Assembly (NCBI RefSeq): GCF_028688795.1
Contig: NZ_JAQTXM010000002.1
Span: forward strand, 124,001-188,000
From: Rhodoferax sp.
GTDB lineage: Bacteria; Pseudomonadota; Gammaproteobacteria; Burkholderiales; Burkholderiaceae_C
DNA length: 64,000 bases
Reading direction: 5' to 3'
The translations under genes and the position numbers were made by a program. Of the stretch, positions 1 to 64,000 are shown in pieces. Under the pieces are notes generated by a model. The model made no database searches. It had not been told where the DNA came from and was given only the letters and a program-made list of their open reading frames with translations. Position 1 is the stretch's first letter; every line of letters begins with the position of its first letter.

Positions 1-419
1 CCTTATGGAGCAAGCGTGAGAAGCTATTAATTTCATATCTACCACAACTCACGCAAACTGAGTTTGATCACCTGTTGTGGGCATGCGATTTAAATTTTGT
101 ACGCGGCGAAGACTCGCTGGTACGGGCGCTGTGGGCTGGCAAGCCCTTCGTCTGGCAGATTTACCCGCAAGACGATGGCGCCCATGGCCCCAAACTGGAC
201 GCTTTCCTGACCTGGCTGCAAGCCCCGCCCTCATTGCGCCGAGCTCACGACATTTGGAACGGACTCAACACAAGTGCCGCAGCAGACCCGCAGCGGCCAT
301 GGCTGACACCTCAGAACCTGGCAGATTGGCAAGCAGCCGTAGAACTGGCACGCCAAACCCTACTGGGTCAGGATGATCTGGCACAGGCACTGATCACTTT
401 CGCCTTGAAAACCAACTAA
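1..419 (+). CDS. earP: EarP, EF-P arginine rhamnosyltransferase (3' part only)
   Basis: The reading frame is open from the left edge (first full codon at base 3) to the TAA at 417-419, so only about the last 138 residues are present. EarP transfers rhamnose from dTDP-rhamnose to a conserved arginine of translation factor EF-P. The segment [18 protein letters not shown] carries the RGEDS motif typical of the C-terminal nucleotide-sugar domain, followed by the [11 protein letters not shown] stretch. The next gene is efp, the usual arrangement for this modification system. The start lies outside the window. Confidence 0.9.
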
Positions 420-511
420 AATATCAGGCTGTGTGCGGCACAGCGTTGATTTTCTTCAAAGCTCAAGCCGCCCTCGCCGCCAGATGCGCGGCCTACTTTC
501 ACTCTCTGACT

Positions 512-1066
512 ATGAAAATCGCTCAAGAAATCCGCGCCGGCAACGTCATCATGCACGGCAAAGACCCTATGGTCGTCCTGAAAACCGAATACGCCCGCGG
601 CGGCCGCGGTGCTGCCACCGTGCGCATGAAGCTCAAAAGCCTGATCGCCAATTTCGGTACCGAAGTTGTGCTGCGGGCCGACGACAAAATCGACAACGTG
701 ATCCTCGACAAGAAAGATTGCACCTACTCGTACTTTGCCGACCCCATGTACATCTGCATGGACGAAGAATTCAACCAGTACGAAGTGGAAGCCGAAAACA
801 TGGGCGACTCGCTCAGCTACCTCGAAGATGGCATGCCGCTCGAAGTGGTGTTCTATGACGGCAAAGCCATTTCGGTCGAGCTGCCCACCAGCGTTGTACG
901 CGAGATCACCTGGACCGAGCCAGCCGTCAAAGGCGACACCTCAGGCAAAGTGCTCAAGCCCGCCAAGCTGGCCACAGGCTTTGAAATTGGCGTGCCAATT
1001 TTTGTGGCACAAGGCGACAAGGTCGAAATCGACACCCGCACCGGCGAGTACCGCAAGCGCGTGTAA
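512..1066 (+). CDS. efp: Translation elongation factor P (arginine type)
   Basis: This 184-residue protein has the normal EF-P length. The ATG at 512 gives the family N-terminus [13 protein letters not shown]; an upstream GTG frame would add 27 unrelated residues. EF-P relieves ribosome stalling at polyproline. Residue 32 is arginine within GGRGAA, the position rhamnosylated by EarP, whereas lysine-type EF-P has Lys here. The earP gene directly upstream fits. The remaining two beta-barrel domains follow in the usual order. A strong terminator lies about 30 bases downstream. Confidence 0.97.
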
Positions 1067-1095
1067 ACCAGCCAGCCTACCAAGGTTTTGCGGTC

Positions 1096-1122
1096 AAAAA
1101 GGCTTCTTCGGAAGCCTTTTTT
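1096..1122 (+). terminator. Rho-independent terminator after efp
   Basis: A six-base-pair stem GGCTTC/GAAGCC closes on a TTCG tetraloop and is flanked by an A run and a T run, so it could act in both directions. It separates efp from the nucleoside phosphorylase-like gene. Confidence 0.9.
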
Positions 1123-1192
1123 GGCTCATTGACAACCCTTTTCCCCACATGCGTCAACGCACTAACGCCAACAATCGGTGTAGGCTACGCTG

Positions 1193-2791
1193 ATGAAACA
1201 AGCCACTGAGACCCTCCCGACATCAGATGCACAGCCGGTTGCAACACTTGCAGCTTCCAAACTCGCCCTGCGTCGTGTGGCCATTGACACCTACCGTGAA
1301 AACGTGGCTTACCTGCACCGCGACTGCGAAATCTACCGTGCTGAAGGTTTTCAGGCGCTGTCCAAGGTTGAGGTTCGCGCCAACGGCCAGCACATTCTGG
1401 CGACCCTGAACGTGGTGGATGACGTGGCCATCGTGGGCTGCCATGAGCTGGGTTTGTCGGAAGATGCATTTTTGCAGCTCGCCGTCGATGAAGGGCATGT
1501 GGTGTCTGTGTCCCAGGCCGAGCCGCCCGCCTCCATTGGTGCGTTGAACCGCAAGATTGCCGGTGAGCGCCTGAGCCGCGAAGACTTTCGAAGCATCGTG
1601 CATGACATTGCCGAGCTTCATTACTCAAAAATCGAGTTGACCGCCTTTGTGGTCGCCACCAACCGGGACGAACTGGACCGCGAAGAGGTGTATTTCCTGA
1701 CCGAGGCCATGGTGGCCAGCGGCCGAACCCTTGACTGGCATGAGCCCTTGGTGGTGGACAAACATTGCATTGGCGGCATACCCGGCAACCGCACGTCGAT
1801 GCTGGTGGTGCCCATTGTGGCGGCGCATGGCCTGCTTTGCCCAAAAACATCGTCGCGCGCCATCACCTCGCCTGCCGGCACGGCCGACACCATGGAAGTG
1901 CTGGCCAACGTGCAACTGCCATTTGAGCAATTGGCAGACATTGTGCGTGAGCACCGCGCCTGCCTGGCCTGGGGCGGCACGGCCAATTTGTCCCCCGCTG
2001 ACGATGTGTTGATTTCCGTGGAGCGGCCGTTGGCGATTGACTCACCAGGGCAAATGGTGGCCTCTATCTTGTCCAAGAAAATCGCTGCGGGCTCGACCCA
2101 TCTGGTGCTTGATATTCCGATTGGCCCAACCGCCAAAGTGCGTTCCATGCCCGAGGCACAGCGCTTGCGCCGGCTTTTCGAGTACGTGGCGCGCCGCATC
2201 CACCTGTCATTGGATGTGGTCATCACCGACGGACGCCAACCCGTCGGCAAGGGCATTGGCCCGATGCTGGAGGCACGCGACGTGATGCGGGTACTGGAAA
2301 ACGACCCAGATGCGCCCAACGACTTGCGTCAAAAATCATTGCGGCTGGCGGGCCGGCTGATTGAATGCCACCCGGATGTCAGGGGCGGGGACGGCTTCGC
2401 GATTGCGCGGGATATTCTGGATTCAGGCCGGGCGCTGGCCAAAATGAACGACATCATTGCCGCCCAAGGTGCCAAGGTGTTTGACTACAACAAACCGCCT
2501 CTGGGGCGCTTGACATTTGAGGTCTGCGCAACCCAAGCTGGTGTGGTGACAGCCATCGACAACTTGCAGGTGGCGCGGATTGCGCGGTTGGCCGGTGCCC
2601 CCAAGGTGGCTGGCGCTGGCCTTGACTTGTTTCACAAGCTGGGCGACGTGGTAGCGCTGGGTGATGTGTTGTACCGGGTGCATGCTAGCTTTCAAAGCGA
2701 CCTGGGCTTTGCACGCCAAGCCTGTGACAAAGCCACCGGTTACACCCTTGGCCTAGCCGCCGAAGTGCCGCATGTTTTTGTGGAATTCTGA
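1193..2791 (+). CDS. Thymidine phosphorylase/AMP phosphorylase family protein
   Basis: This 532-residue protein is longer than E. coli DeoA (about 440) and matches the long form related to archaeal AMP phosphorylase. An N-terminal extension of about 100 residues precedes the phosphorylase core. Family features include [20 protein letters not shown] (phosphate/nucleoside site), [19 protein letters not shown] and the C-terminal [10 protein letters not shown] region. It probably cleaves a nucleoside or nucleotide with phosphate to a ribose-phosphate. The stop overlaps the ATG of the next gene (TGATG), so it is translationally coupled to a PRPP-synthetase-like protein. Exact substrate is inferred, not shown. 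Confidence 0.85.
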
Positions 2792-3729
2792 TGCCTCAAG
2801 CTCCCATATTCCAGGCTTCCCGGGCTACCCAGCCCACCCAGCCCATGCTGTTGTGCTTTAACGAAGAACTGAGCAGCGCAACGCGCCTGGCCCAAGCGGC
2901 CAACCTGACCATGAGCCGGGTCGAGCGACACCGTTTTCCTGACGGCGAAATCAAATTGAGCCTGCCCGACACACTGCCCCCACAGGTGGTCATTTTCCGC
3001 ACACTCAACGACCCGAATGAGAAGTTGATAGAGCTACTGCTTCTGGCGCAGACCGCCCGCACACTGGGTGCCACCCACCTGACCTTGGTGGCGCCTTATC
3101 TGGCCTACATGCGCCAGGACATCGCCTTTCATCCGGGTGAGGCCATCAGCCAGCGCATCGTTGGCCAATTTTTGGCCGGCCTGTTTGACGCGCTGATCAC
3201 GGTGGACCCACACCTGCATCGGGTCGCCAGCCTGCAAGAGGCCGTGCCCGTCGCACATGCTGTCGTGCTCAGTGGCGCGCCCTTGCTGTCAGACTGGATT
3301 GCAGCGCGCAGGCAGCACCCCCTACTCATCGGACCCGACGAAGAATCAGCACAGTGGGTTGCCAAGGCTGCAGAGCGCCACGGTTTTGATCACGCGGTGT
3401 GTCGCAAACACCGCCATGGTGACCGGGCCGTCGATGTGGCACTGCCCGACATGTCGGTAGCAGGCCGACAAGTGGTACTGCTGGACGATGTGGCCAGCAC
3501 CGGCCACACCGTCGCGCGCGCGGCCCAACTGCTGCTAGGCGCAGGTGCGGCGTCCGTCGATGTCGCCGTGACACACGCCCTATTCGCCGACGATGCGCTG
3601 CAGGTCATGCAAAACGCCGGCGTTGGCGAGGTCTGGAGCACCGACTGCATTGCGCACCCCAGCAACGTGGTCAGTATGACCAACGCCTTCGCAGCCGCCC
3701 TTACGCAAAGCCACGCTTCGCCGGCTTAG
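2791..3729 (+). CDS. Ribose-phosphate pyrophosphokinase-like protein (Prs paralogue)
   Basis: A 312-residue protein of the Prs fold. The metal/ATP region VAPYLAYMRQDIAFHPGE and the ITVDPHLHR segment match PRPP synthetases. The PRPP-binding loop is LLDDVASTGHTV rather than the usual VDDMIDTGGT, and the PDEESAQWV segment replaces PDxGGxxRA. It therefore looks like a divergent paralogue and may use another sugar-phosphate or run in another direction. Coupling to the phosphorylase upstream suggests a nucleotide salvage or ribose-phosphate recycling pair. Its 3' end overlaps the convergent next gene by four bases. Confidence 0.8.
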   Translation: MPQAPIFQASRATQPTQPMLLCFNEELSSATRLAQAANLTMSRVERHRFPDGEIKLSLPDTLPPQVVIFRTLNDPNEKLIELLLLAQTARTLGATHLTLVAPYLAYMRQDIAFHPGEAISQRIVGQFLAGLFDALITVDPHLHRVASLQEAVPVAHAVVLSGAPLLSDWIAARRQHPLLIGPDEESAQWVAKAAERHGFDHAVCRKHRHGDRAVDVALPDMSVAGRQVVLLDDVASTGHTVARAAQLLLGAGAASVDVAVTHALFADDALQVMQNAGVGEVWSTDCIAHPSNVVSMTNAFAAALTQSHASPA

Positions 3730-5132
3730 CGTTCAGGTGATCGCTGACTGGGACACGCCACGATGCGCTGCGCCTTGCCGCTGCGCCCCCTGGGAATCGC
3801 TTGCCCAAGCTCACTGAGCACACAAATCGGCTTGAGTTCCTGGGCAACAGCAAAGCTTTTGAGCACGGTGCAGCACCGCGCCATGGCCGCCGCGCCCTCC
3901 TCGCCCTGCATGGCAAGGCGAAGCACCAGGGTGTGGTCGTCGCGCTGGCGTACATGAAAATCAAACACGCCGGCCAGATCTTCCAGCACAGTAGTTAGCG
4001 CCAGCGGCAGCAGGGTGACTGGCTGACCGCCCAAGCCGGCCATGACCAGCGGATCATCGCGTCGCCCCTGCACTTCAATCACCGGCAAGCTTGAGCCACA
4101 CGCACAGGGCTCATGGCGCAACAAAACCTGATCACCCAGGTCGTAGCGAATAAGGGGTTGCACATGGTTGGCCAGGTTGGTCAGCAAGGTGGTGTAAGAC
4201 AGTCGTCCCTCGGGCACAGGCCGCCCGCGTTGGTCTACCGGCTCCAAAATCACCCAGTCTGAATTGACATGCAGGCGGCGCTGGTCACATTCCCAGGCAA
4301 TCGACATGAATTCCGAGGCACCGTAACTGTTGCGTACCGCGCAACCCAGCGTGTGTTCCAGCCACAGGCGTGCGGCAGCGCTCAGGGTTTCGCCACCTGT
4401 CCAGATTTCCCGGGGCGTGAAGCGCAACACGCCGCGCGCTGCCTCATCGGCAAGCAGGGTGGCGACCGTGGGGTAGGTAGCAATGACCGTTGGCGCAAAC
4501 GCATTGAGCTCATCCACCAGCGATCTGGTCGGCTGAAGAATCGAGAAGCTCCGCACCGACGGTGCGAGCCAGGGGTTGAGGGCACGAAGCCTTTGCATGC
4601 TCACAAAGCTCGCAAAATGACCGCTGATCGCCCCGACAAAAGCGATGCGCTCAGTCATCGACAACGGGTCAAACCAGCGCTGCAGAGGCCTGGGTGCGCT
4701 GCGCCGCAGTGCCTCCAGCGCGTCATACACGACCATGGCCTGCGCGTCTTGCACAAAAATACCTGGTATGTGGCTGGTACCCGAACTCTCCCACACCAGG
4801 TATTTGCCAAGGTAGGGCTCGCCAATGCGCTGAGGGTCTGCTGTGAACGCACGAAGCTCGCTCAGCTTGAGTTGCGGGTCGGTCACCCAGTCGTCAAAGT
4901 GATTCATCAATTCGCGCCGAGACACCGGCGGCAGGCAACTCAGCGGCGTGTTGCCAGTTGTCGCTCCTCGCAGATGCTCGCGGTAAAAGCGCGAATCCCG
5001 CCGGGCCACGTCAAGCAAAGTATCCAGACGGCTTTTTTGTCGCGCAGCAAGCGTTTGCGCTGTTGCATGTCCATAGGCCAGCACGTCCATCGACACCGAA
5101 CTGAAACGCAACAGGTCAAAAATCGGCATCAT
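3726..5132 (-). CDS. Phenylacetate-CoA ligase-like adenylating enzyme (PaaK/CapK family)
   Basis: This 468-residue protein belongs to the adenylate-forming PaaK/CapK group. The nucleotide loop is VWESSGTSHIPGIF (canonical SSGTTGxP), followed by the NSYGASEF adenylate motif, and RYDLGDQV with the CACGSSLP cysteine pair and GRRDD near the C-terminus. It should activate a carboxylic acid as an acyl-adenylate. The acid is unknown; true PaaK is unlikely because no phenylacetate genes are near. The start could also be the second Met. It stands alone, convergent with the Prs-like gene. Confidence 0.75.
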   Translation of the reverse strand: MMPIFDLLRFSSVSMDVLAYGHATAQTLAARQKSRLDTLLDVARRDSRFYREHLRGATTGNTPLSCLPPVSRRELMNHFDDWVTDPQLKLSELRAFTADPQRIGEPYLGKYLVWESSGTSHIPGIFVQDAQAMVVYDALEALRRSAPRPLQRWFDPLSMTERIAFVGAISGHFASFVSMQRLRALNPWLAPSVRSFSILQPTRSLVDELNAFAPTVIATYPTVATLLADEAARGVLRFTPREIWTGGETLSAAARLWLEHTLGCAVRNSYGASEFMSIAWECDQRRLHVNSDWVILEPVDQRGRPVPEGRLSYTTLLTNLANHVQPLIRYDLGDQVLLRHEPCACGSSLPVIEVQGRRDDPLVMAGLGGQPVTLLPLALTTVLEDLAGVFDFHVRQRDDHTLVLRLAMQGEEGAAAMARCCTVLKSFAVAQELKPICVLSELGQAIPRGRSGKAQRIVACPSQRSPER

Positions 5133-5229
5133 GCAACGCCCTCCTCCCGCGCATCCTAGGTGGCACCGTCACCAACTTCAATGCGAAAAATCATGGTTAG
5201 CGCCAGCTTCCCGCCTTTTCCCCCAGACA

Positions 5230-6114
5230 ATGGCCACCATGAACAATATTGACAAACGTGCCCCGCTCCTGACCGAGACCCGCCTGGCAGACGCCTGGGC
5301 CGAATTGCAAAACCACGCCAGCCAAGGCACCGCATTAAAGGCAGATGCCTACCGCCTGGCCTTTGCCGACCCCGAATTTCTGCTGCGGCGTGAAACCCGT
5401 GGCATCCGCTTCCAGTTAGAGATGCTCAAGCCCGACCTCGACCAGGCTGAGCAGGGCATTGAGAGCACCGTGGTGGTGTTTGGCAGCGCCCGTTTTCGGG
5501 CGCCAGAAGATGCCCAGGAAAACCTGCGCCTGGCACAACTCAGTGGCGATGCCAGCGCACTGGCGCTGGCGCAGAAGCAAGTGCGTAACGCCCACTATTA
5601 CGACCAGGCGCGGTTGTTTGCAAGGCTGGTGGCGAGCGACAGCATGCACCGCAGGCCCGAGGAACGCCTGTTCATTGCAACCGGTGGTGGCCCCGGCATC
5701 ATGGAAGCGGCCAACCGCGGCGCGCATGAAGTGGGTGCCTTGAGCGTTGGCTTGAACATCGCCCTGCCCCACGAGCAAAGCGCCAACCCTTACGTGACGC
5801 CCCTGCTGAATTTCAAATTTCACTACTTTGCGCTGCGCAAAATGCACGTCATGATGCGGGCCAAGGCGCTGGTGGCTTTTCCTGGCGGCTTTGGCACACT
5901 GGACGAACTGTTTGAAGTGATCACGCTGGTGCAAACCCGAAAATCAAAACCTGTGCCCATCGTGCTGTTTGGCACCGACTACTGGAAACGCCTGATCAAC
6001 ATCGACGCCATGGTCGAAGAAGGCGTGATTGCCGCCGATGACCTGAAGCTGTTTCAGTATGTGGATGAGCCCGAAGCCGCCTGGGCGGTGATTCAGAAGT
6101 TCTACGGTTTATGA
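5230..6114 (+). CDS. LOG-family nucleotide phosphoribohydrolase (TIGR00730-type)
   Basis: A 294-residue Rossmann-fold protein with both LOG signatures: GGGPGIMEAANRGA and PGGFGTLDELFEV. The family removes ribose-5-phosphate from nucleoside monophosphates, including cytokinin precursors in some bacteria and purine/pyrimidine monophosphates in others. The length, with an N-terminal extension of about 100 residues, fits the longer bacterial subgroup. Start at 5230 or at the in-frame ATG 5239; neither has a clear ribosome binding site. Its 3' end overlaps the convergent MFS gene. Confidence 0.85.
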   Translation: MATMNNIDKRAPLLTETRLADAWAELQNHASQGTALKADAYRLAFADPEFLLRRETRGIRFQLEMLKPDLDQAEQGIESTVVVFGSARFRAPEDAQENLRLAQLSGDASALALAQKQVRNAHYYDQARLFARLVASDSMHRRPEERLFIATGGGPGIMEAANRGAHEVGALSVGLNIALPHEQSANPYVTPLLNFKFHYFALRKMHVMMRAKALVAFPGGFGTLDELFEVITLVQTRKSKPVPIVLFGTDYWKRLINIDAMVEEGVIAADDLKLFQYVDEPEAAWAVIQKFYGL

Positions 6115-7277
6115 ACCGGCGGGCGTAAGCGCCAGGCCGTGCGCGCGCCCAACGCCACACCAGCACCCACCGTCCAAAACACCAATGACACGCCCAATGC
6201 CGCCCCTGCGCTGCCAAACAGCATGGGCATCAACACGCTTGACCCGTTGATGGCCATCAGCCGAAAGCCCAATGCCTCGCCATGACGCGCCTCGGGCGTG
6301 ATCTGGTGCAAGGTGCTCATGATCATTGGCTGTACCGAGCCCAGTGAGATGCCCAGCAAGGCCGAGCAAATGCCCATTGTCAAGGCAGACGGCATCAACG
6401 GGTAGATGGCAAACAGCACGGCGGTGGCAAGCATGGCCGCAGTCACCACCACCCACTCATGCCAATGGGCCGCCAGCAGCGGCAAAGCCACTCTGACTGC
6501 GGTCGCAGCCAACGCAAAGCCGCCCAAAATGGCCCCAATGGCCGAGGCGCTCAGACCCCGCTCGTGGCCCAGCACGGGCACCACAAAGGTGTGCACGTCC
6601 CAGCACGACGACAGCAACCAGTTCACCAGCATCAGCCGGCGCATCATGGGCTCACGCATCAAATCCCAGGCACGCCCTTTTGCAGCACCCGGCTTGACCT
6701 CAACCGGTGGCAACTCCACCGTGTGCCGCACCCACAGCCAGGTCATCAAGGGCAGGCAGGCCAAAGCAAAAAACGCCACACGAAAACCACCCAGGTCAAT
6801 CAGCAATCCTGCCGACAGCGGTCCAATGAAGTTGGACAGCGCCGGGCCAATAGACAGCCAGCTGAACATGCGTTTGAGTTCGGTGTTGCTCTGTGCTGAG
6901 CGTCCCACATGGCGCTGCAGGCTGATGGCGGCCACACCCATGGACCCACCGGTCATCAACGCGCTCAGGCACAACACCGGAAAAATCGGAAAAGCCACCG
7001 CCAAACCCGCACCAGCAGAGGCGCTCAGCACGCAAAACCCAATGGGTCTCTTGAAGCCGTTGCGGTCGGCGTAGCGCCCCGCAGGCAAGGCCAAAAACAC
7101 CTGCGTCAAGGCAAACAAGGACAACAACACGCCCACTGCCAGCGCACTGTGCCCTTCGCGCAAGGCCATCAGCGGTGCTGCCATGCGCATCCCGGCCATG
7201 CAGGCGTGCAGGCAGATGTGCCCGGCAATCAGTCGGGTCAGCGCCACCGAACCCAGCGGAGCGACATCGCCTGTCAC
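6102..7277 (-). CDS. MFS transporter (12 membrane segments)
   Basis: A 391-residue hydrophobic protein with the major-facilitator loop motif GRYADRNGFKRP between segments 2 and 3. It is likely an inner-membrane exporter; the substrate cannot be read from sequence. The GTG start overlaps the stop of rmuC (GTGA), so the two are translationally coupled, though no functional link is known. Confidence 0.85.
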   Translation of the reverse strand: MTGDVAPLGSVALTRLIAGHICLHACMAGMRMAAPLMALREGHSALAVGVLLSLFALTQVFLALPAGRYADRNGFKRPIGFCVLSASAGAGLAVAFPIFPVLCLSALMTGGSMGVAAISLQRHVGRSAQSNTELKRMFSWLSIGPALSNFIGPLSAGLLIDLGGFRVAFFALACLPLMTWLWVRHTVELPPVEVKPGAAKGRAWDLMREPMMRRLMLVNWLLSSCWDVHTFVVPVLGHERGLSASAIGAILGGFALAATAVRVALPLLAAHWHEWVVVTAAMLATAVLFAIYPLMPSALTMGICSALLGISLGSVQPMIMSTLHQITPEARHGEALGFRLMAINGSSVLMPMLFGSAGAALGVSLVFWTVGAGVALGARTAWRLRPPVHKP

Positions 7278-8731
7278 GGTGCAGCAGCCCCTTCTGCGCT
7301 GTCGAAATCAATGTCGTGAACGATCAATGCAGCGCTTTGCGTCTCTGACAAGGCCTCGACATTTTTGAGCGCGCGCCCCATCGCACGGCTGCGGGTTTGC
7401 GCCCCATCAATGGTTTTCAGCACCGTCTCAGTCTGTGATTTGACCTTGGCCAAGACATCACCAAACTTGCCAAATTCGGTCTTGACCGCACCCAACACCT
7501 GCCAAACCTCGCTGGAGCGCTTCTCCAGCGCCAGGGTTCTGAAGCCCATTTGCAGCGAACTCAGCATGGCCAGCAAGGTGGTTGGGCCGGCCAGCGTCAC
7601 GCGGCAGTCGCGCTGCAAGGCCTCCATCAGCCCGGGGCGGCGCAATACTTCCGCGTACAAGCCTTCAGTGGGCAGAAACAAAATGGCAAAGTCAGTGGTG
7701 TAAGGTGGCTCCAGGTATTTTTCAGCAATTGACTTGGCTTCCAGGCGAATGCGCTGCTCCAAGCCCCGGGCCGCTACCTCGGCACCTAGCGCATCCGCCC
7801 TACCTTGGGCATCGAGCAGGCGTTCGTAATCTTCATTGGGAAATTTCGCATCAATGGGCAACCACAGCGGCAAGCCTGAGTCAGACCTACCCGGCAGCCG
7901 AATCGCAAAGTCCACCACGTTTTTGCTGCCAGGGCGGGTGGCGATTTGGGCCGCATATTGATCGGGTACAAATACCTGCTCCAGCAGCGATGCCAGCTGC
8001 GCCTCGCCAAAAATACCGCGGGTTTTGACGTTGGTCAGCAGGTGTTTGAGGTCGCCCACGCCTTGCGCCAGCGTCTGCATTTCGCCCAAGCCCTTGTGCA
8101 CCTGTTCCAGCCGGTCGGCGACCTGTTTGAAGCTTTCACCCAAGCGCGCATGCAGGGTGCTTTGCAGCTTTTCATCGACCGTGGCGCGCATTTCATCAAG
8201 CTTGGCGGCATTCGTGGTCTGCAGTTGCGCCAGCTGTTTTTCAAGCGTTTCACGAATCTCGTTCATGCGCCGGGCGTTGGACTCACTCAGGCCTGAGAGT
8301 TGGTGGGTGAGCGTGTCGTGCAAGGTTTTTTGCAACAAAGCGAGTTGCTGGCCAAAGGCGTCGATTTGCGTGTTTTGCGTGCGGGTGGCCTCGGCTCCCT
8401 GTTGCACCAGGGTTTGCTGAAAAGTGGACAGGTTCAGCGCCAGTTCCTGGCGGCTGTCGCGCGCAGCGTCGAGCACATCACGGCGCAGTCCGCGCTCCAT
8501 ACGTTCTGAGGTCACATTGACTTGCTGCATCAGTTCTTGCTGGCGCACCTGAGCAGCCGCTTGCACTTGGTCTTGCATCTGGTCCAGCAGCAGCGCTTGA
8601 TGCACCAATTGATCTGCTTCAGATCCCTTCTTTTGGCCGCTGCGCCACCACACCAACAGCAGCAAAAGCACCAGCAATAGCGCGTTCAAAACCCCCAAAC
8701 CCAACACCAACCAAAGCACACGATCATTCAC
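7274..8731 (-). CDS. rmuC: DNA recombination protein RmuC
   Basis: This 485-residue protein has an N-terminal membrane anchor (about residues 5-30, very Leu-rich), a long coiled coil (about 40-230), and the RmuC nuclease-like domain. Recognisable segments are GIFGEAQLASLLEQV, PIDAKFPNEDYERL and FLPTEGLYAEVLRRPG. RmuC limits inversions at short inverted repeats in E. coli; the domain belongs to the PD-(D/E)XK group. It is followed by the coupled MFS gene. Confidence 0.93.
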   Translation of the reverse strand: MNDRVLWLVLGLGVLNALLLVLLLLLVWWRSGQKKGSEADQLVHQALLLDQMQDQVQAAAQVRQQELMQQVNVTSERMERGLRRDVLDAARDSRQELALNLSTFQQTLVQQGAEATRTQNTQIDAFGQQLALLQKTLHDTLTHQLSGLSESNARRMNEIRETLEKQLAQLQTTNAAKLDEMRATVDEKLQSTLHARLGESFKQVADRLEQVHKGLGEMQTLAQGVGDLKHLLTNVKTRGIFGEAQLASLLEQVFVPDQYAAQIATRPGSKNVVDFAIRLPGRSDSGLPLWLPIDAKFPNEDYERLLDAQGRADALGAEVAARGLEQRIRLEAKSIAEKYLEPPYTTDFAILFLPTEGLYAEVLRRPGLMEALQRDCRVTLAGPTTLLAMLSSLQMGFRTLALEKRSSEVWQVLGAVKTEFGKFGDVLAKVKSQTETVLKTIDGAQTRSRAMGRALKNVEALSETQSAALIVHDIDFDSAEGAAAP

Positions 8732-8817
8732 GTTTCAAAGTCTCCTTGGGCGCTATTGTTGTCCAAAAAGCCTGTGGAGCAGCGCAGTAGGTGCTTTTAA
8801 GTTTTATATGAATAATC

Positions 8818-8869
8818 AGGCTCTGACCCTTATTTAATAAGCGCAAGCAGCTATGATAAATATAGCTAA
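8818..8869 (+). repeat. AT-rich intergenic repeat, copy A
   Basis: The segment shares the frame CTCT-GACC-TTA-AATAA-GCGCAAG-AGCTAT with copies at about 47618 and 55483, and more weakly at 20205. It ends in a small ATAG/CTAT pairing. It sits between rmuC and the hydroxyacid dehydrogenase and reaches the dehydrogenase stop codon. Confidence 0.6.
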
Positions 8870-9828
8870 TTCAACGCTGTCACGGCCTTGCCATGCAACA
8901 GGAAACCAATCAGGTTATCGGCGGCAAGCTGCGCCATGGCCAGGCGCGTCGGTAAAGTGGCGCTGGCAATGTGCGGGGTCAGCACCACATTGGGCACGGT
9001 CAGCAAATCAGGGTGCAGCGCAGGCTCGCCCTCAAACACATCCAACCCAGCGGCGGCAATCACCCCATTTTTCAGGGCAAGCGCCAACGCCGCATCATCC
9101 ACAATGCCGCCGCGCGCAATGTTGATCAGCGTGGCCGTGGGCTTCATTTGCGCCAGCTCAGCAGCACCGATGGCGTGGTGAGACTCTGGTGTGTAGGGCA
9201 GCACCAAAATCAGGTGATCAGACTGCTGCAAAAGTTCTTGCTTGCTGACCAGCGTCGCACCGCAGGCGGCCTCGGTAGGCGCGTCCAGGCGAGAGCGGTT
9301 GTGGTAGATCACCTTCATGCCAAAGCCGTGCGCTCCGCGCCGGGCAATGGCCTGTCCAATGCGACCCATGCCCAGAATGCCCAGCGTGCTGCCGTGCACG
9401 TCAGAGCCAGCAAACATGTCGTAGCGCCAGCGGTTCCACAAGCCGGCACGCAAAAACCGCTCGCTTTCAGCCATGCGCCGGGCAGTGGCCATGATCAGCG
9501 CAAAGCCGAAGTCTGCGGTGGTCTCGGTCAGCACGTCCGGCGTGTTGGTGGCCTTAACGCCGGCTGTTGTCATCGCCTCTAGGTCAAAATTGTTGTAGCC
9601 CACCGCCATGTTGGCGCAGATTTTGAGGTCTGGGCAAGAGCCAAGCACAGTTGCATCAATGCGCTGGCTGCCGGTGGTGAACACGCCCTGTTTGCCTTGC
9701 AGCTTTTCAATCAATTGCGCCGGGGTCCAGAGCTCGTCATCCTGGTTTGAGGTGACCTCGAAGTGCTGCTCCAGCAGCGTCAAGATTTGGGGAAAGACAG
9801 CACGTGCAATCAAAACATGAGGGCGCAT
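8866..9828 (-). CDS. D-2-hydroxyacid dehydrogenase (glyoxylate/hydroxypyruvate reductase-like)
   Basis: This 320-residue NAD(P)-dependent enzyme has the Rossmann motif GILGMGRIGQAIARR, the NIARGGIVDD segment and the catalytic LTPHIASAT histidine region. It resembles GhrB-type glyoxylate/2-ketogluconate reductases. I chose the ATG at 9828 because an AGGAG precedes it by seven bases and MRPHVLIAR is the expected beta-strand start; the open frame continues 36 residues further upstream. Nearest substrate is inferred only. Confidence 0.85.
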   Translation of the reverse strand: MRPHVLIARAVFPQILTLLEQHFEVTSNQDDELWTPAQLIEKLQGKQGVFTTGSQRIDATVLGSCPDLKICANMAVGYNNFDLEAMTTAGVKATNTPDVLTETTADFGFALIMATARRMAESERFLRAGLWNRWRYDMFAGSDVHGSTLGILGMGRIGQAIARRGAHGFGMKVIYHNRSRLDAPTEAACGATLVSKQELLQQSDHLILVLPYTPESHHAIGAAELAQMKPTATLINIARGGIVDDAALALALKNGVIAAAGLDVFEGEPALHPDLLTVPNVVLTPHIASATLPTRLAMAQLAADNLIGFLLHGKAVTALN

Positions 9829-9943
9829 CGTCGGACTCCTATAGGTTTGGGCTGCATTGTCCATCATCAAATCAAAGCCTGTATTCAGGGGCAAGCTTCG
9901 TTTGCAGGTCTGGCGTGGTTGTAACTTCAAAATCAAATGTTTC

Positions 9944-10045
9944 AGGACTTACGCAAAATTGGTCCGGCTAGGCGGGCCGCCGAAGGCAGTACACCCTGTA
10001 CGACAAGGCGGCGCAACAACGCTGGGGCGTTTTTTCCTAAGTCCT
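9944..10045. repeat. 102-bp inverted-repeat (MITE-like) element
   Basis: The element is bounded by perfect 8-bp inverted ends AGGACTTA (9944-9951) and TAAGTCCT (10038-10045). Inside is a nested hairpin: GCCGCC and GGCGGC arms around the palindromic GTACA-ccc-TGTAC-like core. It has no coding capacity. It lies just upstream of the antiporter operon and could supply a terminator or influence that promoter. Confidence 0.6.
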
Positions 10046-10117
10046 ATGTTTGTACAAAGATATGGTTAAAGAGTTGTCTACAATTGTTTGAAAAAACCCA
10101 CTTAATTAGTACAACCC

Positions 10118-10594
10118 GTGATCCGATCCTTCAGCCTGTTCATCTTTTTGTACCTGTTCTGGCTGTTGTTGTCGGGGTTTTTTACGGCATTTTTAATGTC
10201 TGCTGGCGTTGGCTGCGCGTTGATGGTGACCTGGTTTGCGCGACGCATGAACATGATCGACCAAGAGGGGCACCCGGTGCAACTAGGCCCCAGGGCCGTG
10301 GTCTATTGGGCCTGGCTCTTGAAAGAAATTATCTTGTCCGCCTGGTCAGTCAGCAAAATCATTCTGCACCCCAAACTCCCGATCAGTCCTACCTTGGTGC
10401 GTTTCAAGCCAACCCAAAAAACGGATGTGGGTCTGGTGCTGCACGCCAACTCCATCACGTTGACACCTGGCACCATCGCCATTGAAGCAAATGCAAACGA
10501 GTTCTTGGTGCACGGACTCACCAGAGCCAGCGCCCACGGGGTGGTGGACAGCGACATGGATCAACGCGTCAGCGCCTGCGAGGGAAAAGCCTGA
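10118..10594 (+). CDS. mrpE: Mrp/Mnh antiporter subunit E
   Basis: A 158-residue MnhE-family protein with two N-terminal membrane segments and a cytoplasmic beta-rich domain containing the HANSITLTPGTIAIE family core. It is the first gene of a nine-gene cation/proton antiporter operon and equals MbhA of archaeal membrane hydrogenase. The start is GTG with no clear Shine-Dalgarno sequence. The stop overlaps the next ATG. Confidence 0.88.
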   Translation: MIRSFSLFIFLYLFWLLLSGFFTAFLMSAGVGCALMVTWFARRMNMIDQEGHPVQLGPRAVVYWAWLLKEIILSAWSVSKIILHPKLPISPTLVRFKPTQKTDVGLVLHANSITLTPGTIAIEANANEFLVHGLTRASAHGVVDSDMDQRVSACEGKA

Positions 10595-10875
10595 TGTTTT
10601 CTGTAGCGACTATCGCATTGCTTGTTACGCTGGCCCTGGCGCTCGTCCGGGCGACTCTCGGGCCCACCGTATTCGATCGAGCGCAGGCAGCCAACACCAT
10701 TGGCACCGTCGCCATGCTGTTGCTGGCTGTGATGGGTTTCCTGAACGGTCGCCCTGAATTCCTGGACCTCGCTATCGTTTACGGCTTGCTCAACGTGATC
10801 GGCACGATTGCCGTTTTGAAGTACTTCCGTTACGGTGATTTGGGTGACCCAGGTGACGATGAGGCTGCCAAATGA
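10594..10875 (+). CDS. mrpF: Mrp/Mnh antiporter subunit F
   Basis: This 93-residue protein has three predicted membrane helices and the RATLGPTVFDRAQAANTIG signature of MrpF/MnhF (MbhB in archaea). It overlaps mrpE by one base and mrpG by four, indicating coupled translation. Confidence 0.9.
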   Translation: MFSVATIALLVTLALALVRATLGPTVFDRAQAANTIGTVAMLLLAVMGFLNGRPEFLDLAIVYGLLNVIGTIAVLKYFRYGDLGDPGDDEAAK

Positions 10876-11204
10876 TGCCTGCTTTACTGTCGACCCTAAG
10901 TTGGTTTAGCCTAGTGCTGGGCGGGCTCTTTTGCATCATCGGTGCCATTGGGCTGCTTCGCATGCCTGATTTTTACACCCGGATGCACGCTGCCAGCGTC
11001 ATTGAAACGCTTGGGGCGGGTCTGATTTTGTTCGGACTGATGTTGCAAGCCGGTTTCACGCTGGTGTCAGTCAAACTGCTTATGCTGGGTGTGTTGATTT
11101 TGTTTGTCAGCCCCACAGCAACACACGCTCTTGCACGGGCAGCCATGGTTCGCGGGCTTAAGCCCCTGCTTGCACCCGAGGAGAAGCCACCATCGAAGCA
11201 CTGA
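10872..11204 (+). CDS. mrpG: Mrp/Mnh antiporter subunit G
   Basis: A 110-residue three-helix protein with the GAIGLLRMPDFYTRMHAAS motif diagnostic of MrpG/MnhG (MbhC). It is coupled to mrpF by a four-base overlap. Confidence 0.92.
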   Translation: MMPALLSTLSWFSLVLGGLFCIIGAIGLLRMPDFYTRMHAASVIETLGAGLILFGLMLQAGFTLVSVKLLMLGVLILFVSPTATHALARAAMVRGLKPLLAPEEKPPSKH

Positions 11205-11212
11205 TCATTAAT

Positions 11213-11728
11213 GTGCTGATGGTCATGCTGGCGGTGACCGTTGTGATCATCATGCGCAGCCGCAATTTGTTTGGCGTTGTCATTCTTGGCGGCATTTACA
11301 GCTTTCTGATGGCCACGGTGCTGGTTGCCATGGATGCGGTGGATGTGGCCATGACCGAAGCGGCAGTAGGTGCCGGTATCTCGTCAGTGTTGCTGCTGGG
11401 GGCACTCTATTTGTGCAAAAGCGAAGAAGCCCATGCGCCAAAAAAACCATTTGTCCCGCTGATAGTGTCCTTGTCGGTAGGTGGTATGTTGATCTACGGC
11501 ACGCTCGGGTTGCCCGAATTTTCTGACCCCAACGCGCCTATTCACCAGCATGTGGTGCCCCGCTATCTCAATGAAATCAAAAAAGAAGTGGACGTGCCCA
11601 ACGTGGTTACGGCGGTGTTGGCCAGCTACCGTGGTTACGACACCCTTGGAGAAACCACTGTGGTCTTCACGGCTGGCGCTGGTGTCATCGCGCTATTGCG
11701 ACGTCGTCGGAAGGGGCGCAAGCCATGA
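11213..11728 (+). CDS. MrpA C-terminal-type subunit (DUF4040/MbhD+MbhE fusion)
   Basis: About 171 residues with five or so membrane helices. The first half (ILGGIYSFLMATVLVAMDAVDVAMTEA) is the DUF4040/MbhD domain. The second half, ending in YRGYDTLGETTVVFTAG, is the MbhE part found at the C-terminus of large MrpA. The conserved GYDTLGE segment binds at the MrpA/B interface in related complexes. GTG 11213 lacks a ribosome site; a GAGGAG at 11179-11184 is well placed for a non-standard ATC at 11192, so the true start is unclear. Confidence 0.85.
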   Translation: MLMVMLAVTVVIIMRSRNLFGVVILGGIYSFLMATVLVAMDAVDVAMTEAAVGAGISSVLLLGALYLCKSEEAHAPKKPFVPLIVSLSVGGMLIYGTLGLPEFSDPNAPIHQHVVPRYLNEIKKEVDVPNVVTAVLASYRGYDTLGETTVVFTAGAGVIALLRRRRKGRKP

Positions 11729-12153
11729 AAAATGATTTGATCCTTCGCGTCATCGCCAAGATGATGATTCCGTTCATCCTGTTGTTTGCCTTGTATGTTC
11801 AATTTCACGGTGATTTTGGGCCGGGTGGCGGGTTTCAGGCGGGTGTCATTTTGGCAGCCGGCGTCATTTTTTATGCGCTGATTTATGGTTTGGCGGACGC
11901 ACGCAAAGTGGTGCCCGAGCCACTGGTGGAATCCATGATGGCCATTGGCGTTTTGATATACGCAGGTGTAGGTCTGGCTGGCTTGTTTTTTGGCGGTAAT
12001 TATCTGGACTACTTTGTGCTCGATCCGAACCCAGTGCACGGCCAGCATCGCGGTATTTTCTGGGTTGAGGTAGGCGTGGCCACCACTGTCGCAGGCGTGA
12101 TGCTGAAAATTTTTTACATGTTCGCCGACCGCAGCAAGGTAGACGAAGAATGA
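11725..12153 (+). CDS. mrpB: Mrp/Mnh antiporter subunit B
   Basis: A 142-residue four-helix protein with the HGDFGPGGGFQAGVILAAG signature of MnhB/MrpB (MbhF). ATG overlaps the preceding stop by four bases (ATGA), and its own stop overlaps mrpC. Confidence 0.92.
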   Translation: MKNDLILRVIAKMMIPFILLFALYVQFHGDFGPGGGFQAGVILAAGVIFYALIYGLADARKVVPEPLVESMMAIGVLIYAGVGLAGLFFGGNYLDYFVLDPNPVHGQHRGIFWVEVGVATTVAGVMLKIFYMFADRSKVDEE

Positions 12154-12545
12154 CGGGCGCAACAACCTCCATGACTCTGAGCGGTCACTTTACGTACTTC
12201 ATCACGGTGTTCCTGATGGTTGCAGGCTTGTTCATCGTCATTTCGCGCAGCAACCTGATCAAGAAACTGGTCGGTTTGGGCATCTTTCAGACCTCTGTTT
12301 ACCTTTTGTACATTGCACCTGCCAAATTGATTGGCGGCACGGCACCCATTCTGGGCGATGCCTTCACTGTGTATTCAAACCCTCTGCCACATGTGCTCAT
12401 TTTGACTGCCATCGTCGTGGGCGTAGCAACCCTGGCCTTGGGGCTTGCCTTGGTCGTGCGCATCCGCGAAACCTACGACACGATCGAGGAGGATGAAATT
12501 CTTGAGCGGGACATCAAACCAGAAGGCGACGGGGAAACAAAATGA
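12150..12545 (+). CDS. mrpC: Mrp/Mnh antiporter subunit C (NuoK-like)
   Basis: This 131-residue three-helix protein belongs to the NuoK/MrpC family (MbhG). It has the GLGIFQTSVYLLYIA stretch and the PLPHVLILTAIVVGVATLALGL helix, the equivalent of the NuoK proton-channel helix. Overlapping starts and stops continue on both sides. Confidence 0.9.
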   Translation: MTGATTSMTLSGHFTYFITVFLMVAGLFIVISRSNLIKKLVGLGIFQTSVYLLYIAPAKLIGGTAPILGDAFTVYSNPLPHVLILTAIVVGVATLALGLALVVRIRETYDTIEEDEILERDIKPEGDGETK

Positions 12546-14026
12546 ATCTGGCCCCGCATCTGCCCGCCTTGCAGGTGGTCATCCCTTTGATCGCTGCGCC
12601 ACTAACGGTGCTGCTACGTCGGCGCAGTGTGGCGTTCACAGTGGCGCTGCTAGCCAGCTGGGCCGCGTTTGGTATCTCAATTTTGCTGTGGCTGCAGGTG
12701 ACTCATAACGGCACCATCAGCTATGCCATTGGCAGTTGGCCAGCCCCCTGGGGCATTGAATACCGCGTTGACCGCCTGAATTCATTGCTGCTCGTACTGG
12801 TGTCGGGCATTGCGGCCCTGGTGCTGCCCTACAGCCGGGCCAGCATCGAATCCGAAGTACCCCCTGAGCAGCATTATCTTTTTTACACCATGTTTGTGTT
12901 GTGTTTGACAGGGTTGCTTGGCATCTCCATCACAGGTGACGCATTCAACATTTTTGTCTTTCTTGAAGTTTCTTCGCTGTCGGCTTATGTTCTGATTGCA
13001 CTGGGGCGGGATCGGCGCGCGCTGTTTGCGGCGTACCAGTATTTGCTCATGGGCTCGATAGGCGCCACTTTCCTGGTCATCGGTATTGGCTTGTTGTATT
13101 TGATGACGGGCACGCTCAATCTGGCCGACATGGGGCAACGAATCGCATCCGTGCAGGGCACAAGACCCATCCTGGCAGCGCTGGCGTTCATCACCGTGGG
13201 TGTGTCGCTCAAGCTGGCTCTGTTTCCACTGCATCAGTGGTTACCCAATGCCTACACCTTTGCGCCCTCGGCGGTGTCAGCCTTTCTGGCTGCCACCGCG
13301 ACCAAGGTGGCAGTCTATGTGTTGCTGCGTTTCTATTTCACGGTGTTTGGCGAGTCTGCTGTCTTCTCCAAGCTGCCGATGGAAGAAATGATGCTGTTGC
13401 TGGCACTGGCTGGCATGTTTGCGGCGTCCACCCTGGCCATTTTCCAGACCGATTTGAAGCGCCTGTTTGCCTACTCCAGTGTGGCGCAGATTGGCTACAT
13501 CATTTTGGGCATGTCCTTTGACTCGGTCAGTGGCCTGACCGCCAGCATCGTTCATTTGTTCAACCATGGCGTGACCAAGGGCGCCATCTTCATGCTGCTG
13601 GGTTGCGTGGCACTGGGCACGGGCGGCACCAGTCTGGCGCGGGTGCAAGGTTTGGGCAAGCGCATGCCGCTGACCAGTTTTGGCATTGTGGTGGGCGGCT
13701 TGTCGCTGATGGGCGTGCCTGGCACGGCCGGTTTCATCAGCAAATGGTATTTGCTGTTGGCGGCACTTGAAAAAGGTCAGTGGTGGTTGGTGTTCGCGAT
13801 TGTGTTGTCATCTTTGCTGGCTGCTGCCTACGTCTGGCGTTTCGTCGAGGCAGCGTATTTTCGGGAGCCACGCAAAGACACCGAGAACGTCGCAGCGATG
13901 CCTTGGTTGATGAGCATTCCAACCGCCATTTTGGTGATTGCGATCGTGTATTTTGGCTTGGACACCTCGTTCACGATCGGCACTGCCTCTGAGGCCGCAG
14001 CCTCTCTCTTGGGGGGGCGGTCCTGA
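12542..14026 (+). CDS. mrpD: Mrp/Mnh antiporter subunit D (NuoN/M-like)
   Basis: A 494-residue polytopic protein of the antiporter/complex I family. The charged residues of the ion path are present: Glu in FVFLEVSSLSAY (helix 5), Lys in VSLKLALFPLHQWLPNAY (helix 7), Lys in ATKVAVYVL (helix 8) and Lys in GFISKWYLL (helix 12). It matches MbhH by position and sequence. It overlaps its neighbours by a few bases. Confidence 0.92.
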   Translation: MNLAPHLPALQVVIPLIAAPLTVLLRRRSVAFTVALLASWAAFGISILLWLQVTHNGTISYAIGSWPAPWGIEYRVDRLNSLLLVLVSGIAALVLPYSRASIESEVPPEQHYLFYTMFVLCLTGLLGISITGDAFNIFVFLEVSSLSAYVLIALGRDRRALFAAYQYLLMGSIGATFLVIGIGLLYLMTGTLNLADMGQRIASVQGTRPILAALAFITVGVSLKLALFPLHQWLPNAYTFAPSAVSAFLAATATKVAVYVLLRFYFTVFGESAVFSKLPMEEMMLLLALAGMFAASTLAIFQTDLKRLFAYSSVAQIGYIILGMSFDSVSGLTASIVHLFNHGVTKGAIFMLLGCVALGTGGTSLARVQGLGKRMPLTSFGIVVGGLSLMGVPGTAGFISKWYLLLAALEKGQWWLVFAIVLSSLLAAAYVWRFVEAAYFREPRKDTENVAAMPWLMSIPTAILVIAIVYFGLDTSFTIGTASEAAASLLGGRS

Positions 14027-15492
14027 TGCTGACACCTGAACAAGCCATTGTTGCGTCCATGATGGTGCCGCTGGCCGGTGCTGTGCTGATCTATTTGGCC
14101 GGTCGTGCGCCCAACCTGCGCGAAGCCATCACGCTGGTGACAGCCGTCATATTGTTTGGCGTTGTGCTGACACTGCTGCCCGTGGTTTTGGGGGGTGCCC
14201 GCCCGCAGGTTATTTTGTTCAGCCTGCTTCCGGGCTTGCAGGTTGACTTCCGGGTTGAGCCACTCGGGATGCTGTTTGCGCTCATTGCCTCAGGCTTGTG
14301 GATCGTCAACTCGTTGTACTCCATAGGCTACATGCGTGGCAACAAGGAGGCGCATCAAACACGCTTTTTCGTCTGTTTTGCGCTTGCCCTGTCGGCCACC
14401 ATGGGCATTGCGTTTTCAGGCAATTTGCTCACCTTGTTCATCTTTTATGAACTGCTCACCCTCAGCACTTACCCGCTGGTCACGCACCATGGCACGGAAA
14501 AAGCACGCGATGGCGGGCTGGTTTACCTTGGCCTGCTGCTGAGCACCTCCACCTTGTTTTTGTTACCTGCCCTGGTGTTCATTTGGTACATTGCCGGCAC
14601 CACAGATTTCACAGTCGGTGGCATTCTGGCTGACAAGCTCAAGCCTGGCGAACTTGCCATCTTGCTGGCCCTGTGTGTCTTTGGTATCGGCAAAGCCGCA
14701 CTGATGCCTTTTCATCGCTGGTTGCCGGCTGCCATGGTGGCACCGACGCCGGTGTCTGCTTTGCTGCACGCCGTGGCCGTAGTCAAAGCCGGGGTCTTCA
14801 GTGTGGTCAAGGTGCTTGTGTACACATTCGGCATTGATACCCTGGCGCAGGCGGGTGCCACCGATTGGCTGGTGGTCTTGGCCGGTTTCACCATCATTGC
14901 CGCCTCGGCCGTTGCACTCACGGCTGACAACCTGAAACGCCGCCTGGCGTACTCCACCATCAGCCAATTGTCCTATGTGACCATGGCGGCCGCGTTGCTG
15001 GCACCCTTGTCACTGATCGGCGCCGTGATGCACATTGCGGCACATGCGGTTGGCAAGATCACCCTGTTTTTTGCCGCAGGCGCCATTTACACCGCAGCTC
15101 ACAAAACCGAGGTGAGTCAACTCGATGGCATCGGCCGCCGCATGCCCTGGACGATGGGGGCATTTGCGATTGCCGCCCTGTCCATGATTGGTTTACCCCC
15201 GGCTGCAGGTTTTATCTCCAAGTGGTACATGTTGTCTGGTGCCATGGAGGCGCAGCACTGGCTGGCGGTGTCGGTCATCATCTTGAGTACGCTGCTGAAT
15301 GCGGGCTATTTCCTGCCCATTGTTTACCGCGCATTCTTCGTGGCTCCGCCAGCTGACCCACACGGCCATCCGCATGGTGAGGCGCCGCTGCTGATGGTGA
15401 TTGCCCTCACTGCCACCGCTGCAGGCACTGTGTTGTTGTTTTTCTTTCCTGACGTGCCGCTGGCGCTGGCCCGGCAGATGCTCAACCCCTGA
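14026..15492 (+). CDS. Second antiporter-like subunit (NuoL/MrpA-D type)
   Basis: This 488-residue polytopic protein is a further complex I-type antiporter subunit. Key residues are conserved: Glu in FIFYELLTLSTYPLV, Lys in FGIGKAALMPFHRWLP, Lys in HAVAVVKAGVF and Lys in GFISKWYMLSG. The HAVAVVKAGVF segment is closer to NuoL/MrpA than to MrpD. Its presence separate from the DUF4040 subunit suggests that the MrpA function is split over several genes here. A His-rich loop (HGHPHGE) is near the C-terminus. Confidence 0.88.
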   Translation: MLTPEQAIVASMMVPLAGAVLIYLAGRAPNLREAITLVTAVILFGVVLTLLPVVLGGARPQVILFSLLPGLQVDFRVEPLGMLFALIASGLWIVNSLYSIGYMRGNKEAHQTRFFVCFALALSATMGIAFSGNLLTLFIFYELLTLSTYPLVTHHGTEKARDGGLVYLGLLLSTSTLFLLPALVFIWYIAGTTDFTVGGILADKLKPGELAILLALCVFGIGKAALMPFHRWLPAAMVAPTPVSALLHAVAVVKAGVFSVVKVLVYTFGIDTLAQAGATDWLVVLAGFTIIAASAVALTADNLKRRLAYSTISQLSYVTMAAALLAPLSLIGAVMHIAAHAVGKITLFFAAGAIYTAAHKTEVSQLDGIGRRMPWTMGAFAIAALSMIGLPPAAGFISKWYMLSGAMEAQHWLAVSVIILSTLLNAGYFLPIVYRAFFVAPPADPHGHPHGEAPLLMVIALTATAAGTVLLFFFPDVPLALARQMLNP

Positions 15493-15503
15493 GAAAGAAC
15501 CCA

Positions 15504-15758
15504 ATGGACGAAAAACCCCACTGGCTGGATCAGCCCCGCAACATCAAGCTGTTATGGCGCGGTTTCCTAGTTGTGCTCTTGCTCACGGTGCTGGCCGAAT
15601 TTCTGGTGCCCATGCATCCGCATTTCGCCGTTGAATCCATTTTTGGGTTTAACGCCTGGTACGGGTTTCTGGTGTGTGCCTTGATGATTGTGGTCGCCAA
15701 GGGCCTGGCCCTGGTGCTCAAACGGCCTGATACCTATTACGGCAAAGACAATGGCTGA
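15504..15758 (+). CDS. Small two-helix membrane protein of the antiporter operon
   Basis: An 84-residue protein with two clear membrane helices (about residues 19-37 and 51-71) and short charged ends. I do not recognise a family. It is spaced 11 bases after the second antiporter subunit and overlaps the third by eight bases, so it is an operon member, probably a small accessory subunit. Confidence 0.75.
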   Translation: MDEKPHWLDQPRNIKLLWRGFLVVLLLTVLAEFLVPMHPHFAVESIFGFNAWYGFLVCALMIVVAKGLALVLKRPDTYYGKDNG

Positions 15759-17436
15759 GGTCTTGATTCATCCAGGCTTGGTGCTGATCGTCGGGGCCTT
15801 TCTGTTGCCCTTGCTGCGTGGCGTGGTCCGCTCAACGGCAGTGGTGGTGTTGCCCTTGATTGTGCTGTGGCTGGTGTGGCAGGTACCCGACGGACCGGCC
15901 TGGCAATTGCGTTTTCTGGACTACACCCTCACGCCCTTGCAGGGCGACAAGCTCTCAAGGTTGTTTGCCACCATCTTTTCTCTCATGGCAGCTGGCGGTG
16001 GCCTGTTTGCCATGACGCAAAAAAGCCGCATTGAAGTGCCGGCAGCCTATGTTTATGCCGGATCTGCCATTGGCGTCGCCTTGGCAGGGGATTTGGTCAC
16101 GGTGTTCATTTTTTGGGAACTGATGGCAGTGGGCTCCACACTGGTGTTGTGGAGCCAGGGAACAGACGCAGCGTACCGCGCGGCCCGACGCTACCTGATG
16201 ATTCATCTGTTGGGTGGCGTGGTGTTGTTTGCGGGTGTCACGGGTCACATCGTCAACACGGGCGATGTCACCTTCACCCGCATGGCGCTTGACTCACCCG
16301 CGCACTGGCTTATCTTGATTGGCTTTCTGGTCAACGCAGGCGCGCCGCCTCTGTCTGCCTGGTTGTCGGACGCCTACCCTGAGGCCTCCTGGAGCGGCAC
16401 CGTGTTTCTGTCGGCTTTCACCACCAAGACAGCGGTGTATGTGTTGATTCGTGGTTTTCCGGGCACCGAATTGCTGATCTGGGTGGGTCTGTTCATGGTG
16501 TTTTACGGCATAATTTATGCGCTGCTTGAAAATGACCTGCGCCGTATCCTGTCTTACTCCATCATCAACCAGGTAGGTTTCATGATCGCCGGTATTGGCA
16601 TTGGCACAGAGATGGCGCTGAATGGCGCCGCAGCCCATGCATTTGCCCACATCATTTACAAGGCGCTCCTGTTGATGTCGGCGGGTTCAGTGGTTTTGAT
16701 GACGGGCAAGCGTAAGTGTTCCGAGTTGGGGGGGCTGTTTCATACCATGCCCCTGACCGCAGCGTGCGGCACGATTGGCGCATTGGCCATTTCGGCGTTT
16801 CCTCTGACATCTGGGTTTGTGTCCAAGTCCATGGTCTCCCAGGCAGCGCTTGACGGCCATTTGATGTGGGTCTGGTTGTTGTTGACGGCCGCGTCTGCCG
16901 GTGTCTTCTTGCATGCCGGCATCAAGTTCCCCTGGTTTGTGTTCTTTCAGAAAGATTCCGGTTTACGTCCGGCTGAGCCGCCGATGAGCATGCGTTGGGC
17001 AATGGTGGTCTTTTCGTTCCTCTGTATTGCGCTGGGTGTCTGGCCCGAGCCACTGTATGCGCTGCTGCCTTACGCCGTGAACTTTGTGCCGTACACCGGT
17101 GCCCATGTGGTGACGCAGTTGCAATTGCTGCTCTTCTCCGGCCTGGCATTTTTTGTGTTGCTGCCTTACCTGAAGCGCACCTTGACCATCACCCTAGATG
17201 CCGACTGGGTCTGGCGCTTGTTGTTGCCAGCCTTGTTACGTAATGTAGGTCTGCCGTTGACCAAGGCGTGGCACATGCTGGTGCATGCTGCCTATGTGCT
17301 GATCACGGAGTCGACCGCACTGGTGCTTTACCAGCACCGCCAGGACGGCCGGTTTGCGCGCACTTGGTCAACGAGAAGTATGGCGCTTTGGGTGCTGGTG
17401 TTGCTTCTGGGGTTCCTCGTTATTTACTATCTTTGA
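15751..17436 (+). CDS. Third antiporter-like subunit (NuoL/MrpD type)
   Basis: A 561-residue polytopic protein of the antiporter family. The ATG at 15751 (MAEVLIHPGLVLIVG) overlaps the preceding gene; the frame is open 63 bases earlier. Glu is kept in FIFWELMAVGS and Lys in AFTTKTAVYVL and FVSKSMVS, but the helix 7 lysine is replaced: the segment reads FLVNAGAPPLSAWLSDAYPE. This subunit may therefore conduct differently from the other two. It ends the operon, about 30 bases before a bidirectional terminator. Confidence 0.88.
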   Translation: MAEVLIHPGLVLIVGAFLLPLLRGVVRSTAVVVLPLIVLWLVWQVPDGPAWQLRFLDYTLTPLQGDKLSRLFATIFSLMAAGGGLFAMTQKSRIEVPAAYVYAGSAIGVALAGDLVTVFIFWELMAVGSTLVLWSQGTDAAYRAARRYLMIHLLGGVVLFAGVTGHIVNTGDVTFTRMALDSPAHWLILIGFLVNAGAPPLSAWLSDAYPEASWSGTVFLSAFTTKTAVYVLIRGFPGTELLIWVGLFMVFYGIIYALLENDLRRILSYSIINQVGFMIAGIGIGTEMALNGAAAHAFAHIIYKALLLMSAGSVVLMTGKRKCSELGGLFHTMPLTAACGTIGALAISAFPLTSGFVSKSMVSQAALDGHLMWVWLLLTAASAGVFLHAGIKFPWFVFFQKDSGLRPAEPPMSMRWAMVVFSFLCIALGVWPEPLYALLPYAVNFVPYTGAHVVTQLQLLLFSGLAFFVLLPYLKRTLTITLDADWVWRLLLPALLRNVGLPLTKAWHMLVHAAYVLITESTALVLYQHRQDGRFARTWSTRSMALWVLVLLLGFLVIYYL

Positions 17437-17464
17437 ATTCGGCAGGTAGGTCCACGCCGGACGT

Positions 17465-17492
17465 AAAAAAACCACCCGAAGGTGGCTTTTTT
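17465..17492. terminator. Bidirectional terminator between antiporter operon and lipoprotein gene
   Basis: The hairpin CCACC-CGAA-GGTGG is flanked by an A run on the left and a T run on the right, so it serves both convergent units. Confidence 0.92.
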
Positions 17493-17510
17493 GAATCAAC
17501 CAAAAGTTGA

Positions 17511-17771
17511 TTACTTAGAAGCAGCAGCTTTGGCAGCTTCAGCAGCAGCGTCAACAGCCTTGTTGGCAGCAGCGCCGACAGCGTCAACAGCAGAAGCAGC
17601 AGCTTCAGCCATGGCTGGTGCAACAGCAGAAGCAGCGGCTTCAGCAGCAGAAGCAACAGCAGCAGGTGCTTCAACCACAGCAGGTGCTGGTGCAGGAGCT
17701 TCTTCTTTTTTACCACAAGCGGCCAGAGCAGCAGCAGCAATCACAGCGATCAAAACGAGAGATTTATTCAT
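17511..17771 (-). CDS. Small Ala-rich lipoprotein
   Basis: An 86-residue protein with a lipoprotein signal peptide and lipobox LAAC (Cys at about residue 19). A KKEE patch and Pro/Ala linker follow, then low-complexity repeats built on AxxAxxA and VAPAMAEAAASAV that would form an amphipathic helix. It is anchored in the envelope; the exact role is unknown. The in-frame ATG at 17771 is chosen because the signal peptide begins there. A perfect 18-bp palindrome lies upstream. Confidence 0.75.
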   Translation of the reverse strand: MNKSLVLIAVIAAAALAACGKKEEAPAPAPAVVEAPAAVASAAEAAASAVAPAMAEAAASAVDAVGAAANKAVDAAAEAAKAAASK

Positions 17772-17796
17772 TTGAATTACCCAGTATAAAAAATTG

Positions 17797-17814
17797 ACAA
17801 TTTCCGGAAATTGT
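17797..17814. promoter_or_regulatory. Perfect 18-bp palindrome upstream of lipoprotein gene
   Basis: ACAATTTCCGGAAATTGT is its own reverse complement. It lies 25 bases upstream of the lipoprotein ATG and, on that strand, just upstream of a TATACT -10-like hexamer (17783-17788), so it would overlap the -35 region. An operator is the simplest reading. Confidence 0.5.
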
Positions 17815-17981
17815 TTTGCGGTCACCCACAAAGACCAAGTAAACAAATGTTTAAGTTGTTCACTCAGCCCGTCATTATAGGGTCTGCCCTTATGGTTTTT
17901 ACGCTTGACTGCCCAAAGGTGTTGTGCGTAAACATCGATGAGACGCGTGCAATTGCCAAGTAAATCAACGCATTGGGCTGG

Positions 17982-19127
17982 TCAACCCGGTAGCACCCAC
18001 CCGGATTCAGCCCAAGAAACCAGCAACTCAAAGGCTTGGGCGCTGAGCTGGCCAACTTCATCGGCAGATAGTTGGCGTCCGTTGGCGAGGGCGCGCATCA
18101 AGCCGGCATCACGGCCAGAAGCGGTAAAGCTCTCGCCATTGATAAAAATGTGTTGCGCATCAAACATCATGCGGGTGCGCCGATCCAGCCGACAGCCCGT
18201 TTGATTGAGCAACTCCGCCAGCCCATCCGTGGGCTCTACGCCTTCAAACCACACGCTGGGCTTGGGCTCGGTCATGTATTCACCAAAACCACGCCCAAAT
18301 GCTTGATCGTCCGCCAATGCGTCACGCAAGGCATCTTTAGCAAATTCAAGCATTCTGGATGGAATTTCTGCGGGTTGCGCGACCGCCATCTGGTCGGGAT
18401 CCTGGTACAAAGTCAACCCCACTGCCTCTTCTGCATCTTCAGCCAGGCGCTGTAGCAGCTCCCGCGCCACTTCGGCACGATTGGGAATGCGAAATCCAAT
18501 TGAATAGGTCATGCACTCTCCCTCGGCAATGCCATCATGGGCATAGAGCGGCGGCAGGTAAAGCATGTCGCCAGGCTCCAATAGGTACTCTTCTTCAGGC
18601 TCGAAGTTGGCCAGGATTTTTAAAGGTACATCAGGCTGCAAACTCAAGTCTTTCTGGCGGCCAATGCGCCAACGCCTCTTGCCGTGCGCCTGCAACAAAA
18701 ATACGTCGTAGCTGTCGTAGTGCGGCCCAACACCACCTTGGTCTGTGGCGTAGCTGATCATCAAGTCATCCAGTCGCGCATCGGGCACAAAGCGAAACTG
18801 ATTCATCAGCGCGTGCACCGCGTCATGGTGCAGGTCAACGCCCTGCAACAACATCGTCCAGCCGGGCTGCTTGAGTGGCGGCAAGGCACGCCGCTCAAAC
18901 GGACCATGCTTGAAGTGCCAACCGGCCGTTGCACTAGGTGTCTGAATCACCATGCGGGTTTGCACATCTTCACTGGCGGCCAACTCAAACAACTCAGCGC
19001 GATCCAGCAGGGGCTTGAAATCGGGAATGGCCTGGCGCACCAACAATGGCTTTTTCTGCCAGTGCGTATTCATGAACTGTTGCGGGCTCAAGCCCCCCAG
19101 CAAGGGCAGCGGTTGGGTGATGTCCAT
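17982..19127 (-). CDS. roxA: Ribosomal protein L16 arginine hydroxylase-like cupin (RoxA/YcfD)
   Basis: A 381-residue JmjC/cupin 2-oxoglutarate oxygenase. The N-terminal LGGLSPQQFMNTHWQKKPLLVR is characteristic. Iron ligands are His and Asp in GPHYDSYDVFLLQ and the distal His in LPPLYAHDGIAEG. The family hydroxylates an arginine of L16 (YcfD in E. coli). Start at 19127 because GGAGA is correctly spaced upstream; the open frame extends 11 residues further. It is divergent from the slyD-like gene with only 40 bases between. Confidence 0.88.
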   Translation of the reverse strand: MDITQPLPLLGGLSPQQFMNTHWQKKPLLVRQAIPDFKPLLDRAELFELAASEDVQTRMVIQTPSATAGWHFKHGPFERRALPPLKQPGWTMLLQGVDLHHDAVHALMNQFRFVPDARLDDLMISYATDQGGVGPHYDSYDVFLLQAHGKRRWRIGRQKDLSLQPDVPLKILANFEPEEEYLLEPGDMLYLPPLYAHDGIAEGECMTYSIGFRIPNRAEVARELLQRLAEDAEEAVGLTLYQDPDQMAVAQPAEIPSRMLEFAKDALRDALADDQAFGRGFGEYMTEPKPSVWFEGVEPTDGLAELLNQTGCRLDRRTRMMFDAQHIFINGESFTASGRDAGLMRALANGRQLSADEVGQLSAQAFELLVSWAESGWVLPG

Positions 19128-19167
19128 CAATTTCTCCAGTGGTTTTTTGGTCTGCGACAATTATCAA

Positions 19168-19701
19168 ATGGAAATTACTCAACAATGCGTGGTGGCTTTA
19201 ACCTGGACGCTCAAAGACACTTTGGGCGAAACATTAGACGTGCTCGATGAACCAGTGGAGTTTTTGGTCGGTGGTGACGATCTGTTTGATGTGATTGAGG
19301 CCGCCCTGCAAGGCCACAGCGTCGGTGCCACCATCAACCTGCACATCGAACCAGAGCAAGGCTTTGGCGACTTCAACGACCAATTGATTTTTCTGGAGCC
19401 GCGCGAACTCTTTCCGCCGGAGCTGGAAGAAGGCATGACATTTGAGGGCACGGCCTTGCCCGCAGGTTGCAACGCTGACATGCCGCAAGACGCGCTCTAC
19501 ACCGTGACCGATCTCTACCCCGAGCACGTGGTGCTGGACGGCAACCACCCCTTGGCAGGGATCGCGCTGAACTTAACCTTGCAAGTCAGAGCAGTGCGCG
19601 AGGCCACCGAAGAAGAAATTGGCTGCGGCAGCGCAGGCACCGGTTTTTTCAAGGTCACGCCGATGCACAACATGGCACCGGGCAACGATTTGCTGCAATA
19701 A
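19168..19701 (+). CDS. FKBP-type peptidyl-prolyl isomerase, SlyD-like
   Basis: This 177-residue protein has the FKBP core interrupted by the chaperone insert, as in SlyD: LDVLDEPVEFLVGGDDLFDVIEAALQG, then EPEQGFGDFND and NHPLAG. The C-terminus contains only a GCGSAGTG patch and not the long His/Cys metal-binding tail of E. coli SlyD. It likely assists folding of cytoplasmic proteins. Confidence 0.85.
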   Translation: MEITQQCVVALTWTLKDTLGETLDVLDEPVEFLVGGDDLFDVIEAALQGHSVGATINLHIEPEQGFGDFNDQLIFLEPRELFPPELEEGMTFEGTALPAGCNADMPQDALYTVTDLYPEHVVLDGNHPLAGIALNLTLQVRAVREATEEEIGCGSAGTGFFKVTPMHNMAPGNDLLQ

Positions 19702-19745
19702 CCGCACTGCTTCATATCCGCCCGTGCGCTGCTGAAGCCACGGGC

Positions 19746-20195
19746 TCAAGATTTTCCGGTAGAGCCGTAGCCGCCCTCCCCGCGCTCGCTGGCTGGAAAT
19801 TCTGTCACCACATTGAACTGAGCCTGAACCACAGGCACGATCACCAACTGGGCGATGCGCTCCATGGGCGCAATGGTGAAGGCCACATCGCTGCGGTTCC
19901 AGGCACTCACCATCAGTTGCCCTTGGTAATCACTGTCAATCAGGCCCACCAAGTTACCCAACACAATGCCGTGCTTGTGACCCAAACCGGAGCGCGGCAA
20001 GATCATGGCGGCAAAGCCCGGATCATTCAGGTAGATAGCGATCCCAGTAGGTATCAGTTGCCAGGCATTGGGCTGCAAGGTCAGGGGCGCGTCCAGACAG
20101 GCACGCAGGTCCAGCCCGGCACTGCCTGGCGTGGCGTAAGCAGGCAATTGAGTTGCCATGCGCGGGTCAATGATCTTCACGTCAATATTCATCAT
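19746..20195 (-). CDS. dut: Deoxyuridine triphosphatase
   Basis: A 149-residue trimeric dUTPase with the five family motifs, among them [31 protein letters not shown] and the C-terminal [10 protein letters not shown]. It hydrolyses dUTP to dUMP. It follows coaBC in the same direction with almost no gap, as in many proteobacteria. Confidence 0.96.
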
Positions 20196-20197
20196 TA

Positions 20198-21418
20198 TTA
20201 GACTCCTGCCCTTATTCTTTGAGCGATATCAGCTATTAATTTGCGAGCAAGCGAAAGTTTTGAGTCACGAGATAGCTCGCGCGCACCAGCCTCATCAACC
20301 AGCAGCAAAGCATTGTCATCCTGACCAAAGGTGTCCGGCCCGATGTTGCCCACCAGCAGCGGTACGCCTTTGCGCAAACGCTTGGCTTGGGCGTTGGCGA
20401 GCAAATCATGACTTTCAGCGGCAAAACCTACACAGTAAAGCGCACGACTCTTGCCACGCTCCGATTGCGCCACGGCGGCCAAAATGTCCGGGTTTTCGAC
20501 AAAATGCAAGCTTGGGGGCAGGCCACTGCCGTCTTTCTTGATCTTGCGCTCAGAGGTCGATTCCGGTCGCCAGTCTGCCACCGCCGATGTAGCTATAAAA
20601 ATAGTAGCTTTCGGCGTCTTATCCATAACGGATTCAAACATATTTAGTGCAGATTTCACATTCACACGCAGGACACCGCGCGGGGTTGGCAAGCTCACTG
20701 GGCCTGCCACCAGAGTCACATCAGCGCCCGCCTCGCGGGCTGCGCGGGCAATGGCAAACCCCATCTTGCCACTGGACAGGTTGGTGATGCCCCGCACCGG
20801 GTCTATTGCCTCAAAGGTGGGCCCGGCCGTGACAAGTACATGCTGACCACGAAGCACTTTGGGCTGAAAAAATGAAATCACCTCATCCAGAATTTCGACC
20901 GGCTCCAGCATGCGACCATCACCAGTTTCTCCGCAGGCCTGATCGCCAGAACCCACACCCAAAACGTGCGCACCATCCAGCGCCACTTGGGTCAAATTGC
21001 GCTGCGTGGCGGGGTGCTGCCACATTTCGCGATTCATGGCCGGTGCAATTAACAACGGCACCTTGATGACGGGTCTCGCCAGACACATCAAGCTTAACAA
21101 ATCGTCAGCCAACCCATGCGCCAGTTTGGCGATCACATCCGCACTGGCTGGGGCAATGAGACAAGCATCCGCCTGACGAGTGAGGTTAATGTGCGCCATG
21201 TTGTTGGGCGCACGTTCGTCCCATTGCGACCCAAACACCGGGCGTTGGCTCAGCGCCTGCATGGTCACCGGGGTCATGAACTGCTCAGCGGCGGCGCTCA
21301 TCACCACTTGAACTGTGGCACCAGCCTTGATCAGCAGTCGACACAACTCGGCTGATTTGTAACAGGCTATGCCCCCGCTCAGGGCTAAAACAATGTGTTT
21401 TCCAGCAAGATCTTTCAT
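20198..21418 (-). CDS. coaBC: Bifunctional phosphopantothenoylcysteine decarboxylase/synthetase CoaBC
   Basis: A 406-residue two-domain enzyme of coenzyme A synthesis. The N-terminal flavoprotein decarboxylase has [17 protein letters not shown], the catalytic His region and the [14 protein letters not shown] substrate motif. The C-terminal synthetase has [18 protein letters not shown]-type residues and the conserved Lys near [11 protein letters not shown]. Start at 21418 gives the usual [16 protein letters not shown]; the frame is open 22 residues upstream. Confidence 0.96.
20205..20240 (+). repeat. AT-rich repeat, weaker copy D
   Basis: CCCTTATT...AGCG...CAGCTATTA resembles the intergenic repeats at 8818, 47618 and 55483. 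Here it overlaps the last codons of coaBC, so the protein's C-terminus may be partly repeat-derived. The match is shorter than in the other copies. Confidence 0.4.
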
Positions 21419-21479
21419 CCGCCGCAATGTAACAGAGCGCAAAACCGCGCTTGGAAGCGACAGGTCAAGGCCCCTATAA

Positions 21480-23188
<1,709 letters not shown>

Positions 23189-23189
<1 letters not shown>

Positions 23190-24046
23190 TGAAACTGTGT
23201 GGTTTTGAGATTGGCTTGCACCAGCCGTTTTTTCTGATTGCAGGGCCCTGTGTGATTGAGTCCGAGCAGTTGCAAATGGACACCGCAGGCACCCTGAAAG
23301 AGATCACCCAGAGCTTGGGCATTCCGTTCATTTTCAAGAGCAGCTTTGACAAAGCCAACCGCTCCAGCGGCAGCACATTTCGTGGCCCCGGCATTGACAA
23401 AGGGTTGGAGATATTAGCCAAGGTCAAACGTGAGCTCGGTCTACCTATCTTGACCGACATCCACTCAGAAGACCAGATTGTCCAAGTGGCCTCGGTGGTT
23501 GATGTGTTGCAAACCCCGGCTTTTTTGTGTCGGCAAACAGACTTCATCCGCGCTGTGGCGCAATCTGGCAAACCCGTCAACATCAAAAAAGGGCAGTTTC
23601 TGGCGCCAAGGGACATGAAGAATGTGATTGACAAAGCGCGTGCCGCCGCTCGTGAAAAAGGCCTGAATGAAGACAACTTCATGGCCTGTGAACGCGGTGC
23701 CAGCTTTGGTTACAACAACCTGGTGAGCGACATGCGCTCTCTGGCCATCATGCGCGACACTGGCGCACCTGTGGTGTTTGATGCCACGCATTCAGTTCAA
23801 CTGCCCGGCGGCCAAGGCACCAGCAGTGGTGGCCAACGCGAGATGGTGCCAGTGCTGGCCCGTGCGGCCGTTGCCGTTGGCGTGGCGGGGCTCTTCATGG
23901 AAACCCACCCTGATCCATCCAAAGCCATGAGTGATGGCCCCAACGCGGTGCCTCTGAAACACATGAAAGCGTTGCTGGAAACCTTGCTGGCATTGGACCA
24001 GGTCACCAAGCGGCAAGGTTATCTGGAAGAAAATTTTTCTGCCTAA
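23189..24046 (+). CDS. kdsA: 3-deoxy-D-manno-octulosonate 8-phosphate synthase
   Basis: A 285-residue enzyme condensing phosphoenolpyruvate and arabinose-5-phosphate for Kdo of LPS. Family segments: [29 protein letters not shown]-like FLCRQTDFI, and [12 protein letters not shown]. The segment [14 protein letters not shown] is present. It starts within the pyrG stop codon and is translationally coupled to it. Confidence 0.97.
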
Positions 24047-24092
24047 TCGTCGTAACCTGACCGTATTAATTTTCCTTTGTTTTTTTAACTGA

Positions 24093-25385
<1,293 letters not shown>

Positions 25386-25394
25386 CTGGGTGCC

Positions 25395-25679
25395 ATGGGC
25401 CAACGTACCGTCTCGCTTGCCCTGATTGCCCTGCTCGTGATTCTTCACGGGCAACTGTGGTTTGGGCGAGGCAGCTTGGCCAGCGTGGCAAACCTGCGTG
25501 CTCAACTCTCTGAACAAATCCAGCACAACAACCTGGCGCAGTTGGCCAACAATCAGCTCGCTGCCGAGGTACGAGACCTCAAGGAAGGGCTGGAAATGAT
25601 TGAGGAAAAGGCGCGCATGGAGCTTGGAATGGTCAAGACCAACGAAATCTACGTTCAGATCGCCCGCGGGGTCAACTGA
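25395..25679 (+). CDS. ftsB: Cell division protein FtsB
   Basis: A 94-residue bitopic protein with a short cytoplasmic N-terminus, one membrane helix (about residues 6-22) and a periplasmic coiled coil ending in ARMELGMVKTNEIYVQI. It belongs to the FtsQLB divisome complex. Its position nine bases after eno is typical. Confidence 0.93.
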   Translation: MGQRTVSLALIALLVILHGQLWFGRGSLASVANLRAQLSEQIQHNNLAQLANNQLAAEVRDLKEGLEMIEEKARMELGMVKTNEIYVQIARGVN

Positions 25680-25928
25680 GAATTCCACGGTGTCGCATAG
25701 CGCTTTTTTTTAGAACTAGACTGTTCAAGCGCTGTCAATTTGCGCTGGCAAGCCTACAATATTTATGTCTGCTGCGTGCATCGGGCTTTATATTTCCTTG
25801 AACCAATGCTCATAGAGCCCGGGCTTGGAACATCGTGATGTTGGCGTGATCATCTCGCGTTAGATGAACCCAAAACATCCACTGACCTCGCCCACCTGAA
25901 TCCCGGTTCAGGATGCCGGTTCGGTGGC

Positions 25929-26774
25929 GTGGCAGACACCCTCTACCCTAACCCGATGCAATTTGAAATCACGCTGCTTCTTGAGCTGGCACTTCTTGGA
26001 CTTTGCTCCGGGTTTTTAGCCGGCCTACTTGGTATAGGCGGTGGCATGGTCATGGTGCCGTTCATTACCGTCATATTGTCCGAACGCGGTGTCGGTGGCG
26101 AACTCTCGGTAAAGATGGCTATTGCCACATCCATGGCAACCATCGTGTTCACGTCGATTTCCAGCGTACGCGCTCACCATAAGCGCGGCGCGGTTCGCTG
26201 GGATCTGGTAAAAAGCTTCGCTCCTGGCATCGTGGTTGGTGCAGCCATCGCCAGCATGGGTGTATTTGCTGCGCTTAAAGGGTCGTCATTGGCCTTGTTT
26301 TTTGCACTGTTTGTCGGTTTTTCGGCCACACAAATGTTCCTAGACAAAAAACCAGCGGCGAGTCGGCAAATCCCGGGCGGGGCTGGCCTGATGGGAGCTG
26401 GCGGTGTAATCGGATTTATTTCAGGATTGGTTGGGGCAGGAGGAGGTTTTATCAGCGTGCCCTTCATGACCTGGTGCAATGTGGCGATTCATCGTGCTGT
26501 GGCAACCTCGGCAGCATTGGGCTTCCCGATTGCACTAGCCAACGCCGTGGGCTATGTCTTGAGCGGTAGCCACCTTGCGGACTTACCACCCTACTCTCTG
26601 GGCTATATTTGGCTACCCGGACTTGCGGTGATTGCAAGTTGCAGCATTTTTACAGCACCGGTCGGGGCATCTGCTGCGCACAAACTACCAGTTAAGCGAC
26701 TTAAAAGAGTGTTTGCCAGTATTTTGTACCTGCTCGCAGCGTATATGTTGTACCGGGGCTTGGCAATCCGGTAG
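25929..26774 (+). CDS. TauE/SafE-family sulfite/anion permease
   Basis: A 281-residue membrane protein with about eight helices in two repeats. The glycine-rich GFLAGLLGIGGGMVMVPF and its counterpart GFISGLVGAGGGFISVPF are the internal duplicate of this family. These proteins export sulfite or organosulfur anions; the substrate here is unknown. Start is GTG 25929 or ATG 25956 (nine residues shorter); no ribosome site decides. Confidence 0.85.
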   Translation: MADTLYPNPMQFEITLLLELALLGLCSGFLAGLLGIGGGMVMVPFITVILSERGVGGELSVKMAIATSMATIVFTSISSVRAHHKRGAVRWDLVKSFAPGIVVGAAIASMGVFAALKGSSLALFFALFVGFSATQMFLDKKPAASRQIPGGAGLMGAGGVIGFISGLVGAGGGFISVPFMTWCNVAIHRAVATSAALGFPIALANAVGYVLSGSHLADLPPYSLGYIWLPGLAVIASCSIFTAPVGASAAHKLPVKRLKRVFASILYLLAAYMLYRGLAIR

Positions 26775-26839
26775 CGTGCTTCCAAAGACAATGCACAACG
26801 TAAAAGGGCTTGATCAAACTTGACCAAGCCCTTGAATTT

Positions 26840-26888
26840 TGGTGGGATGTGCGGGGGTCGAACCCACGACAAACGGATTAAAAGTCCG
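26840..26888. repeat. Left attachment site (attL), 3' fragment of tRNA-Lys
   Basis: These 49 bases equal 35771-35819 exactly. On the minus strand they spell the anticodon 3' half, T arm, acceptor 3' strand and CCA of tRNA-Lys. The base on each side differs from the right copy, which fixes the repeat ends. Confidence 0.93.
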
Positions 26889-26918
26889 AAATGATAGGTT
26901 ATCTTAGATAATCTCAGA

Positions 26919-27076
26919 CTGTCACCAACAAATTAAGTCATTGATTTATATAGAAACATAGTCTAAACTAGTCCGTAAGCGTCTAACTTCATTCAGACCT
27001 AAACTGTCACCAGACTGTCACCGTGACAGTTTGGCGCTACATACGGACTAGAGCAATGCCTGAAAAACTGTCACCA
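26919..27076. promoter_or_regulatory. Left-end CTGTCACC repeats (candidate integrase arm sites)
   Basis: CTGTCACCA occurs at 26919, 27004 and 27068, and CTGTCACC at 27015, the middle pair being 11 bases apart. The last of that pair forms a palindrome CTGTCAC-C-GTGACAG (27015-27029) over a possible GTG start of the integrase. The same 11-base-spaced pair occurs at the right end (35683-35701), as expected for arm-type binding sites. Confidence 0.55.
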
Positions 27077-28417
27077 AAAACCCCGGGGCAAGTCATCAAC
27101 GATTTGACACCTGGAGCGTTTGCCAAACTTGGCAAGGTGTCCCCTGCCGGGTCACTTGAGGCGCGTCGTCTTGCGGCTGGTGTTGCACTATATTGGCGCG
27201 TCACAATCAACGGCAAGACTGAGCGCACCCCTATCGGCGCATACGACTCAAGCGCACCACCACTGAGCCTGAAGCCCACCAACAAGGGTTACAGCATCAG
27301 TGCCGCCATCCGTGCCGCTGAAAGTTTGGCGCAGAAACACCGCGACAACCTTGCTATCGGTGGCTACCGTGGCTTGGTCGACGCTGAAGCAGAGTCTGTG
27401 CGCATTGCAGCCCAAGCGCAGGAACAAACACTTCGCGCTGCTGAGGCGGCAACATTGGCAGCGGCACAGTACACACTGAAGAACCTGTTGGTTCACTATT
27501 GCGACTACCTAGAGGGGCTTGGGCGCAGATCACACAGTGATGCACGCTCGATATTTCAACTCCATGTTGTAGATGCGTGGCCGCACATAGCGATGCTGCC
27601 AGCCAACACCGTGACTGGTGAACAGATTGCAGACATGATGCGCAAGGTCATCGAAAATGGCAAAGCCCGCACCGCAAACAAGCTGCGCAGCTACATCAGG
27701 GCTGCATATCAAGTGGCGTTGGCCGCAAGATCAAAGGCATCTATTCCGCTGCACTTCAAAGCCTACAACGTGCGGTCAAACCCCGGCGCAGACACAGTGC
27801 CAGACGAATCTGCAAACAAGGCCGACAAAAACCCACTTAGCGCCGATGAACTCCGCGCCTACTGGCAAGTCATCAAGCCCATGCCCGGGTTCATTGGTGC
27901 AGTGCTGCGCCTGCACTTGCTTACTGGTGGGCAGCGCATCGAACAACTGTGCTGTTTGCTGACTGCGAATGTCGCATCAGACACCATCACATTGTTTGAC
28001 GGAAAAGGCAGGCCCGGCAAGGCACCCAGACCGCACACAGTACCCCTCATTCCCGCCGCCGCCGCTGCTCTAAGCGAATGCAATCCAAAAGGCGCATACG
28101 CCATTTCAACGGATGGCGGCAAGACGCACTTGAGCGCTATCACCTTGAGCCATTGGGCCGTGGCCGCTGCTAGTGATATGCAGGGGTTCCAAACAAAACG
28201 CATCAGGTCTGGCGTCGAAACCCTGCTGGCATCAAAGCGCATCAGTTCTGACATTCGCGGTCGTTTGCAGAGTCACGGCATCGCAGGCGTCCAAGCTCGC
28301 CACTATGACGGCCACGACTACTTAGACGAAAAGCGTCACGCACTTGAAACCATGTTCAATCTGCTGGAGGGCAAGCCTGTCAAGGCTGGAAAAGTGGTGC
28401 GCCTCAAGGCTGCGTAG
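27056..28417 (+). CDS. Tyrosine recombinase (site-specific integrase)
   Basis: A 453-residue integrase. The first 120 residues resemble an arm-binding domain, followed by a SAM-like core-binding domain (about 140-260) and the catalytic domain. Catalytic Arg I is in LTGGQRIEQL; box II reads TKRIRSGVETLL, with Lys where His is usual; then LQSHGIAG and the nucleophile Tyr in ARHYDGHDY. ATG 27056 is preferred, but a GTG at 27023 would add 11 residues. It lies next to attL and is transcribed into the element. Confidence 0.88.
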   Translation: MPEKLSPKTPGQVINDLTPGAFAKLGKVSPAGSLEARRLAAGVALYWRVTINGKTERTPIGAYDSSAPPLSLKPTNKGYSISAAIRAAESLAQKHRDNLAIGGYRGLVDAEAESVRIAAQAQEQTLRAAEAATLAAAQYTLKNLLVHYCDYLEGLGRRSHSDARSIFQLHVVDAWPHIAMLPANTVTGEQIADMMRKVIENGKARTANKLRSYIRAAYQVALAARSKASIPLHFKAYNVRSNPGADTVPDESANKADKNPLSADELRAYWQVIKPMPGFIGAVLRLHLLTGGQRIEQLCCLLTANVASDTITLFDGKGRPGKAPRPHTVPLIPAAAAALSECNPKGAYAISTDGGKTHLSAITLSHWAVAAASDMQGFQTKRIRSGVETLLASKRISSDIRGRLQSHGIAGVQARHYDGHDYLDEKRHALETMFNLLEGKPVKAGKVVRLKAA

Positions 28418-28419
28418 TC

Positions 28420-28473
28420 TGACACTTTCCGCAGATCGGCTGAACCAACCCTATTTAACCGACATAACCGATT
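28420..28473 (+). repeat. 54-bp element repeat, copy 1 (direct)
   Basis: It begins TGACACTT and ends AACCGATT and aligns without gaps to three other 54-bp copies in the element. It starts two bases after the integrase stop codon. Confidence 0.85.
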
Positions 28474-28518
28474 CTGGCGATGTCTCTGCGCCATTTATCA
28501 GAGACAACAAAGGCGGCA

Positions 28519-28854
28519 ATGCCAGTGCTACTACCGCTGGCATTGCCTGACCACAAACTTGAAAGTGACTTCAAAATCATGGCTATCAAAAGTGTATCAA
28601 GCGAATTCAAACCCGGCTTCACCTTGGGCTGCAACGGGCATATTCCAGCGCCAGCAGATCGCATTTCAATGGGCATACCTCAGATGCACGCCCTGATGAC
28701 TGTATTAATAGGTGAGCGTGACTTCAACGGTCACGTAATGGAGGAACTGCTAGGGCTGGCGTTTGCGCTATCACGCAGCATCCACGAAGCTCAAGAGGAA
28801 CTTTCTTTTGAACGATTGGCAAAGTTCAATAGTGAACAGGCCAAGGCCGCATAA
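28519..28854 (+). CDS. Small unknown protein of the element
   Basis: The frame encodes about 111 residues from ATG 28519, which has AAAGG five bases upstream; starts at 28480 and 28579 are also possible. The C-terminal half (MHALMTVLIGERDFNGHVMEE, not all conserved) is acidic and helical and ends in EQAKAA. I do not recognise a family. It lies between repeat copy 1 and a promoter/terminator region. Confidence 0.5.
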   Translation: MPVLLPLALPDHKLESDFKIMAIKSVSSEFKPGFTLGCNGHIPAPADRISMGIPQMHALMTVLIGERDFNGHVMEELLGLAFALSRSIHEAQEELSFERLAKFNSEQAKAA

Positions 28855-28953
28855 ATACCACCACTGGTGCTGCTGTCGTAGGCTACTAATTGCGATATTG
28901 CGGCACCAGCACCAGATATTCACCAACTTGGACAACCGTAGAAAAATACATAC

Positions 28954-28982
28954 TTGCACGGACTTATTTTTTCCTGTATGAT
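28954..28982 (+). promoter_or_regulatory. Strong sigma-70-type promoter
   Basis: TTGCAC (28954-28959) and TATGAT (28977-28982) are separated by exactly 17 bases. Transcription would start near 28989 and run into a hairpin followed by a terminator at 29047-29074. Confidence 0.65.
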
Positions 28983-28988
28983 TCACGC

Positions 28989-29074
28989 ATTGCAACCGAC
29001 GCATGGATTATTTAGGCTTTCGCCTGAATAAGCACGTCCAAAACACAGCCACCCTGACCCGGTGGCTTTTTTTT
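28989..29074 (+). ncRNA. Putative ~85-nt small RNA or attenuated leader
   Basis: Downstream of the promoter is a ten-base-pair hairpin (TTATTTAGGC-TTTC-GCCTGAATAA, 29008-29031, one G-U pair). It is followed by an intrinsic terminator with the stem AGCCACC/GGTGGCT (29047-29067) and eight T. No open frame of note lies inside. It could be a stable small RNA or the leader of the alpA-primase operon with premature termination. Confidence 0.5.
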
Positions 29075-29139
29075 CGTCCAAATTTAACTAGGAGCAATAT
29101 CAGACACCAAAAACAATAGCAACAACCCGAACCAACAAG

Positions 29140-29162
29140 CCGCATTCATTGCGGTTTTTTTT
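29140..29162 (+). terminator. Second terminator in the alpA leader
   Basis: The hairpin CCGCA-TTCAT-TGCGG is followed by eight T residues. It is the second of three intrinsic terminators in 160 bases. Confidence 0.75.
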
Positions 29163-29169
29163 CGCCTAT

Positions 29170-29206
29170 GCCCTGCCAGCAATTACTGCTGTCGGGGCTT
29201 TTTTAT
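29170..29206 (+). terminator. Third terminator in the alpA leader
   Basis: A stem of about 12 pairs with one mismatch (29170-29181 with 29187-29198), a five-base loop and six T residues. It ends 13 bases before the alpA-like ATG, so it would control entry into that gene. Confidence 0.75.
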
Positions 29207-29218
29207 TGGACAAACACC

Positions 29219-29419
29219 ATGAAAACACCTGAAGAAATATCCCTGCTTCGACTGCAACAAGTCATTACCAAAACCGGACTGCCCCGTTCAAGCGTGTATG
29301 CGCTGATCGCACAAGGCGCTTTCCCTAAACCTGTCCAACTATCTGCGAAAGCTGTTGCATGGAAATCAAACGCCATTGATAGCTGGATTAACTCTCGCGT
29401 CAGCAAATGCGCTGCCTGA
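29219..29419 (+). CDS. AlpA-type helix-turn-helix regulator
   Basis: A 66-residue protein of the AlpA/MerR-like excisionase group: LRLQQVITKTGLPRSSVYAL, then QGAFPKPVQLS and AVAWKSNAIDSWINSR. In P4-like satellites such proteins (AlpA, Vis) act as regulator and excisionase. It probably binds the element's promoters or att region. Confidence 0.85.
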   Translation: MKTPEEISLLRLQQVITKTGLPRSSVYALIAQGAFPKPVQLSAKAVAWKSNAIDSWINSRVSKCAA

Positions 29420-29442
29420 TTAACTTTTCGGAACACACCAAC

Positions 29443-29700
29443 ATGAACATGAAAACCCCTGAAGGCTTCGCCGCTGAAGTGCGTATTGAGATCGCCCATC
29501 ACTTCCCAGATTTATATAGCCACCCTGATGGTTATGAAATTTGCTATGACCGCTTTAATGCAAAACTTTGCGTGTCGCTGGACGAGTTCAATGATGTTGG
29601 TGTGCCAATTGGCACTGACGGTCTGATTGAACTCGGACTGAAGATGATCGCACTGGGTCACGAGATCAATACCGCCCGGGCGCTGAAAGAGGTGGCCTAA
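29443..29700 (+). CDS. Small unknown protein upstream of primase
   Basis: An 85-residue acidic protein without a recognised family; a second ATG is at 29449. The stop is directly followed by the primase ATG, so the two are likely co-translated. Confidence 0.65.
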   Translation: MNMKTPEGFAAEVRIEIAHHFPDLYSHPDGYEICYDRFNAKLCVSLDEFNDVGVPIGTDGLIELGLKMIALGHEINTARALKEVA

Positions 29701-32256
29701 ATGGTGGCCGCTACTTCAGCAACCCCGGCAAGTGATGATTTGACACTTATCGCAGATCGGCCTGACCAGACCGTCAAAAGCGATGAAACCGATTGCGCCA
29801 TCAGCAACGAGCAGTTTTTGACTGCGGTATTCACAGACCTGTTGCCCGGTGAAAGTCCGATGCTGGTCACTGTGCATGGCGCTATCAATGACAAGACCAT
29901 CTGGCCTGCTGGTCAGGCGCTGGTCGAGGCCATTGGCGCAGGCAACGCGCAGGCCAACAACTATTTCACGTTGTCGACCTTTCTGCCCAAGGGCAAAAGC
30001 TACCGCCGCCGCAAAGAGCAGTTCAGCCGCGCCTATGGCGTGATGCTGGATGATGTCGGCACCAAGGCGCTACCACGCAGCCGACTGGACGCCTGCCCAC
30101 CTAGCTACATGGTGCAGACCAGCGACGGCAACTATCAGGCCGCGTACCTGTTCGGCACACCCAGCGACGACCTGAAAGCTGTCGAGGCACTGCAAGAGGC
30201 GCTGGTCGAGGCTGGAATGTGTGACCCGGGCGCAAAAGGGCCAGCCTCACGGCTTGGTCGTCTGCCAGTGGGCATCAATGCCAAGTACGACCCGCCACAT
30301 CAGTGCAGGCTGGTCGAGTGGCACCCCGATCGCCGCTACAGCATCGAAGACATTGTTGATCGGCTGGAACTGACACCACCCAAGCCAAAAGGCCGCGCCA
30401 GCACCCGCAAGACATCAGGCGCAGGGCAGAAAACGGCTGGCGCTGACGATGGCGTCTACACACCCCGACCTGACGAAAACGAGGTCGTCACAGCGCTGAA
30501 AACACGGGGTTTGTACAAAGCACCTTTAGGCAGCGGCAAACACGACATCACCTGTCCGTGGGCCGCTGAACACAGCGATGGTGTCGACCACGGAAGCTGC
30601 TATTTTGAGCCAAGCGACATCAGCCCCATTGGTGGCTACAAGTGCCTGCACTCGCATGGCGACCAGAAGCGCATCAGGGCGCTGCTGGATTACTTGGAGA
30701 TCACCGTCAGTGCTGCCAAGCACAAGCCGACCATCACGGTGTCTGCTGGCGAACTGCATCGCATCGCTGACGCTGCGGAACTCGAACTGGCAAAAACCAA
30801 GCGCTATTACCAGCGTGGCGGTCTGATTGTCAGCGTCACCACTGACCCCGAGGTCAGCGAAACAAGCATCAGGCCACTGTCGCAGCCAGCGCTGCTGCGG
30901 GCGTTGTCTGGCGTGGCTGTGTGGATGCGCTACGACGCAAGGTCTGAAGATTTTGTCGTCAGCGACCCGCCTGCACGCCACGTCGCGGTGCTGTTTGACA
31001 GTGAAAGTTATGCACATCTACCAGCACTCGCAGGCATCGCCCGCCAGCCTCATTTGAGGCCCGATGGCACCTTGGTTACTGTGGCTGGATTTGATTCGCC
31101 CACGGGTCTGTTTGGCGTGTTTGATGCGCGTTTGTTCAACGTGCCAGACCACCCAAGCCGCGAAGATGCGATGCGGGCGCTGGTCGAACTTCGCGTGTTG
31201 CTGGATGAATTCGCCTTCGCCAACGGGCATGATGAATCGGCGGCATTGGCGGCAATGCTGACCGCCGCCATCAGACCGAGCCTGCCGACTGCGCCGATGT
31301 TCCACGTCAAGGCACCGCAGATCGCCAGCGGCAAGTCGTACCTGTGCGGCATCATCGCTGCGTTTGCCAGCCCCACATCGCCGTCAGCCATTGGTTTTCC
31401 TGCATCCGATGAGGAGTGCCAGAAACAACTACTGGCGCTGCTCATGGCGGCACCGGGCTGTGTGATGTTTGACAACCTGACGACCGATTTGATTCCGTAC
31501 AAATCGCTGTGCAGTGCGTTGACCGAGGAGCATCTGACCGGGCGCATTCTGGGTGTCAGCAAGACGGCCACGGTCGGCACCAGAACTCTGTTTTTGAGTT
31601 CGGGCAACAACGTCGACGCTGTGCGTGATATGGCGCGGCGCTGCGTGACCATCAACCTCGACCCCAAGTGCGAGACACCTGCCACACGCCAGTTCAAGTC
31701 TGACCCACTTCAGGCAGTGCGTGGCTGGCGTGAAAACTATGTGTCGCTGGCGCTGACCATCATCAGGGCGTGGATTGTGTCGGCTACACCAGACACACCA
31801 TGCCAGCCGCTTGCCAGCTACGCACAGTGGAGTCTGTGGGTACGCCAGTCGCTGCTGTGGCTTGGTATGCCTGACCCGGCGCAGCGCGTGTTTGAGCAAC
31901 TTGCCAACGACCCAGACCGCGAAACCTTGGGCCAGCTACTGCATGGCTGGAACCGGGCATTTGGCGACAAGCCCACCGCCGTCCGTGACGCTGTTACTTA
32001 TGCGCTATTCAGCGACAACGACTTCAGCCAGACGCTGCATGAGATCGCAGAGGAGCGTGGCGAGATCAATCGCCGCCGCCTTGGGCGCTGGGTGTCACGG
32101 CATCAGGGCCGCATCGTTGACGGCATGAAGTTTGAACGTGCATCTGGCACGACATCAGTCGAGCGCTGGTTTGTGAAATCGGATTTGACGGCCAGCGCCA
32201 GCCAGCCTGCGGAAAGTGACGAACTCACTGAAGCAGAGATTGACGACTTCGTCTGA
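29701..32256 (+). CDS. Primase/helicase replication protein of the element
   Basis: An 851-residue protein. The N-terminal part resembles the RepB-type primase fold (RAYGVMLDDVGTKA, PPSYMVQTSDGNYQAAYLF, RLGRLPVGINAKYD). A Cys/His region (ITCPWAAEHSDG ... YKCLHSHG) follows. The C-terminal half has an ATPase P-loop in KAPQIASGKSYL and a Walker B-like CVMFDNL, then an arginine-rich tail. It likely initiates replication of the excised element, like the alpha protein of P4. Repeat copy 2 lies inside its first codons and copy 3 just after its stop. Confidence 0.8.
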   Translation: MVAATSATPASDDLTLIADRPDQTVKSDETDCAISNEQFLTAVFTDLLPGESPMLVTVHGAINDKTIWPAGQALVEAIGAGNAQANNYFTLSTFLPKGKSYRRRKEQFSRAYGVMLDDVGTKALPRSRLDACPPSYMVQTSDGNYQAAYLFGTPSDDLKAVEALQEALVEAGMCDPGAKGPASRLGRLPVGINAKYDPPHQCRLVEWHPDRRYSIEDIVDRLELTPPKPKGRASTRKTSGAGQKTAGADDGVYTPRPDENEVVTALKTRGLYKAPLGSGKHDITCPWAAEHSDGVDHGSCYFEPSDISPIGGYKCLHSHGDQKRIRALLDYLEITVSAAKHKPTITVSAGELHRIADAAELELAKTKRYYQRGGLIVSVTTDPEVSETSIRPLSQPALLRALSGVAVWMRYDARSEDFVVSDPPARHVAVLFDSESYAHLPALAGIARQPHLRPDGTLVTVAGFDSPTGLFGVFDARLFNVPDHPSREDAMRALVELRVLLDEFAFANGHDESAALAAMLTAAIRPSLPTAPMFHVKAPQIASGKSYLCGIIAAFASPTSPSAIGFPASDEECQKQLLALLMAAPGCVMFDNLTTDLIPYKSLCSALTEEHLTGRILGVSKTATVGTRTLFLSSGNNVDAVRDMARRCVTINLDPKCETPATRQFKSDPLQAVRGWRENYVSLALTIIRAWIVSATPDTPCQPLASYAQWSLWVRQSLLWLGMPDPAQRVFEQLANDPDRETLGQLLHGWNRAFGDKPTAVRDAVTYALFSDNDFSQTLHEIAEERGEINRRRLGRWVSRHQGRIVDGMKFERASGTTSVERWFVKSDLTASASQPAESDELTEAEIDDFV
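29741..29794 (+). repeat. 54-bp element repeat, copy 2 (direct, coding)
   Basis: It aligns without gaps to the other three copies. It lies within codons 14-31 of the primase gene, so the N-terminus of that protein is repeat-encoded. Confidence 0.8.
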
Positions 32257-32258
32257 GC

Positions 32259-32312
32259 AATCGGTTATGTCGCTTTTAACGGTCTGCGTCAGCCGACCTG
32301 CGCAAAGTGTCA
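32259..32312 (-). repeat. 54-bp element repeat, copy 3 (inverted)
   Basis: The reverse complement runs from TGACACTT to AACCGATT. It begins two bases after the primase stop, mirroring copy 1 after the integrase stop. Confidence 0.85.
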
Positions 32313-32338
32313 ATTCAATATTTTCAAAGGAAAACATC

Positions 32339-32605
32339 ATGCCCACAGTAGGAACACAACCCGTTCGCACCCGCCACCAGTACCGGGACATCGCACTTGA
32401 GGATGACCTGGAGTTCATGGACGAACTCGCAGATCGCTGCGCAGTAAGTCTGGGCGACCTGATCGCACTGCGCCATGTACGGGCGCTGGAAGTGCGCAAC
32501 AGCTTTGCACAAGAGGATGGCGACTACCGCGACGAACACATCGCTGGCGTCTGTGCAGCCCTTGACGGCATCGCCGTCGCACTCCATCAACTTTCCGACA
32601 AATAA
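32339..32605 (+). CDS. Small unknown protein
   Basis: An 88-residue, acidic, mainly helical protein; the ATG has AAAGGAAAA upstream. Residues such as LEDDLEFMDELADRCAVSLG suggest a compact helical fold. No family recognised. Confidence 0.65.
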   Translation: MPTVGTQPVRTRHQYRDIALEDDLEFMDELADRCAVSLGDLIALRHVRALEVRNSFAQEDGDYRDEHIAGVCAALDGIAVALHQLSDK

Positions 32606-32617
32606 AGGAACACCCCC

Positions 32618-32851
32618 ATGAAGATTTATTCAATGGATGAACTGCTGGCGCTGCCACCAATCGACCAGATCGCAGATTTATTGCGCACTGCTGCAAAGGC
32701 TATCGACGCTGGCGCACCTGAATGTGCTGCTTGGAGATTGGCCGATGCCAGCTACCTCCTGCGCCGCCGCTTGACCCGGCTCGGCTGCGTTGACGTATGC
32801 GGCATCGCCGAACCCACCGGGCGTGGTGCGCTGCTTGGGGGCAAACCATGA
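32618..32851 (+). CDS. Small unknown protein
   Basis: A 77-residue protein with AAAGGA upstream of the ATG. Helical N-terminal half, Arg-rich centre (LLRRRLTRLG). Its end overlaps the next ATG by four bases. No family recognised. Confidence 0.6.
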   Translation: MKIYSMDELLALPPIDQIADLLRTAAKAIDAGAPECAAWRLADASYLLRRRLTRLGCVDVCGIAEPTGRGALLGGKP

Positions 32852-33054
32852 CACCGATTCAAGCTAAACGCGACCAAATCAGGCGGCAACTTGAAAACGC
32901 AGGCGTTGAGGTTGTCGAATCCAAATCCGGCGCTATTACGTTGCACCGAGGCCAGCGCACCATCAAAGTTTGCAGCCTTGAATTTGTCGACAGCGCAGAC
33001 CTGCGGGCTTTGGCCGCATTGCCACCCATGACACCGGGACGCTGGCGTGTGTAG
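32848..33054 (+). CDS. Small basic unknown protein
   Basis: A 68-residue protein coupled to its predecessor (ATGA). Start MTPIQAKRDQIRRQLENAG suggests a helix followed by beta strands. No family recognised. Confidence 0.6.
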   Translation: MTPIQAKRDQIRRQLENAGVEVVESKSGAITLHRGQRTIKVCSLEFVDSADLRALAALPPMTPGRWRV

Positions 33055-33138
33055 CGCACCACACCCAGCATGGTCCTGCGCACCGTGACCGCAGGCCACC
33101 CCTATTCATTCACACCATCACTTTTTAAAGGACTTTTT

Positions 33139-33399
33139 ATGTACCAAGCAAATCAAATCATGGGCGTGCCGGCCAGCGTGTTGACGCAGATGTCAACCAA
33201 ACCCGGCGCATCACCTGAACTCAAATTCATGGCTGCACTTGCTGCCAACAGCACACGCATCCATGCCGACCGTGTTCGCATCGTTCAAAACGAACGACTA
33301 CGGCAAACCAAGTTATCGGCATCCATTGCCGACCACGCACCCGAAGCCGACACCGTTCGCCGCCTTCGTGTCGCACAACTCAACGCAACTTCACTTTAA
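33139..33399 (+). CDS. Small unknown protein
   Basis: An 86-residue protein; AAAGGA precedes the ATG. The sequence is helical and basic in its second half (RIVQNERLRQTKL). No family recognised. Confidence 0.6.
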   Translation: MYQANQIMGVPASVLTQMSTKPGASPELKFMAALAANSTRIHADRVRIVQNERLRQTKLSASIADHAPEADTVRRLRVAQLNATSL

Positions 33400-33418
33400 C
33401 TTTTAAGGACACACCATC

Positions 33419-33961
33419 ATGAACAGCATCTACGAAAACACCATCTACCGCACCGCTTTTGATACCGAACAAGCGCTTCACGCCAAGGTTGACGAACTGC
33501 GGGCGCTGGAAGGCACACAGCGCGTTGCGCTTGGGCAATGGACTCAGCCGACGCAAAGTCAAAAGTCAGCATTCGACAAGGCGATGCAGGCGCTGAACGG
33601 CAACCCTGCCACCGAAACCCGCGATGCGGATTTGAAGGCACTGCAACAGGCGCACATTGCGACCAAGCAAGCCCTTGATGCGGTAGCGCGTGGCCTGCCT
33701 GAAGCACACCACCAAGTCGGTCGTATGCGCGACAAGTTGACCATCGAGCGCATGACGCAAGCCGATGTGAAGAAAGCCATCAAGCGCAGCCTGAGCGCAG
33801 CGCGTGAACTGTTGGAAGCCGACAAAGCAATGAATGCTCTGTGTGACGACCTTTCACGCTCAGGCTTCGCCACCGGGCAGAACGAGCGAGACATCTATGT
33901 GATTGCCAACCCTGATGCACTTGCTGTTTGGGCTGACGGTCTGGAGTCGATGCAGGGCTAA
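33419..33961 (+). CDS. Unknown helical protein, 180 residues
   Basis: It follows its neighbour by 19 bases with AAGGA upstream. The protein is almost wholly helical, with Ala/Lys/Gln-rich heptad-like segments between residues 15 and 140. It may be a structural or DNA-associated protein; no family recognised. A 9-bp hairpin follows. Confidence 0.6.
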   Translation: MNSIYENTIYRTAFDTEQALHAKVDELRALEGTQRVALGQWTQPTQSQKSAFDKAMQALNGNPATETRDADLKALQQAHIATKQALDAVARGLPEAHHQVGRMRDKLTIERMTQADVKKAIKRSLSAARELLEADKAMNALCDDLSRSGFATGQNERDIYVIANPDALAVWADGLESMQG

Positions 33962-33971
33962 AGCATGGATC

Positions 33972-34008
33972 GATAGCCCCACCCCACGGGGCTATCAAAA
34001 CTATAGCA
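33972..34008. repeat. Hairpin with partly repeated alternative stem
   Basis: GATAGCCCC and GGGGCTATC (33972-33996) form a 9-bp stem with a 7-base loop. The right arm also pairs in GCTAT-CAAAACT-ATAGC. The 21-base segment starting GGGGCTATCAAAAC recurs at 34681-34701 after the coiled-coil gene. No T run follows, so it is not a classical terminator. Confidence 0.55.
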
Positions 34009-34050
34009 CGTCATGCCGTAAACCATCTAGTCAGGTTCACTCTAACCAAC

Positions 34051-34515
34051 ATGGACAAATTCCACATTATGAAGACCTATAAACAACCCAAATTGACGCA
34101 TTTCAGAGCAATGGCTGACCTCAACAAACTACGGCTTCAGCCACCTGCTGCACTGAGCATGGCGCAGCAGTTTGTCTGGCATCAGACCGTCGACAACCTG
34201 CCAGACGACTGGTTTGCAGCAGAGCAGATTCCCATGCTGACAGCATATTGCGGCCATGTCGCACGCGCTGCGCAAATTGAAGCCGCATTGTCTGGTCTTG
34301 ACCCGCTGGATGACCTCCCCGAGTTTGACAAGTTAACCAAGCTGGCAGCGGGCGAATCAGCAAAAATTGCCATGTTTGCCCGTTCCATGCGCCTGACCCA
34401 GCAGAGCAGACTAAAGGCTGAAACTGCGTCATCGCGTGGTGCTGGCGCTGCCAGTGCTGCTGCCATTGGTCGACCTTGGGATGGTGCCAGCTTCGACAAC
34501 GAGCTCTTAGCATGA
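34051..34515 (+). CDS. Terminase small subunit-like protein (P27-like)
   Basis: A 154-residue protein. The segment DDWFAAEQIPMLTAYCGHVARAAQIEAAL and the later MFARSMRLTQQSR resemble P27-type phage terminase small subunits, which recognise DNA for packaging. A terminase small subunit without large subunit or capsid genes is typical of satellites that redirect helper packaging. ATG at 34051 or 34069. It is coupled to the next gene. Assignment is by pattern only. Confidence 0.55.
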   Translation: MDKFHIMKTYKQPKLTHFRAMADLNKLRLQPPAALSMAQQFVWHQTVDNLPDDWFAAEQIPMLTAYCGHVARAAQIEAALSGLDPLDDLPEFDKLTKLAAGESAKIAMFARSMRLTQQSRLKAETASSRGAGAASAAAIGRPWDGASFDNELLA

Positions 34516-34673
34516 CCGTCGCAGAGTTAACCCAAAAGCACAATGCCGTGGTTGAGTACCTGCGCCAGTTGGAACAGCAACGCATTGATGAAAATGCCGC
34601 CATGCAAGACGACATCGATGCTCTGCTGGCGCGTGTCTCTGAACTTGAATCACGCCTGAGTGAAATCGAGTGA
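34512..34673 (+). CDS. Short coiled-coil protein
   Basis: A 53-residue protein overlapping the preceding stop (ATGA). It is one acidic helix with heptads (LRQLEQQ, LLARVSELESRLSEIE). Likely a partner of the protein before it. Confidence 0.6.
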   Translation: MTVAELTQKHNAVVEYLRQLEQQRIDENAAMQDDIDALLARVSELESRLSEIE

Positions 34674-34769
34674 CCCCACCGGGGCTATCAAAACTATAGC
34701 AAACACAGACATCAGAAACCACGCTATACCGCACGCGCAGAATAAAACCCCTATTGAGGATTAATCAAG

Positions 34770-34997
34770 ATGGCTAAAACTACGCATGGTGGCTACCGAC
34801 CCGGCGCAGGCAGACCCCGTGGCGCTTTAAATCGACGCACAGTCGCATCAAACGCTGCTGCAAGGTCAATTCCCCACTGCACCGACCCGCTGGACTTCTT
34901 ACTGGCCGTGATGCGGCATGACGGCATCCAGATGACTGTTCGGCTGGGCGCTGCGAAGGCGCTATTGCCGTACACCGAGGCACCATCACGAGCGTGA
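34770..34997 (+). CDS. Short terminase small subunit-like, AT-hook-containing protein
   Basis: A 75-residue protein starting MAKTTHGGYRPGAGRPRGAL, a basic GRPR AT-hook. It continues DPLDFLLAVMRHDGIQ and RLGAAKALLPYTEAP, a pattern common at the start of phage terminase small subunits. Family members are usually much longer, so this may be a truncated form or a DNA-binding regulator. GAGGA precedes the ATG. Confidence 0.6.
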   Translation: MAKTTHGGYRPGAGRPRGALNRRTVASNAAARSIPHCTDPLDFLLAVMRHDGIQMTVRLGAAKALLPYTEAPSRA

Positions 34998-35145
34998 TGG
35001 ACTTCATCATCGACTAAAAAACATTTGTAGGGGTAGCGGCATCATCGTGCGGGCGAAGCTGGCAATTTGCTCCCGCAGTGCTTGCATTTAAGTGCTTCTT
35101 TGCGCCAGTTTAAGCGCCAGCCATCCAGTACTCTGCGCCTTGACC

Positions 35146-35472
35146 TTACTTCACAGCCTCAACCCATGCCCTTATGTTACCAATGGTTGTATGGAAATTA
35201 TGGAGGGACTCGGCATCCAAAGTACCCTCGACATCCGAGACTCGACCGTTCAAAGCAGAGATGAACACTTCATGTTTTATGGGGTTATTTAATAGAAATG
35301 TCGTTACCAACGCTTCTGAGACAGCGGTTCGACCAGCCAACGTCCCAGCTTGCGCCTTGATGAACCTGCCCATAGACTCGTTCAAAGTTTTTTGCGCCAT
35401 AACGAGTCCAAACAACGCCTCGACAGTAGCGGTTAACTCTGCAACTTCTTTAGCCAAATCTTCGACATTCAT
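35146..35472 (-). CDS. Unknown protein on opposite strand of the element
   Basis: The frame encodes 108 residues from the ATG at 35472 (MNVEDLAKEVAELTATVEAL). The first half is a coiled coil, the second half has hydrophobic and polar helices. It is the only element gene reading leftward. The opposite frame looks less protein-like. Function unknown. Confidence 0.5.
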   Translation of the reverse strand: MNVEDLAKEVAELTATVEALFGLVMAQKTLNESMGRFIKAQAGTLAGRTAVSEALVTTFLLNNPIKHEVFISALNGRVSDVEGTLDAESLHNFHTTIGNIRAWVEAVK

Positions 35473-35522
35473 GCGCCACCCCATCAGGACACGTTAGGTG
35501 TCTCACATTGTGACCGTTACGC

Positions 35523-35576
35523 AATCGGTTATGTCGGTTAAATCGGTCACTGTCAGCCGATGCGCGATAAGTGTCA
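35523..35576 (-). repeat. 54-bp element repeat, copy 4 (inverted)
   Basis: It is the reverse-complement copy near the right end; it matches copy 1 best in its last 24 bases. Confidence 0.85.
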
Positions 35577-35682
35577 GAACTCACACACGCTTTTGTCGGT
35601 TCAAGAAAATCTTCTATTGAGAGTTTTCGTTTATTTTTAGCCCACCCTGCCCTGTGCATAAGTATGGGCATCAAGGCTAAAA

Positions 35683-35702
35683 CTGTCACCAGACTGTCAC
35701 CA
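35683..35702. promoter_or_regulatory. Right-end CTGTCACCA pair (candidate integrase arm sites)
   Basis: Two CTGTCACCA repeats 11 bases apart reproduce the pair at 27004-27023 near the left end and lie 69 bases inside the right attachment site. Confidence 0.55.
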
Positions 35703-35770
35703 GCGCCAGCAATGAAAAAAGCCCACTATCATTTAAATAGCAGGCTTTCCTTGTGCCGTAAGGCTTGTAC

Positions 35771-35819
35771 TGGTGGGATGTGCGGGGGTCGAACCCACGA
35801 CAAACGGATTAAAAGTCCG
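35771..35819. repeat. Right attachment site (attR)
   Basis: These 49 bases repeat 26840-26888 exactly and form the 3' half of tRNA-Lys, so the integration left a working tRNA gene. Confidence 0.93.
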
Positions 35820-35846
35820 CTGCTCTACCAACTGAGCTAACATCCC
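35771..35846 (-). tRNA. tRNA-Lys (anticodon UUU)
   Basis: On the minus strand the 76 bases start GGGATGTTAGCTCAG, have the anticodon loop CTTTTAA (anticodon TTT), a T arm GTGGG-TTCGACC-CCCGC, an acceptor pairing GGGATGT with ACATCCC and an encoded CCA. It is complete; its 3' 49 bases are the right attachment site (attR) of the element. Confidence 0.97.
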
Positions 35847-35906
35847 ATTTCTGCCAATCACTTCATGTTTGGCAGCTCTAAATTATAAACAATTTAATCC
35901 CATTCC

Positions 35907-36665
35907 CTAGCAATCTGCTGCCAATTTATTCAAAATAACACCCGCGGCACACTGACCAAAGGTAGCGGTGACTGTTACCAATGAGCCAAAGCCATGGCAA
36001 TTGAGCGACCCATCACCGAAAATCCCACAAGAAGCATCGGGTGGCGCGACAAGCTCACGACTGAAGACACATGTCACGCCCATTTTTTTACCCTCACGGG
36101 GCGCTGCGTGTTCTTTTCGCAACTGATAGCGCACTTTGGCCAGCAACGGGTCATGTGTAACCTCAACCATGTCTGCCACTGTCACCAACTGGGCGTGCCG
36201 TTTACCACCAGCAGCACCCACTGCCACGTGAATGCCTTTGGATCTGATGGCCCATGCAGCGATAGCGGTTTTGGCACTGGTTTGGTCACAGGCGTCCACC
36301 ACTGCATTCACACCCGCTGGCAACATGCTTGGCCAATTGTCAGGCTCAGCAAATTCCTCAAGACAAGTGACATTGCACTGGGGGAAAAAGGAATGAATCC
36401 GCTCACGCATGGCATGTATCTTGGCCAAACCAAGACTAGCCTCGGTTGCGTGAATCTGGCGATTGATGTTTGACTCCGCCACTTGGTCAAAATCAATCAG
36501 AGTTAATTGCCCTACACCACTACGGGCCAGTGATTCAGCCACCCAAGAGCCCACCCCCCCGATGCCAACAACTGCCACATGGGCATCACGAATACGTTGT
36601 GCACCATCAAGTCCAAACAGGCGTTCAACACCACCAAATCGGCGATCATCGCTCATTGGCAACAA
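35907..36665 (-). CDS. tcdA: tRNA threonylcarbamoyladenosine dehydratase TcdA
   Basis: A 252-residue E1-like enzyme that cyclises t6A37 of tRNA. It has RFGGVERLFGLDGAQRI, the ATP-binding VVGIGGVGSWVAESLARSG, LIDFDQVAESNINRQ and the VVDACDQTSAK segment. Start at 36665, or at 36656 three codons later. It lies next to tRNA-Lys, one of the decoded ANN-reading tRNAs. Confidence 0.93.
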   Translation of the reverse strand: MLPMSDDRRFGGVERLFGLDGAQRIRDAHVAVVGIGGVGSWVAESLARSGVGQLTLIDFDQVAESNINRQIHATEASLGLAKIHAMRERIHSFFPQCNVTCLEEFAEPDNWPSMLPAGVNAVVDACDQTSAKTAIAAWAIRSKGIHVAVGAAGGKRHAQLVTVADMVEVTHDPLLAKVRYQLRKEHAAPREGKKMGVTCVFSRELVAPPDASCGIFGDGSLNCHGFGSLVTVTATFGQCAAGVILNKLAADC

Positions 36666-36684
36666 AAGACCATGGAAAGCATGA

Positions 36685-37473
36685 TCATTTCAACGTTGAC
36701 AAGCGCTCTTTGGCTGCAACTGCAGCCTCAGATTGAGGATAGGCTTTGATGAGATCAGAAAAAGTCTTGCGCGCACTTTTGGCATCTTTAAGCTCCAATT
36801 GGCAATTGGCAATTGACAATACGGCTTCCGGCGCACGCATATGCTCAGGGTTCTTGGCAACAAGCGCGCGAAAATTCACAATGGCTTCTTTGTAACCGCG
36901 AGTGGCGTACTGCGCATTACCCAGCCAAAACAAACCTGATTCCGTGTAGCCGCTGGATGTGTATCGATTCAAAAATCCGGCAAACAGGTTTTGCGCTGCT
37001 GAAAAGTCACCTTTGCGAAACACTGCAAGCGCAGCATCAAAATCTCGTTTTTCAGCAGGTTCAGCCACAAACTCAACGCCATCAAGCTTTACGTTGATAG
37101 GCTCAAATTTTGACAGCCGTTCACTAACCACTTGCACTTGATCTTTTTGAATCCGCTGCACATTGGCGAGTTCGCGCATGAGTTGCTCATTGGTACCGCG
37201 GACGCCAGACAACTCTGTTTTCAGGAGCTCAATTTGGCGCTGCAAATCCAGCAAACTTTTGCCAAGCGACATGTTGTCGTCAGATGCCGCTTTGCGTGAC
37301 GAATCAACCTCTACGCGAACAGCCTCTACGCGCTGACGTAAATCCAGAATGGCCTGACGCGCTTCGTCATCTTCAAACAAGGCCGCGCCAGCCCCTGTAA
37401 CGGTCAAAAGTCCCGACAGAATGACGGCGGAAGCCCTATATAAATTCACGGTGGTGGGCTGCATTGACTTCAT
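36685..37473 (-). CDS. cpoB: Cell division coordinator CpoB (YbgF)
   Basis: A 262-residue periplasmic protein: signal peptide to about residue 31, an N-terminal coiled coil (about 40-115) for trimerisation, and C-terminal tetratricopeptide repeats with the family segment SGYTESGLFWLGNAQYA and FSDLIKAYPQSEAA. It links Tol-Pal with peptidoglycan synthesis. It overlaps pal by four bases. Confidence 0.93.
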   Translation of the reverse strand: MKSMQPTTVNLYRASAVILSGLLTVTGAGAALFEDDEARQAILDLRQRVEAVRVEVDSSRKAASDDNMSLGKSLLDLQRQIELLKTELSGVRGTNEQLMRELANVQRIQKDQVQVVSERLSKFEPINVKLDGVEFVAEPAEKRDFDAALAVFRKGDFSAAQNLFAGFLNRYTSSGYTESGLFWLGNAQYATRGYKEAIVNFRALVAKNPEHMRAPEAVLSIANCQLELKDAKSARKTFSDLIKAYPQSEAAVAAKERLSTLK

Positions 37474-38003
37474 TGGTAGCGAATCTCAGCCCTGCGGTTC
37501 TTGGAAAAAGCGGCTTCGTCGTTACCTGCAACGGCTGGTTTTTCCTTGCCAAAACTCACTGATTCCATTTGGGTTTGCGAAACCCCAAGAATGGCAAGCG
37601 CATCACGCACAGCGTCGGCGCGTTTTTGACCCAACGCCAAGTTGTACTCTCGCCCCCCTGTTTCATCCGTATGGCCTTCAATCGCCAGTTTTCGCTCAGG
37701 ATGTGCTTTGACAAACCGTGCATGCGCCGCAATCACGGATTGAAAGTCCGGCTTGATGACATAGCTGTCGTAATCGAAATACACCACTCGAGGCTCAGAT
37801 GGCGCGATGGCCGATGCTGAACCAGAACCCAAATCAACTGCGGCGACACCGCTGCCTTTGACCCCAGCGCCATTCGCGCCCCCATCTGTACCAAAGACCG
37901 TCTTTGGAGCGGCATCGGTGACAGGCACGTCACCCAACGGCACAGTTGACCCGCAGGCCGACAACAAAACAACCGTACAAAAAATCAAAAAAATGTTTTT
38001 CAT
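37470..38003 (-). CDS. pal: Peptidoglycan-associated lipoprotein Pal
   Basis: A 177-residue outer-membrane lipoprotein. Lipobox LSAC, then a Gly/Ala linker, then the OmpA-like domain: VYFDYDSYVIKPDF, HPERKLAIEGHTDETGGREYNLALGQKRADAV and FSKNRRAEIRY. It binds peptidoglycan and TolB. Confidence 0.97.
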   Translation of the reverse strand: MKNIFLIFCTVVLLSACGSTVPLGDVPVTDAAPKTVFGTDGGANGAGVKGSGVAAVDLGSGSASAIAPSEPRVVYFDYDSYVIKPDFQSVIAAHARFVKAHPERKLAIEGHTDETGGREYNLALGQKRADAVRDALAILGVSQTQMESVSFGKEKPAVAGNDEAAFSKNRRAEIRYQ

Positions 38004-38019
38004 TTCAAAACCTTAGCAT

Positions 38020-39297
38020 TCACTGTTTATAAAAAGGGCCCCAATCGGGCTCACGAATATCACCATTTTGTCCGTTCAGTCGCGCCTTGACCTTGCCGTC
38101 GAGCGTGCTGGTCATTAACGCTTCCCGACCCTGTTGCTGGGTGGCGTAAACCAGCAATTTACCATTGGGTGAAAAACTTGGACTTTCATCAGCCGTGGTG
38201 TCAGTGATGGCCTTCACACTCCCACCCGCCAATTCCATCACCTGCAACTTGAAAGCACCACCAGTTCTGGAAATATAGGCCATCCAACGACCGTCCGCAC
38301 TGATGGCTGGAGAAATGTTGTAAGAGCCAACGAATGTGACACGCTCAACACTTTGACCAGTCACCGAAACTTTGTAAATTTGTGGCGAACCCCCACGATC
38401 ACTGACAAAGTAAATACTTTGTCCATCCGGCGAAAAAACGGGCTCAGTGTCAATGCTGCTCGACTGAATCAATCGGCGCGGTTCACCACCTGATGCGTTA
38501 AGAAGAAACAATTGTGAGCCGCCATCACGACTCAAAGTTACCGCCAAAGTTTTGCCGTCCGGCGACCACGCTGGCGCACTGTTAGAACCCTTAAAGTTCG
38601 CAATCAACCTGCGTTTGCCGGAACTCACGTTGTGCACATAAACCACGGGTTTGCGCGATTCAAATGACACGTAGGCCAACTGGTTACCGTCTGGCGACCA
38701 AGCCGGAGAAATAATGGGCTCGGGGCTGGCCAGCGCAGATTGTGCGCTTTCACCATCCGCATCTGCCACCCACAACTGATAACGCTGAGCAGACTTGGTC
38801 ACATAAGCAATGCGTGTCGAAAAAACACCTTTGTCACCCGTCAATTTTTCGTAAATATAGTCGGCCACACGATGCGCGGCCAAGCGGAGGTCTGATGTTG
38901 CGACGACAAAAGTTTGCCCTCCCAGGTCTTGCCCCTTGACCACGTCCCAAAGCCGAAAACGAACATCAAAACGGCCATCTGCGAGCTTGGTGACGCTGCC
39001 AGAGGCCAGCGCATCTGCGCCGGCTTGACGAAGTGCAGAAAGCTCAGGTTTGATCGTTTCATCAAACATGCCAGAAGGGGCTTTGACAGAGCGAAACTGT
39101 CCACTGCGTTCCAAGTCCGCCAAAGCGATATCGGAAATTTTTTGACTCAGGGCGTCCTGACCACGAAATGGTGCCACAGTGACGGGGACCTGAGTCAGGC
39201 CAACGCCGGTGACTTCGATTCGGAACTGGGCAAAACTAGTTTGAGCAAACAGCGCAAAAAGGCCGCAGATATAAATTTTTAAAAAAACTCGCATCAT
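38020..39297 (-). CDS. tolB: Tol-Pal system protein TolB
   Basis: A 425-residue periplasmic protein with signal peptide, an N-terminal domain and a six-bladed beta-propeller made of repeats such as SPAWSPDGNQLAYVSFE and APAWSPDGKTLAVTLS. It is followed by pal and cpoB. tolQ, tolR and tolA are not upstream; a glycosyltransferase is. Confidence 0.97.
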   Translation of the reverse strand: MMRVFLKIYICGLFALFAQTSFAQFRIEVTGVGLTQVPVTVAPFRGQDALSQKISDIALADLERSGQFRSVKAPSGMFDETIKPELSALRQAGADALASGSVTKLADGRFDVRFRLWDVVKGQDLGGQTFVVATSDLRLAAHRVADYIYEKLTGDKGVFSTRIAYVTKSAQRYQLWVADADGESAQSALASPEPIISPAWSPDGNQLAYVSFESRKPVVYVHNVSSGKRRLIANFKGSNSAPAWSPDGKTLAVTLSRDGGSQLFLLNASGGEPRRLIQSSSIDTEPVFSPDGQSIYFVSDRGGSPQIYKVSVTGQSVERVTFVGSYNISPAISADGRWMAYISRTGGAFKLQVMELAGGSVKAITDTTADESPSFSPNGKLLVYATQQQGREALMTSTLDGKVKARLNGQNGDIREPDWGPFYKQ

Positions 39298-39326
39298 TAA
39301 TTAATTTTTACACGGTGGAAGGTTGG

Positions 39327-40175
39327 TCAATTCAAAGGGGTTACGACAACTTCATTAGCGCATAAATTATCGCCAAGGCCTTTTTCAGCACTGACAATGT
39401 CCGTTTGCATGCGCTTTATGACACGCTGATGATTGACATCTTCACTCGATCTACTGTTTTGCCGATGCCATAGATGATAAACCTCTGTGCTGAAAAACCC
39501 ATTTTTTCGACACAGGCCTAAGTGATGCAGACGCAAAACCAAATCGGCGTCTTCATGACCCCAACCTTCAAATGACTCATCGAAGCCATTAACAGCCAAA
39601 AAGTCATCTTTCCAAAGTGCAAAGTTACAACTTCGAATTTGTTTCCAGCGAAATTTCTCTTGGCACCTGCCGGGCGCCTTCGGCCAATAGACCAAGTGAG
39701 CCAATTTGTTGATGTCACCCCTGAGTCGCCAGGCAAGCCAGTCCATAAAAATAGCGCTTGTCAAATCGACTTGTCCGGAAGTAACTTGTAGCGTCAAGCT
39801 TTCACTGAGCAAAACCCGGTTGCCATTGACAAAACAACCTTTTTCCGCAAGCGCCTCATGTGCCATGACGAACCTTGGATTGGGAACGCAATCACCGTCC
39901 AGAAACACAAGGTAGTTGCCAACGCTTGACATTGCGCCAAGGTTCCGTGCCCGTGACGCAGTGAACCCTCGGTCAGGATGCCAGACGTGCTTCACAGCAC
40001 AGCGAAATGTCGGTAAATTCGTCCGAAGGAACTCAACCGCTTTTACGCTGGAGCCGTCATCGGCAATCAAAATTTCATGTCGCTCGTCACACTGCGGCAC
40101 CAAAGCCCTAAGCACCTGAAGCAACGCATCGACCCGGTTGTAGGTCAGCACCACAATGGAGGTTTTGATCCGCAT
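39327..40175 (-). CDS. Glycosyltransferase family 2 protein
   Basis: A 282-residue GT-A enzyme: SIVVLTYNRVDALLQVL, the ILIADDGSS motif, VFLDGDCVP (DxD) and FDESFEGWGHEDADLVLRL typical of galactosyltransferase-like GT2/GT7 C-termini. Likely adds a sugar to LPS or another surface glycan. It lies two bases downstream of the next GT gene. Confidence 0.82.
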   Translation of the reverse strand: MRIKTSIVVLTYNRVDALLQVLRALVPQCDERHEILIADDGSSVKAVEFLRTNLPTFRCAVKHVWHPDRGFTASRARNLGAMSSVGNYLVFLDGDCVPNPRFVMAHEALAEKGCFVNGNRVLLSESLTLQVTSGQVDLTSAIFMDWLAWRLRGDINKLAHLVYWPKAPGRCQEKFRWKQIRSCNFALWKDDFLAVNGFDESFEGWGHEDADLVLRLHHLGLCRKNGFFSTEVYHLWHRQNSRSSEDVNHQRVIKRMQTDIVSAEKGLGDNLCANEVVVTPLN

Positions 40176-40177
40176 GC

Positions 40178-40936
40178 TCAGAGTTCCGCCGCATTACGGG
40201 TCATCAGCCAACGCTTGGCGTAGCGGTAATAGGTGCCCTCGGCATTGGAGATGGCCAAGGCCAAGCCTAACTGGCCGTCCAAAAATCCAAGGCGCAAAAC
40301 ATAAGTTCTAAAAAACGCCCAAAAGCCATGACCAATGGCGCCGTAAAGCGTGGCACCTTTGCCCTTCATATGCATGGCTTGTGCACCTGCAGTGGAATAC
40401 CGGTTGACCTTGTCCAGCACAGATTCAAAGTCGGGGAAACTCAAATGTAATAACGGTGAATTCAAAGCGCCAACCGCGCCTTGCACCACCAATTTCTCGT
40501 GAACCAGGTCATCAGAAAATTGGGTATTACCTCGTCGAAACAAGCGAACAACCCAATCCGGCGACCACCCCGAGTGATTCATGAACTGCCCACAATACCT
40601 GGAGCGCCTCGGAAAACGATAAGCAGTTGGCCCAGACTCACGCGATATCGCATGCATGATCTCCGCCCTTAACGCGCCATCGACGCGCTCGTCTGCATCC
40701 ACGGACAACACCCATTGGCCTTGGGCCAACGCAAGCGCCCGGTTTTTTTGCGGACCGAAACCCGGCCAATCTTCGGTCACGTGCACTTTAGCGCCCAACG
40801 CACGCGCAATTTCTGCCGTTTGGTCCGTGCTGGCAGAGTCAACCACGATGATTTCATCAGCAAAGTCAAGGCGCTTGAGACAATCGCCAATATTGGCTTG
40901 CTCATTATGGGTGATGACGATGACGGACAGAAGCAT
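40178..40936 (-). CDS. LPS core glycosyltransferase, GT2 (WaaE/KdtX-like)
   Basis: A 252-residue GT2 protein with LSVIVITHNEQANIGDCL, EIIVVDSASTDQT, GPQKNRALALAQGQWVLSVDADERV and the PRRSRYCGQFMNHSGW segment seen in WaaE-like beta-glucosyltransferases of the inner core. ATG 40936 is preferred; the open frame continues to a TTG at 40969. Membrane-associated at its C-terminus. Confidence 0.82.
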   Translation of the reverse strand: MLLSVIVITHNEQANIGDCLKRLDFADEIIVVDSASTDQTAEIARALGAKVHVTEDWPGFGPQKNRALALAQGQWVLSVDADERVDGALRAEIMHAISRESGPTAYRFPRRSRYCGQFMNHSGWSPDWVVRLFRRGNTQFSDDLVHEKLVVQGAVGALNSPLLHLSFPDFESVLDKVNRYSTAGAQAMHMKGKGATLYGAIGHGFWAFFRTYVLRLGFLDGQLGLALAISNAEGTYYRYAKRWLMTRNAAEL

Positions 40937-41042
40937 GTGCTGAAGTGAAAAGTGCAATTTGGCTGACAATCATAGATGAGCTTGGAGACAACGCAAGGCA
41001 CTACCGCCGTGCTGTAAAGTCGCATCGTTCCAAATCAAATCT

Positions 41043-42317
41043 ATGCTCACTTTGACTCGCACGGCCACAGGCCTTCGACTTTTCGTTATTTGCCTCGTGG
41101 CCGTGTCTGTCAGTTTGCCTATGGCATGGATCAGCCTTGGCAAACTGGCTCTGTTTATCGGCTGCCTGACATACCTTGCTTTCCTTTTACTGCGTGGCGT
41201 GTCTGATGCGGTGGTTAGCGAACTCTGGTCTGCGCGCATCATCTTATTCATCCTGAGCGCCTTTGCGCTGAGCCTGATATGGAGCGAGGCACCGCCCGAC
41301 ATCGCGCTTCTGGCCTTCACAAAACACAGCAAGCTCATTGAAATTGCCATGCTAGTCATTTTGATTCGAAATGCGCGCGAGGCACGTATGGCATTGCTTG
41401 CGTTCTTTGCCAGTCAGGCAATTTTTATTCTGAGTTCCTGGGTCATGGCCTCTGGGTTTCGCGTGCCATGGGCAACCAGCGCACTAACGCCACAGATGCA
41501 ATACGTGGTCTATTCCACATACCTTGATCAAACCCTAATTTTTTCTGCAGCTGCTGCCGTGTTCTGGCACTTGCGTCAGTATTGGAAGGCGGCCAGTTGG
41601 TTGGCAATCGCGCTGGCTGTTGGCGCCATCACCAACAATTTGTTTTTACAGGAAGGGAAAACTGGTTACCTTTCGACCTTGGCTGTACTCACACTGGCCG
41701 TGATGTGGGAAATTCCACAAAAGTGGCGTGTGGCAATCTTGGTCTTGACACCAACACTGATTGGCATCGCCATGTATGTCGGATCTGTCAAATTTCAAAG
41801 CAAAGTGACGCAGATCATGAGCGAAAGCCATAACTACAGTACACAAGGCGACAATGCCAGTTCATCAGGGTTTCGTCTGCATGCTTGGCGACGATCGCTA
41901 CAAGCCATCGCCGAGCAGCCTTTGACCGGCCATGGTGTTGGCAGTTGGACCCAATCAGTCAAGCGCATTGAAGGCGAAGCTGCCAACCGGGTGTTTGGTA
42001 ACTCGCCGAGTAGCAACCCGCACCAAGAATTTCTGTTGTGGGCCGTTGAGCTCGGCATTGGCGGAATGATGCTGTTGCTCATTTTTATTGCCGCTTTGGT
42101 TCGTGACGCCCTGCACTTTGAGGTACCCGTCCGACGTGCCACGCTGTCAGTTGTTGCCGTCATGGTGGTGGGGTGCATGTTCAATTCATCGCTTTATGAC
42201 GCATTGATAGGTGATTTTTTCAGTGTCACGTTAGGTTTATTGCTGGCACTGGGGCTTCGGCGTAAAGACAACGGCATCAATTTTGGTTCTAGGTCCAACT
42301 TGAGGATTCCGGCGTGA
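41043..42317 (+). CDS. O-antigen ligase-like membrane protein (WaaL/Wzy-C)
   Basis: A 424-residue protein with about ten to eleven membrane helices and the large periplasmic loop of the Wzy_C family, including GFRLHAWRRSLQAI and GHGVGSWTQSV with the conserved NPHQEFLLWAVELG histidine. It probably ligates O-chain to lipid A core. It overlaps the next gene by four bases. Confidence 0.82.
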   Translation: MLTLTRTATGLRLFVICLVAVSVSLPMAWISLGKLALFIGCLTYLAFLLLRGVSDAVVSELWSARIILFILSAFALSLIWSEAPPDIALLAFTKHSKLIEIAMLVILIRNAREARMALLAFFASQAIFILSSWVMASGFRVPWATSALTPQMQYVVYSTYLDQTLIFSAAAAVFWHLRQYWKAASWLAIALAVGAITNNLFLQEGKTGYLSTLAVLTLAVMWEIPQKWRVAILVLTPTLIGIAMYVGSVKFQSKVTQIMSESHNYSTQGDNASSSGFRLHAWRRSLQAIAEQPLTGHGVGSWTQSVKRIEGEAANRVFGNSPSSNPHQEFLLWAVELGIGGMMLLLIFIAALVRDALHFEVPVRRATLSVVAVMVVGCMFNSSLYDALIGDFFSVTLGLLLALGLRRKDNGINFGSRSNLRIPA

Positions 42318-44098
42318 CTGAGCAAAAGGTTAGCGGTAGCACGGCGCATCGTTCGCTGCCGGCTGTTGGTGTGGTGCAGCGAATTCGTCGCTTCATGCCT
42401 TTCTTCGGCACATTGCCGGGCACTTGGGCGCTGGTGGCCGTCAGTGCCGTTGTGGGTGCTGCTACTGAACCCATGATTCCAGCGCTGCTTAAGCCCTTGT
42501 TGGACCGTGGTTTTCAGCAGGGCCAGCTCGAAATTTGGACGGTGCCCGCCTCGCTGCTGCTGCTGTTTGGGGTACGAGGACTGGCTGGCTACATTTCACA
42601 AATCGGCCTGACACGCATCACCCACCAGGGTTTGCAGTTGATGCGCCAAGCCATGTTCGCCAAAATTTTGGCCGCCGAACTCAAACTTTTCTCAAAACAA
42701 ACTTCTAGTGCCCTGTCAAATACCGTGGTCTATGAAGTGCAAAACGGTGCCACCATGCTGGTGAATGCCATGTTAAGTCTCACGCGAAACGGGCTCACCC
42801 TGATTGCTCTGACTGGCTACCTTTTCTACCTGAACTGGAAACTGACGCTGATTGTGGCGGCCATCTTTCCAGCCGTGGCTTGGGTCATGAAAGTGCTGAC
42901 ACGGCGCGTGCACAAACTCACGCAGGCCAATCAGGAGGCCACCGACGAACTGGCTTACGTGGTGGAGGAGAACGTGCTGGCGCATCGTGACATTCGCCTT
43001 TACGCGGCACAAGCCACGCAGGCCAAGCGTTTCAACGTGCTGAGTGAGTCCTTGCGCCACCTCGCCATGAAATCAACCGTGGCTGGTGCGGCAATGACCC
43101 CGATGACTCAAATGCTGGCAGCTGTGGCGCTGTCCGCCGTGATTTCCGTCGCGCTGATTCAAAGTGCCAGTAGCGGCACTTCGGTGGGCGGCTTTGTGGC
43201 ATTTGTCACCGCGATGCTGATGATCATTGCACCCGTGCGCCAACTCTCCGAGGTCTCCAGCCCGATCACCCGGGGTTTGGTGGCACTGGAACGCGCTCTG
43301 GCTCTGATTGAACAAACACCGGATGAATCCAGCGGTACATTTTCAACCCCACGCGCAACTGGATTACTATCTTTTTCGGAGCTATCTGTGCTTTATCCAT
43401 CAGGTCTAGAGCCCGCTTTGAATATAAATGATCTGAGCATTCGGTCTGGCGAGACCGTTGCGCTAGTAGGTGCCTCCGGTTCTGGCAAGACGACGCTGAT
43501 CAATGTGCTGACCCGGTTTGTCGACATCCACTCTGGCCAAGTCTTTCTGGATGGCCATGAACTGCGTGACTGGCAGTTGCCAGCATTACGCGCGCAGTTT
43601 TCTCTGGTCAGCCAGCAGGTGGTGATGATCAACGACACGGTAGCGGCCAACGTGGCGCTTGGCTTGCCGATGGATCGGCAAAAGGTGATGCAGTGCCTGG
43701 TGTCGGCTAACCTTGAATCATTTGTTAAAGCGCTCCCCAAAGGCTTGGACACGCTGGTGGGGCACAACGCCGCGCAACTCTCTGGCGGGCAACGCCAGCG
43801 CCTGGCGATTGCCCGGGCGCTTTACAAAGATGCGCCAATTTTGATTCTGGACGAAGCCACTTCCGCACTGGATACCGAATCAGAGCGCAGTGTGCAAGAG
43901 GCCTTGGAGCGGCTGATGAAAAACCGAACCACGCTGGTAATTGCGCACCGCCTGTCCACCGTGCACCACGCGGATCGCATTGTGGTGCTGGACCATGGGC
44001 GCATTGCTGAGATGGGCAACCATGCGGCGTTGATACAAATGGACGGCTTGTACGCGCGGCTCTATCGGTTGGGACTGCATGACAGCTCAGCGGGTTGA
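42314..44098 (+). CDS. msbA: MsbA-like lipid A/polysaccharide ABC flippase
   Basis: A 594-residue half-transporter: six membrane helices (residues about 30-320) then an ATPase domain with Walker A VALVGASGSGKTTL, signature QLSGGQRQRLAIARAL, Walker B ILILDEATSALD and the switch His in LVIAHRLSTV. It likely flips lipid A core. GTG start in GTGA overlap with the ligase gene. The region 43361-43440 is AT-richer than its surroundings and resembles the intergenic repeat. Confidence 0.9.
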   Translation: MTEQKVSGSTAHRSLPAVGVVQRIRRFMPFFGTLPGTWALVAVSAVVGAATEPMIPALLKPLLDRGFQQGQLEIWTVPASLLLLFGVRGLAGYISQIGLTRITHQGLQLMRQAMFAKILAAELKLFSKQTSSALSNTVVYEVQNGATMLVNAMLSLTRNGLTLIALTGYLFYLNWKLTLIVAAIFPAVAWVMKVLTRRVHKLTQANQEATDELAYVVEENVLAHRDIRLYAAQATQAKRFNVLSESLRHLAMKSTVAGAAMTPMTQMLAAVALSAVISVALIQSASSGTSVGGFVAFVTAMLMIIAPVRQLSEVSSPITRGLVALERALALIEQTPDESSGTFSTPRATGLLSFSELSVLYPSGLEPALNINDLSIRSGETVALVGASGSGKTTLINVLTRFVDIHSGQVFLDGHELRDWQLPALRAQFSLVSQQVVMINDTVAANVALGLPMDRQKVMQCLVSANLESFVKALPKGLDTLVGHNAAQLSGGQRQRLAIARALYKDAPILILDEATSALDTESERSVQEALERLMKNRTTLVIAHRLSTVHHADRIVVLDHGRIAEMGNHAALIQMDGLYARLYRLGLHDSSAG

Positions 44099-44141
44099 CT
44101 TTTGCATGTTGTCAATGCACCGTCACTTCTGGACAGTTCCC

Positions 44142-45356
44142 TTACAGCCGCTTGCCTCGCGCCAAATATTGGTAAATCTGCTCTTGCTGCTGCGCCAGAG
44201 CAGCCCATTGATGATGTGCTGCAAACATCAGCCCACCTTGGCTTAGCTGATGTCGCAGTACCCCATCCTGCGCGACCCGAGCCAGTTCAACTGCCAGCGC
44301 CAATGAATCCAGCGGATCACTCAGCACCAGCGCATTCTGGTCATGCCTCAGAAGCGCTGCAATACCGCAATAACGCGCCGCACTGACCACCACCGGCAAA
44401 CCGTGCGCCATGGCTTCCAGCACCACCATGGCAAAAGTGTCCTCAAGCGTTGGGTGGGCCAAACAATCAGCCGCGACATAAGCTGGCGTCACATCTTGCA
44501 GCGCACCTAAAAAGAACACCCTGTCTACCAGCCCCAAGGCCTGCGCCTGGGTCTTAAAGTGCGGTATCTGCGCCGGGTTGCCCACCACCGCCACGTATGC
44601 GTTCACGGGCAACTTTGACAATGCTTGAAGCAAGGTCGGCAAGCCTTTTTTTCGGTAGTCATTGGCCACAAATAAAATGCAAAACCCGTTCTCGGGCAAG
44701 TTCAGTTCACGCCTGGACTTTGATTTTTGCAGCGCAGTGGCAGCGCCCAGCACACACGCCACGCCCGGGGTAATGACTTTGATGGCGCCTTGACTCGCGG
44801 GGTAAGCCGCCTGCATTTGTGGCACCAGCGAGTTGGAAGTAACCACGATCACACGGGGCTTGCGCAATGAAAACCGACTGCGCTCCAATGCCAGATACAC
44901 CAGCAAACGCGGGCTTGTAACGATTTTGGCCCAGCGCACCACCCGCCGCCAACCCGTGAGGCCATGCAACAGGTTGTACTTCACTGGCAGCACATGCACC
45001 GTCTGCACATTGCCGTGCCAGGTGTTCTCATGCGAATGCACCACATCAAAACCACGCCGCGTGGCCCACCAGGTGGTGGTGGCGTACCACAGCTGGTTCA
45101 GCCAGCGCGGGCGCGTCAGGGCTTGTGACACCTTGTGGTAGGTCACGCCCGGCCAGTCGTGGCCAATGTGCTGGGCAAATACATGAATGTCATGACGTGC
45201 GGCCAGGTGTTCCACCAACGCAATTGAATAGCGCTCGGCACCGCCGCCAGTTGGCGAAAACTGACGATTCAGTACCGCGATGCGTAGCCGTTGTGGTGAT
45301 TGCAACGCACCCTCATGGGTTTCAGCGCTGTGTTCGCAATGACTTGTTTGCTTCAT
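44142..45356 (-). CDS. Glycosyltransferase family 4 protein
   Basis: A 404-residue GT-B enzyme: GGGAERYSIALVEHLA near the N-terminus, DVVHSHENTW, then FVANDYRKKGLPTLLQAL and the C-terminal EX7E-type HPTLEDTFAMVVLEAMAHGLPVVVS. It resembles LPS heptose/glucosyltransferases (WaaG-like). It overlaps the deacetylase by four bases. Confidence 0.85.
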   Translation of the reverse strand: MKQTSHCEHSAETHEGALQSPQRLRIAVLNRQFSPTGGGAERYSIALVEHLAARHDIHVFAQHIGHDWPGVTYHKVSQALTRPRWLNQLWYATTTWWATRRGFDVVHSHENTWHGNVQTVHVLPVKYNLLHGLTGWRRVVRWAKIVTSPRLLVYLALERSRFSLRKPRVIVVTSNSLVPQMQAAYPASQGAIKVITPGVACVLGAATALQKSKSRRELNLPENGFCILFVANDYRKKGLPTLLQALSKLPVNAYVAVVGNPAQIPHFKTQAQALGLVDRVFFLGALQDVTPAYVAADCLAHPTLEDTFAMVVLEAMAHGLPVVVSAARYCGIAALLRHDQNALVLSDPLDSLALAVELARVAQDGVLRHQLSQGGLMFAAHHQWAALAQQQEQIYQYLARGKRL

Positions 45357-46108
45357 TTCGAGCGGCGATCTTCGTAACCCGTGGCCAACTTGAGCAAAAA
45401 CACCGGCAGCGTGGTGGCGCGCAGCACCGGCACGCGTGGCAACTGGCGCAGGTCTGCACCGCTGGCGACACGACCACGCTCGGTGGTGGTGACCGTCAAG
45501 AAACCAGTCTGCCTGGCCATGGTGACATGCTCAGGGGCATATCGCCCGTAGGGATAACAAAAATGCGCCACGGCAGTGCCGGTGGCCGCCTCAAGTTCAG
45601 CCCGACCCAACGTCATTTCTTCTCTGCAGATAGCGGGGTCGCACTGCTGCAAATTCACATGGTGGCGCGTATGTGCCCCCACCTCTTGCCCCGCCGCCAC
45701 CCATTGGCGCAACTGGGCTGCATCCATCAACGGGGTTTGAGCAATGCCCTGGACCTCGTCCCAAACATTGGTTTGCCCAAGCCGCTGGCTGACCGCATAG
45801 CAGGTGGAGGAAAACCCATGGCGTTGCAACACTGGCAATGCGTGCGTCAAGTTGTTCAGATAGCCATCGTCAAATGTGATGCCGACCACCTTGCCTTGCT
45901 TCTCACCTTTAAGGTAGGGCAGCAAATCCGACATGGAAAGGCCCTGGTAACCCAACATTTGCAGAAGAAGCATTTGCCTGGCAAACGCCTTCGGCGACAC
46001 ATACAAGCTTCTGAAAGCTGCACCCTTGGGCGGTGCTATATCGATCTGGTGGTAGACCAGGATGGGAATGGGCGAGGTGTTCGCACTGGTATCCATCATC
46101 GTTACCAA
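45353..46108 (-). CDS. Polysaccharide deacetylase family protein
   Basis: A 251-residue NodB-type enzyme: ILVYHQI at the start, the metal motif GITFDDGYLNN, EVGAHTRHHVNL and CYPYGRYAPE. It removes N-acyl groups from an amino-sugar; the polymer is unknown. No signal peptide is evident. It is coupled with the GT4 gene. Confidence 0.87.
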   Translation of the reverse strand: MVTMMDTSANTSPIPILVYHQIDIAPPKGAAFRSLYVSPKAFARQMLLLQMLGYQGLSMSDLLPYLKGEKQGKVVGITFDDGYLNNLTHALPVLQRHGFSSTCYAVSQRLGQTNVWDEVQGIAQTPLMDAAQLRQWVAAGQEVGAHTRHHVNLQQCDPAICREEMTLGRAELEAATGTAVAHFCYPYGRYAPEHVTMARQTGFLTVTTTERGRVASGADLRQLPRVPVLRATTLPVFLLKLATGYEDRRSK

Positions 46109-46114
46109 CTCTGG

Positions 46115-47590
46115 CTACAGCAGCACAATATCGTACTGTTCCTGCCCCATGGCGCTCTCGCTTTGCAAGGACACCGGCTTGCCAATGAACTCGCTCAAGC
46201 CCGCCAGATGCTGGCTTTCTTCGTCCAGAAGCAGCTCAATGACTTTGGGCGACGCCACCACGCGAAACTCTTTGGGGTTGAATTGGCGCGCTTCCCGCAG
46301 AATCTCACGAAAAACGTCGTAAGCCACGCTGCGAGCGGTTTTGACAATCCCCTTGCCGCTACACACCGGGCACGGCTCGCACAGCATGTGTGCCAGCGAC
46401 TCACGGGTGCGTTTGCGCGTCATCTCGACCAGGCCAAGCTGCGAAAACTCGCCACACATGGTTTTGACGTGGTCGCGGGCCAGTTGTTTGCGCAGTTCAG
46501 TCAGTACAGCAGCCCGGTGCTCTTGCGGCACCATGTCGATAAAGTCGACGATGATGATGCCACCCAGATTGCGCAGACGCAGCTGCCGCGCAATGGCTTG
46601 TGCAGCCTCCAGATTGGTCTTGAAAATGGTGTCATCAAAATTGCGAGCGCCGACATAGCCCCCGGTGTTTACATCCACGGTGGTGAGCGCCTCGGTCTGG
46701 TCCACGATCAGGTAGCCACCGGATTTGAGTTCTACGCGCCGTCCGAGCGCCTTGGCGATTTCTTCGTCAATGGCATATAGGTCAAAAATGGGCCGCTCAC
46801 CTTTGTAGTGCTGCAGTTTTTGACCGGTGGCAGGCATGAACTCCTGACAAAACGCCGTCATCACGGCAAACTGCTCCAGGGAATCAACCTTGATGAACTG
46901 GGTGTGATCACTGGACAAGTCACGTAACACCCGCTGCAGCAGGCTTAAATCCTGATGCAACAACGACTTGGGTGGCAAACGTGTGGCGCCTTCGCGAATG
47001 CGCTTCCAGGCTTTGCGCAGGTAAGCCACGTCATCGGCAAGTTCTTGCTCTGTGGCATCCTCACCGTTGGTGCGCAAAATAAAGCCACCACCCTCGTCCC
47101 CCACCAAGGTTTGCAGGTGCTGGCGCAAGGCATCGCGCTGGGCTTGGGGGATTTTTTGCGACACCCCAATGTGGTCGTCCTGCGGCAAAAACACCAGCAT
47201 GCGCCCGGCGATGCTGATCTGCGTGGACAGCCGGGCTCCCTTGGTGCCAATCGGGTCCTTGATCACCTGCACCATCAGGCTCTGGCCTTCAAACACCTGC
47301 TTTTCAATCGGGATCTGCGCTGCTGAACTGCGCGCCATCGAGACGGTTTCGCCCTCTGCAGGGGGATGCCATACATCGGCCACATGCAAAAACGCAGCCC
47401 GCTCCAGGCCAATATCGATGAAGGCGGATTGCATGCCCGGCAAGACGCGCGCCACCTTGCCCAGATACACATTGCTCATCAGCCCGCGCTCTAACGAGCG
47501 CTCCACATGCAGCTCTTGCAGCACACCGTTTTCCACCACCGCCACACGGGTTTCTTGAGGTGACCAGTTGATCAGAATGTCTTCTTGCAT
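46115..47590 (-). CDS. rng: Ribonuclease G
   Basis: A 491-residue endoribonuclease of the RNase E/G family: N-terminal MQEDILINWSPQETRVA, S1 domain (GNVYLGKVARVLPGMQSAFIDIGLERAAFLH-like), the DNase-I-like catalytic part with TVDVNTGGYVG and GIIIVDFIDM, and the zinc-link cysteines CEPCPVC. It matures 16S rRNA. Length is that of RNase G, without the RNase E tail. Confidence 0.95.
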   Translation of the reverse strand: MQEDILINWSPQETRVAVVENGVLQELHVERSLERGLMSNVYLGKVARVLPGMQSAFIDIGLERAAFLHVADVWHPPAEGETVSMARSSAAQIPIEKQVFEGQSLMVQVIKDPIGTKGARLSTQISIAGRMLVFLPQDDHIGVSQKIPQAQRDALRQHLQTLVGDEGGGFILRTNGEDATEQELADDVAYLRKAWKRIREGATRLPPKSLLHQDLSLLQRVLRDLSSDHTQFIKVDSLEQFAVMTAFCQEFMPATGQKLQHYKGERPIFDLYAIDEEIAKALGRRVELKSGGYLIVDQTEALTTVDVNTGGYVGARNFDDTIFKTNLEAAQAIARQLRLRNLGGIIIVDFIDMVPQEHRAAVLTELRKQLARDHVKTMCGEFSQLGLVEMTRKRTRESLAHMLCEPCPVCSGKGIVKTARSVAYDVFREILREARQFNPKEFRVVASPKVIELLLDEESQHLAGLSEFIGKPVSLQSESAMGQEQYDIVLL

Positions 47591-47617
47591 GAATTTACTT
47601 TTTATATAAGAAAAGTG

Positions 47618-47664
47618 CCTCTAGACTTTATAAATAAAGCGCAAGAAGCTATATTTATGCTAGC
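47618..47664 (+). repeat. AT-rich intergenic repeat, copy B
   Basis: CTCTAGACTTTATAAATAAA-GCGCAAGAAGCTAT matches copy A (8818) and copy C (55483). It lies upstream of rng and touches the maf stop codon. Confidence 0.6.
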
Positions 47665-48262
47665 AACTAAAACCTGCCAAACGCAGCAACTGCGCCGTCT
47701 CAAACAGCGGCAACCCCATGATGCCGGTGTAGCTCCCACTCAATCGCGAGATGTGTGCTGCCGCCCTGCCCTGCACGCCATACGCACCTGCCTTGCCCAT
47801 GGGTTCACCCGTGTCCACATAAGTAGCAATTTGTGCAGCAGTCATCGGCGCAAATGTCACGCGCGATGTCGACACCGCTTGCCAACGGTGATCTGGTGTA
47901 CCCACAGCCACCGCCGTCATGACTCGGTGCGTCTTGCCAGCCAGGGTTGTCAATATCCGCGTGGCGTCGGCCGCGTCAAGCGGTTTGCCCAAAATGACCC
48001 GCCCCAGTGCCACCGTGGTGTCTGAACACAACACTGGCGCAGCGGGCAGGCCCAAGCGGTCCAGACGTGTCAGCGCCGCATCCAGTTTGAGCTTTGTGAC
48101 GCGTTCCACATAAGTCAGTGGTGCTTCGTGCGGCAACACAACCTCAAGCGCTTCCGCATCTTCATGCGGTTCTGGCAGAAGCAATTCATAGGCCACACCA
48201 AGTTGCTCCAGCAATTGGCGGCGCCGGGGGCTTTGAGAAGCCAGATAAATAAATTTCTTCAT
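47660..48262 (-). CDS. maf: Maf-like nucleotide pyrophosphatase
   Basis: A 200-residue protein: YLASQSPRRRQLLEQLG, the CSDTTVALGRVILGKP segment and GKAGAYGVQGRAAAHI. The family cleaves dTTP/UTP and modified nucleotides. ATG 48262 gives the family start MKKFIYLASQSPRRR; the open frame continues 34 codons upstream. Confidence 0.93.
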   Translation of the reverse strand: MKKFIYLASQSPRRRQLLEQLGVAYELLLPEPHEDAEALEVVLPHEAPLTYVERVTKLKLDAALTRLDRLGLPAAPVLCSDTTVALGRVILGKPLDAADATRILTTLAGKTHRVMTAVAVGTPDHRWQAVSTSRVTFAPMTAAQIATYVDTGEPMGKAGAYGVQGRAAAHISRLSGSYTGIMGLPLFETAQLLRLAGFSC

Positions 48263-48281
48263 AGCTGACGGCTCAATGCGA

Positions 48282-48749
48282 TCACTCGCGGTGGTACGGG
48301 TGGTTGGCGTTAATTGACCAGGCTCGGTACAACTGCTCCACAAGCAGCACACGCACCATGGCATGCGGCAGCGTCAGGTCAGACAAGCGAATGCGCTCAT
48401 GGGCGGCCTGCCTGAAGGCGGGGTCAAGCCCGTCTGGACCACCAATCACCAGCGCCACATCGTCACCACTGAGTTGCCAGTCTTTGAGTTTGCCAGCCAA
48501 GGCCATGGTGGTCAGCGTGGTGCCGCGTTCATCCAACGCAACAATTCTGAAACCTTTGGGAATGGCCGCTTCGATTCGGGTGCGTTCGGCCGCGTACAAA
48601 GTCTCAAGTGACTTGGACGCACGCGGCTCGGTTTTGACAGCCTTGAGTTCGACCTTTAACTCAAAGGGAAAGCGCTTTGCATAGTCGTCCCAAGCCGTTT
48701 GTGCCCAGTCAGGCACGCGCTGACCCACGGCAACAATCAGCAAGCGCAC
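48282..48749 (-). CDS. rlmH: 23S rRNA pseudouridine(1915) N3-methyltransferase RlmH
   Basis: A 155-residue SPOUT enzyme: [27 protein letters not shown], the SAM knot [13 protein letters not shown] and the C-terminal [28 protein letters not shown]-like [10 protein letters not shown]. It is two bases from rsfS, the usual neighbour. Confidence 0.96.
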
Positions 48750-48751
48750 GG

Positions 48752-49567
48752 TCAGGCTTTACGTACAGGCGCTTTTCTGGCCACGGCCGGTTTGCTAACG
48801 GCTTTCTTGGCTGCGGCTTTTTTCGCTGCAGGTTTGCCAGGCGCATTTACCACCAGCGTCCTGATACGAGGCTTGGCCACAGGTGCAGCACCAGCAGCAG
48901 GGGCTGCACTGCGAGGCTTGGCAACCGACTTGGCTGCGGCTTTTTTGACCGCTGCTGCTTCGGCCTGAACTGCCTTTTGCATTTGGGCGCGTGAAGGAAA
49001 AGCTTCTTCCACGCCTTTTTTGGAAGCGCTGGAGCGGCGCAAGCTGGCTGCATCTTTGGCCACAGGAACGGGCTTGACCACCTTGGCTTCAGCTGACGCC
49101 ACCGGTTTGGCCGCACCCAGCTTCAGACGCACCGGCTTTTCGCCCCACAGCTCTTCCAGGTTGTAATAGGTTCTGATGTTGGGCTGCATCACGTGAACCA
49201 CGGCTTGGCCACAGTCCACAATGATCCATTCACCATTGGCTTCACCTTCCATGCGCGGCTTTTGAAAACCGGCCTCGCGCACTGCGTCCATCACGCTGGC
49301 AGCCAGCGCCTTGGTTTGACGGTTGGATGTGCCCGAGGCCACGATGACGCGCTCAAACAGCGATGACAAGTGCTCGGTGTCAAACACCACAATGTCTTGC
49401 GCCTTGACGTCTTCGAGCCCGTCCACAATGGCGCGCTGGAGTTTTTGCACGTCTTTTTTGGCCACAGTGGTGGATTCTGGCTTGGCGGCAGGTTTGACCG
49501 TGGTCTTGATCGCGGGCTTGGCGGCAGTTTTCGCGCTGGTTTTGGCTGGTGTTTTGGTAGTCATCAA
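48752..49567 (-). CDS. rsfS: Ribosomal silencing factor RsfS with long Lys/Ala tails
   Basis: The 271-residue protein is more than twice the usual RsfS (about 105-120). The RsfS core is at about residues 38-150: [31 protein letters not shown] and [16 protein letters not shown]. It is preceded by about 37 residues of repeated KTxAKTxAKP and followed by about 120 residues of AAxKKAAAK and KPAAKK, similar to histone H1-like tails. RsfS blocks subunit joining by binding L14; the tails could bind RNA. ATG overlaps the nadD stop. Confidence 0.9.
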
Positions 49568-50178
49568 ATGGATTGGTAAAGGTGGTGGTCGGCAATATAA
49601 CGTGCAACGCCATCTTGCACCAGCGTATCAACGGGTTGCCGTGCTGAAATTGTGGCGCGAATCTGGGTGGCGCTGATCGTCAAGGCGGGCATTTTCAGGT
49701 GGAAAAACCGCGCTGGAAATAATTTTTCTGCATCAAGCAAGGTGCTGGCCCTTGTTGAATCTGTGCGATCAGCTACACAAATTATAGCTAATTGCAAAAT
49801 CTCCTGCCACGCCCGCCAAGTGGTGAGCGCCGCCGCCTGATCAGCACCCATGATCAGAAAAAATTCGGCCTGTGGCTCAAGCTGGGCCAGGCCGCGCAAG
49901 GTGTCAATGGTGTAGCTCGGGCCACCACGCTTGATTTCCTGCGCATCGACCACCACCTTGGGCAAGCTTGAGAACGCCAACTGTGCCATCTCAAGTCGGT
50001 GCTCGGGCGCTGTCAGGGTGCGCGTTTTGTGCCAGGCCTGCCCGGTGGGGATCACACGGAGTTCATCCAGAGCCAGTTCTTCCATGGCAGACTGCAGCAG
50101 AGCCTGATGCGCCAAGTGCGGCGGATCAAAGGCACCACCAAACACACCAACACGCCGCGGTGTCACTGCCTCTGGCAT
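49564..50178 (-). CDS. nadD: Nicotinate-nucleotide adenylyltransferase
   Basis: A 204-residue enzyme of NAD synthesis: [14 protein letters not shown] with the Hxx[15 protein letters not shown], and C-terminal [15 protein letters not shown]. Start at 50178 ([15 protein letters not shown]) is chosen by the P-loop position; the open frame continues far upstream into hemF. It overlaps hemF by 16 bases and rsfS by four. Confidence 0.94.
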
Positions 50179-51101
50179 GACACCCAGTCCTTGCGTACCA
50201 GGAATTTGCGGTAAAGCTCGGCCTCGGGCGTACCTGCTTGCGGCACCTGTTGGTAAGCCCAACTCACCAGCGGCGGCATCGACAACAAAATAGATTCGCT
50301 GCGCCCACCCGACTGCAATCCAAAGTGCGTGCCTCGGTCCCACACCAGGTTGAACTCAACATAACGGCCACGCCGATACAGCTGAAACGCCCGTTCGCGC
50401 TCCCCATAGGGCGCGTCTTTGCGGCGCAACACAATAGGTAAATAGGCCGTCAAAAAGGCGTCGCCCACGGCCTGCATCATGGCTTGACTTTGGTCGGCGC
50501 CCAACTCTGAGAAGTCGTCAAAAAACACGCCGCCGATGCCGCGCTGCTCATCTCGGTGCTTGAGGTAAAAATACTCGTCACACCAGGTTTTGAAGCGCGG
50601 GTATTTGTCGTCGCCAAACGGCTGCAAGGCCGCCTTGCAGGTTTGATGAAAATGCACGGCATCTTCATCAAAACCGTAATATGGGGTCAAGTCCATGCCA
50701 CCGCCAAACCAGCAGACTTCACGCCCATCGACTGCCTTGGCCGAAATCATGCGAACGTTCATGTGCACAGTGGGCACATACGGGTTGCGCGGGTGAAACA
50801 CCAGCGACACGCCCATGGCCTCAAACGGCGCACCCGCAAGCTCCGGGCGGTGTTGCGTGGCCGAAGGCGGCAACTTGGGGCCAGTGACATGCGAAAAGCC
50901 GCAACCGGCCCGCTCAAATACTGAGCCACCTTCCAGAATTTGCGTGATGCCGCGGCCTTGCAACATCTCGCCGGGTGGTTTTTCCCAGGCATCGGTCAGA
51001 AACGTTGCGCCATCCAGCTCGGCAATGGCGCCGGTGATGCGCGCCTGTAAACCACGCAAATAGTCACCCACCCGCGGCCCTTGCGAGTTGCTGGCCGTCA
51101 T
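50163..51101 (-). CDS. hemF: Oxygen-dependent coproporphyrinogen III oxidase
   Basis: A 312-residue heme enzyme: [10 protein letters not shown]-like [16 protein letters not shown], the conserved [33 protein letters not shown] and [21 protein letters not shown]. It decarboxylates coproporphyrinogen III using oxygen, so the organism respires. It is coupled to purD by a four-base overlap. Confidence 0.97.
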
Positions 51102-52399
51102 GCGCTGGCAACCTTCACGGCACGGTGACCAATGTCAGTGCGGTACTGCATGCCATCAAAGGTGATGCCTGCCGCGATTTCATAGGCACGCTGTTGCGCC
51201 AGACGCACGTTGTCGGCCAGCACGGTGACGCACAGCACTCGCCCGCCTGAGGTGAGCAACTGGCCATCTTTGAGTGCAGTGCCAGCATGGAATACGCAAG
51301 CGTCTTCAGCTTCCTTGGGGATGCCGGTGATCACATCGCCTTTGCGAGGGGTCAAGGGGTAGTCGTGTGCCGCCAGCACCACGCCAAGCGCGGTGCGGCG
51401 GTCCCACTGAAGCTCAATCTGGTCAAGCTTGCCGTGAGGCCCGGGTTCAGTGGCAGCCAGCATCACATCGACCAAATCGGTCTTCAGGCGCATCATGATC
51501 GGCTGGGTTTCGGGGTCGCCCATGCGGCAGTTGAATTCGAGCGTCTTGGGCTTGCCCTGCGCATCAATCATCAGGCCGGCGTACAGAAAGCCGGTGAACA
51601 CAATGCCGTCTTTTTCCATGCCGCGCACAGTGGGCAAAATGATGTCGCGCATGGCGCGGGCATGCACGTCGGGCGTGACGACGGGTGCCGGTGAATAGGC
51701 ACCCATGCCACCCGTGTTCGGCCCCAAATCGCCATTGAGCAAGCGTTTGTGGTCTTGGCTGGTAGCCAACGGCAGCACGTTTTTACCGTCGACCATGACG
51801 ATGAAACTGGCTTCTTCGCCCACCAAAAATTCTTCGATGACCACTCTTGCGCCACCTTCGTTGTGGCTCACGCCCAGCGTGTTGTCGACCAGCATGAAGT
51901 CGACGGCCTCGTGAGCCTCGGCTACGGTCAAGGCCACCACCACGCCTTTGCCAGCCGCCAGACCATCGGCCTTCACCACAATCGGCGCGCCCTTTTGGTC
52001 AATGTAAGCATGGGCCAAAACGGGGTCACTGAAGGTTTCGTATTCCGCAGTAGGAATGCCATGACGCTTCATGAAGGCCTTGGAAAACGCCTTGGAGCTT
52101 TCCAGCTGCGCCGCAGCCTTGGTTGGGCCAAACACCCGCAGCCCCTGTTTGCGGAATTCGTCCACCACGCCGGCTGCCAGCGGCACCTCAGGCCCAACCA
52201 CCGTGAGCGCTATCTTTTCAGAAGCTGCCCATGCGGTCAGTTCGGCCACATCGGTGATATTGATGTTTTCAAAATGGCTGTCGGTGGCGGTGCCACCATT
52301 TCCAGGCGCCACAAAAATCTTGTGCGTTTTGGGAGACTGCGCCAGCTTCCAGGCCAGGGCGTGTTCACGGCCACCGCCGCCAATGACAAGAATTTTCAT
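51098..52399 (-). CDS. purD: Phosphoribosylamine-glycine ligase
   Basis: A 433-residue ATP-grasp enzyme of purine synthesis: [60 protein letters not shown] and [12 protein letters not shown]. Standard length. It overlaps the yebC gene by four bases. Confidence 0.97.
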
Positions 52400-53130
52400 A
52401 GCGCGTCGGTATCGAGTTCTGCGTTGTGATAGATGGCTTGCACGTCGTCCAGATCTTCCAAGGCATCAAGCAGCTTTTGCATGCGGGTGGCGTCATCGCC
52501 AGCCATCTCAATTGGGTTTTCTGGGCGCATGGTGACTTCTGCCGCATCGGGTGTCAGGCCCGCCGCTTCCAACGCGTTTTTAACAGCTTCAAACTCTGTC
52601 ACCGGGGTAATCACCTCCACCGCGCCGTCGTCGTCTGTGATGACATCGTCTGCGCCCGCCTCCAGCGCGATTTCCATCACCTTGTCTTCACTCACACCAG
52701 GTGCAAAAATGATCTGGCCGCAATGCTTGAACTGAAATGCCACCGAACCTTCGGTGCCCATGTTGCCGCCAAATTTGGAAAACGCGTGGCGAACTTCAGC
52801 CACCGTGCGCACCTTGTTGTCGGTCATCGTGTCGACAATGATGGCCGCGCCACCAATGCCATAACCTTCGTAACGAATTTCCTCGTAGCTGATGCCGTCA
52901 AGCGAGCCCGTGGCCTTGTCGATGTTGTACTTGATACGGTCTGCCGGCATATTGGCCGCCTTGGCCCGGTCAATGGCCAAACGCAGGCGCGGGTTGATGG
53001 ACAGATCACCGCCACCGGCACGCGCCGCGACCGTGATTTCACGGATGATGCGGGTCCAGATCTTGCCGCGCTTTTCGTCCTGACGGCCTTTGCGGTGCTG
53101 AATATTGGCCCATTTACTGTGTCCTGCCAC
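52396..53130 (-). CDS. YebC/PmpR-family protein
   Basis: A 244-residue protein beginning [20 protein letters not shown], with [19 protein letters not shown] and [11 protein letters not shown]. The family was described as DNA-binding regulators and, more recently, as translation factors for proline stretches. It starts the yebC-purD-hemF-nadD-rsfS-rlmH-maf string. Confidence 0.95.
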
Positions 53131-53188
53131 GTGAAATCCTTCAAAAGTTCGTTACGCTACTGCCTCGATTGTACTTTTTGAGGTTGAC

Positions 53189-54709
53189 ATGATTGAGCCC
53201 ATCCTGATTGCCCAGCACGGCCAGACCCAATGCCTGCTGCACCCTGACAAGGCCAACCGTCACGGCCTGATCACAGGCGCCACCGGCACGGGCAAAACCA
53301 TCACGCTGCAAACCATGGCCGAAGGTTTCTCAAAGTTGGGCGTACCGGTGTTCATGGCCGACATCAAGGGCGACCTGACCGGTATCTCACAAACGGGCTC
53401 CGCCACCCCTAAACTGGCCAAAATCATTGCTGAACGTGGCCTACCCACACCTGAATTCGGCGCCTTTCCCACCACGCTGTGGGATGTGTTTGGCGAGCAA
53501 GGCCACCCGGTGCGCGCCACTGTGAGCGATTTGGGGCCACTGCTGCTCGCACGCATGTTGAATTTGAACGAAACCCAGGCAGGTGTGATGCAACTGGTGT
53601 TCAAGATTGCCGACGACTCAGGGCTGCTGCTGCTCGACATGAAAGACCTGCGCGCCATGTGCCAGCATGTGGGCGACAACGCCAGTGATTTCACCACCGA
53701 GTACGGCAATGTGAGCGCCGCCAGCATTGGTGCCATTCAGCGCGGGCTGATGCAAATCGAGGCGCAAGGTGGCGACAAATTCTTTGGCGAGCCGATGCTC
53801 AACATCGACGATTTCATGCAGACCGACGGTTCCGGGCGCGGCATGGTCAACATCCTAGCTGCCGACAAGTTGATGAACTCACCGCGCCTATACAGCACGT
53901 TTTTACTCTGGATGCTGAGTGAACTGTTTGAGAACCTGCCCGAAGTGGGCGACCTCGACAAGCCCAAACTGGTGTTCTTTTTTGACGAGGCCCACTTGCT
54001 GTTCAATGACGCGCCCAAGGTACTGGTCGAGCGCATTGAACTGGTGGTGCGCCTGGTGCGCTCCAAAGGCGTTGGCGTGTATTTTGTGACGCAAAACCCG
54101 CTGGACATTCCCGACAGTGTGCTGGCCCAGTTGGGCAACCGGGTGCAGCACGCGCTGCGGGCGTTTACCCCACGTGATCAAAAAGCGGTGAAGTCGGCTG
54201 CCGACACCATGCGCCCAAACCCCGGGCTTGACGTGGGCGCGGCCATTACCGAACTGGCCGTGGGTGAAGCGCTGGTGAGCTTTCTGGACGAAAAAGGCAG
54301 GCCCTGCCCCACTGAGCGCGTTTACGTGCTGCCGCCTGCGAGCCAGATTGGGCCAATCACGCCCGAGCAACGGCAAGTGTTGTTGTCTGAATCCATCGTG
54401 GCCCAGGTTTATGAAAAGACGCTTGACCGCGAATCGGCCTATGAAAAGCTCAAGGGCCATGTCGTCGCGCGCGCCGAACAAGCCGATAGCAAAACGGCTG
54501 GCGGCAACGGGGCAACAGCAACACAAGGTGGCAGCATGTTTGACAGCATCACTTCCGGTCTGGGCAGCCTGCTGGGCGGTGGTGGCGGGCGGCGCACCTC
54601 TGCGGGCGAGCAACTGTTCAAAAGCGCCGCCAGCTCCATTGGCCGCGAAGTAGGCCGCCAGATCATTCGCGGTGTGCTGGGCGGCATTTTTGGCGGCGCC
54701 AAGCGCTGA
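53189..54709 (+). CDS. HerA-like helicase/ATPase (DUF853)
   Basis: A 506-residue P-loop ATPase: Walker A GATGTGKTITLQTMAEGF, FMADIKGDLTG, Walker B LVFFFDEAHLLF, and YFVTQNPLDIPDSVLAQLGNRVQHALRAF. The C-terminus has a Gly-rich stretch (SLLGGGGGRR) and a basic helix ending in GGIFGGAKR. The family relates to HerA/FtsK DNA motors; the bacterial role is unknown. Confidence 0.9.
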   Translation: MIEPILIAQHGQTQCLLHPDKANRHGLITGATGTGKTITLQTMAEGFSKLGVPVFMADIKGDLTGISQTGSATPKLAKIIAERGLPTPEFGAFPTTLWDVFGEQGHPVRATVSDLGPLLLARMLNLNETQAGVMQLVFKIADDSGLLLLDMKDLRAMCQHVGDNASDFTTEYGNVSAASIGAIQRGLMQIEAQGGDKFFGEPMLNIDDFMQTDGSGRGMVNILAADKLMNSPRLYSTFLLWMLSELFENLPEVGDLDKPKLVFFFDEAHLLFNDAPKVLVERIELVVRLVRSKGVGVYFVTQNPLDIPDSVLAQLGNRVQHALRAFTPRDQKAVKSAADTMRPNPGLDVGAAITELAVGEALVSFLDEKGRPCPTERVYVLPPASQIGPITPEQRQVLLSESIVAQVYEKTLDRESAYEKLKGHVVARAEQADSKTAGGNGATATQGGSMFDSITSGLGSLLGGGGGRRTSAGEQLFKSAASSIGREVGRQIIRGVLGGIFGGAKR

Positions 54710-54717
54710 ATCGGCAT

Positions 54718-54753
54718 CGGTATTTTGTGTTCGACTTCCGTCGAACATTACCG
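54718..54753. other. Long hairpin upstream of upp
   Basis: GTTCGAC-TTCC-GTCGAAC (54729-54746) is extended by CGGTA and TACCG arms. It lacks a T run. It may terminate the HerA-like transcript or lie in the upp leader. Confidence 0.45.
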
Positions 54754-54823
54754 ATTGAAATTGGCCTGACATCGCCTACGCCCTTCAAAGGGAATCCTTT
54801 TTTACTTTATTGAGACCCATCCC

Positions 54824-55468
54824 ATGACCTCACTCCAAGACCCGATGGTTCACGTCATCAATCACCCACTGGTTCAACACAAGCTCACCCTGATGCGCCG
54901 CAAAGATGGCAGCACCACCAGCTTTCGCACCCTGCTCAACGAACTGGCCATGCTGATGGCTTACGAAGTGACACGCGACATGCCCTTGCAGGACATCGAG
55001 ATTGAAACCCCGCTGGAGAAAATGACCGCCAAGGTCATCGACGGCAAAAAACTGGCACTGGCGTCCATTCTGCGTGCTGGCAACGGGCTGCTGGACGGTT
55101 TTCTGGCCGTGGTGCCTGGCGCGCGCGTGGGCCACATTGGGCTGTACCGCGACCCAGCCACACTGCAGGCGGTGGAGTATTACTTCAAGATGCCCAAGGA
55201 CATGGCGGAGCGTGACGTGGTGGTGGTTGACCCAATGCTGGCCACCGGTCACTCCGCCATTGCTGCCATCACGCGCATCAAGGCGTTAAGCCCCAAGTCA
55301 ATCAAGTTTGTTTGCCTGCTGACTTGCCCTGAGGGCGTCAAAGCCCTGCGCGAGGCCCACCCTGATGTGGAAATTTTTACGGCAGCCATCGACCGCCAAC
55401 TCAACAGCCACGGCTACATTTTGCCGGGCCTGGGTGATGCAGGTGATCGAATCTTCGGGACGCAGTGA
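54824..55468 (+). CDS. upp: Uracil phosphoribosyltransferase
   Basis: A 214-residue salvage enzyme making UMP from uracil and [24 protein letters not shown], the PRPP loop [14 protein letters not shown] and [14 protein letters not shown] and [17 protein letters not shown]. Standard length. Confidence 0.97.
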
Positions 55469-55482
55469 TATTTATAGAAAAT

Positions 55483-55532
55483 CAGCCTGTAGGCCTTACA
55501 AATAAAGCGTAAAAAGCTATATAAATAATAGT
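55483..55532 (+). repeat. AT-rich intergenic repeat, copy C
   Basis: CCTGTAGGCCTTACAAATAA-AGCGTAAAAAGCTAT follows upp and matches copies A and B over about 45 bases. Confidence 0.6.
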
Positions 55533-55612
55533 AAATTGTGCAGACTGACGCCACGGGCACAAACACCAGTGAACCGCTGGTTCATTCAGCGCCAGCGGCA
55601 AGACAAACGGTT

Positions 55613-56962
55613 TCAGGGCGTGATGCCGTGCTTCTCCATCAGCCGGTACAGGGTCATGCGCGAAATCCCCAGGTCACGCGCCGCACGGCTCACGTTGCTG
55701 CCACTTTCTTGTAGGCAACTGTGAATGGCATCGCGCTCGGCGCGTATGCGCGCATCGACCAAGGCTTCTCCGTTTTGCAGTCCATTCTGGCCATTGACCT
55801 CTTTGGGCATCTCCAAACCAAGGTCTGCAGGCGTTATCAAATAGCCCTCAGCCATCACCATGGCGCGTCTGATGTGATTGATGAGTTGACGCACATTGCC
55901 CGGCCAATCACACGCTTTGATGGCCTGCATGGCCCGGTTGCTAAAGCCAGTGAGCCTTGAATGCTTGTCACATGAAAACAACTTGAAAAAGTGCTGCGCC
56001 AACAGTTCCAGGTCCTCTTTTCGTTCCCGCAGGGCTGGCACCGTGAGCGGAAGCACGTTCAGCCGATACAGCAGGTCTTCGCGGAAGATGCCTGATTTCA
56101 CAGCGTCTTCAAGGTGCATGTGTGAGGCGGCAATCACCCGAACGTCCACCTTGATGGTCTGCGAGGACCCAACCCGGTTGATGGTTGCCTCTTGCAGAAA
56201 ACGCAGCAGGTTCACCTGCATTTCATGCGGCAGGTCGCCAATTTCATCAAGAAACAAGGTGCCGCCATTGGCCGTCTCAATCAGCCCTTTTTTCTCTCTG
56301 ACGGCACCAGAGAAGGCACCGCGCTCGTAGCCAAACAGCTCGGACTGAATCAGCCCACTGGGAATGGCGCCGCAATTCACCGCCACAAAAGGGCCACTGG
56401 TCCGACGCGAGTGGTTATGAACCGCATGCGCAGCCAACTCCTTGCCGCTACCACTTTCACCCCAAATAAGCACCGGCGCGTCGGTCAGTGCAATCTTGCC
56501 AATTTGGCGGCGCAAATTCTTTATCATGGCGCTTTGGCCCACCAGCCCCATATCACGCTCACCCGATATGTCCATCGCGGGTAAGGTGCTCAACTCTGCG
56601 TAGCCATAGGCGTGGCCCAGCGTGTGGCTCAGGCGAGCGGTGTCAATGGGCCAGGTATGAAAATCGAACAGGTGCTGAACAATCAAGCTTCTGTAAGCGG
56701 GCAATTTAATGGTGGAGGCATCAAACACCCCCACCCATTGGGTCGACTGATGCGCATCAAGCAACGCATCAATCTCTGCCACATCAGCATGGCCTTTGTC
56801 ATTTAACAAAAGTAGTCCAACCTGATTGGCCCGCTGGCCAAGCTCCTTGCGAGCCGCATTCAGGTCGTTGATCACATGCAAATCCCACGATGACGACAAA
56901 TTTGAAGGCGCGGCCAGCAACGAGGGGTCACCCAGGTTGATGACCAGCAAGGTTCTAGACAT
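55613..56962 (-). CDS. Sigma-54-dependent activator (VpsR-like) of the fibre locus
   Basis: A 449-residue enhancer-binding protein. Residues 1-125 form an atypical receiver-like domain without an obvious phosphorylation Asp, as in VpsR-type regulators. The AAA+ domain has Walker A WGESGSGKELAAHAVH, the sigma-54 loop GAFSGA (usual GAFTGA), and Walker B GGTLFLDEIGDLP. A Fis-type helix-turn-helix ends the protein (VSRAARDLGISRMTLYRLM). VpsR relatives often sense c-di-GMP. It is the last gene of the leftward fibre gene string and probably activates the -24/-12 promoter at 60994. Confidence 0.85.
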   Translation of the reverse strand: MSRTLLVINLGDPSLLAAPSNLSSSWDLHVINDLNAARKELGQRANQVGLLLLNDKGHADVAEIDALLDAHQSTQWVGVFDASTIKLPAYRSLIVQHLFDFHTWPIDTARLSHTLGHAYGYAELSTLPAMDISGERDMGLVGQSAMIKNLRRQIGKIALTDAPVLIWGESGSGKELAAHAVHNHSRRTSGPFVAVNCGAIPSGLIQSELFGYERGAFSGAVREKKGLIETANGGTLFLDEIGDLPHEMQVNLLRFLQEATINRVGSSQTIKVDVRVIAASHMHLEDAVKSGIFREDLLYRLNVLPLTVPALRERKEDLELLAQHFFKLFSCDKHSRLTGFSNRAMQAIKACDWPGNVRQLINHIRRAMVMAEGYLITPADLGLEMPKEVNGQNGLQNGEALVDARIRAERDAIHSCLQESGSNVSRAARDLGISRMTLYRLMEKHGITP

Positions 56963-57132
56963 CTTTTATCCCTTTGCATTGTTTTACGGCCTGTCCGCAT
57001 GGGCACAAATGCACCTATTGCGGATCGCACATTCACAACTGAATGCCTGCCAAGCTTAAGCAGCAGCACTCAATAAGGGCTTGATATTTCTCATGGGTAC
57101 CGCCAGTCACGGCGGCTGCAGGAGGCCTGCGG

Positions 57133-57660
57133 CTAGCGGCTACCGAGCGCGCCCGTCAGCGCGTCGTTCAATACCGTTTGGATGTTGATCGCCTTGAGCA
57201 TGCCCAAGCTGTTCACACCAGTGTTGATGATGGTCAGCGACTGAATTTGCTGGTCGTTCAGGCTGTTTTGGATCAGTGTGCCAGTCAAACCGCCAGACAA
57301 GGCGCCAGCATCAACAAAATTTTGGGGCCCGATTTGTATCAGGCCCGATTCGGCAATGGCTGCACTGGCCACTCGGGCCTGATCAGCCGTAATCTGGCCA
57401 ATGTCAGGCAAGTTAAAACTGGTTTGATGCACCATTTCACCATTCACCAAGACGTTGCGAACCAGTCCAAAAGACACAGCCAAACCAGCGCCCACATCAA
57501 AACCGCCACGCTGGGCGTCAAGCTGCTTTTCGCTCACCGCAGTCCATTCGTCAGGCAGAAAGGCCTTTTTTTCTCCAGCACCCAAGCCATTGCAAAAGCC
57601 TACAACACCTGCCAGCAGCAACAGGCCTGCGCGGATCAGCTTGACTGGACGATTGTTCAT
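57133..57660 (-). CDS. Secreted fibre-subunit-like protein with RGGFDV and QNS motifs
   Basis: A 175-residue protein with a signal peptide (about residues 1-29). Residues 47-56 read LDAQRGGFDV, a double-glycine motif like a C39-peptidase cleavage site. The C-terminal part has QNS-x5-IQ-x2-TIIN at 131-146, shared with the gene two upstream, and Asn/Ile/Leu alternations suited to beta strands. I know no named family. It follows the C39 peptidase gene by 11 bases. Inferred: exported and processed subunit or nucleator. Confidence 0.7.
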   Translation of the reverse strand: MNNRPVKLIRAGLLLLAGVVGFCNGLGAGEKKAFLPDEWTAVSEKQLDAQRGGFDVGAGLAVSFGLVRNVLVNGEMVHQTSFNLPDIGQITADQARVASAAIAESGLIQIGPQNFVDAGALSGGLTGTLIQNSLNDQQIQSLTIINTGVNSLGMLKAINIQTVLNDALTGALGSR

Positions 57661-57671
57661 TTTGTTCAGCC

Positions 57672-58355
57672 TTAAAAGTCGCCTGGACCAAATTTTCCGA
57701 TGGTGATGCGGCCAAGCCCATCCATACTGGCAGCCGCCGCCAAAGGCGCCCTGGGCGCTACCAACCAGTCTTCTGCCGCATTAAATTTGGCCTCCTTTTG
57801 CTTGTTGTGAATCACAAACAGCAGCTTGTTGACCCAAATGGACTGAAACCCTACACGCGAAATAGCCCGCGTGCCGCTTGAGGGGTCACCAATCAAAATG
57901 CGTCCGTCTTGCAGGCCCTTGATCACCACAAAATGGTGGTAGCCCTTGTCTGAAATCAGCACGATGGCGGGCAGGCCTGATTCAAGCAATTTGTCCAGCG
58001 GCAGCTCAAAGCCATCGGCCTGAAATTGGTGTGCCGCCAAATAGGCTTTCATGTCAAGCATTGAAAAGCCTTCGCGGCGAATTTTGGCCTGGTCGCCTCG
58101 GGCAAACATCTCATCAAACACCGACTGTTCTGTCACTGGGTAGTTGTAGTGGTAGGTGAGCAAAGTGGCCACGGCAGCCGAGCCACAGCTGAAATCCTGT
58201 TCTTGCCTCTTGGTCGACTTGAACCTGGCTTCCTTCAAACTTGTGACATGGACCGCGTAACGCCCCCCGATGCCAGCCAAATCCAGCACATCGGCATGAG
58301 CCGGTGCGATCACAGCTGCCAGCGCAGCAACCATCCAGGCAAGGTGCGCACGCAT
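57672..58355 (-). CDS. Periplasmic C39-family cysteine peptidase (FapD-like)
   Basis: A 227-residue protein with signal peptide (cleavage after about AHA, residue 21) and a C39 domain. The catalytic Cys is in QDFSCGSAAVATLLTYHY, His in GYHHFVVIKGL and Asp in IGDPSSGT. C39 enzymes cleave after double glycine in bacteriocin leaders; FapD of the Pseudomonas amyloid operon is a C39 protein of this size. It lacks an ABC-transporter part. The two flanking genes both encode RGGFDV motifs. It lies three bases after the 123-residue gene. Confidence 0.82.
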   Translation of the reverse strand: MRAHLAWMVAALAAVIAPAHADVLDLAGIGGRYAVHVTSLKEARFKSTKRQEQDFSCGSAAVATLLTYHYNYPVTEQSVFDEMFARGDQAKIRREGFSMLDMKAYLAAHQFQADGFELPLDKLLESGLPAIVLISDKGYHHFVVIKGLQDGRILIGDPSSGTRAISRVGFQSIWVNKLLFVIHNKQKEAKFNAAEDWLVAPRAPLAAAASMDGLGRITIGKFGPGDF

Positions 58356-58358
58356 GAT

Positions 58359-58730
58359 TTATTTCATCTGCACGTTGATGATGGTGGCGTTCTGGATCAG
58401 CACGTTTGAGCCAGAGTTTTGCACCACCATCGGTACACCGCTTGAGTTGGCGAATGAACCGTTGGCAATGTAATTGCTGCCACCGAGCACATCCACCGTT
58501 GAGTTGTTGGCAACCGTGCCACTCAACAACATGTCATTTTTAACCACATCAAACCCACCGCGGTAGCCTTCCAATTGGGCAGCCGCCAATGGTGTGCCGA
58601 AACTTGATTCCGAAACTTCAGTGGCTGCGACGGGCGCATCACTTGAATTAACGTCCGCAGCCAGGCACCAGCCTGCCGAACACAAGGCCAAGGCCAATGT
58701 GGCTTTTACTCCAAAAACAATGGATTGCAT
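58359..58730 (-). CDS. Secreted small protein with RGGFDV and QNS motifs
   Basis: A 123-residue protein; ATG 58730 follows GGAGG at ideal spacing (an earlier in-frame ATG at 58742 is less likely). Signal peptide about residues 1-24. LEGYRGGFDV occupies 53-62. The rest is rich in Asn, Ser, Val and Gly (VANNSTVDVLGGSNYIANGSF), ending QNSGSNVLIQNATIINVQ. The Asn/Gly/Gln pattern recalls curli-like repeats. Not a recognised family. Confidence 0.7.
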   Translation of the reverse strand: MQSIVFGVKATLALALCSAGWCLAADVNSSDAPVAATEVSESSFGTPLAAAQLEGYRGGFDVVKNDMLLSGTVANNSTVDVLGGSNYIANGSFANSSGVPMVVQNSGSNVLIQNATIINVQMK

Positions 58731-58785
58731 CTTGTCCTCCAATTTGTTGTTTGACTGCCACTCACAGGCAATTCACCTCAACAAC

Positions 58786-58834
58786 GAAAAAGCCGGTCGG
58801 TGGGTGTCGCGGTTGCTTACCCCACCGACCGGCT
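58786..58834 (-). terminator. Strong terminator/attenuator after the repeat-protein gene
   Basis: A 13-base-pair perfect GC-rich stem (58792-58804 with 58821-58833), loop of 16, is followed on the minus strand by a T run. It separates the repeat-protein gene from the downstream small-protein, peptidase and regulator genes, probably reducing their expression. Confidence 0.85.
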
Positions 58835-58841
58835 CAGACGC

Positions 58842-60917
58842 TTACTTGCCTACAGCCAGGTTGGCCTGCACATTGACGCTTTGTTGCACCAAGGCAGCCA
58901 GGCCGCTGTTTTGCGCCATCACCATGATGCCCGCTGCTGACTGACCGATGCTGGTCATGGCGTTGGACATATCAAAGGCACCTGTGGTCACACTCAGCTG
59001 GCCACCTGCGCCGCCTACACCACCAGTTGCACCATAGCCTACGCCACCTGTGCCACCGTTGCCAACGCCACCTGCAGCACCCACTGCACCGACTGCACCG
59101 TCACCACCTTGCGAAGTGCCACTGGTGGCACTTCCGTTAGAAGCCGTGCTCGATGAGCCGCCGTTGGTTGCGCTGCCATTGGTTGCTGTCCCACCTGCAC
59201 CACCTGCACCACCGGTGTTGCTGGCTGTGCCGCCAGCGCCGGCAGTGGCTGTACCACCGGCACCTGTCGCTGTGGCTGTGCTGGTGGCTGCGCCACCTGT
59301 GCTGCTGGCTGTGCCGGCGGTACCTGCGCCACCCGTTGAAGTGGCTGCACCGGTGGCGTTACCACTCGTCGCGGTCGATGCCCCTGTGGTACCGGCACCG
59401 CCAGTGGATGTGGCCTGTCCGGTTGCTGTGCCGCCGTTGGATGTTGATGACCCGGTGGCTGCCCCTGCGGTAGAAGTCGACGTACCTGTACCAGCGCCAG
59501 CTGTCGAGGTTGCGGTACCTGCGGCAGCACCACCCGTGTTGGTACCTGTCTGTGTGTTAGCACCAGTGGCCGATGTACCGCCCGCTGCGCCGGTTGCTGC
59601 ACCAGACTGAGTAGTAGTTGGTCCATTGGTCGCATAGCCACCGGCGCCGCCAGGAGCCGCAGGATCAGACGCGCCTGCGCCACCTGCCCCGCCTGCTGCA
59701 CTATTGGTTGAAGTGGCACCACCAGCCATCGTTTTGCTGTTGGCGTCAGCACCGCCGGTGCCGCCCATCTGCTTGGAGGCTGCCAAGCCACCAACGGAGG
59801 CATCTGCAGCTATAGACGAGCCACCTTTGGTCATGTCCACTGCAGATGACGAACCACCCTTGTTCATGTCCATCGCAGAAGACGAACCACCTTTGGTCAT
59901 ATCCATCGCGGCAGAGGAACCACCTTTGGCCACAGAGGTGTTATCAACAGAACCGGTCTTGGTCATGTCCATAGCATTGGATGAGCCACCCTTGGCATTG
60001 GCGCTCGACTCAGAACCCGATGCCTTTTGGCCCACGAGGTTCGTGGCGTCACCGCCGTAAGCTTTGGCGTCGCCACCGTTGGCACCTTTGGCACCCATGG
60101 CGGCTCCGCCATTGCCAGCATCGCCGACACGGGCGCTGCCATTTGTGGCGCTGCCATTTGTGGAGTCACCCGATGTGGCACTGCCATTGCTTGCACTGGA
60201 TGTACCGCCTGCACCACCTGAGCCACCTGAGCCACCAGCACCGCCAGCACCACCAGTTCCACTGCCAGCAGCACCGCCTGTTCCAGCACCACCGCCACCG
60301 CCACTAGAACCATTGGCAGAACCACCATAGTTCTTGGCCACATTGCCAATGCCGTAAATGGTGTTGCCGCCCACCGTGCCGTTCAACTCTGTTTTATTGA
60401 TGGCCTCGCTCTTGTTGAAGGCGTTGTTGAAGTTGGATGTGGCCACGCCACCATTGTTGGCCGCTGTGCCGTAGTCCTTGGCCTTGGCGTCGCCTGAGTT
60501 GTCGCTGTTGGTTTTGGTTCTCGTGTCAGTATGTGTATCAGTCTCAGTTTTGGTAGAGGTACTGTTGTCAGTGTCGTTTTTAGTGTACGTACGTGTGTCA
60601 GTCTCCGTTTTGCTGTGAGTGCTGTTGTCGGTGTCGTTTTTGGTGTATGTCCGGGTGTCAGTTTTGGTATTCGTACTGCTGTCAGCCCAAGTGCTGTTAT
60701 CGGTCGCATTGGAGCCTTCGTTGGCTTGAATATTGCCCAAACCGGTCTGATCTGAAACAGCAGTCGCCGTCTGTTGCAGTGCGGGCCCTGAACTCTCTGC
60801 AGTAACTGCAGGCACTGCAAGAGTCACGTCACCTAAATTGTTGGTCGGATTCGCCAAAGCCTGGCCAGCGATACCGAAAGCCAGTGCGATGCCGGATGCC
60901 AATAATGTCTTGTTCAT
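58842..60917 (-). CDS. Large Gly/Ser/Thr/Ala repeat protein, probable fibre subunit
   Basis: A 691-residue secreted protein. ATG 60917 has AAGGA six bases before it; signal peptide MNKTLLASGIALAFGIAGQA-LA. Regions: 70-140 with repeats of KTETDTRTYTKNDTDNST; about 175-260 Gly/Ser; about 300-370 with 11-residue repeats KGGSSSAMDMT; about 400-640 GTA/GGA-rich low complexity; C-terminus with IGQSAAGIMVMAQNSGLAALVQQSVNVQ. Lys, Asp and Asn are confined to the repeats; no Cys. It looks like a structural, perhaps amyloid, adhesin. A sigma-54 promoter precedes it. Confidence 0.75.
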   Translation of the reverse strand: MNKTLLASGIALAFGIAGQALANPTNNLGDVTLAVPAVTAESSGPALQQTATAVSDQTGLGNIQANEGSNATDNSTWADSSTNTKTDTRTYTKNDTDNSTHSKTETDTRTYTKNDTDNSTSTKTETDTHTDTRTKTNSDNSGDAKAKDYGTAANNGGVATSNFNNAFNKSEAINKTELNGTVGGNTIYGIGNVAKNYGGSANGSSGGGGGAGTGGAAGSGTGGAGGAGGSGGSGGAGGTSSASNGSATSGDSTNGSATNGSARVGDAGNGGAAMGAKGANGGDAKAYGGDATNLVGQKASGSESSANAKGGSSNAMDMTKTGSVDNTSVAKGGSSAAMDMTKGGSSSAMDMNKGGSSSAVDMTKGGSSIAADASVGGLAASKQMGGTGGADANSKTMAGGATSTNSAAGGAGGAGASDPAAPGGAGGYATNGPTTTQSGAATGAAGGTSATGANTQTGTNTGGAAAGTATSTAGAGTGTSTSTAGAATGSSTSNGGTATGQATSTGGAGTTGASTATSGNATGAATSTGGAGTAGTASSTGGAATSTATATGAGGTATAGAGGTASNTGGAGGAGGTATNGSATNGGSSSTASNGSATSGTSQGGDGAVGAVGAAGGVGNGGTGGVGYGATGGVGGAGGQLSVTTGAFDMSNAMTSIGQSAAGIMVMAQNSGLAALVQQSVNVQANLAVGK
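59818..59931 (-). repeat. 33-bp tandem repeats in the repeat-protein gene
   Basis: Three full units (59818, 59851, 59884) and a partial one code for GGSSxAMDMTK; a diverged 36-bp unit is at about 59949. Base differences are mostly silent. Confidence 0.85.
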
Positions 60918-60993
60918 GGTTGTTCCTTTGAAAATCAGTTGAATGAAACTTGCTTGGCTCGGCGCCATCTTTACGCCAATCCGCTCATCAAAC

Positions 60994-61009
60994 AGCAAAA
61001 TCAATGCCA
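60994..61009 (-). promoter_or_regulatory. Sigma-54 (-24/-12) promoter
   Basis: The minus strand reads TGGCATTGATTTTGCT, with GG and GC ten bases apart; consensus is TGGCACG-N4-TTGC. Transcription would begin near 60984, about 67 bases before the repeat-protein ATG. Confidence 0.8.
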
Positions 61010-61126
61010 ACCTGGTTTTTAAGAATGTAAGTCGTTGATTTATATAAAACAATTTACTTTTTCAACTGCACAAATCTCGACTTTTTAACGTGAAATTTCA
61101 AAAATTTGACGGTGCCGCAAGCATGT

Positions 61127-61144
61127 TGTAACGAGCCCGTTACA
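61127..61144. promoter_or_regulatory. 18-bp palindrome, candidate activator site
   Basis: TGTAAC-N6-GTTACA (seven-base arms TGTAACG/CGTTACA) lies about 120 bases upstream of the -24 element, a typical distance for enhancer sites of sigma-54 activators. Intergenic region 60918-61453 holds also this and the next repeat. Confidence 0.45.
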
Positions 61145-61167
61145 CATTCCCTCACTAACCCGAAACA

Positions 61168-61195
61168 AGCAGTGTTCAACTCAATTAACACTGCT
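61168..61195. promoter_or_regulatory. Nine-base perfect inverted repeat in the divergent promoter region
   Basis: AGCAGTGTT-N10-AACACTGCT lies between the two divergent fibre-locus genes. It is either a second regulator site or a hairpin; an A run follows on the right. Confidence 0.45.
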
Positions 61196-61453
61196 AAAAA
61201 TCGCTCTTGATTTTTAATACCTTTGAGTGGCGGCAGGCCTTTTAAGTGCCTTTTTACAAGTGTCTCAGCCTTGTGACAACGGGTTTGTACTAACCCACCC
61301 GGTGCTCATGCAACCGGGCATGTGCTCTCAAATCCATATCAATAACGGCATTGATTATTCGCAATGCGCTGGTCTGGTGCCACTTGAACAATCTGAACGC
61401 TGATTGCATCTTCGTCACTTTTTTGACGGGCAGCTCACTCAAAGGACTTTGTC

Positions 61454-62803
61454 ATGTCGAACAAAAAACCGCCATCGTTCACTGCCGTAGCCTGCGCTGT
61501 TGTGTTGTTGATTGGCAGCACGGTTCACGCCCAAACCTATTTAGGCAGCGAGCCAGATGTGCGCGCCAGACTCGACACCCTGACCCAAGAACTGGCAGAT
61601 CAAGCCAGGCTGCTCGCCGACCTTGAATCATTTCGGCAACAGTATTTTGAGCAGCGCAAGCGGCTGATGTCGCTGGAGCAACAGGTGACACAACAGCAAG
61701 AGCTTCTGGATCACCTGCGCGGCGTTGCCAGCTGGGACGTGCTGGCCTCGCAACGTGGCGCGGGTACGGTGGGTGAGCCGCAACGTCTGGCGCAGGCGCA
61801 GCCGACCGAACCCGCGCCTGTGGGCAAATCGCCCTCAACTGAAGGCCGTCCGCCCGAGGTAGCGCCTTTGTTTGAACAACCGGGTGTGCTCACACCGCAG
61901 GGCAAGTATGTGCTGGAGCCATCGCTGCAGTATGGCTATTCGTCAAGCAACCGCGTGGCCCTGGTGGGTTACACCATCATTCCGGCGTTACTGATCGGAC
62001 TGATTGACGTGCGCGAAGTCAAGCGCAACACGGTAACGACGGCGTTGTCGGCACGTTATGGCGTCAGCAGGCGGCTGGAGTTGGAGCTTCGGGCCCCCTA
62101 CGTTTACCGCACAGACTCCACCGTGAGCCGTGAAATCTTCCAGGGCAGCTCAAGTGAAAGCATCTTCTCAGCCAACGGCATGCACATGGGTGACCTGGAG
62201 CTGGGCGCACGCTACCAATTAAATGACGGCGGCATAGACAAGCCTTTTTACGTGGGCAGCTTGCGGGTAAAAACACGCACCGGCACCGACCCGTTTGAAG
62301 TGGTCACTGATTGCAAACAGCGCTGCATTGGCAACACCACAGGCACCGGCTTGCCACTTGATTTGCCAAGCGGCTCAGGCTTTTATTCTCTGCAAGCGGG
62401 CCTGACCGTGCTCTACCCCTCAGACCCCGCGGTGTTTTTTGGCAGCGTGACTTACATGCACAACTTTGCCCGCGACAACGTCAGCCGCCTGGTGCTTGAT
62501 GGCGAGCGTGAATTTTTGGGTACGGTCGCACCTGGCGACGTGCTTGGCTTTAACTTCGGGATGGGCGTCGCCTTGAACGAAAAGTCGTCGTTCAGCCTGG
62601 GTTATGACCACAGCTCAGTGGCGCGTACCCGCCTCAATGGTGAAGTGGTCGCAGGGTCGGTCAGAACCCAGCTGGCCACCTTGCTGCTGGGCTACTCATA
62701 TAGGTTCAGCCCCAATACCAGCTTGAATGTGTCAGTGGGTGCCGGCTTGACGCGCGACACGCCCGATGTGTCGCTGACAGTGCGCTTGCCCATGACCTTC
62801 TGA
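61454..62803 (+). CDS. Outer-membrane barrel with N-terminal coiled coil (FapF-like exporter)
   Basis: A 449-residue protein. Signal peptide to about residue 26 (VHA-Q), then a coiled coil (about 34-95: LTQELADQARLLADLESF, LMSLEQQVTQQQELLDHL), a Pro-rich linker, and from about residue 150 a beta-barrel domain of alternating strands ending in Phe (VSLTVRLPMTF). FapF of Pseudomonas has the same plan: trimeric coiled-coil plug plus barrel that exports amyloid subunits. Good AAAGGA site before the ATG. It is divergent to the repeat protein. Confidence 0.75.
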   Translation: MSNKKPPSFTAVACAVVLLIGSTVHAQTYLGSEPDVRARLDTLTQELADQARLLADLESFRQQYFEQRKRLMSLEQQVTQQQELLDHLRGVASWDVLASQRGAGTVGEPQRLAQAQPTEPAPVGKSPSTEGRPPEVAPLFEQPGVLTPQGKYVLEPSLQYGYSSSNRVALVGYTIIPALLIGLIDVREVKRNTVTTALSARYGVSRRLELELRAPYVYRTDSTVSREIFQGSSSESIFSANGMHMGDLELGARYQLNDGGIDKPFYVGSLRVKTRTGTDPFEVVTDCKQRCIGNTTGTGLPLDLPSGSGFYSLQAGLTVLYPSDPAVFFGSVTYMHNFARDNVSRLVLDGEREFLGTVAPGDVLGFNFGMGVALNEKSSFSLGYDHSSVARTRLNGEVVAGSVRTQLATLLLGYSYRFSPNTSLNVSVGAGLTRDTPDVSLTVRLPMTF

Positions 62804-62811
62804 AGCGGGTA

Positions 62812-63543
62812 ATGACTGGGGCACCGGAGGTTTTCATGCAGTCAACTTACCAGACCGGCAGCGCCAGAGGCAAAAACCCGGTAGCGTGTTCGCCAACACC
62901 TGCGTTGCTCAGCCAATTGATTCAGATACCGGCAGGTCAGGCCGTCATTGAAGGTCTGCTTGCACTCCCCGTCGAACCTATCGGCCTCGTCTTGTTTGCG
63001 CACGGCAGTGGCAGCAGCCGCCACAGCCCGCGCAACAATTTTGTAGCAAACGTGTTGCATGAAAAAGGCATGGGCACGCTGTTAATGGACCTGCTCACAC
63101 CGGTTGAAGACCAAAACTACGGGGTGCGTTTTGACATTGACCTGCTCACCCAGCGCCTGCTGTTGGCCACCAAATGGGCGCAAGACAATACGGCGACACA
63201 TCACCTGCCGATTGGTTACTTTGGCGCCAGCACCGGTGCAGCTGCGGCATTGCGGGCGGCTGCCGCTCTGGGCGACAAGGCGAAGGCTGTGGTGTCGCGC
63301 GGCGGACGGCCTGACTTGGCGGGGCACCTTGGGCTGGTGTCTGTAAAAGCCCCTACCTTGCTGTTAGTTGGCGGCCATGACACCGATGTTCTGAAACTCA
63401 ACCAGGCGGCCTATACCTTGCTTCCGTGCACCAAGAAGCTGAGCATCGTGCCCGGTGCCACGCATCTGTTTGAAGAAGCCGGCACACTGGAACAAATGTC
63501 GAGCCAGGCCGCCACCTGGTTCAGCCATTACTTGGCAGACTGA
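62812..63543 (+). CDS. Alpha/beta hydrolase (dienelactone hydrolase-like)
   Basis: A 243-residue protein with GLVLFAHGSGSSRHSPRN, the nucleophile elbow GYFGASTGAAAAL (Ser), Asp in VGGHDTDVL and His in PGATHLFEE. The family pairs with phosphoribosyltransferase-like genes, as here. ATG 62812 or 62836 could be the start; it follows the exporter by nine bases but probably is not part of the fibre system. Confidence 0.8.
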   Translation: MTGAPEVFMQSTYQTGSARGKNPVACSPTPALLSQLIQIPAGQAVIEGLLALPVEPIGLVLFAHGSGSSRHSPRNNFVANVLHEKGMGTLLMDLLTPVEDQNYGVRFDIDLLTQRLLLATKWAQDNTATHHLPIGYFGASTGAAAALRAAAALGDKAKAVVSRGGRPDLAGHLGLVSVKAPTLLLVGGHDTDVLKLNQAAYTLLPCTKKLSIVPGATHLFEEAGTLEQMSSQAATWFSHYLAD

Positions 63544-63569
63544 AGCCAAACAGACCACTGCGCGCCCAC

Positions 63570-64000
63570 TCAGGTGCGTTGGCATTTACCCAGGATGTTG
63601 ATCACCTCGCTGTCATCCACCTGATCAAAGTATTGGTAAAACTGCCCAACCGCCCTGAAGAATGGCGGCGCCTCAAGACACACCACATCGTCTGCCAGGC
63701 TTGCCACCTTGGCCAGCGTGTCGGGTGGGGCTACCGGCACGGCGCAAACCAGCTTGGCGGGCTTAGAAGCGCGCAAGCTGTGCAGTGCTGCGATCATGGT
63801 CGCGCCCGTAGCCAAACCATCGTCCACCACAATCACAGTACGCCCAGTCGGGTTGATGGCGGGGCGAATGGGTGTGTATTGGGCACGGCGCTGGCGAATC
63901 GTTTGCAGCTGCAACTGCTTCTCGGATGCAAGGTATTCCGGGCCTGCCCCATAGTCTGAAGCGTAATCGGCCAGATAGGTCCAGCCGCTTTCGTCAACCG
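63570..64000 (-). CDS. Phosphoribosyltransferase-family protein (3' part)
   Basis: The frame is open from the right edge to the stop at 63570, at least 143 residues; the start lies outside. The PRPP loop is VIVVDDGLATGATMIAAL. The region before (YGAGPEYLASEKQLQLQTIRQ) matches the longer PRTase-like proteins often found with dienelactone hydrolases. It is convergent to the hydrolase gene. Substrate unknown. Confidence 0.85.
   Translation of the reverse strand, partial: VDESGWTYLADYASDYGAGPEYLASEKQLQLQTIRQRRAQYTPIRPAINPTGRTVIVVDDGLATGATMIAALHSLRASKPAKLVCAVPVAPPDTLAKVASLADDVVCLEAPPFFRAVGQFYQYFDQVDDSEVINILGKCQRT

Follow-up and report, generated by a model that had tools for sequence, protein, structure and literature searches.

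Gene organization and the exporter-peptidase pair

The window, meaning the whole 64,000-nt stretch of DNA analyzed, contains a cluster of six neighbouring genes, all of which are open reading frames, as a preliminary description made from the sequence had claimed. Five are on the minus strand: a sigma-54 activator (55613..56962); S2, a small secreted protein of 175 aa located at the FapE position (57133..57660); a C39 peptidase of 227 aa with a signal peptide (57672..58355); S1, a small secreted protein of 123 aa bearing the same leader as S2 (58359..58730); and BIG, a low-complexity secreted protein of 691 aa rich in G, A, S, T and N (58842..60917). The sixth, on the plus strand (61454..62803), encodes an exporter of 449 aa composed of a signal peptide, a coiled coil, a disordered linker and a barrel. 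The signal peptides of all window proteins were called by eye, without a predictor.

The exporter had been likened to FapF, and its barrel does belong to this family rather than to another one: the profile match to the solved FapF in the PDB had an E value of 6.5e-53, the best 18 matches in a fold search were all FapF, and the NCBIfam FapF model scored 172.5 bits, which is under the equivalog cut-off of 700. The AlphaFold2 model displayed a helix at residues 36–92, a low-confidence linker at approximately 92–142 and a barrel from residue 152 onward, in agreement with the coiled coil and barrel described earlier. The peptidase was matched by Pfam PF03412 (E 3.5e-21) and by the NCBIfam FapD model at 133.8 bits (cut-off 330), and from these profile comparisons we consider it to be an exported, FapD-like C39 peptidase, though below the NCBI cut-off. 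Its residues C57, H141 and D157 are invariant in 19 aligned sequences. In Pseudomonas, FapD acts in the periplasm and requires its catalytic Cys, and a Cys-to-Ala mutation abolished secretion, according to the sections of PMC5557850 dealing with this protein.

Comparison of the secreted proteins with Fap subunits

BIG consists of imperfect tandem repeats followed by a C-terminus that is conserved across 75 aligned BIG sequences, and BIG-type ORFs range from 193 to 1105 aa. S1 and BIG end in related QNSG-type C-termini (E 2.9e-6). Judging from these features, BIG is probably the main fibre subunit. Neither S1, S2 nor BIG matched a Pfam model at E 1. Similarly, the NCBIfam models for FapB, FapC and FapE, which fired on the controls, did not match any of the three at E 1, and the one NCBIfam match obtained was a sub-threshold hit of MprA_tail to the signal peptide of S2 only (E 0.0065; 17 bits versus a cut-off of 19.7). 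Both the proposal of new subunit families and the remark that none of the secreted proteins looked like FapB or FapC are therefore borne out within the reach of these models. A Fap-repeat profile found 3 to 15 repeats in Fap loci, mostly six, and none in loci of the present type, L052 excepted, where this system and a Fap locus lie side by side. FapB and FapC, each of which contains some three imperfect repeats of this kind, were not found. The C-terminus of S1 looks like a Fap repeat by eye, and the profile comparison gave E 0.0033 with a probability of 9.7%; the corresponding comparison for BIG gave E 0.039. Neither similarity is significant, and neither protein is claimed here as a Fap-repeat protein.

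S2 is laid out as a signal peptide, a pro-segment, a double-glycine-like leader and a mature beta-rich domain. Its profile aligned with that of FapE over the leader and first strand (39 columns, E 1.2e-5), with a score of 40.2, whereas none of 60 column shuffles scored above 22.9. This link resides in the leader region, since the mature parts alone gave E 0.052, which is not significant, and the S2 model did not match any solved fold (best E 0.98). S2 occupies the place of FapE and, on this profile evidence, shares its leader module, which goes beyond the preliminary description.

Recurrence of the gene set

The preliminary description had suggested a search for the same genes in other Comamonadaceae. 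The set BIG-S1-C39-S2-FapF, in the same order, recurs in named loci of Burkholderiales and Xanthomonadales (n = 80), with S2 present in 80/80, S1 in 79/80 and FapF in 72/80; Cupriavidus metallidurans CH34 (L225) is one host of the system, and Massilia is another. Within these loci, 83 C39 copies are adjoined by S2 and 82 by S1; any C39 copy lacking both S1 and S2 would have escaped this count. An order-wide sample of Burkholderiales gave 45 FapF places, of which 40, in 39 regions, were opened; the other five were the window itself, G126, G265:C261, G073 and G026. The set with both S1 and S2 was held by 21 of the 39 regions, and the arrangement is therefore not a chance neighbourhood. Instead of occurring separately, the homologues tend to stay together: a C39 gene is present in 36/39 regions of this order-wide sample, the three exceptions being an orphan (L040), one Fap-like locus (L058) and a contig end (L064).

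A double-glycine-like leader in S2, S1 and the exporter linker

The consensus of double-glycine leaders has L at position −7 and G-G at −2/−1. Behind its signal peptide, S2 carries such an element, L-x3-R-G-G followed by F, at residues 47–53 (57502..57522, minus strand), and S1 carries the same core at residues 53–59 (58554..58574, minus strand). The R-G-G leader is present in all 83 S2 proteins adjoining a C39 gene (mean of 60 shuffles, 14.1), L47, R51, G52 and G53 are invariant among 45 aligned S2, and a helix is predicted at residues 44–50, directly ahead of the core. The strict motif occurs in 65/82 S1 proteins (shuffle mean 2.6), leaving 17/82 without it. In the periplasmic linker of the exporter, two leader-like sites were located, L-x3-R-G-V at residues 85–91 (61706..61726, plus strand) and L-x3-R-G-A at residues 97–103 (61742..61762, plus strand), and across loci the linker has such a motif in 46/72 cases (shuffle mean 3.8). 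Among the 26/72 linkers without it, some have variants (R-A-G, R-A-R-G) and some lack the coiled coil in the ORF. By their motifs, S2 and S1 carry protease-site-like leaders, a feature that the preliminary description had not claimed.

The motif was not enriched in C39 (0/83), in the G/S/T/A/N-rich ORFs counted as BIG (6/87), in REG ORFs (6/38) or in other ORFs (229/776 versus 274 shuffled), and BIG itself has no leader. In the barrel part of FapF, where cleavage would not be anticipated, the pattern was found in 26/72 cases (shuffle mean 14.9), which equals the highest of 60 shuffles; the leader pattern alone is therefore not specific. When L-[DE]-x2-RGGF was searched across the whole genome to which the window belongs, four matches were obtained, namely S1, S2 and two judged to be outside real genes. 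The same leader element, but ending in R or K, is carried by canonical FapE in 30/33 Fap loci, and a leader-like site was not seen in the linker of most canonical FapF read. We searched the C39 sequences, at set thresholds, for residues differing between this system and Fap. Two positions alone differed, namely 59, with S in this system versus A in Fap, and 92, with I versus V, and they were uninformative as an explanation of G versus R/K at the last leader position.

Taken with the adjoining peptidase, these observations suggest that the leader motif is a candidate target of FapD-type proteases. It could instead be a docking or recognition element for a C39 protein that acts as a chaperone without cleaving, since, according to section 8 of PMC6173800 and to PMC5557850, some C39-like domains are inactive and only hold their substrate. 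The many FapF sites that end in G-A, G-T or A-G, not G-G, would fit such a role; however, the invariance of the catalytic C, H and D and of R-G-G in S2, along with the loss of secretion in the Pseudomonas FapD mutant, argue for cleavage, and we regard docking without cleavage as unlikely, though deserving of some weight. A further explanation would make S1 and S2 double-glycine peptides that are secreted as microcins or signals, with BIG as an unrelated adhesin. It draws on the association of C39 domains and double-glycine substrates with bacteriocin and competence exporters, whose structures are the solved relatives of this C39 (PMC5135000). Against it, all the proteins have signal peptides as called by eye, no ABC exporter was recognized among the neighbouring ORFs on reading them by eye (seven proteins were Pfam-scanned), S1 shares its C-terminus with BIG, and the partner is a FapF pore; such a role for S1 and S2 is therefore most improbable.

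Probable sigma-54 regulation

A promoter-like site agreeing with GG-N10-GC (−24/−12) at 10 of 12 consensus positions lies 77 bases upstream of BIG (60994..61010, minus strand). A scan of the whole window gave 162 matches versus 183 expected, so that a lone site is uninformative and the cross-locus test carries the claim: a site with a score of at least 10 was found upstream of BIG in 36/67 loci, compared with 1/67 in antisense and 50/840 for other ORFs. This enrichment favours the sigma-54 control proposed earlier. The regulator, named as a sigma-54 activator from the outset, contains a VpsR-type N-terminal domain (Pfam, E 2.2e-13), a sigma-54 AAA+ domain (Pfam Sigma54_activat, E 1e-68) with the loop GAFSGA, and a Fis-type HTH. 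It is assigned to the BrfA-type family of the gene beside Fap loci. In P. fluorescens PF07, BrfA is a neighbour of fap and works together with RpoN (PMC9207406). A homologue of the regulator was near C39/FapF in 52/106 loci of this type and in 27/33 Fap loci, and it was within the fetched stretch in only 35/80 named loci.

Phylogenetic placement relative to Fap and Fil

Trees of 80 rows were built for the C39 and FapF groups after two long, badly cut C39 rows (L066, L128) had been dropped. The present system and Fap formed separate groups both in the FapD-type C39 tree (SH-aLRT 96 and 95, respectively) and in the FapF tree (98 and 98), and canonical Fap membership was rejected on account of the missing Fap repeats and these separate groups. 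The locus might still be viewed as a divergent form of the canonical Fap amyloid in which BIG corresponds to FapC, S1 to FapB and S2 to FapE. The shared arrangement of genes near C39 and FapF, the leader region common to S2 and FapE, and the low-complexity arms of some FapC, which resemble BIG by eye, speak for this correspondence, but the lack of Fap repeats outside L052 and the distinct C39 and FapF groups make it quite improbable. The assignment of G460 to the Pseudomonadaceae was deduced from a CrcZ match and from its relatives, in which FapD, FapB, FapC and FapE all scored above their cut-offs.

Membership in the Fil (putative pilus) systems of Acinetobacter and Pseudomonas was also weighed, as the NCBIfam models FilB and FilC scored 121.6 bits on the C39 and 66.1 bits on the barrel, respectively, and as seven Fil-like rows joined this system, not Fap, when L066 and L128 were retained in the C39 tree (SH-aLRT 83, midpoint root; a weak placement). 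Both scores are, however, far under the cut-offs (475 and 630, respectively) and under the Fap scores, a FilA match was not obtained, and the Fil-like C39 and barrel sequences do not fall within this system's group; we therefore give membership in Fil very little credence. Lacking Fap repeats and forming groups of its own, the system is a cousin of Fap and not a member of it. The term cousin is used in preference to sister because of the Fil-like rows that join this system in the midpoint-rooted C39 tree.

Proposed mechanism and significance

We favour the interpretation, at a probability of roughly 70%, that the locus encodes a fibre- or matrix-protein secretion system related to Pseudomonas Fap. 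In this model, all products would be exported by Sec, and in the periplasm the FapD-like C39 would recognize the leader, approximately V-S-x3-L-D-x2-R-G-G followed by F, in S2 and S1, as well as a corresponding site where the coiled coil of the FapF-type pore ends. The cuts would set S1 and S2 free in mature form and detach the pore's coiled coil from its plug and barrel, so that a single protease would license cargo and pore alike. With their common QNSG-type C-terminal element, BIG and S1 may then leave via the barrel to build the fibre or matrix at the surface, S2 serving as a FapE-like accessory. The neighbouring VpsR-domain activator would drive the sigma-54 promoter, probably in response to c-di-GMP, as for BrfA.

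What is new here is the leader motif in S2, S1 and the FapF linker of a Fap-related locus. The target of FapD was described as unknown in the 2017 text on this enzyme (PMC5557850), and in a 2025 account it is thought to be FapE and the periplasmic region of FapF (PMC12822426, passage on FapD). The motif provides an explicit candidate site, which does not vary in the FapE-position protein, recurs often in the pore linker and is present in a cryptic form in FapE of Pseudomonadaceae; the question of the FapD target thus becomes accessible to point mutation and mass spectrometry. In earlier work, most extra FapD and FapF matches were taken as false positives (PMC3792158), and screens anchored on FapB/FapC repeats would miss this branch. 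The view of Fap as an evolutionarily fixed system, as put forward in section 10 of PMC12822426, is qualified by it. We would give even odds to the broader proposition that this is a second, unnamed class of FapD/FapF-dependent surface fibre in Proteobacteria, commoner than Fap in Burkholderiales, that one periplasmic C39 protease cuts the leader in S1, S2 and the pore linker, so that a single cut triggers cargo release as well as pore opening, and that the FapE site, with R or K for the last glycine, is the target of FapD in Pseudomonas.

Comparison with known systems

The double-glycine/C39 exporters of bacteriocins (PCAT, ComA) have the C39 fold and the leader logic in common with this system, but here the C39 stands alone as a separate protein and has its own signal peptide, the leader is located behind a signal peptide, and an ABC exporter was not recognized nearby. 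The Fil systems of Acinetobacter (FilA-FilF) and FilA/FilC-like loci such as L236 likewise have a C39 gene beside a FapF/FilC-type barrel and a small secreted protein; in the Fil-like loci, however, the small protein is a different, FilA-like one, S1, S2 and Fap repeats were not matched, and the C39 and barrel form groups of their own. With respect to Fap, FapA was not seen, BIG and S1 stand in place of FapB/FapC repeats, the leader ends in R-G-G instead of R-G-[RK], the leader-like site extends to the FapF linker, and C39 and FapF each group apart. Common to this system and Fap are a FapD-type C39 with a signal peptide, a FapF-type coiled-coil barrel, a small FapE-position protein with the same leader element, the same gene order, a sigma-54 promoter and a neighbouring activator of the same family.

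Genes of the locus and a FapF-type exporter

The preliminary description had listed six genes at positions 55613–62803 of the window, and these were confirmed from the ORFs. BIG (58842–60917, minus strand), a 691-aa secreted protein, comes first in transcription order and is followed on the minus strand by the small secreted protein S1 (123 aa), the C39 peptidase (227 aa), a second small secreted protein, S2 (175 aa), and, after a gap, the sigma-54 activator; the outer-membrane barrel protein is encoded on the plus strand, divergently from BIG. An alpha/beta-hydrolase-like gene (62812–63543) begins 8 bases past the stop codon of the barrel gene, in the same orientation, and may share its transcript. 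Pfam searches identified a C39 domain in the peptidase (E 3.5e-21) and Sigma54_activat and VpsR domains in the regulator, and gave no match for BIG, S1 or S2. Against NCBIfam, the peptidase scored 133.8 bits with FapD (cut-off 330) and 121.6 bits with FilB, and the barrel 172.5 bits with FapF (cut-off 700) and 66.1 bits with FilC. BIG and S1 had no NCBIfam match, and the sole match of S2, MprA_tail, was below cut-off (E 0.0065) and lay at residues 7–23, which are the signal peptide. The earlier statement that the secreted proteins are unlike FapB and FapC held, as none matched the corresponding NCBIfam models, though the FapE, FapB and FapC models score over cut-off on the Pseudomonas-family control loci L228 and L230.

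The exporter proved to be of the FapF type by both profile and fold. A barrel profile built from 20 sequences matched the solved FapF structures with E 6.5e-53 to 8.3e-51, the next entry being at E 0.029. The AlphaFold2 model (mean pLDDT 78.3) displayed a long helix at residues 36–92, a linker of low confidence and a barrel modelled for the most part with confidence; each of its top 18 matches in a PDB fold search was a FapF chain (E 2.0e-20 to 6.2e-15), and a COG4313 channel ranked next. A P-T-G motif is described for FapF and COG4313 proteins in a passage of PMC6173800; it occurs within the barrel consensus as L-P-T-G-S-G-F, and the window protein has P-S-G at that place.

Distribution and gene order

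A relative of the barrel was found in 39 of 300 sampled Burkholderiales genomes, the window's own genome counted. The 39 regions examined, representing 40 of the 45 barrel places in the sample, were classed by profile as 21 with S1 and S2 (hereafter, this system), 1 partial, 9 Fap (FapE plus repeats) and 8 other, seven of which held C39 and barrel alone; the ratio of 21 to 9 may favour this system, its own barrel having been the query. The same gene set recurs in other genomes, both in these 21 regions and in a C39-alignment scan of named genomes, from which the best 80 of at least 589 C39 relatives of any class were taken. Profile searches of these 80 loci identified C39 in 80, S2 in 80, S1 in 79, FapF in 72 and the regulator in 35, the counts being those within each stretch, several of which stop at contig ends. 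Hosts among these best 80 include Rhodoferax, Variovorax, Polaromonas, Massilia, Duganella, Paraburkholderia, Burkholderia (B. cepacia LK29 among them), Cupriavidus, Ralstonia, Luteibacter, Dyella, Lysobacter and others. The order BIG-S1-C39-S2-FapF is frequently found on a single strand, and elsewhere FapF and the regulator are inverted. S1 and S2 also adjoin C39 on a Croceicoccus plasmid (Alphaproteobacteria), where the annotation reads 'C39 family peptidase', 'transporter' and hypothetical proteins.

Several arrangements depart from this pattern. Three Massilia loci (L151, L159 and L163) carry two C39-S1-S2 units per stretch, between which lie a single FapF and a single regulator; this hints at diversification of the subunits. 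A lone FapF-type barrel (L040; G056:C1:2010899-2011900) has no C39, S1 or S2 within its 20-kb stretch, and its genome also carries a complete system (L033). In the FapF ORFs of L123, L125 and L118–L121 the coiled coil is absent or shortened and the leader-like site described below is absent; some lineages may do without a coiled coil, or the FapF starts may have been misread.

A leader element in S2, S1 and the FapF linker

Among loci from the best 80 of at least 589, R-G-G was present in all 83 S2 proteins adjoining C39, with L four residues ahead of R. Registration of 84 rows, the window included, on R-G-G gave V(-12) 69%, S(-11) 39%, L(-7) 100%, D(-6) 72%, R-G-G 100% and F(+1) 91%, and the sole invariant residues in 45 aligned S2 sequences were L47, R51, G52, G53, R68, Q131 and N132. 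The layout is that of the double-glycine leader of C39 substrates, with the element here lying behind a signal peptide. The S2 model (mean pLDDT 74.9, a middling value) has a helix at residues 44–50, directly ahead of R-G-G, and matched no solved fold (best E 0.98).

The pattern [LMIV]-x3-R-G-[GATSRK] was then scored in the same loci with 60 shuffles per set. It occurred in 83/83 S2 (shuffled mean 14.1), 65/82 S1 (2.6) and 46/72 FapF linkers (mean 3.8, maximum 7); with the last residue limited to [GATS], the linker count was 41/71 (500 shuffles: mean 2.8, maximum 9). It was not enriched in C39 (0/83, shuffled mean 8.9), in the G/S/T/A/N-rich ORFs counted as BIG (6/87, 13.5), in the regulator (6/38, 11.8) or in other ORFs over 300 aa (229/776, shuffled 274). 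The barrel part of FapF, at 26/72, equalled its highest shuffle (mean 14.9, maximum 26), which counts against the specificity of the pattern. Where S1 lacks the strict motif, its position is mostly taken by S-G-G or S-G-K; FapF proteins that lack it frequently have R-A-G or R-A-R-G. The window FapF has two leader-like sites, at residues 85–91 and 97–103, where the predicted coiled coil ends. Within the window's genome, L-[DE]-x2-R-G-G-F occurs at four places: S2, S1 and two others that we judged to lie outside real genes, since one is in a frame opposite longer ORFs and the other has no ORF on its strand. The presence of the leader in both small proteins and the pore suggests that a single cut would act as a common trigger for S1, S2 and the pore.

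Kinship of the secreted proteins

Across 75 rows, some shortened by contig ends, BIG ORFs have lengths of 193–1105 aa and a composition of 28.7% G, 18.3% A, 12.6% S, 11.7% T and 8.5% N; they end in a conserved C-terminus around S-A-A-G-I-x4-Q-N-S-G-x2-S-L-V-Q-Q-S-V-N-V-Q. The C-terminus of S1 is related to that of BIG (E 2.9e-6, score 32.6; 60 shuffles at most 18.3), and the relationship of S1 to S2 spans leader and C-terminus (E 1.6e-10, score 63.7; 60 shuffles at most 17.4) and holds for the mature parts alone (E 9e-6). Being related to both, S1 is, at the level of sequence profiles, a bridge between S2 and BIG. In Fap, FapB shares repeats with FapC, and S1 beside BIG recalls such a minor/major subunit pair.

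Regulation

Control by sigma-54, as previously proposed, is supported by promoter-like sites across loci. In loci from the best 80 of at least 589, a site that contains GG-N10-GC and agrees with the consensus at 10 or more of 12 bases precedes BIG in 36/67 cases, against 1/67 on the opposite strand and 50/840 for other ORFs; it precedes S1 in 4/80, FapF in 1/72 and the regulator in 0/34. The promoter-like site of the window lies at 60994–61010, before BIG. The window regulator has GAFSGA, and GAFTGA is found in 47 of 52 near homologues. Its family is that of a gene near Fap, located near 27 of 33 Fap loci and 52 of 106 loci of this system. For P. fluorescens PF07, the product of brfA, a gene adjacent to fap and in reversed orientation, is reported to act together with RpoN at a -24/-12 promoter of fapA-E (PMC9207406, in part), and BrfA to sense c-di-GMP (PMC13101488, in part); the match of our regulator to BrfA is one of family and place.

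Comparison with Fap and Fil systems

FapE, encoded after FapD in canonical loci, carries L-x3-R-G-[RK]-[FY] at a similar distance from the N-terminus. The S2 (84 rows) and FapE profiles (22 rows, selected for possession of the element) could be matched across 39 columns (E 1.2e-5, score 40.2; 60 column shuffles at most 22.9), and the match was not significant once the leader was removed (E 0.052). As judged from these alignments, S2 and FapE were shown to share a common leader module at the same gene position rather than full homology. In a recount intended to lessen circularity, with FapE and S2 chosen by mature-part profiles only, R-G-[RK]-[FY] was present in 30 of 33 Fap loci (the exceptions being a FapB-like pick, T-G-K-Y and R-G-A) and R-G-G in 105 of 106 loci of this system, the remaining one having no S2 by that profile; these counts retain some circularity, since loci were classed with leader-containing profiles, the mature profiles were built from motif-bearing members, and for ORFs with several matches an R-G-G one was taken in preference.

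These sites bear on the target of FapD. Passages of PMC5557850 state that FapD acts in the periplasm and must be catalytically active, that canonical C39 sites are missing from Fap proteins, that no FapE peptides come from approximately its first 70 residues and that cleavage of the FapF linker is possible; FapD is described as only thought to process FapE and the periplasmic region of FapF in part of PMC12822426, and a double-glycine motif in FapF is noted in part of PMC5135000. In the present system, a relative of Fap, a candidate site is explicit, and it can also be seen in FapE.

That fapD and fapF can lie together without a full Fap operon was already known (PMC6173800, in part), and passages of PMC3792158 count most extra FapD/FapF hits as false positives and state that fap genes are absent from the B. 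cepacia complex; this system is present in records named B. cepacia and B. ubonensis among the best 80 of at least 589. The gene set and its leaders were undescribed among the matches listed by a literature search, mostly without subscription journals and with no bioRxiv.

A third class was observed in the Pseudomonas-family loci L236–L239, where C39 and a FilC-like barrel (scored for L236) lie downstream of an ORF of approximately 900 aa. The L236 small protein is FilA-like (51.2 bits), and its mature part, like that of L237 by eye, opens with the leader-like M-D-D-x-A-L-x-G-x-T-G-Q; the leader logic may thus extend to other C39-barrel systems.

In C39 and barrel trees of 80 rows, from which two badly cut C39 rows of an earlier tree had been removed, one branch sets off this system (SH-aLRT 96 for C39 and 98 for the barrel), a second sets off Fap (95 and 98), and neither group contains the Fil-like and other loci. 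In the earlier C39 tree, with the cut rows included and midpoint rooting, seven Fil-like rows joined this system, not Fap (SH-aLRT 83). One of the 21 Burkholderiales regions classed as this system (L052, from genome G268) holds both systems side by side in one 20-kb stretch: the S1/S2-bearing set and a Fap locus that has repeats and FapE, with C39 genes at 6548–7249 and 18082–18834. L052 excepted, profile searches identified no Fap repeats in loci of this system; Fap loci have 3 to 15 each, mostly 6. By its trees and its lack of Fap repeats, this system is a cousin of Fap, not a member, and the final residue of the leader separates the two, being Gly in this system and Arg or Lys in Fap.
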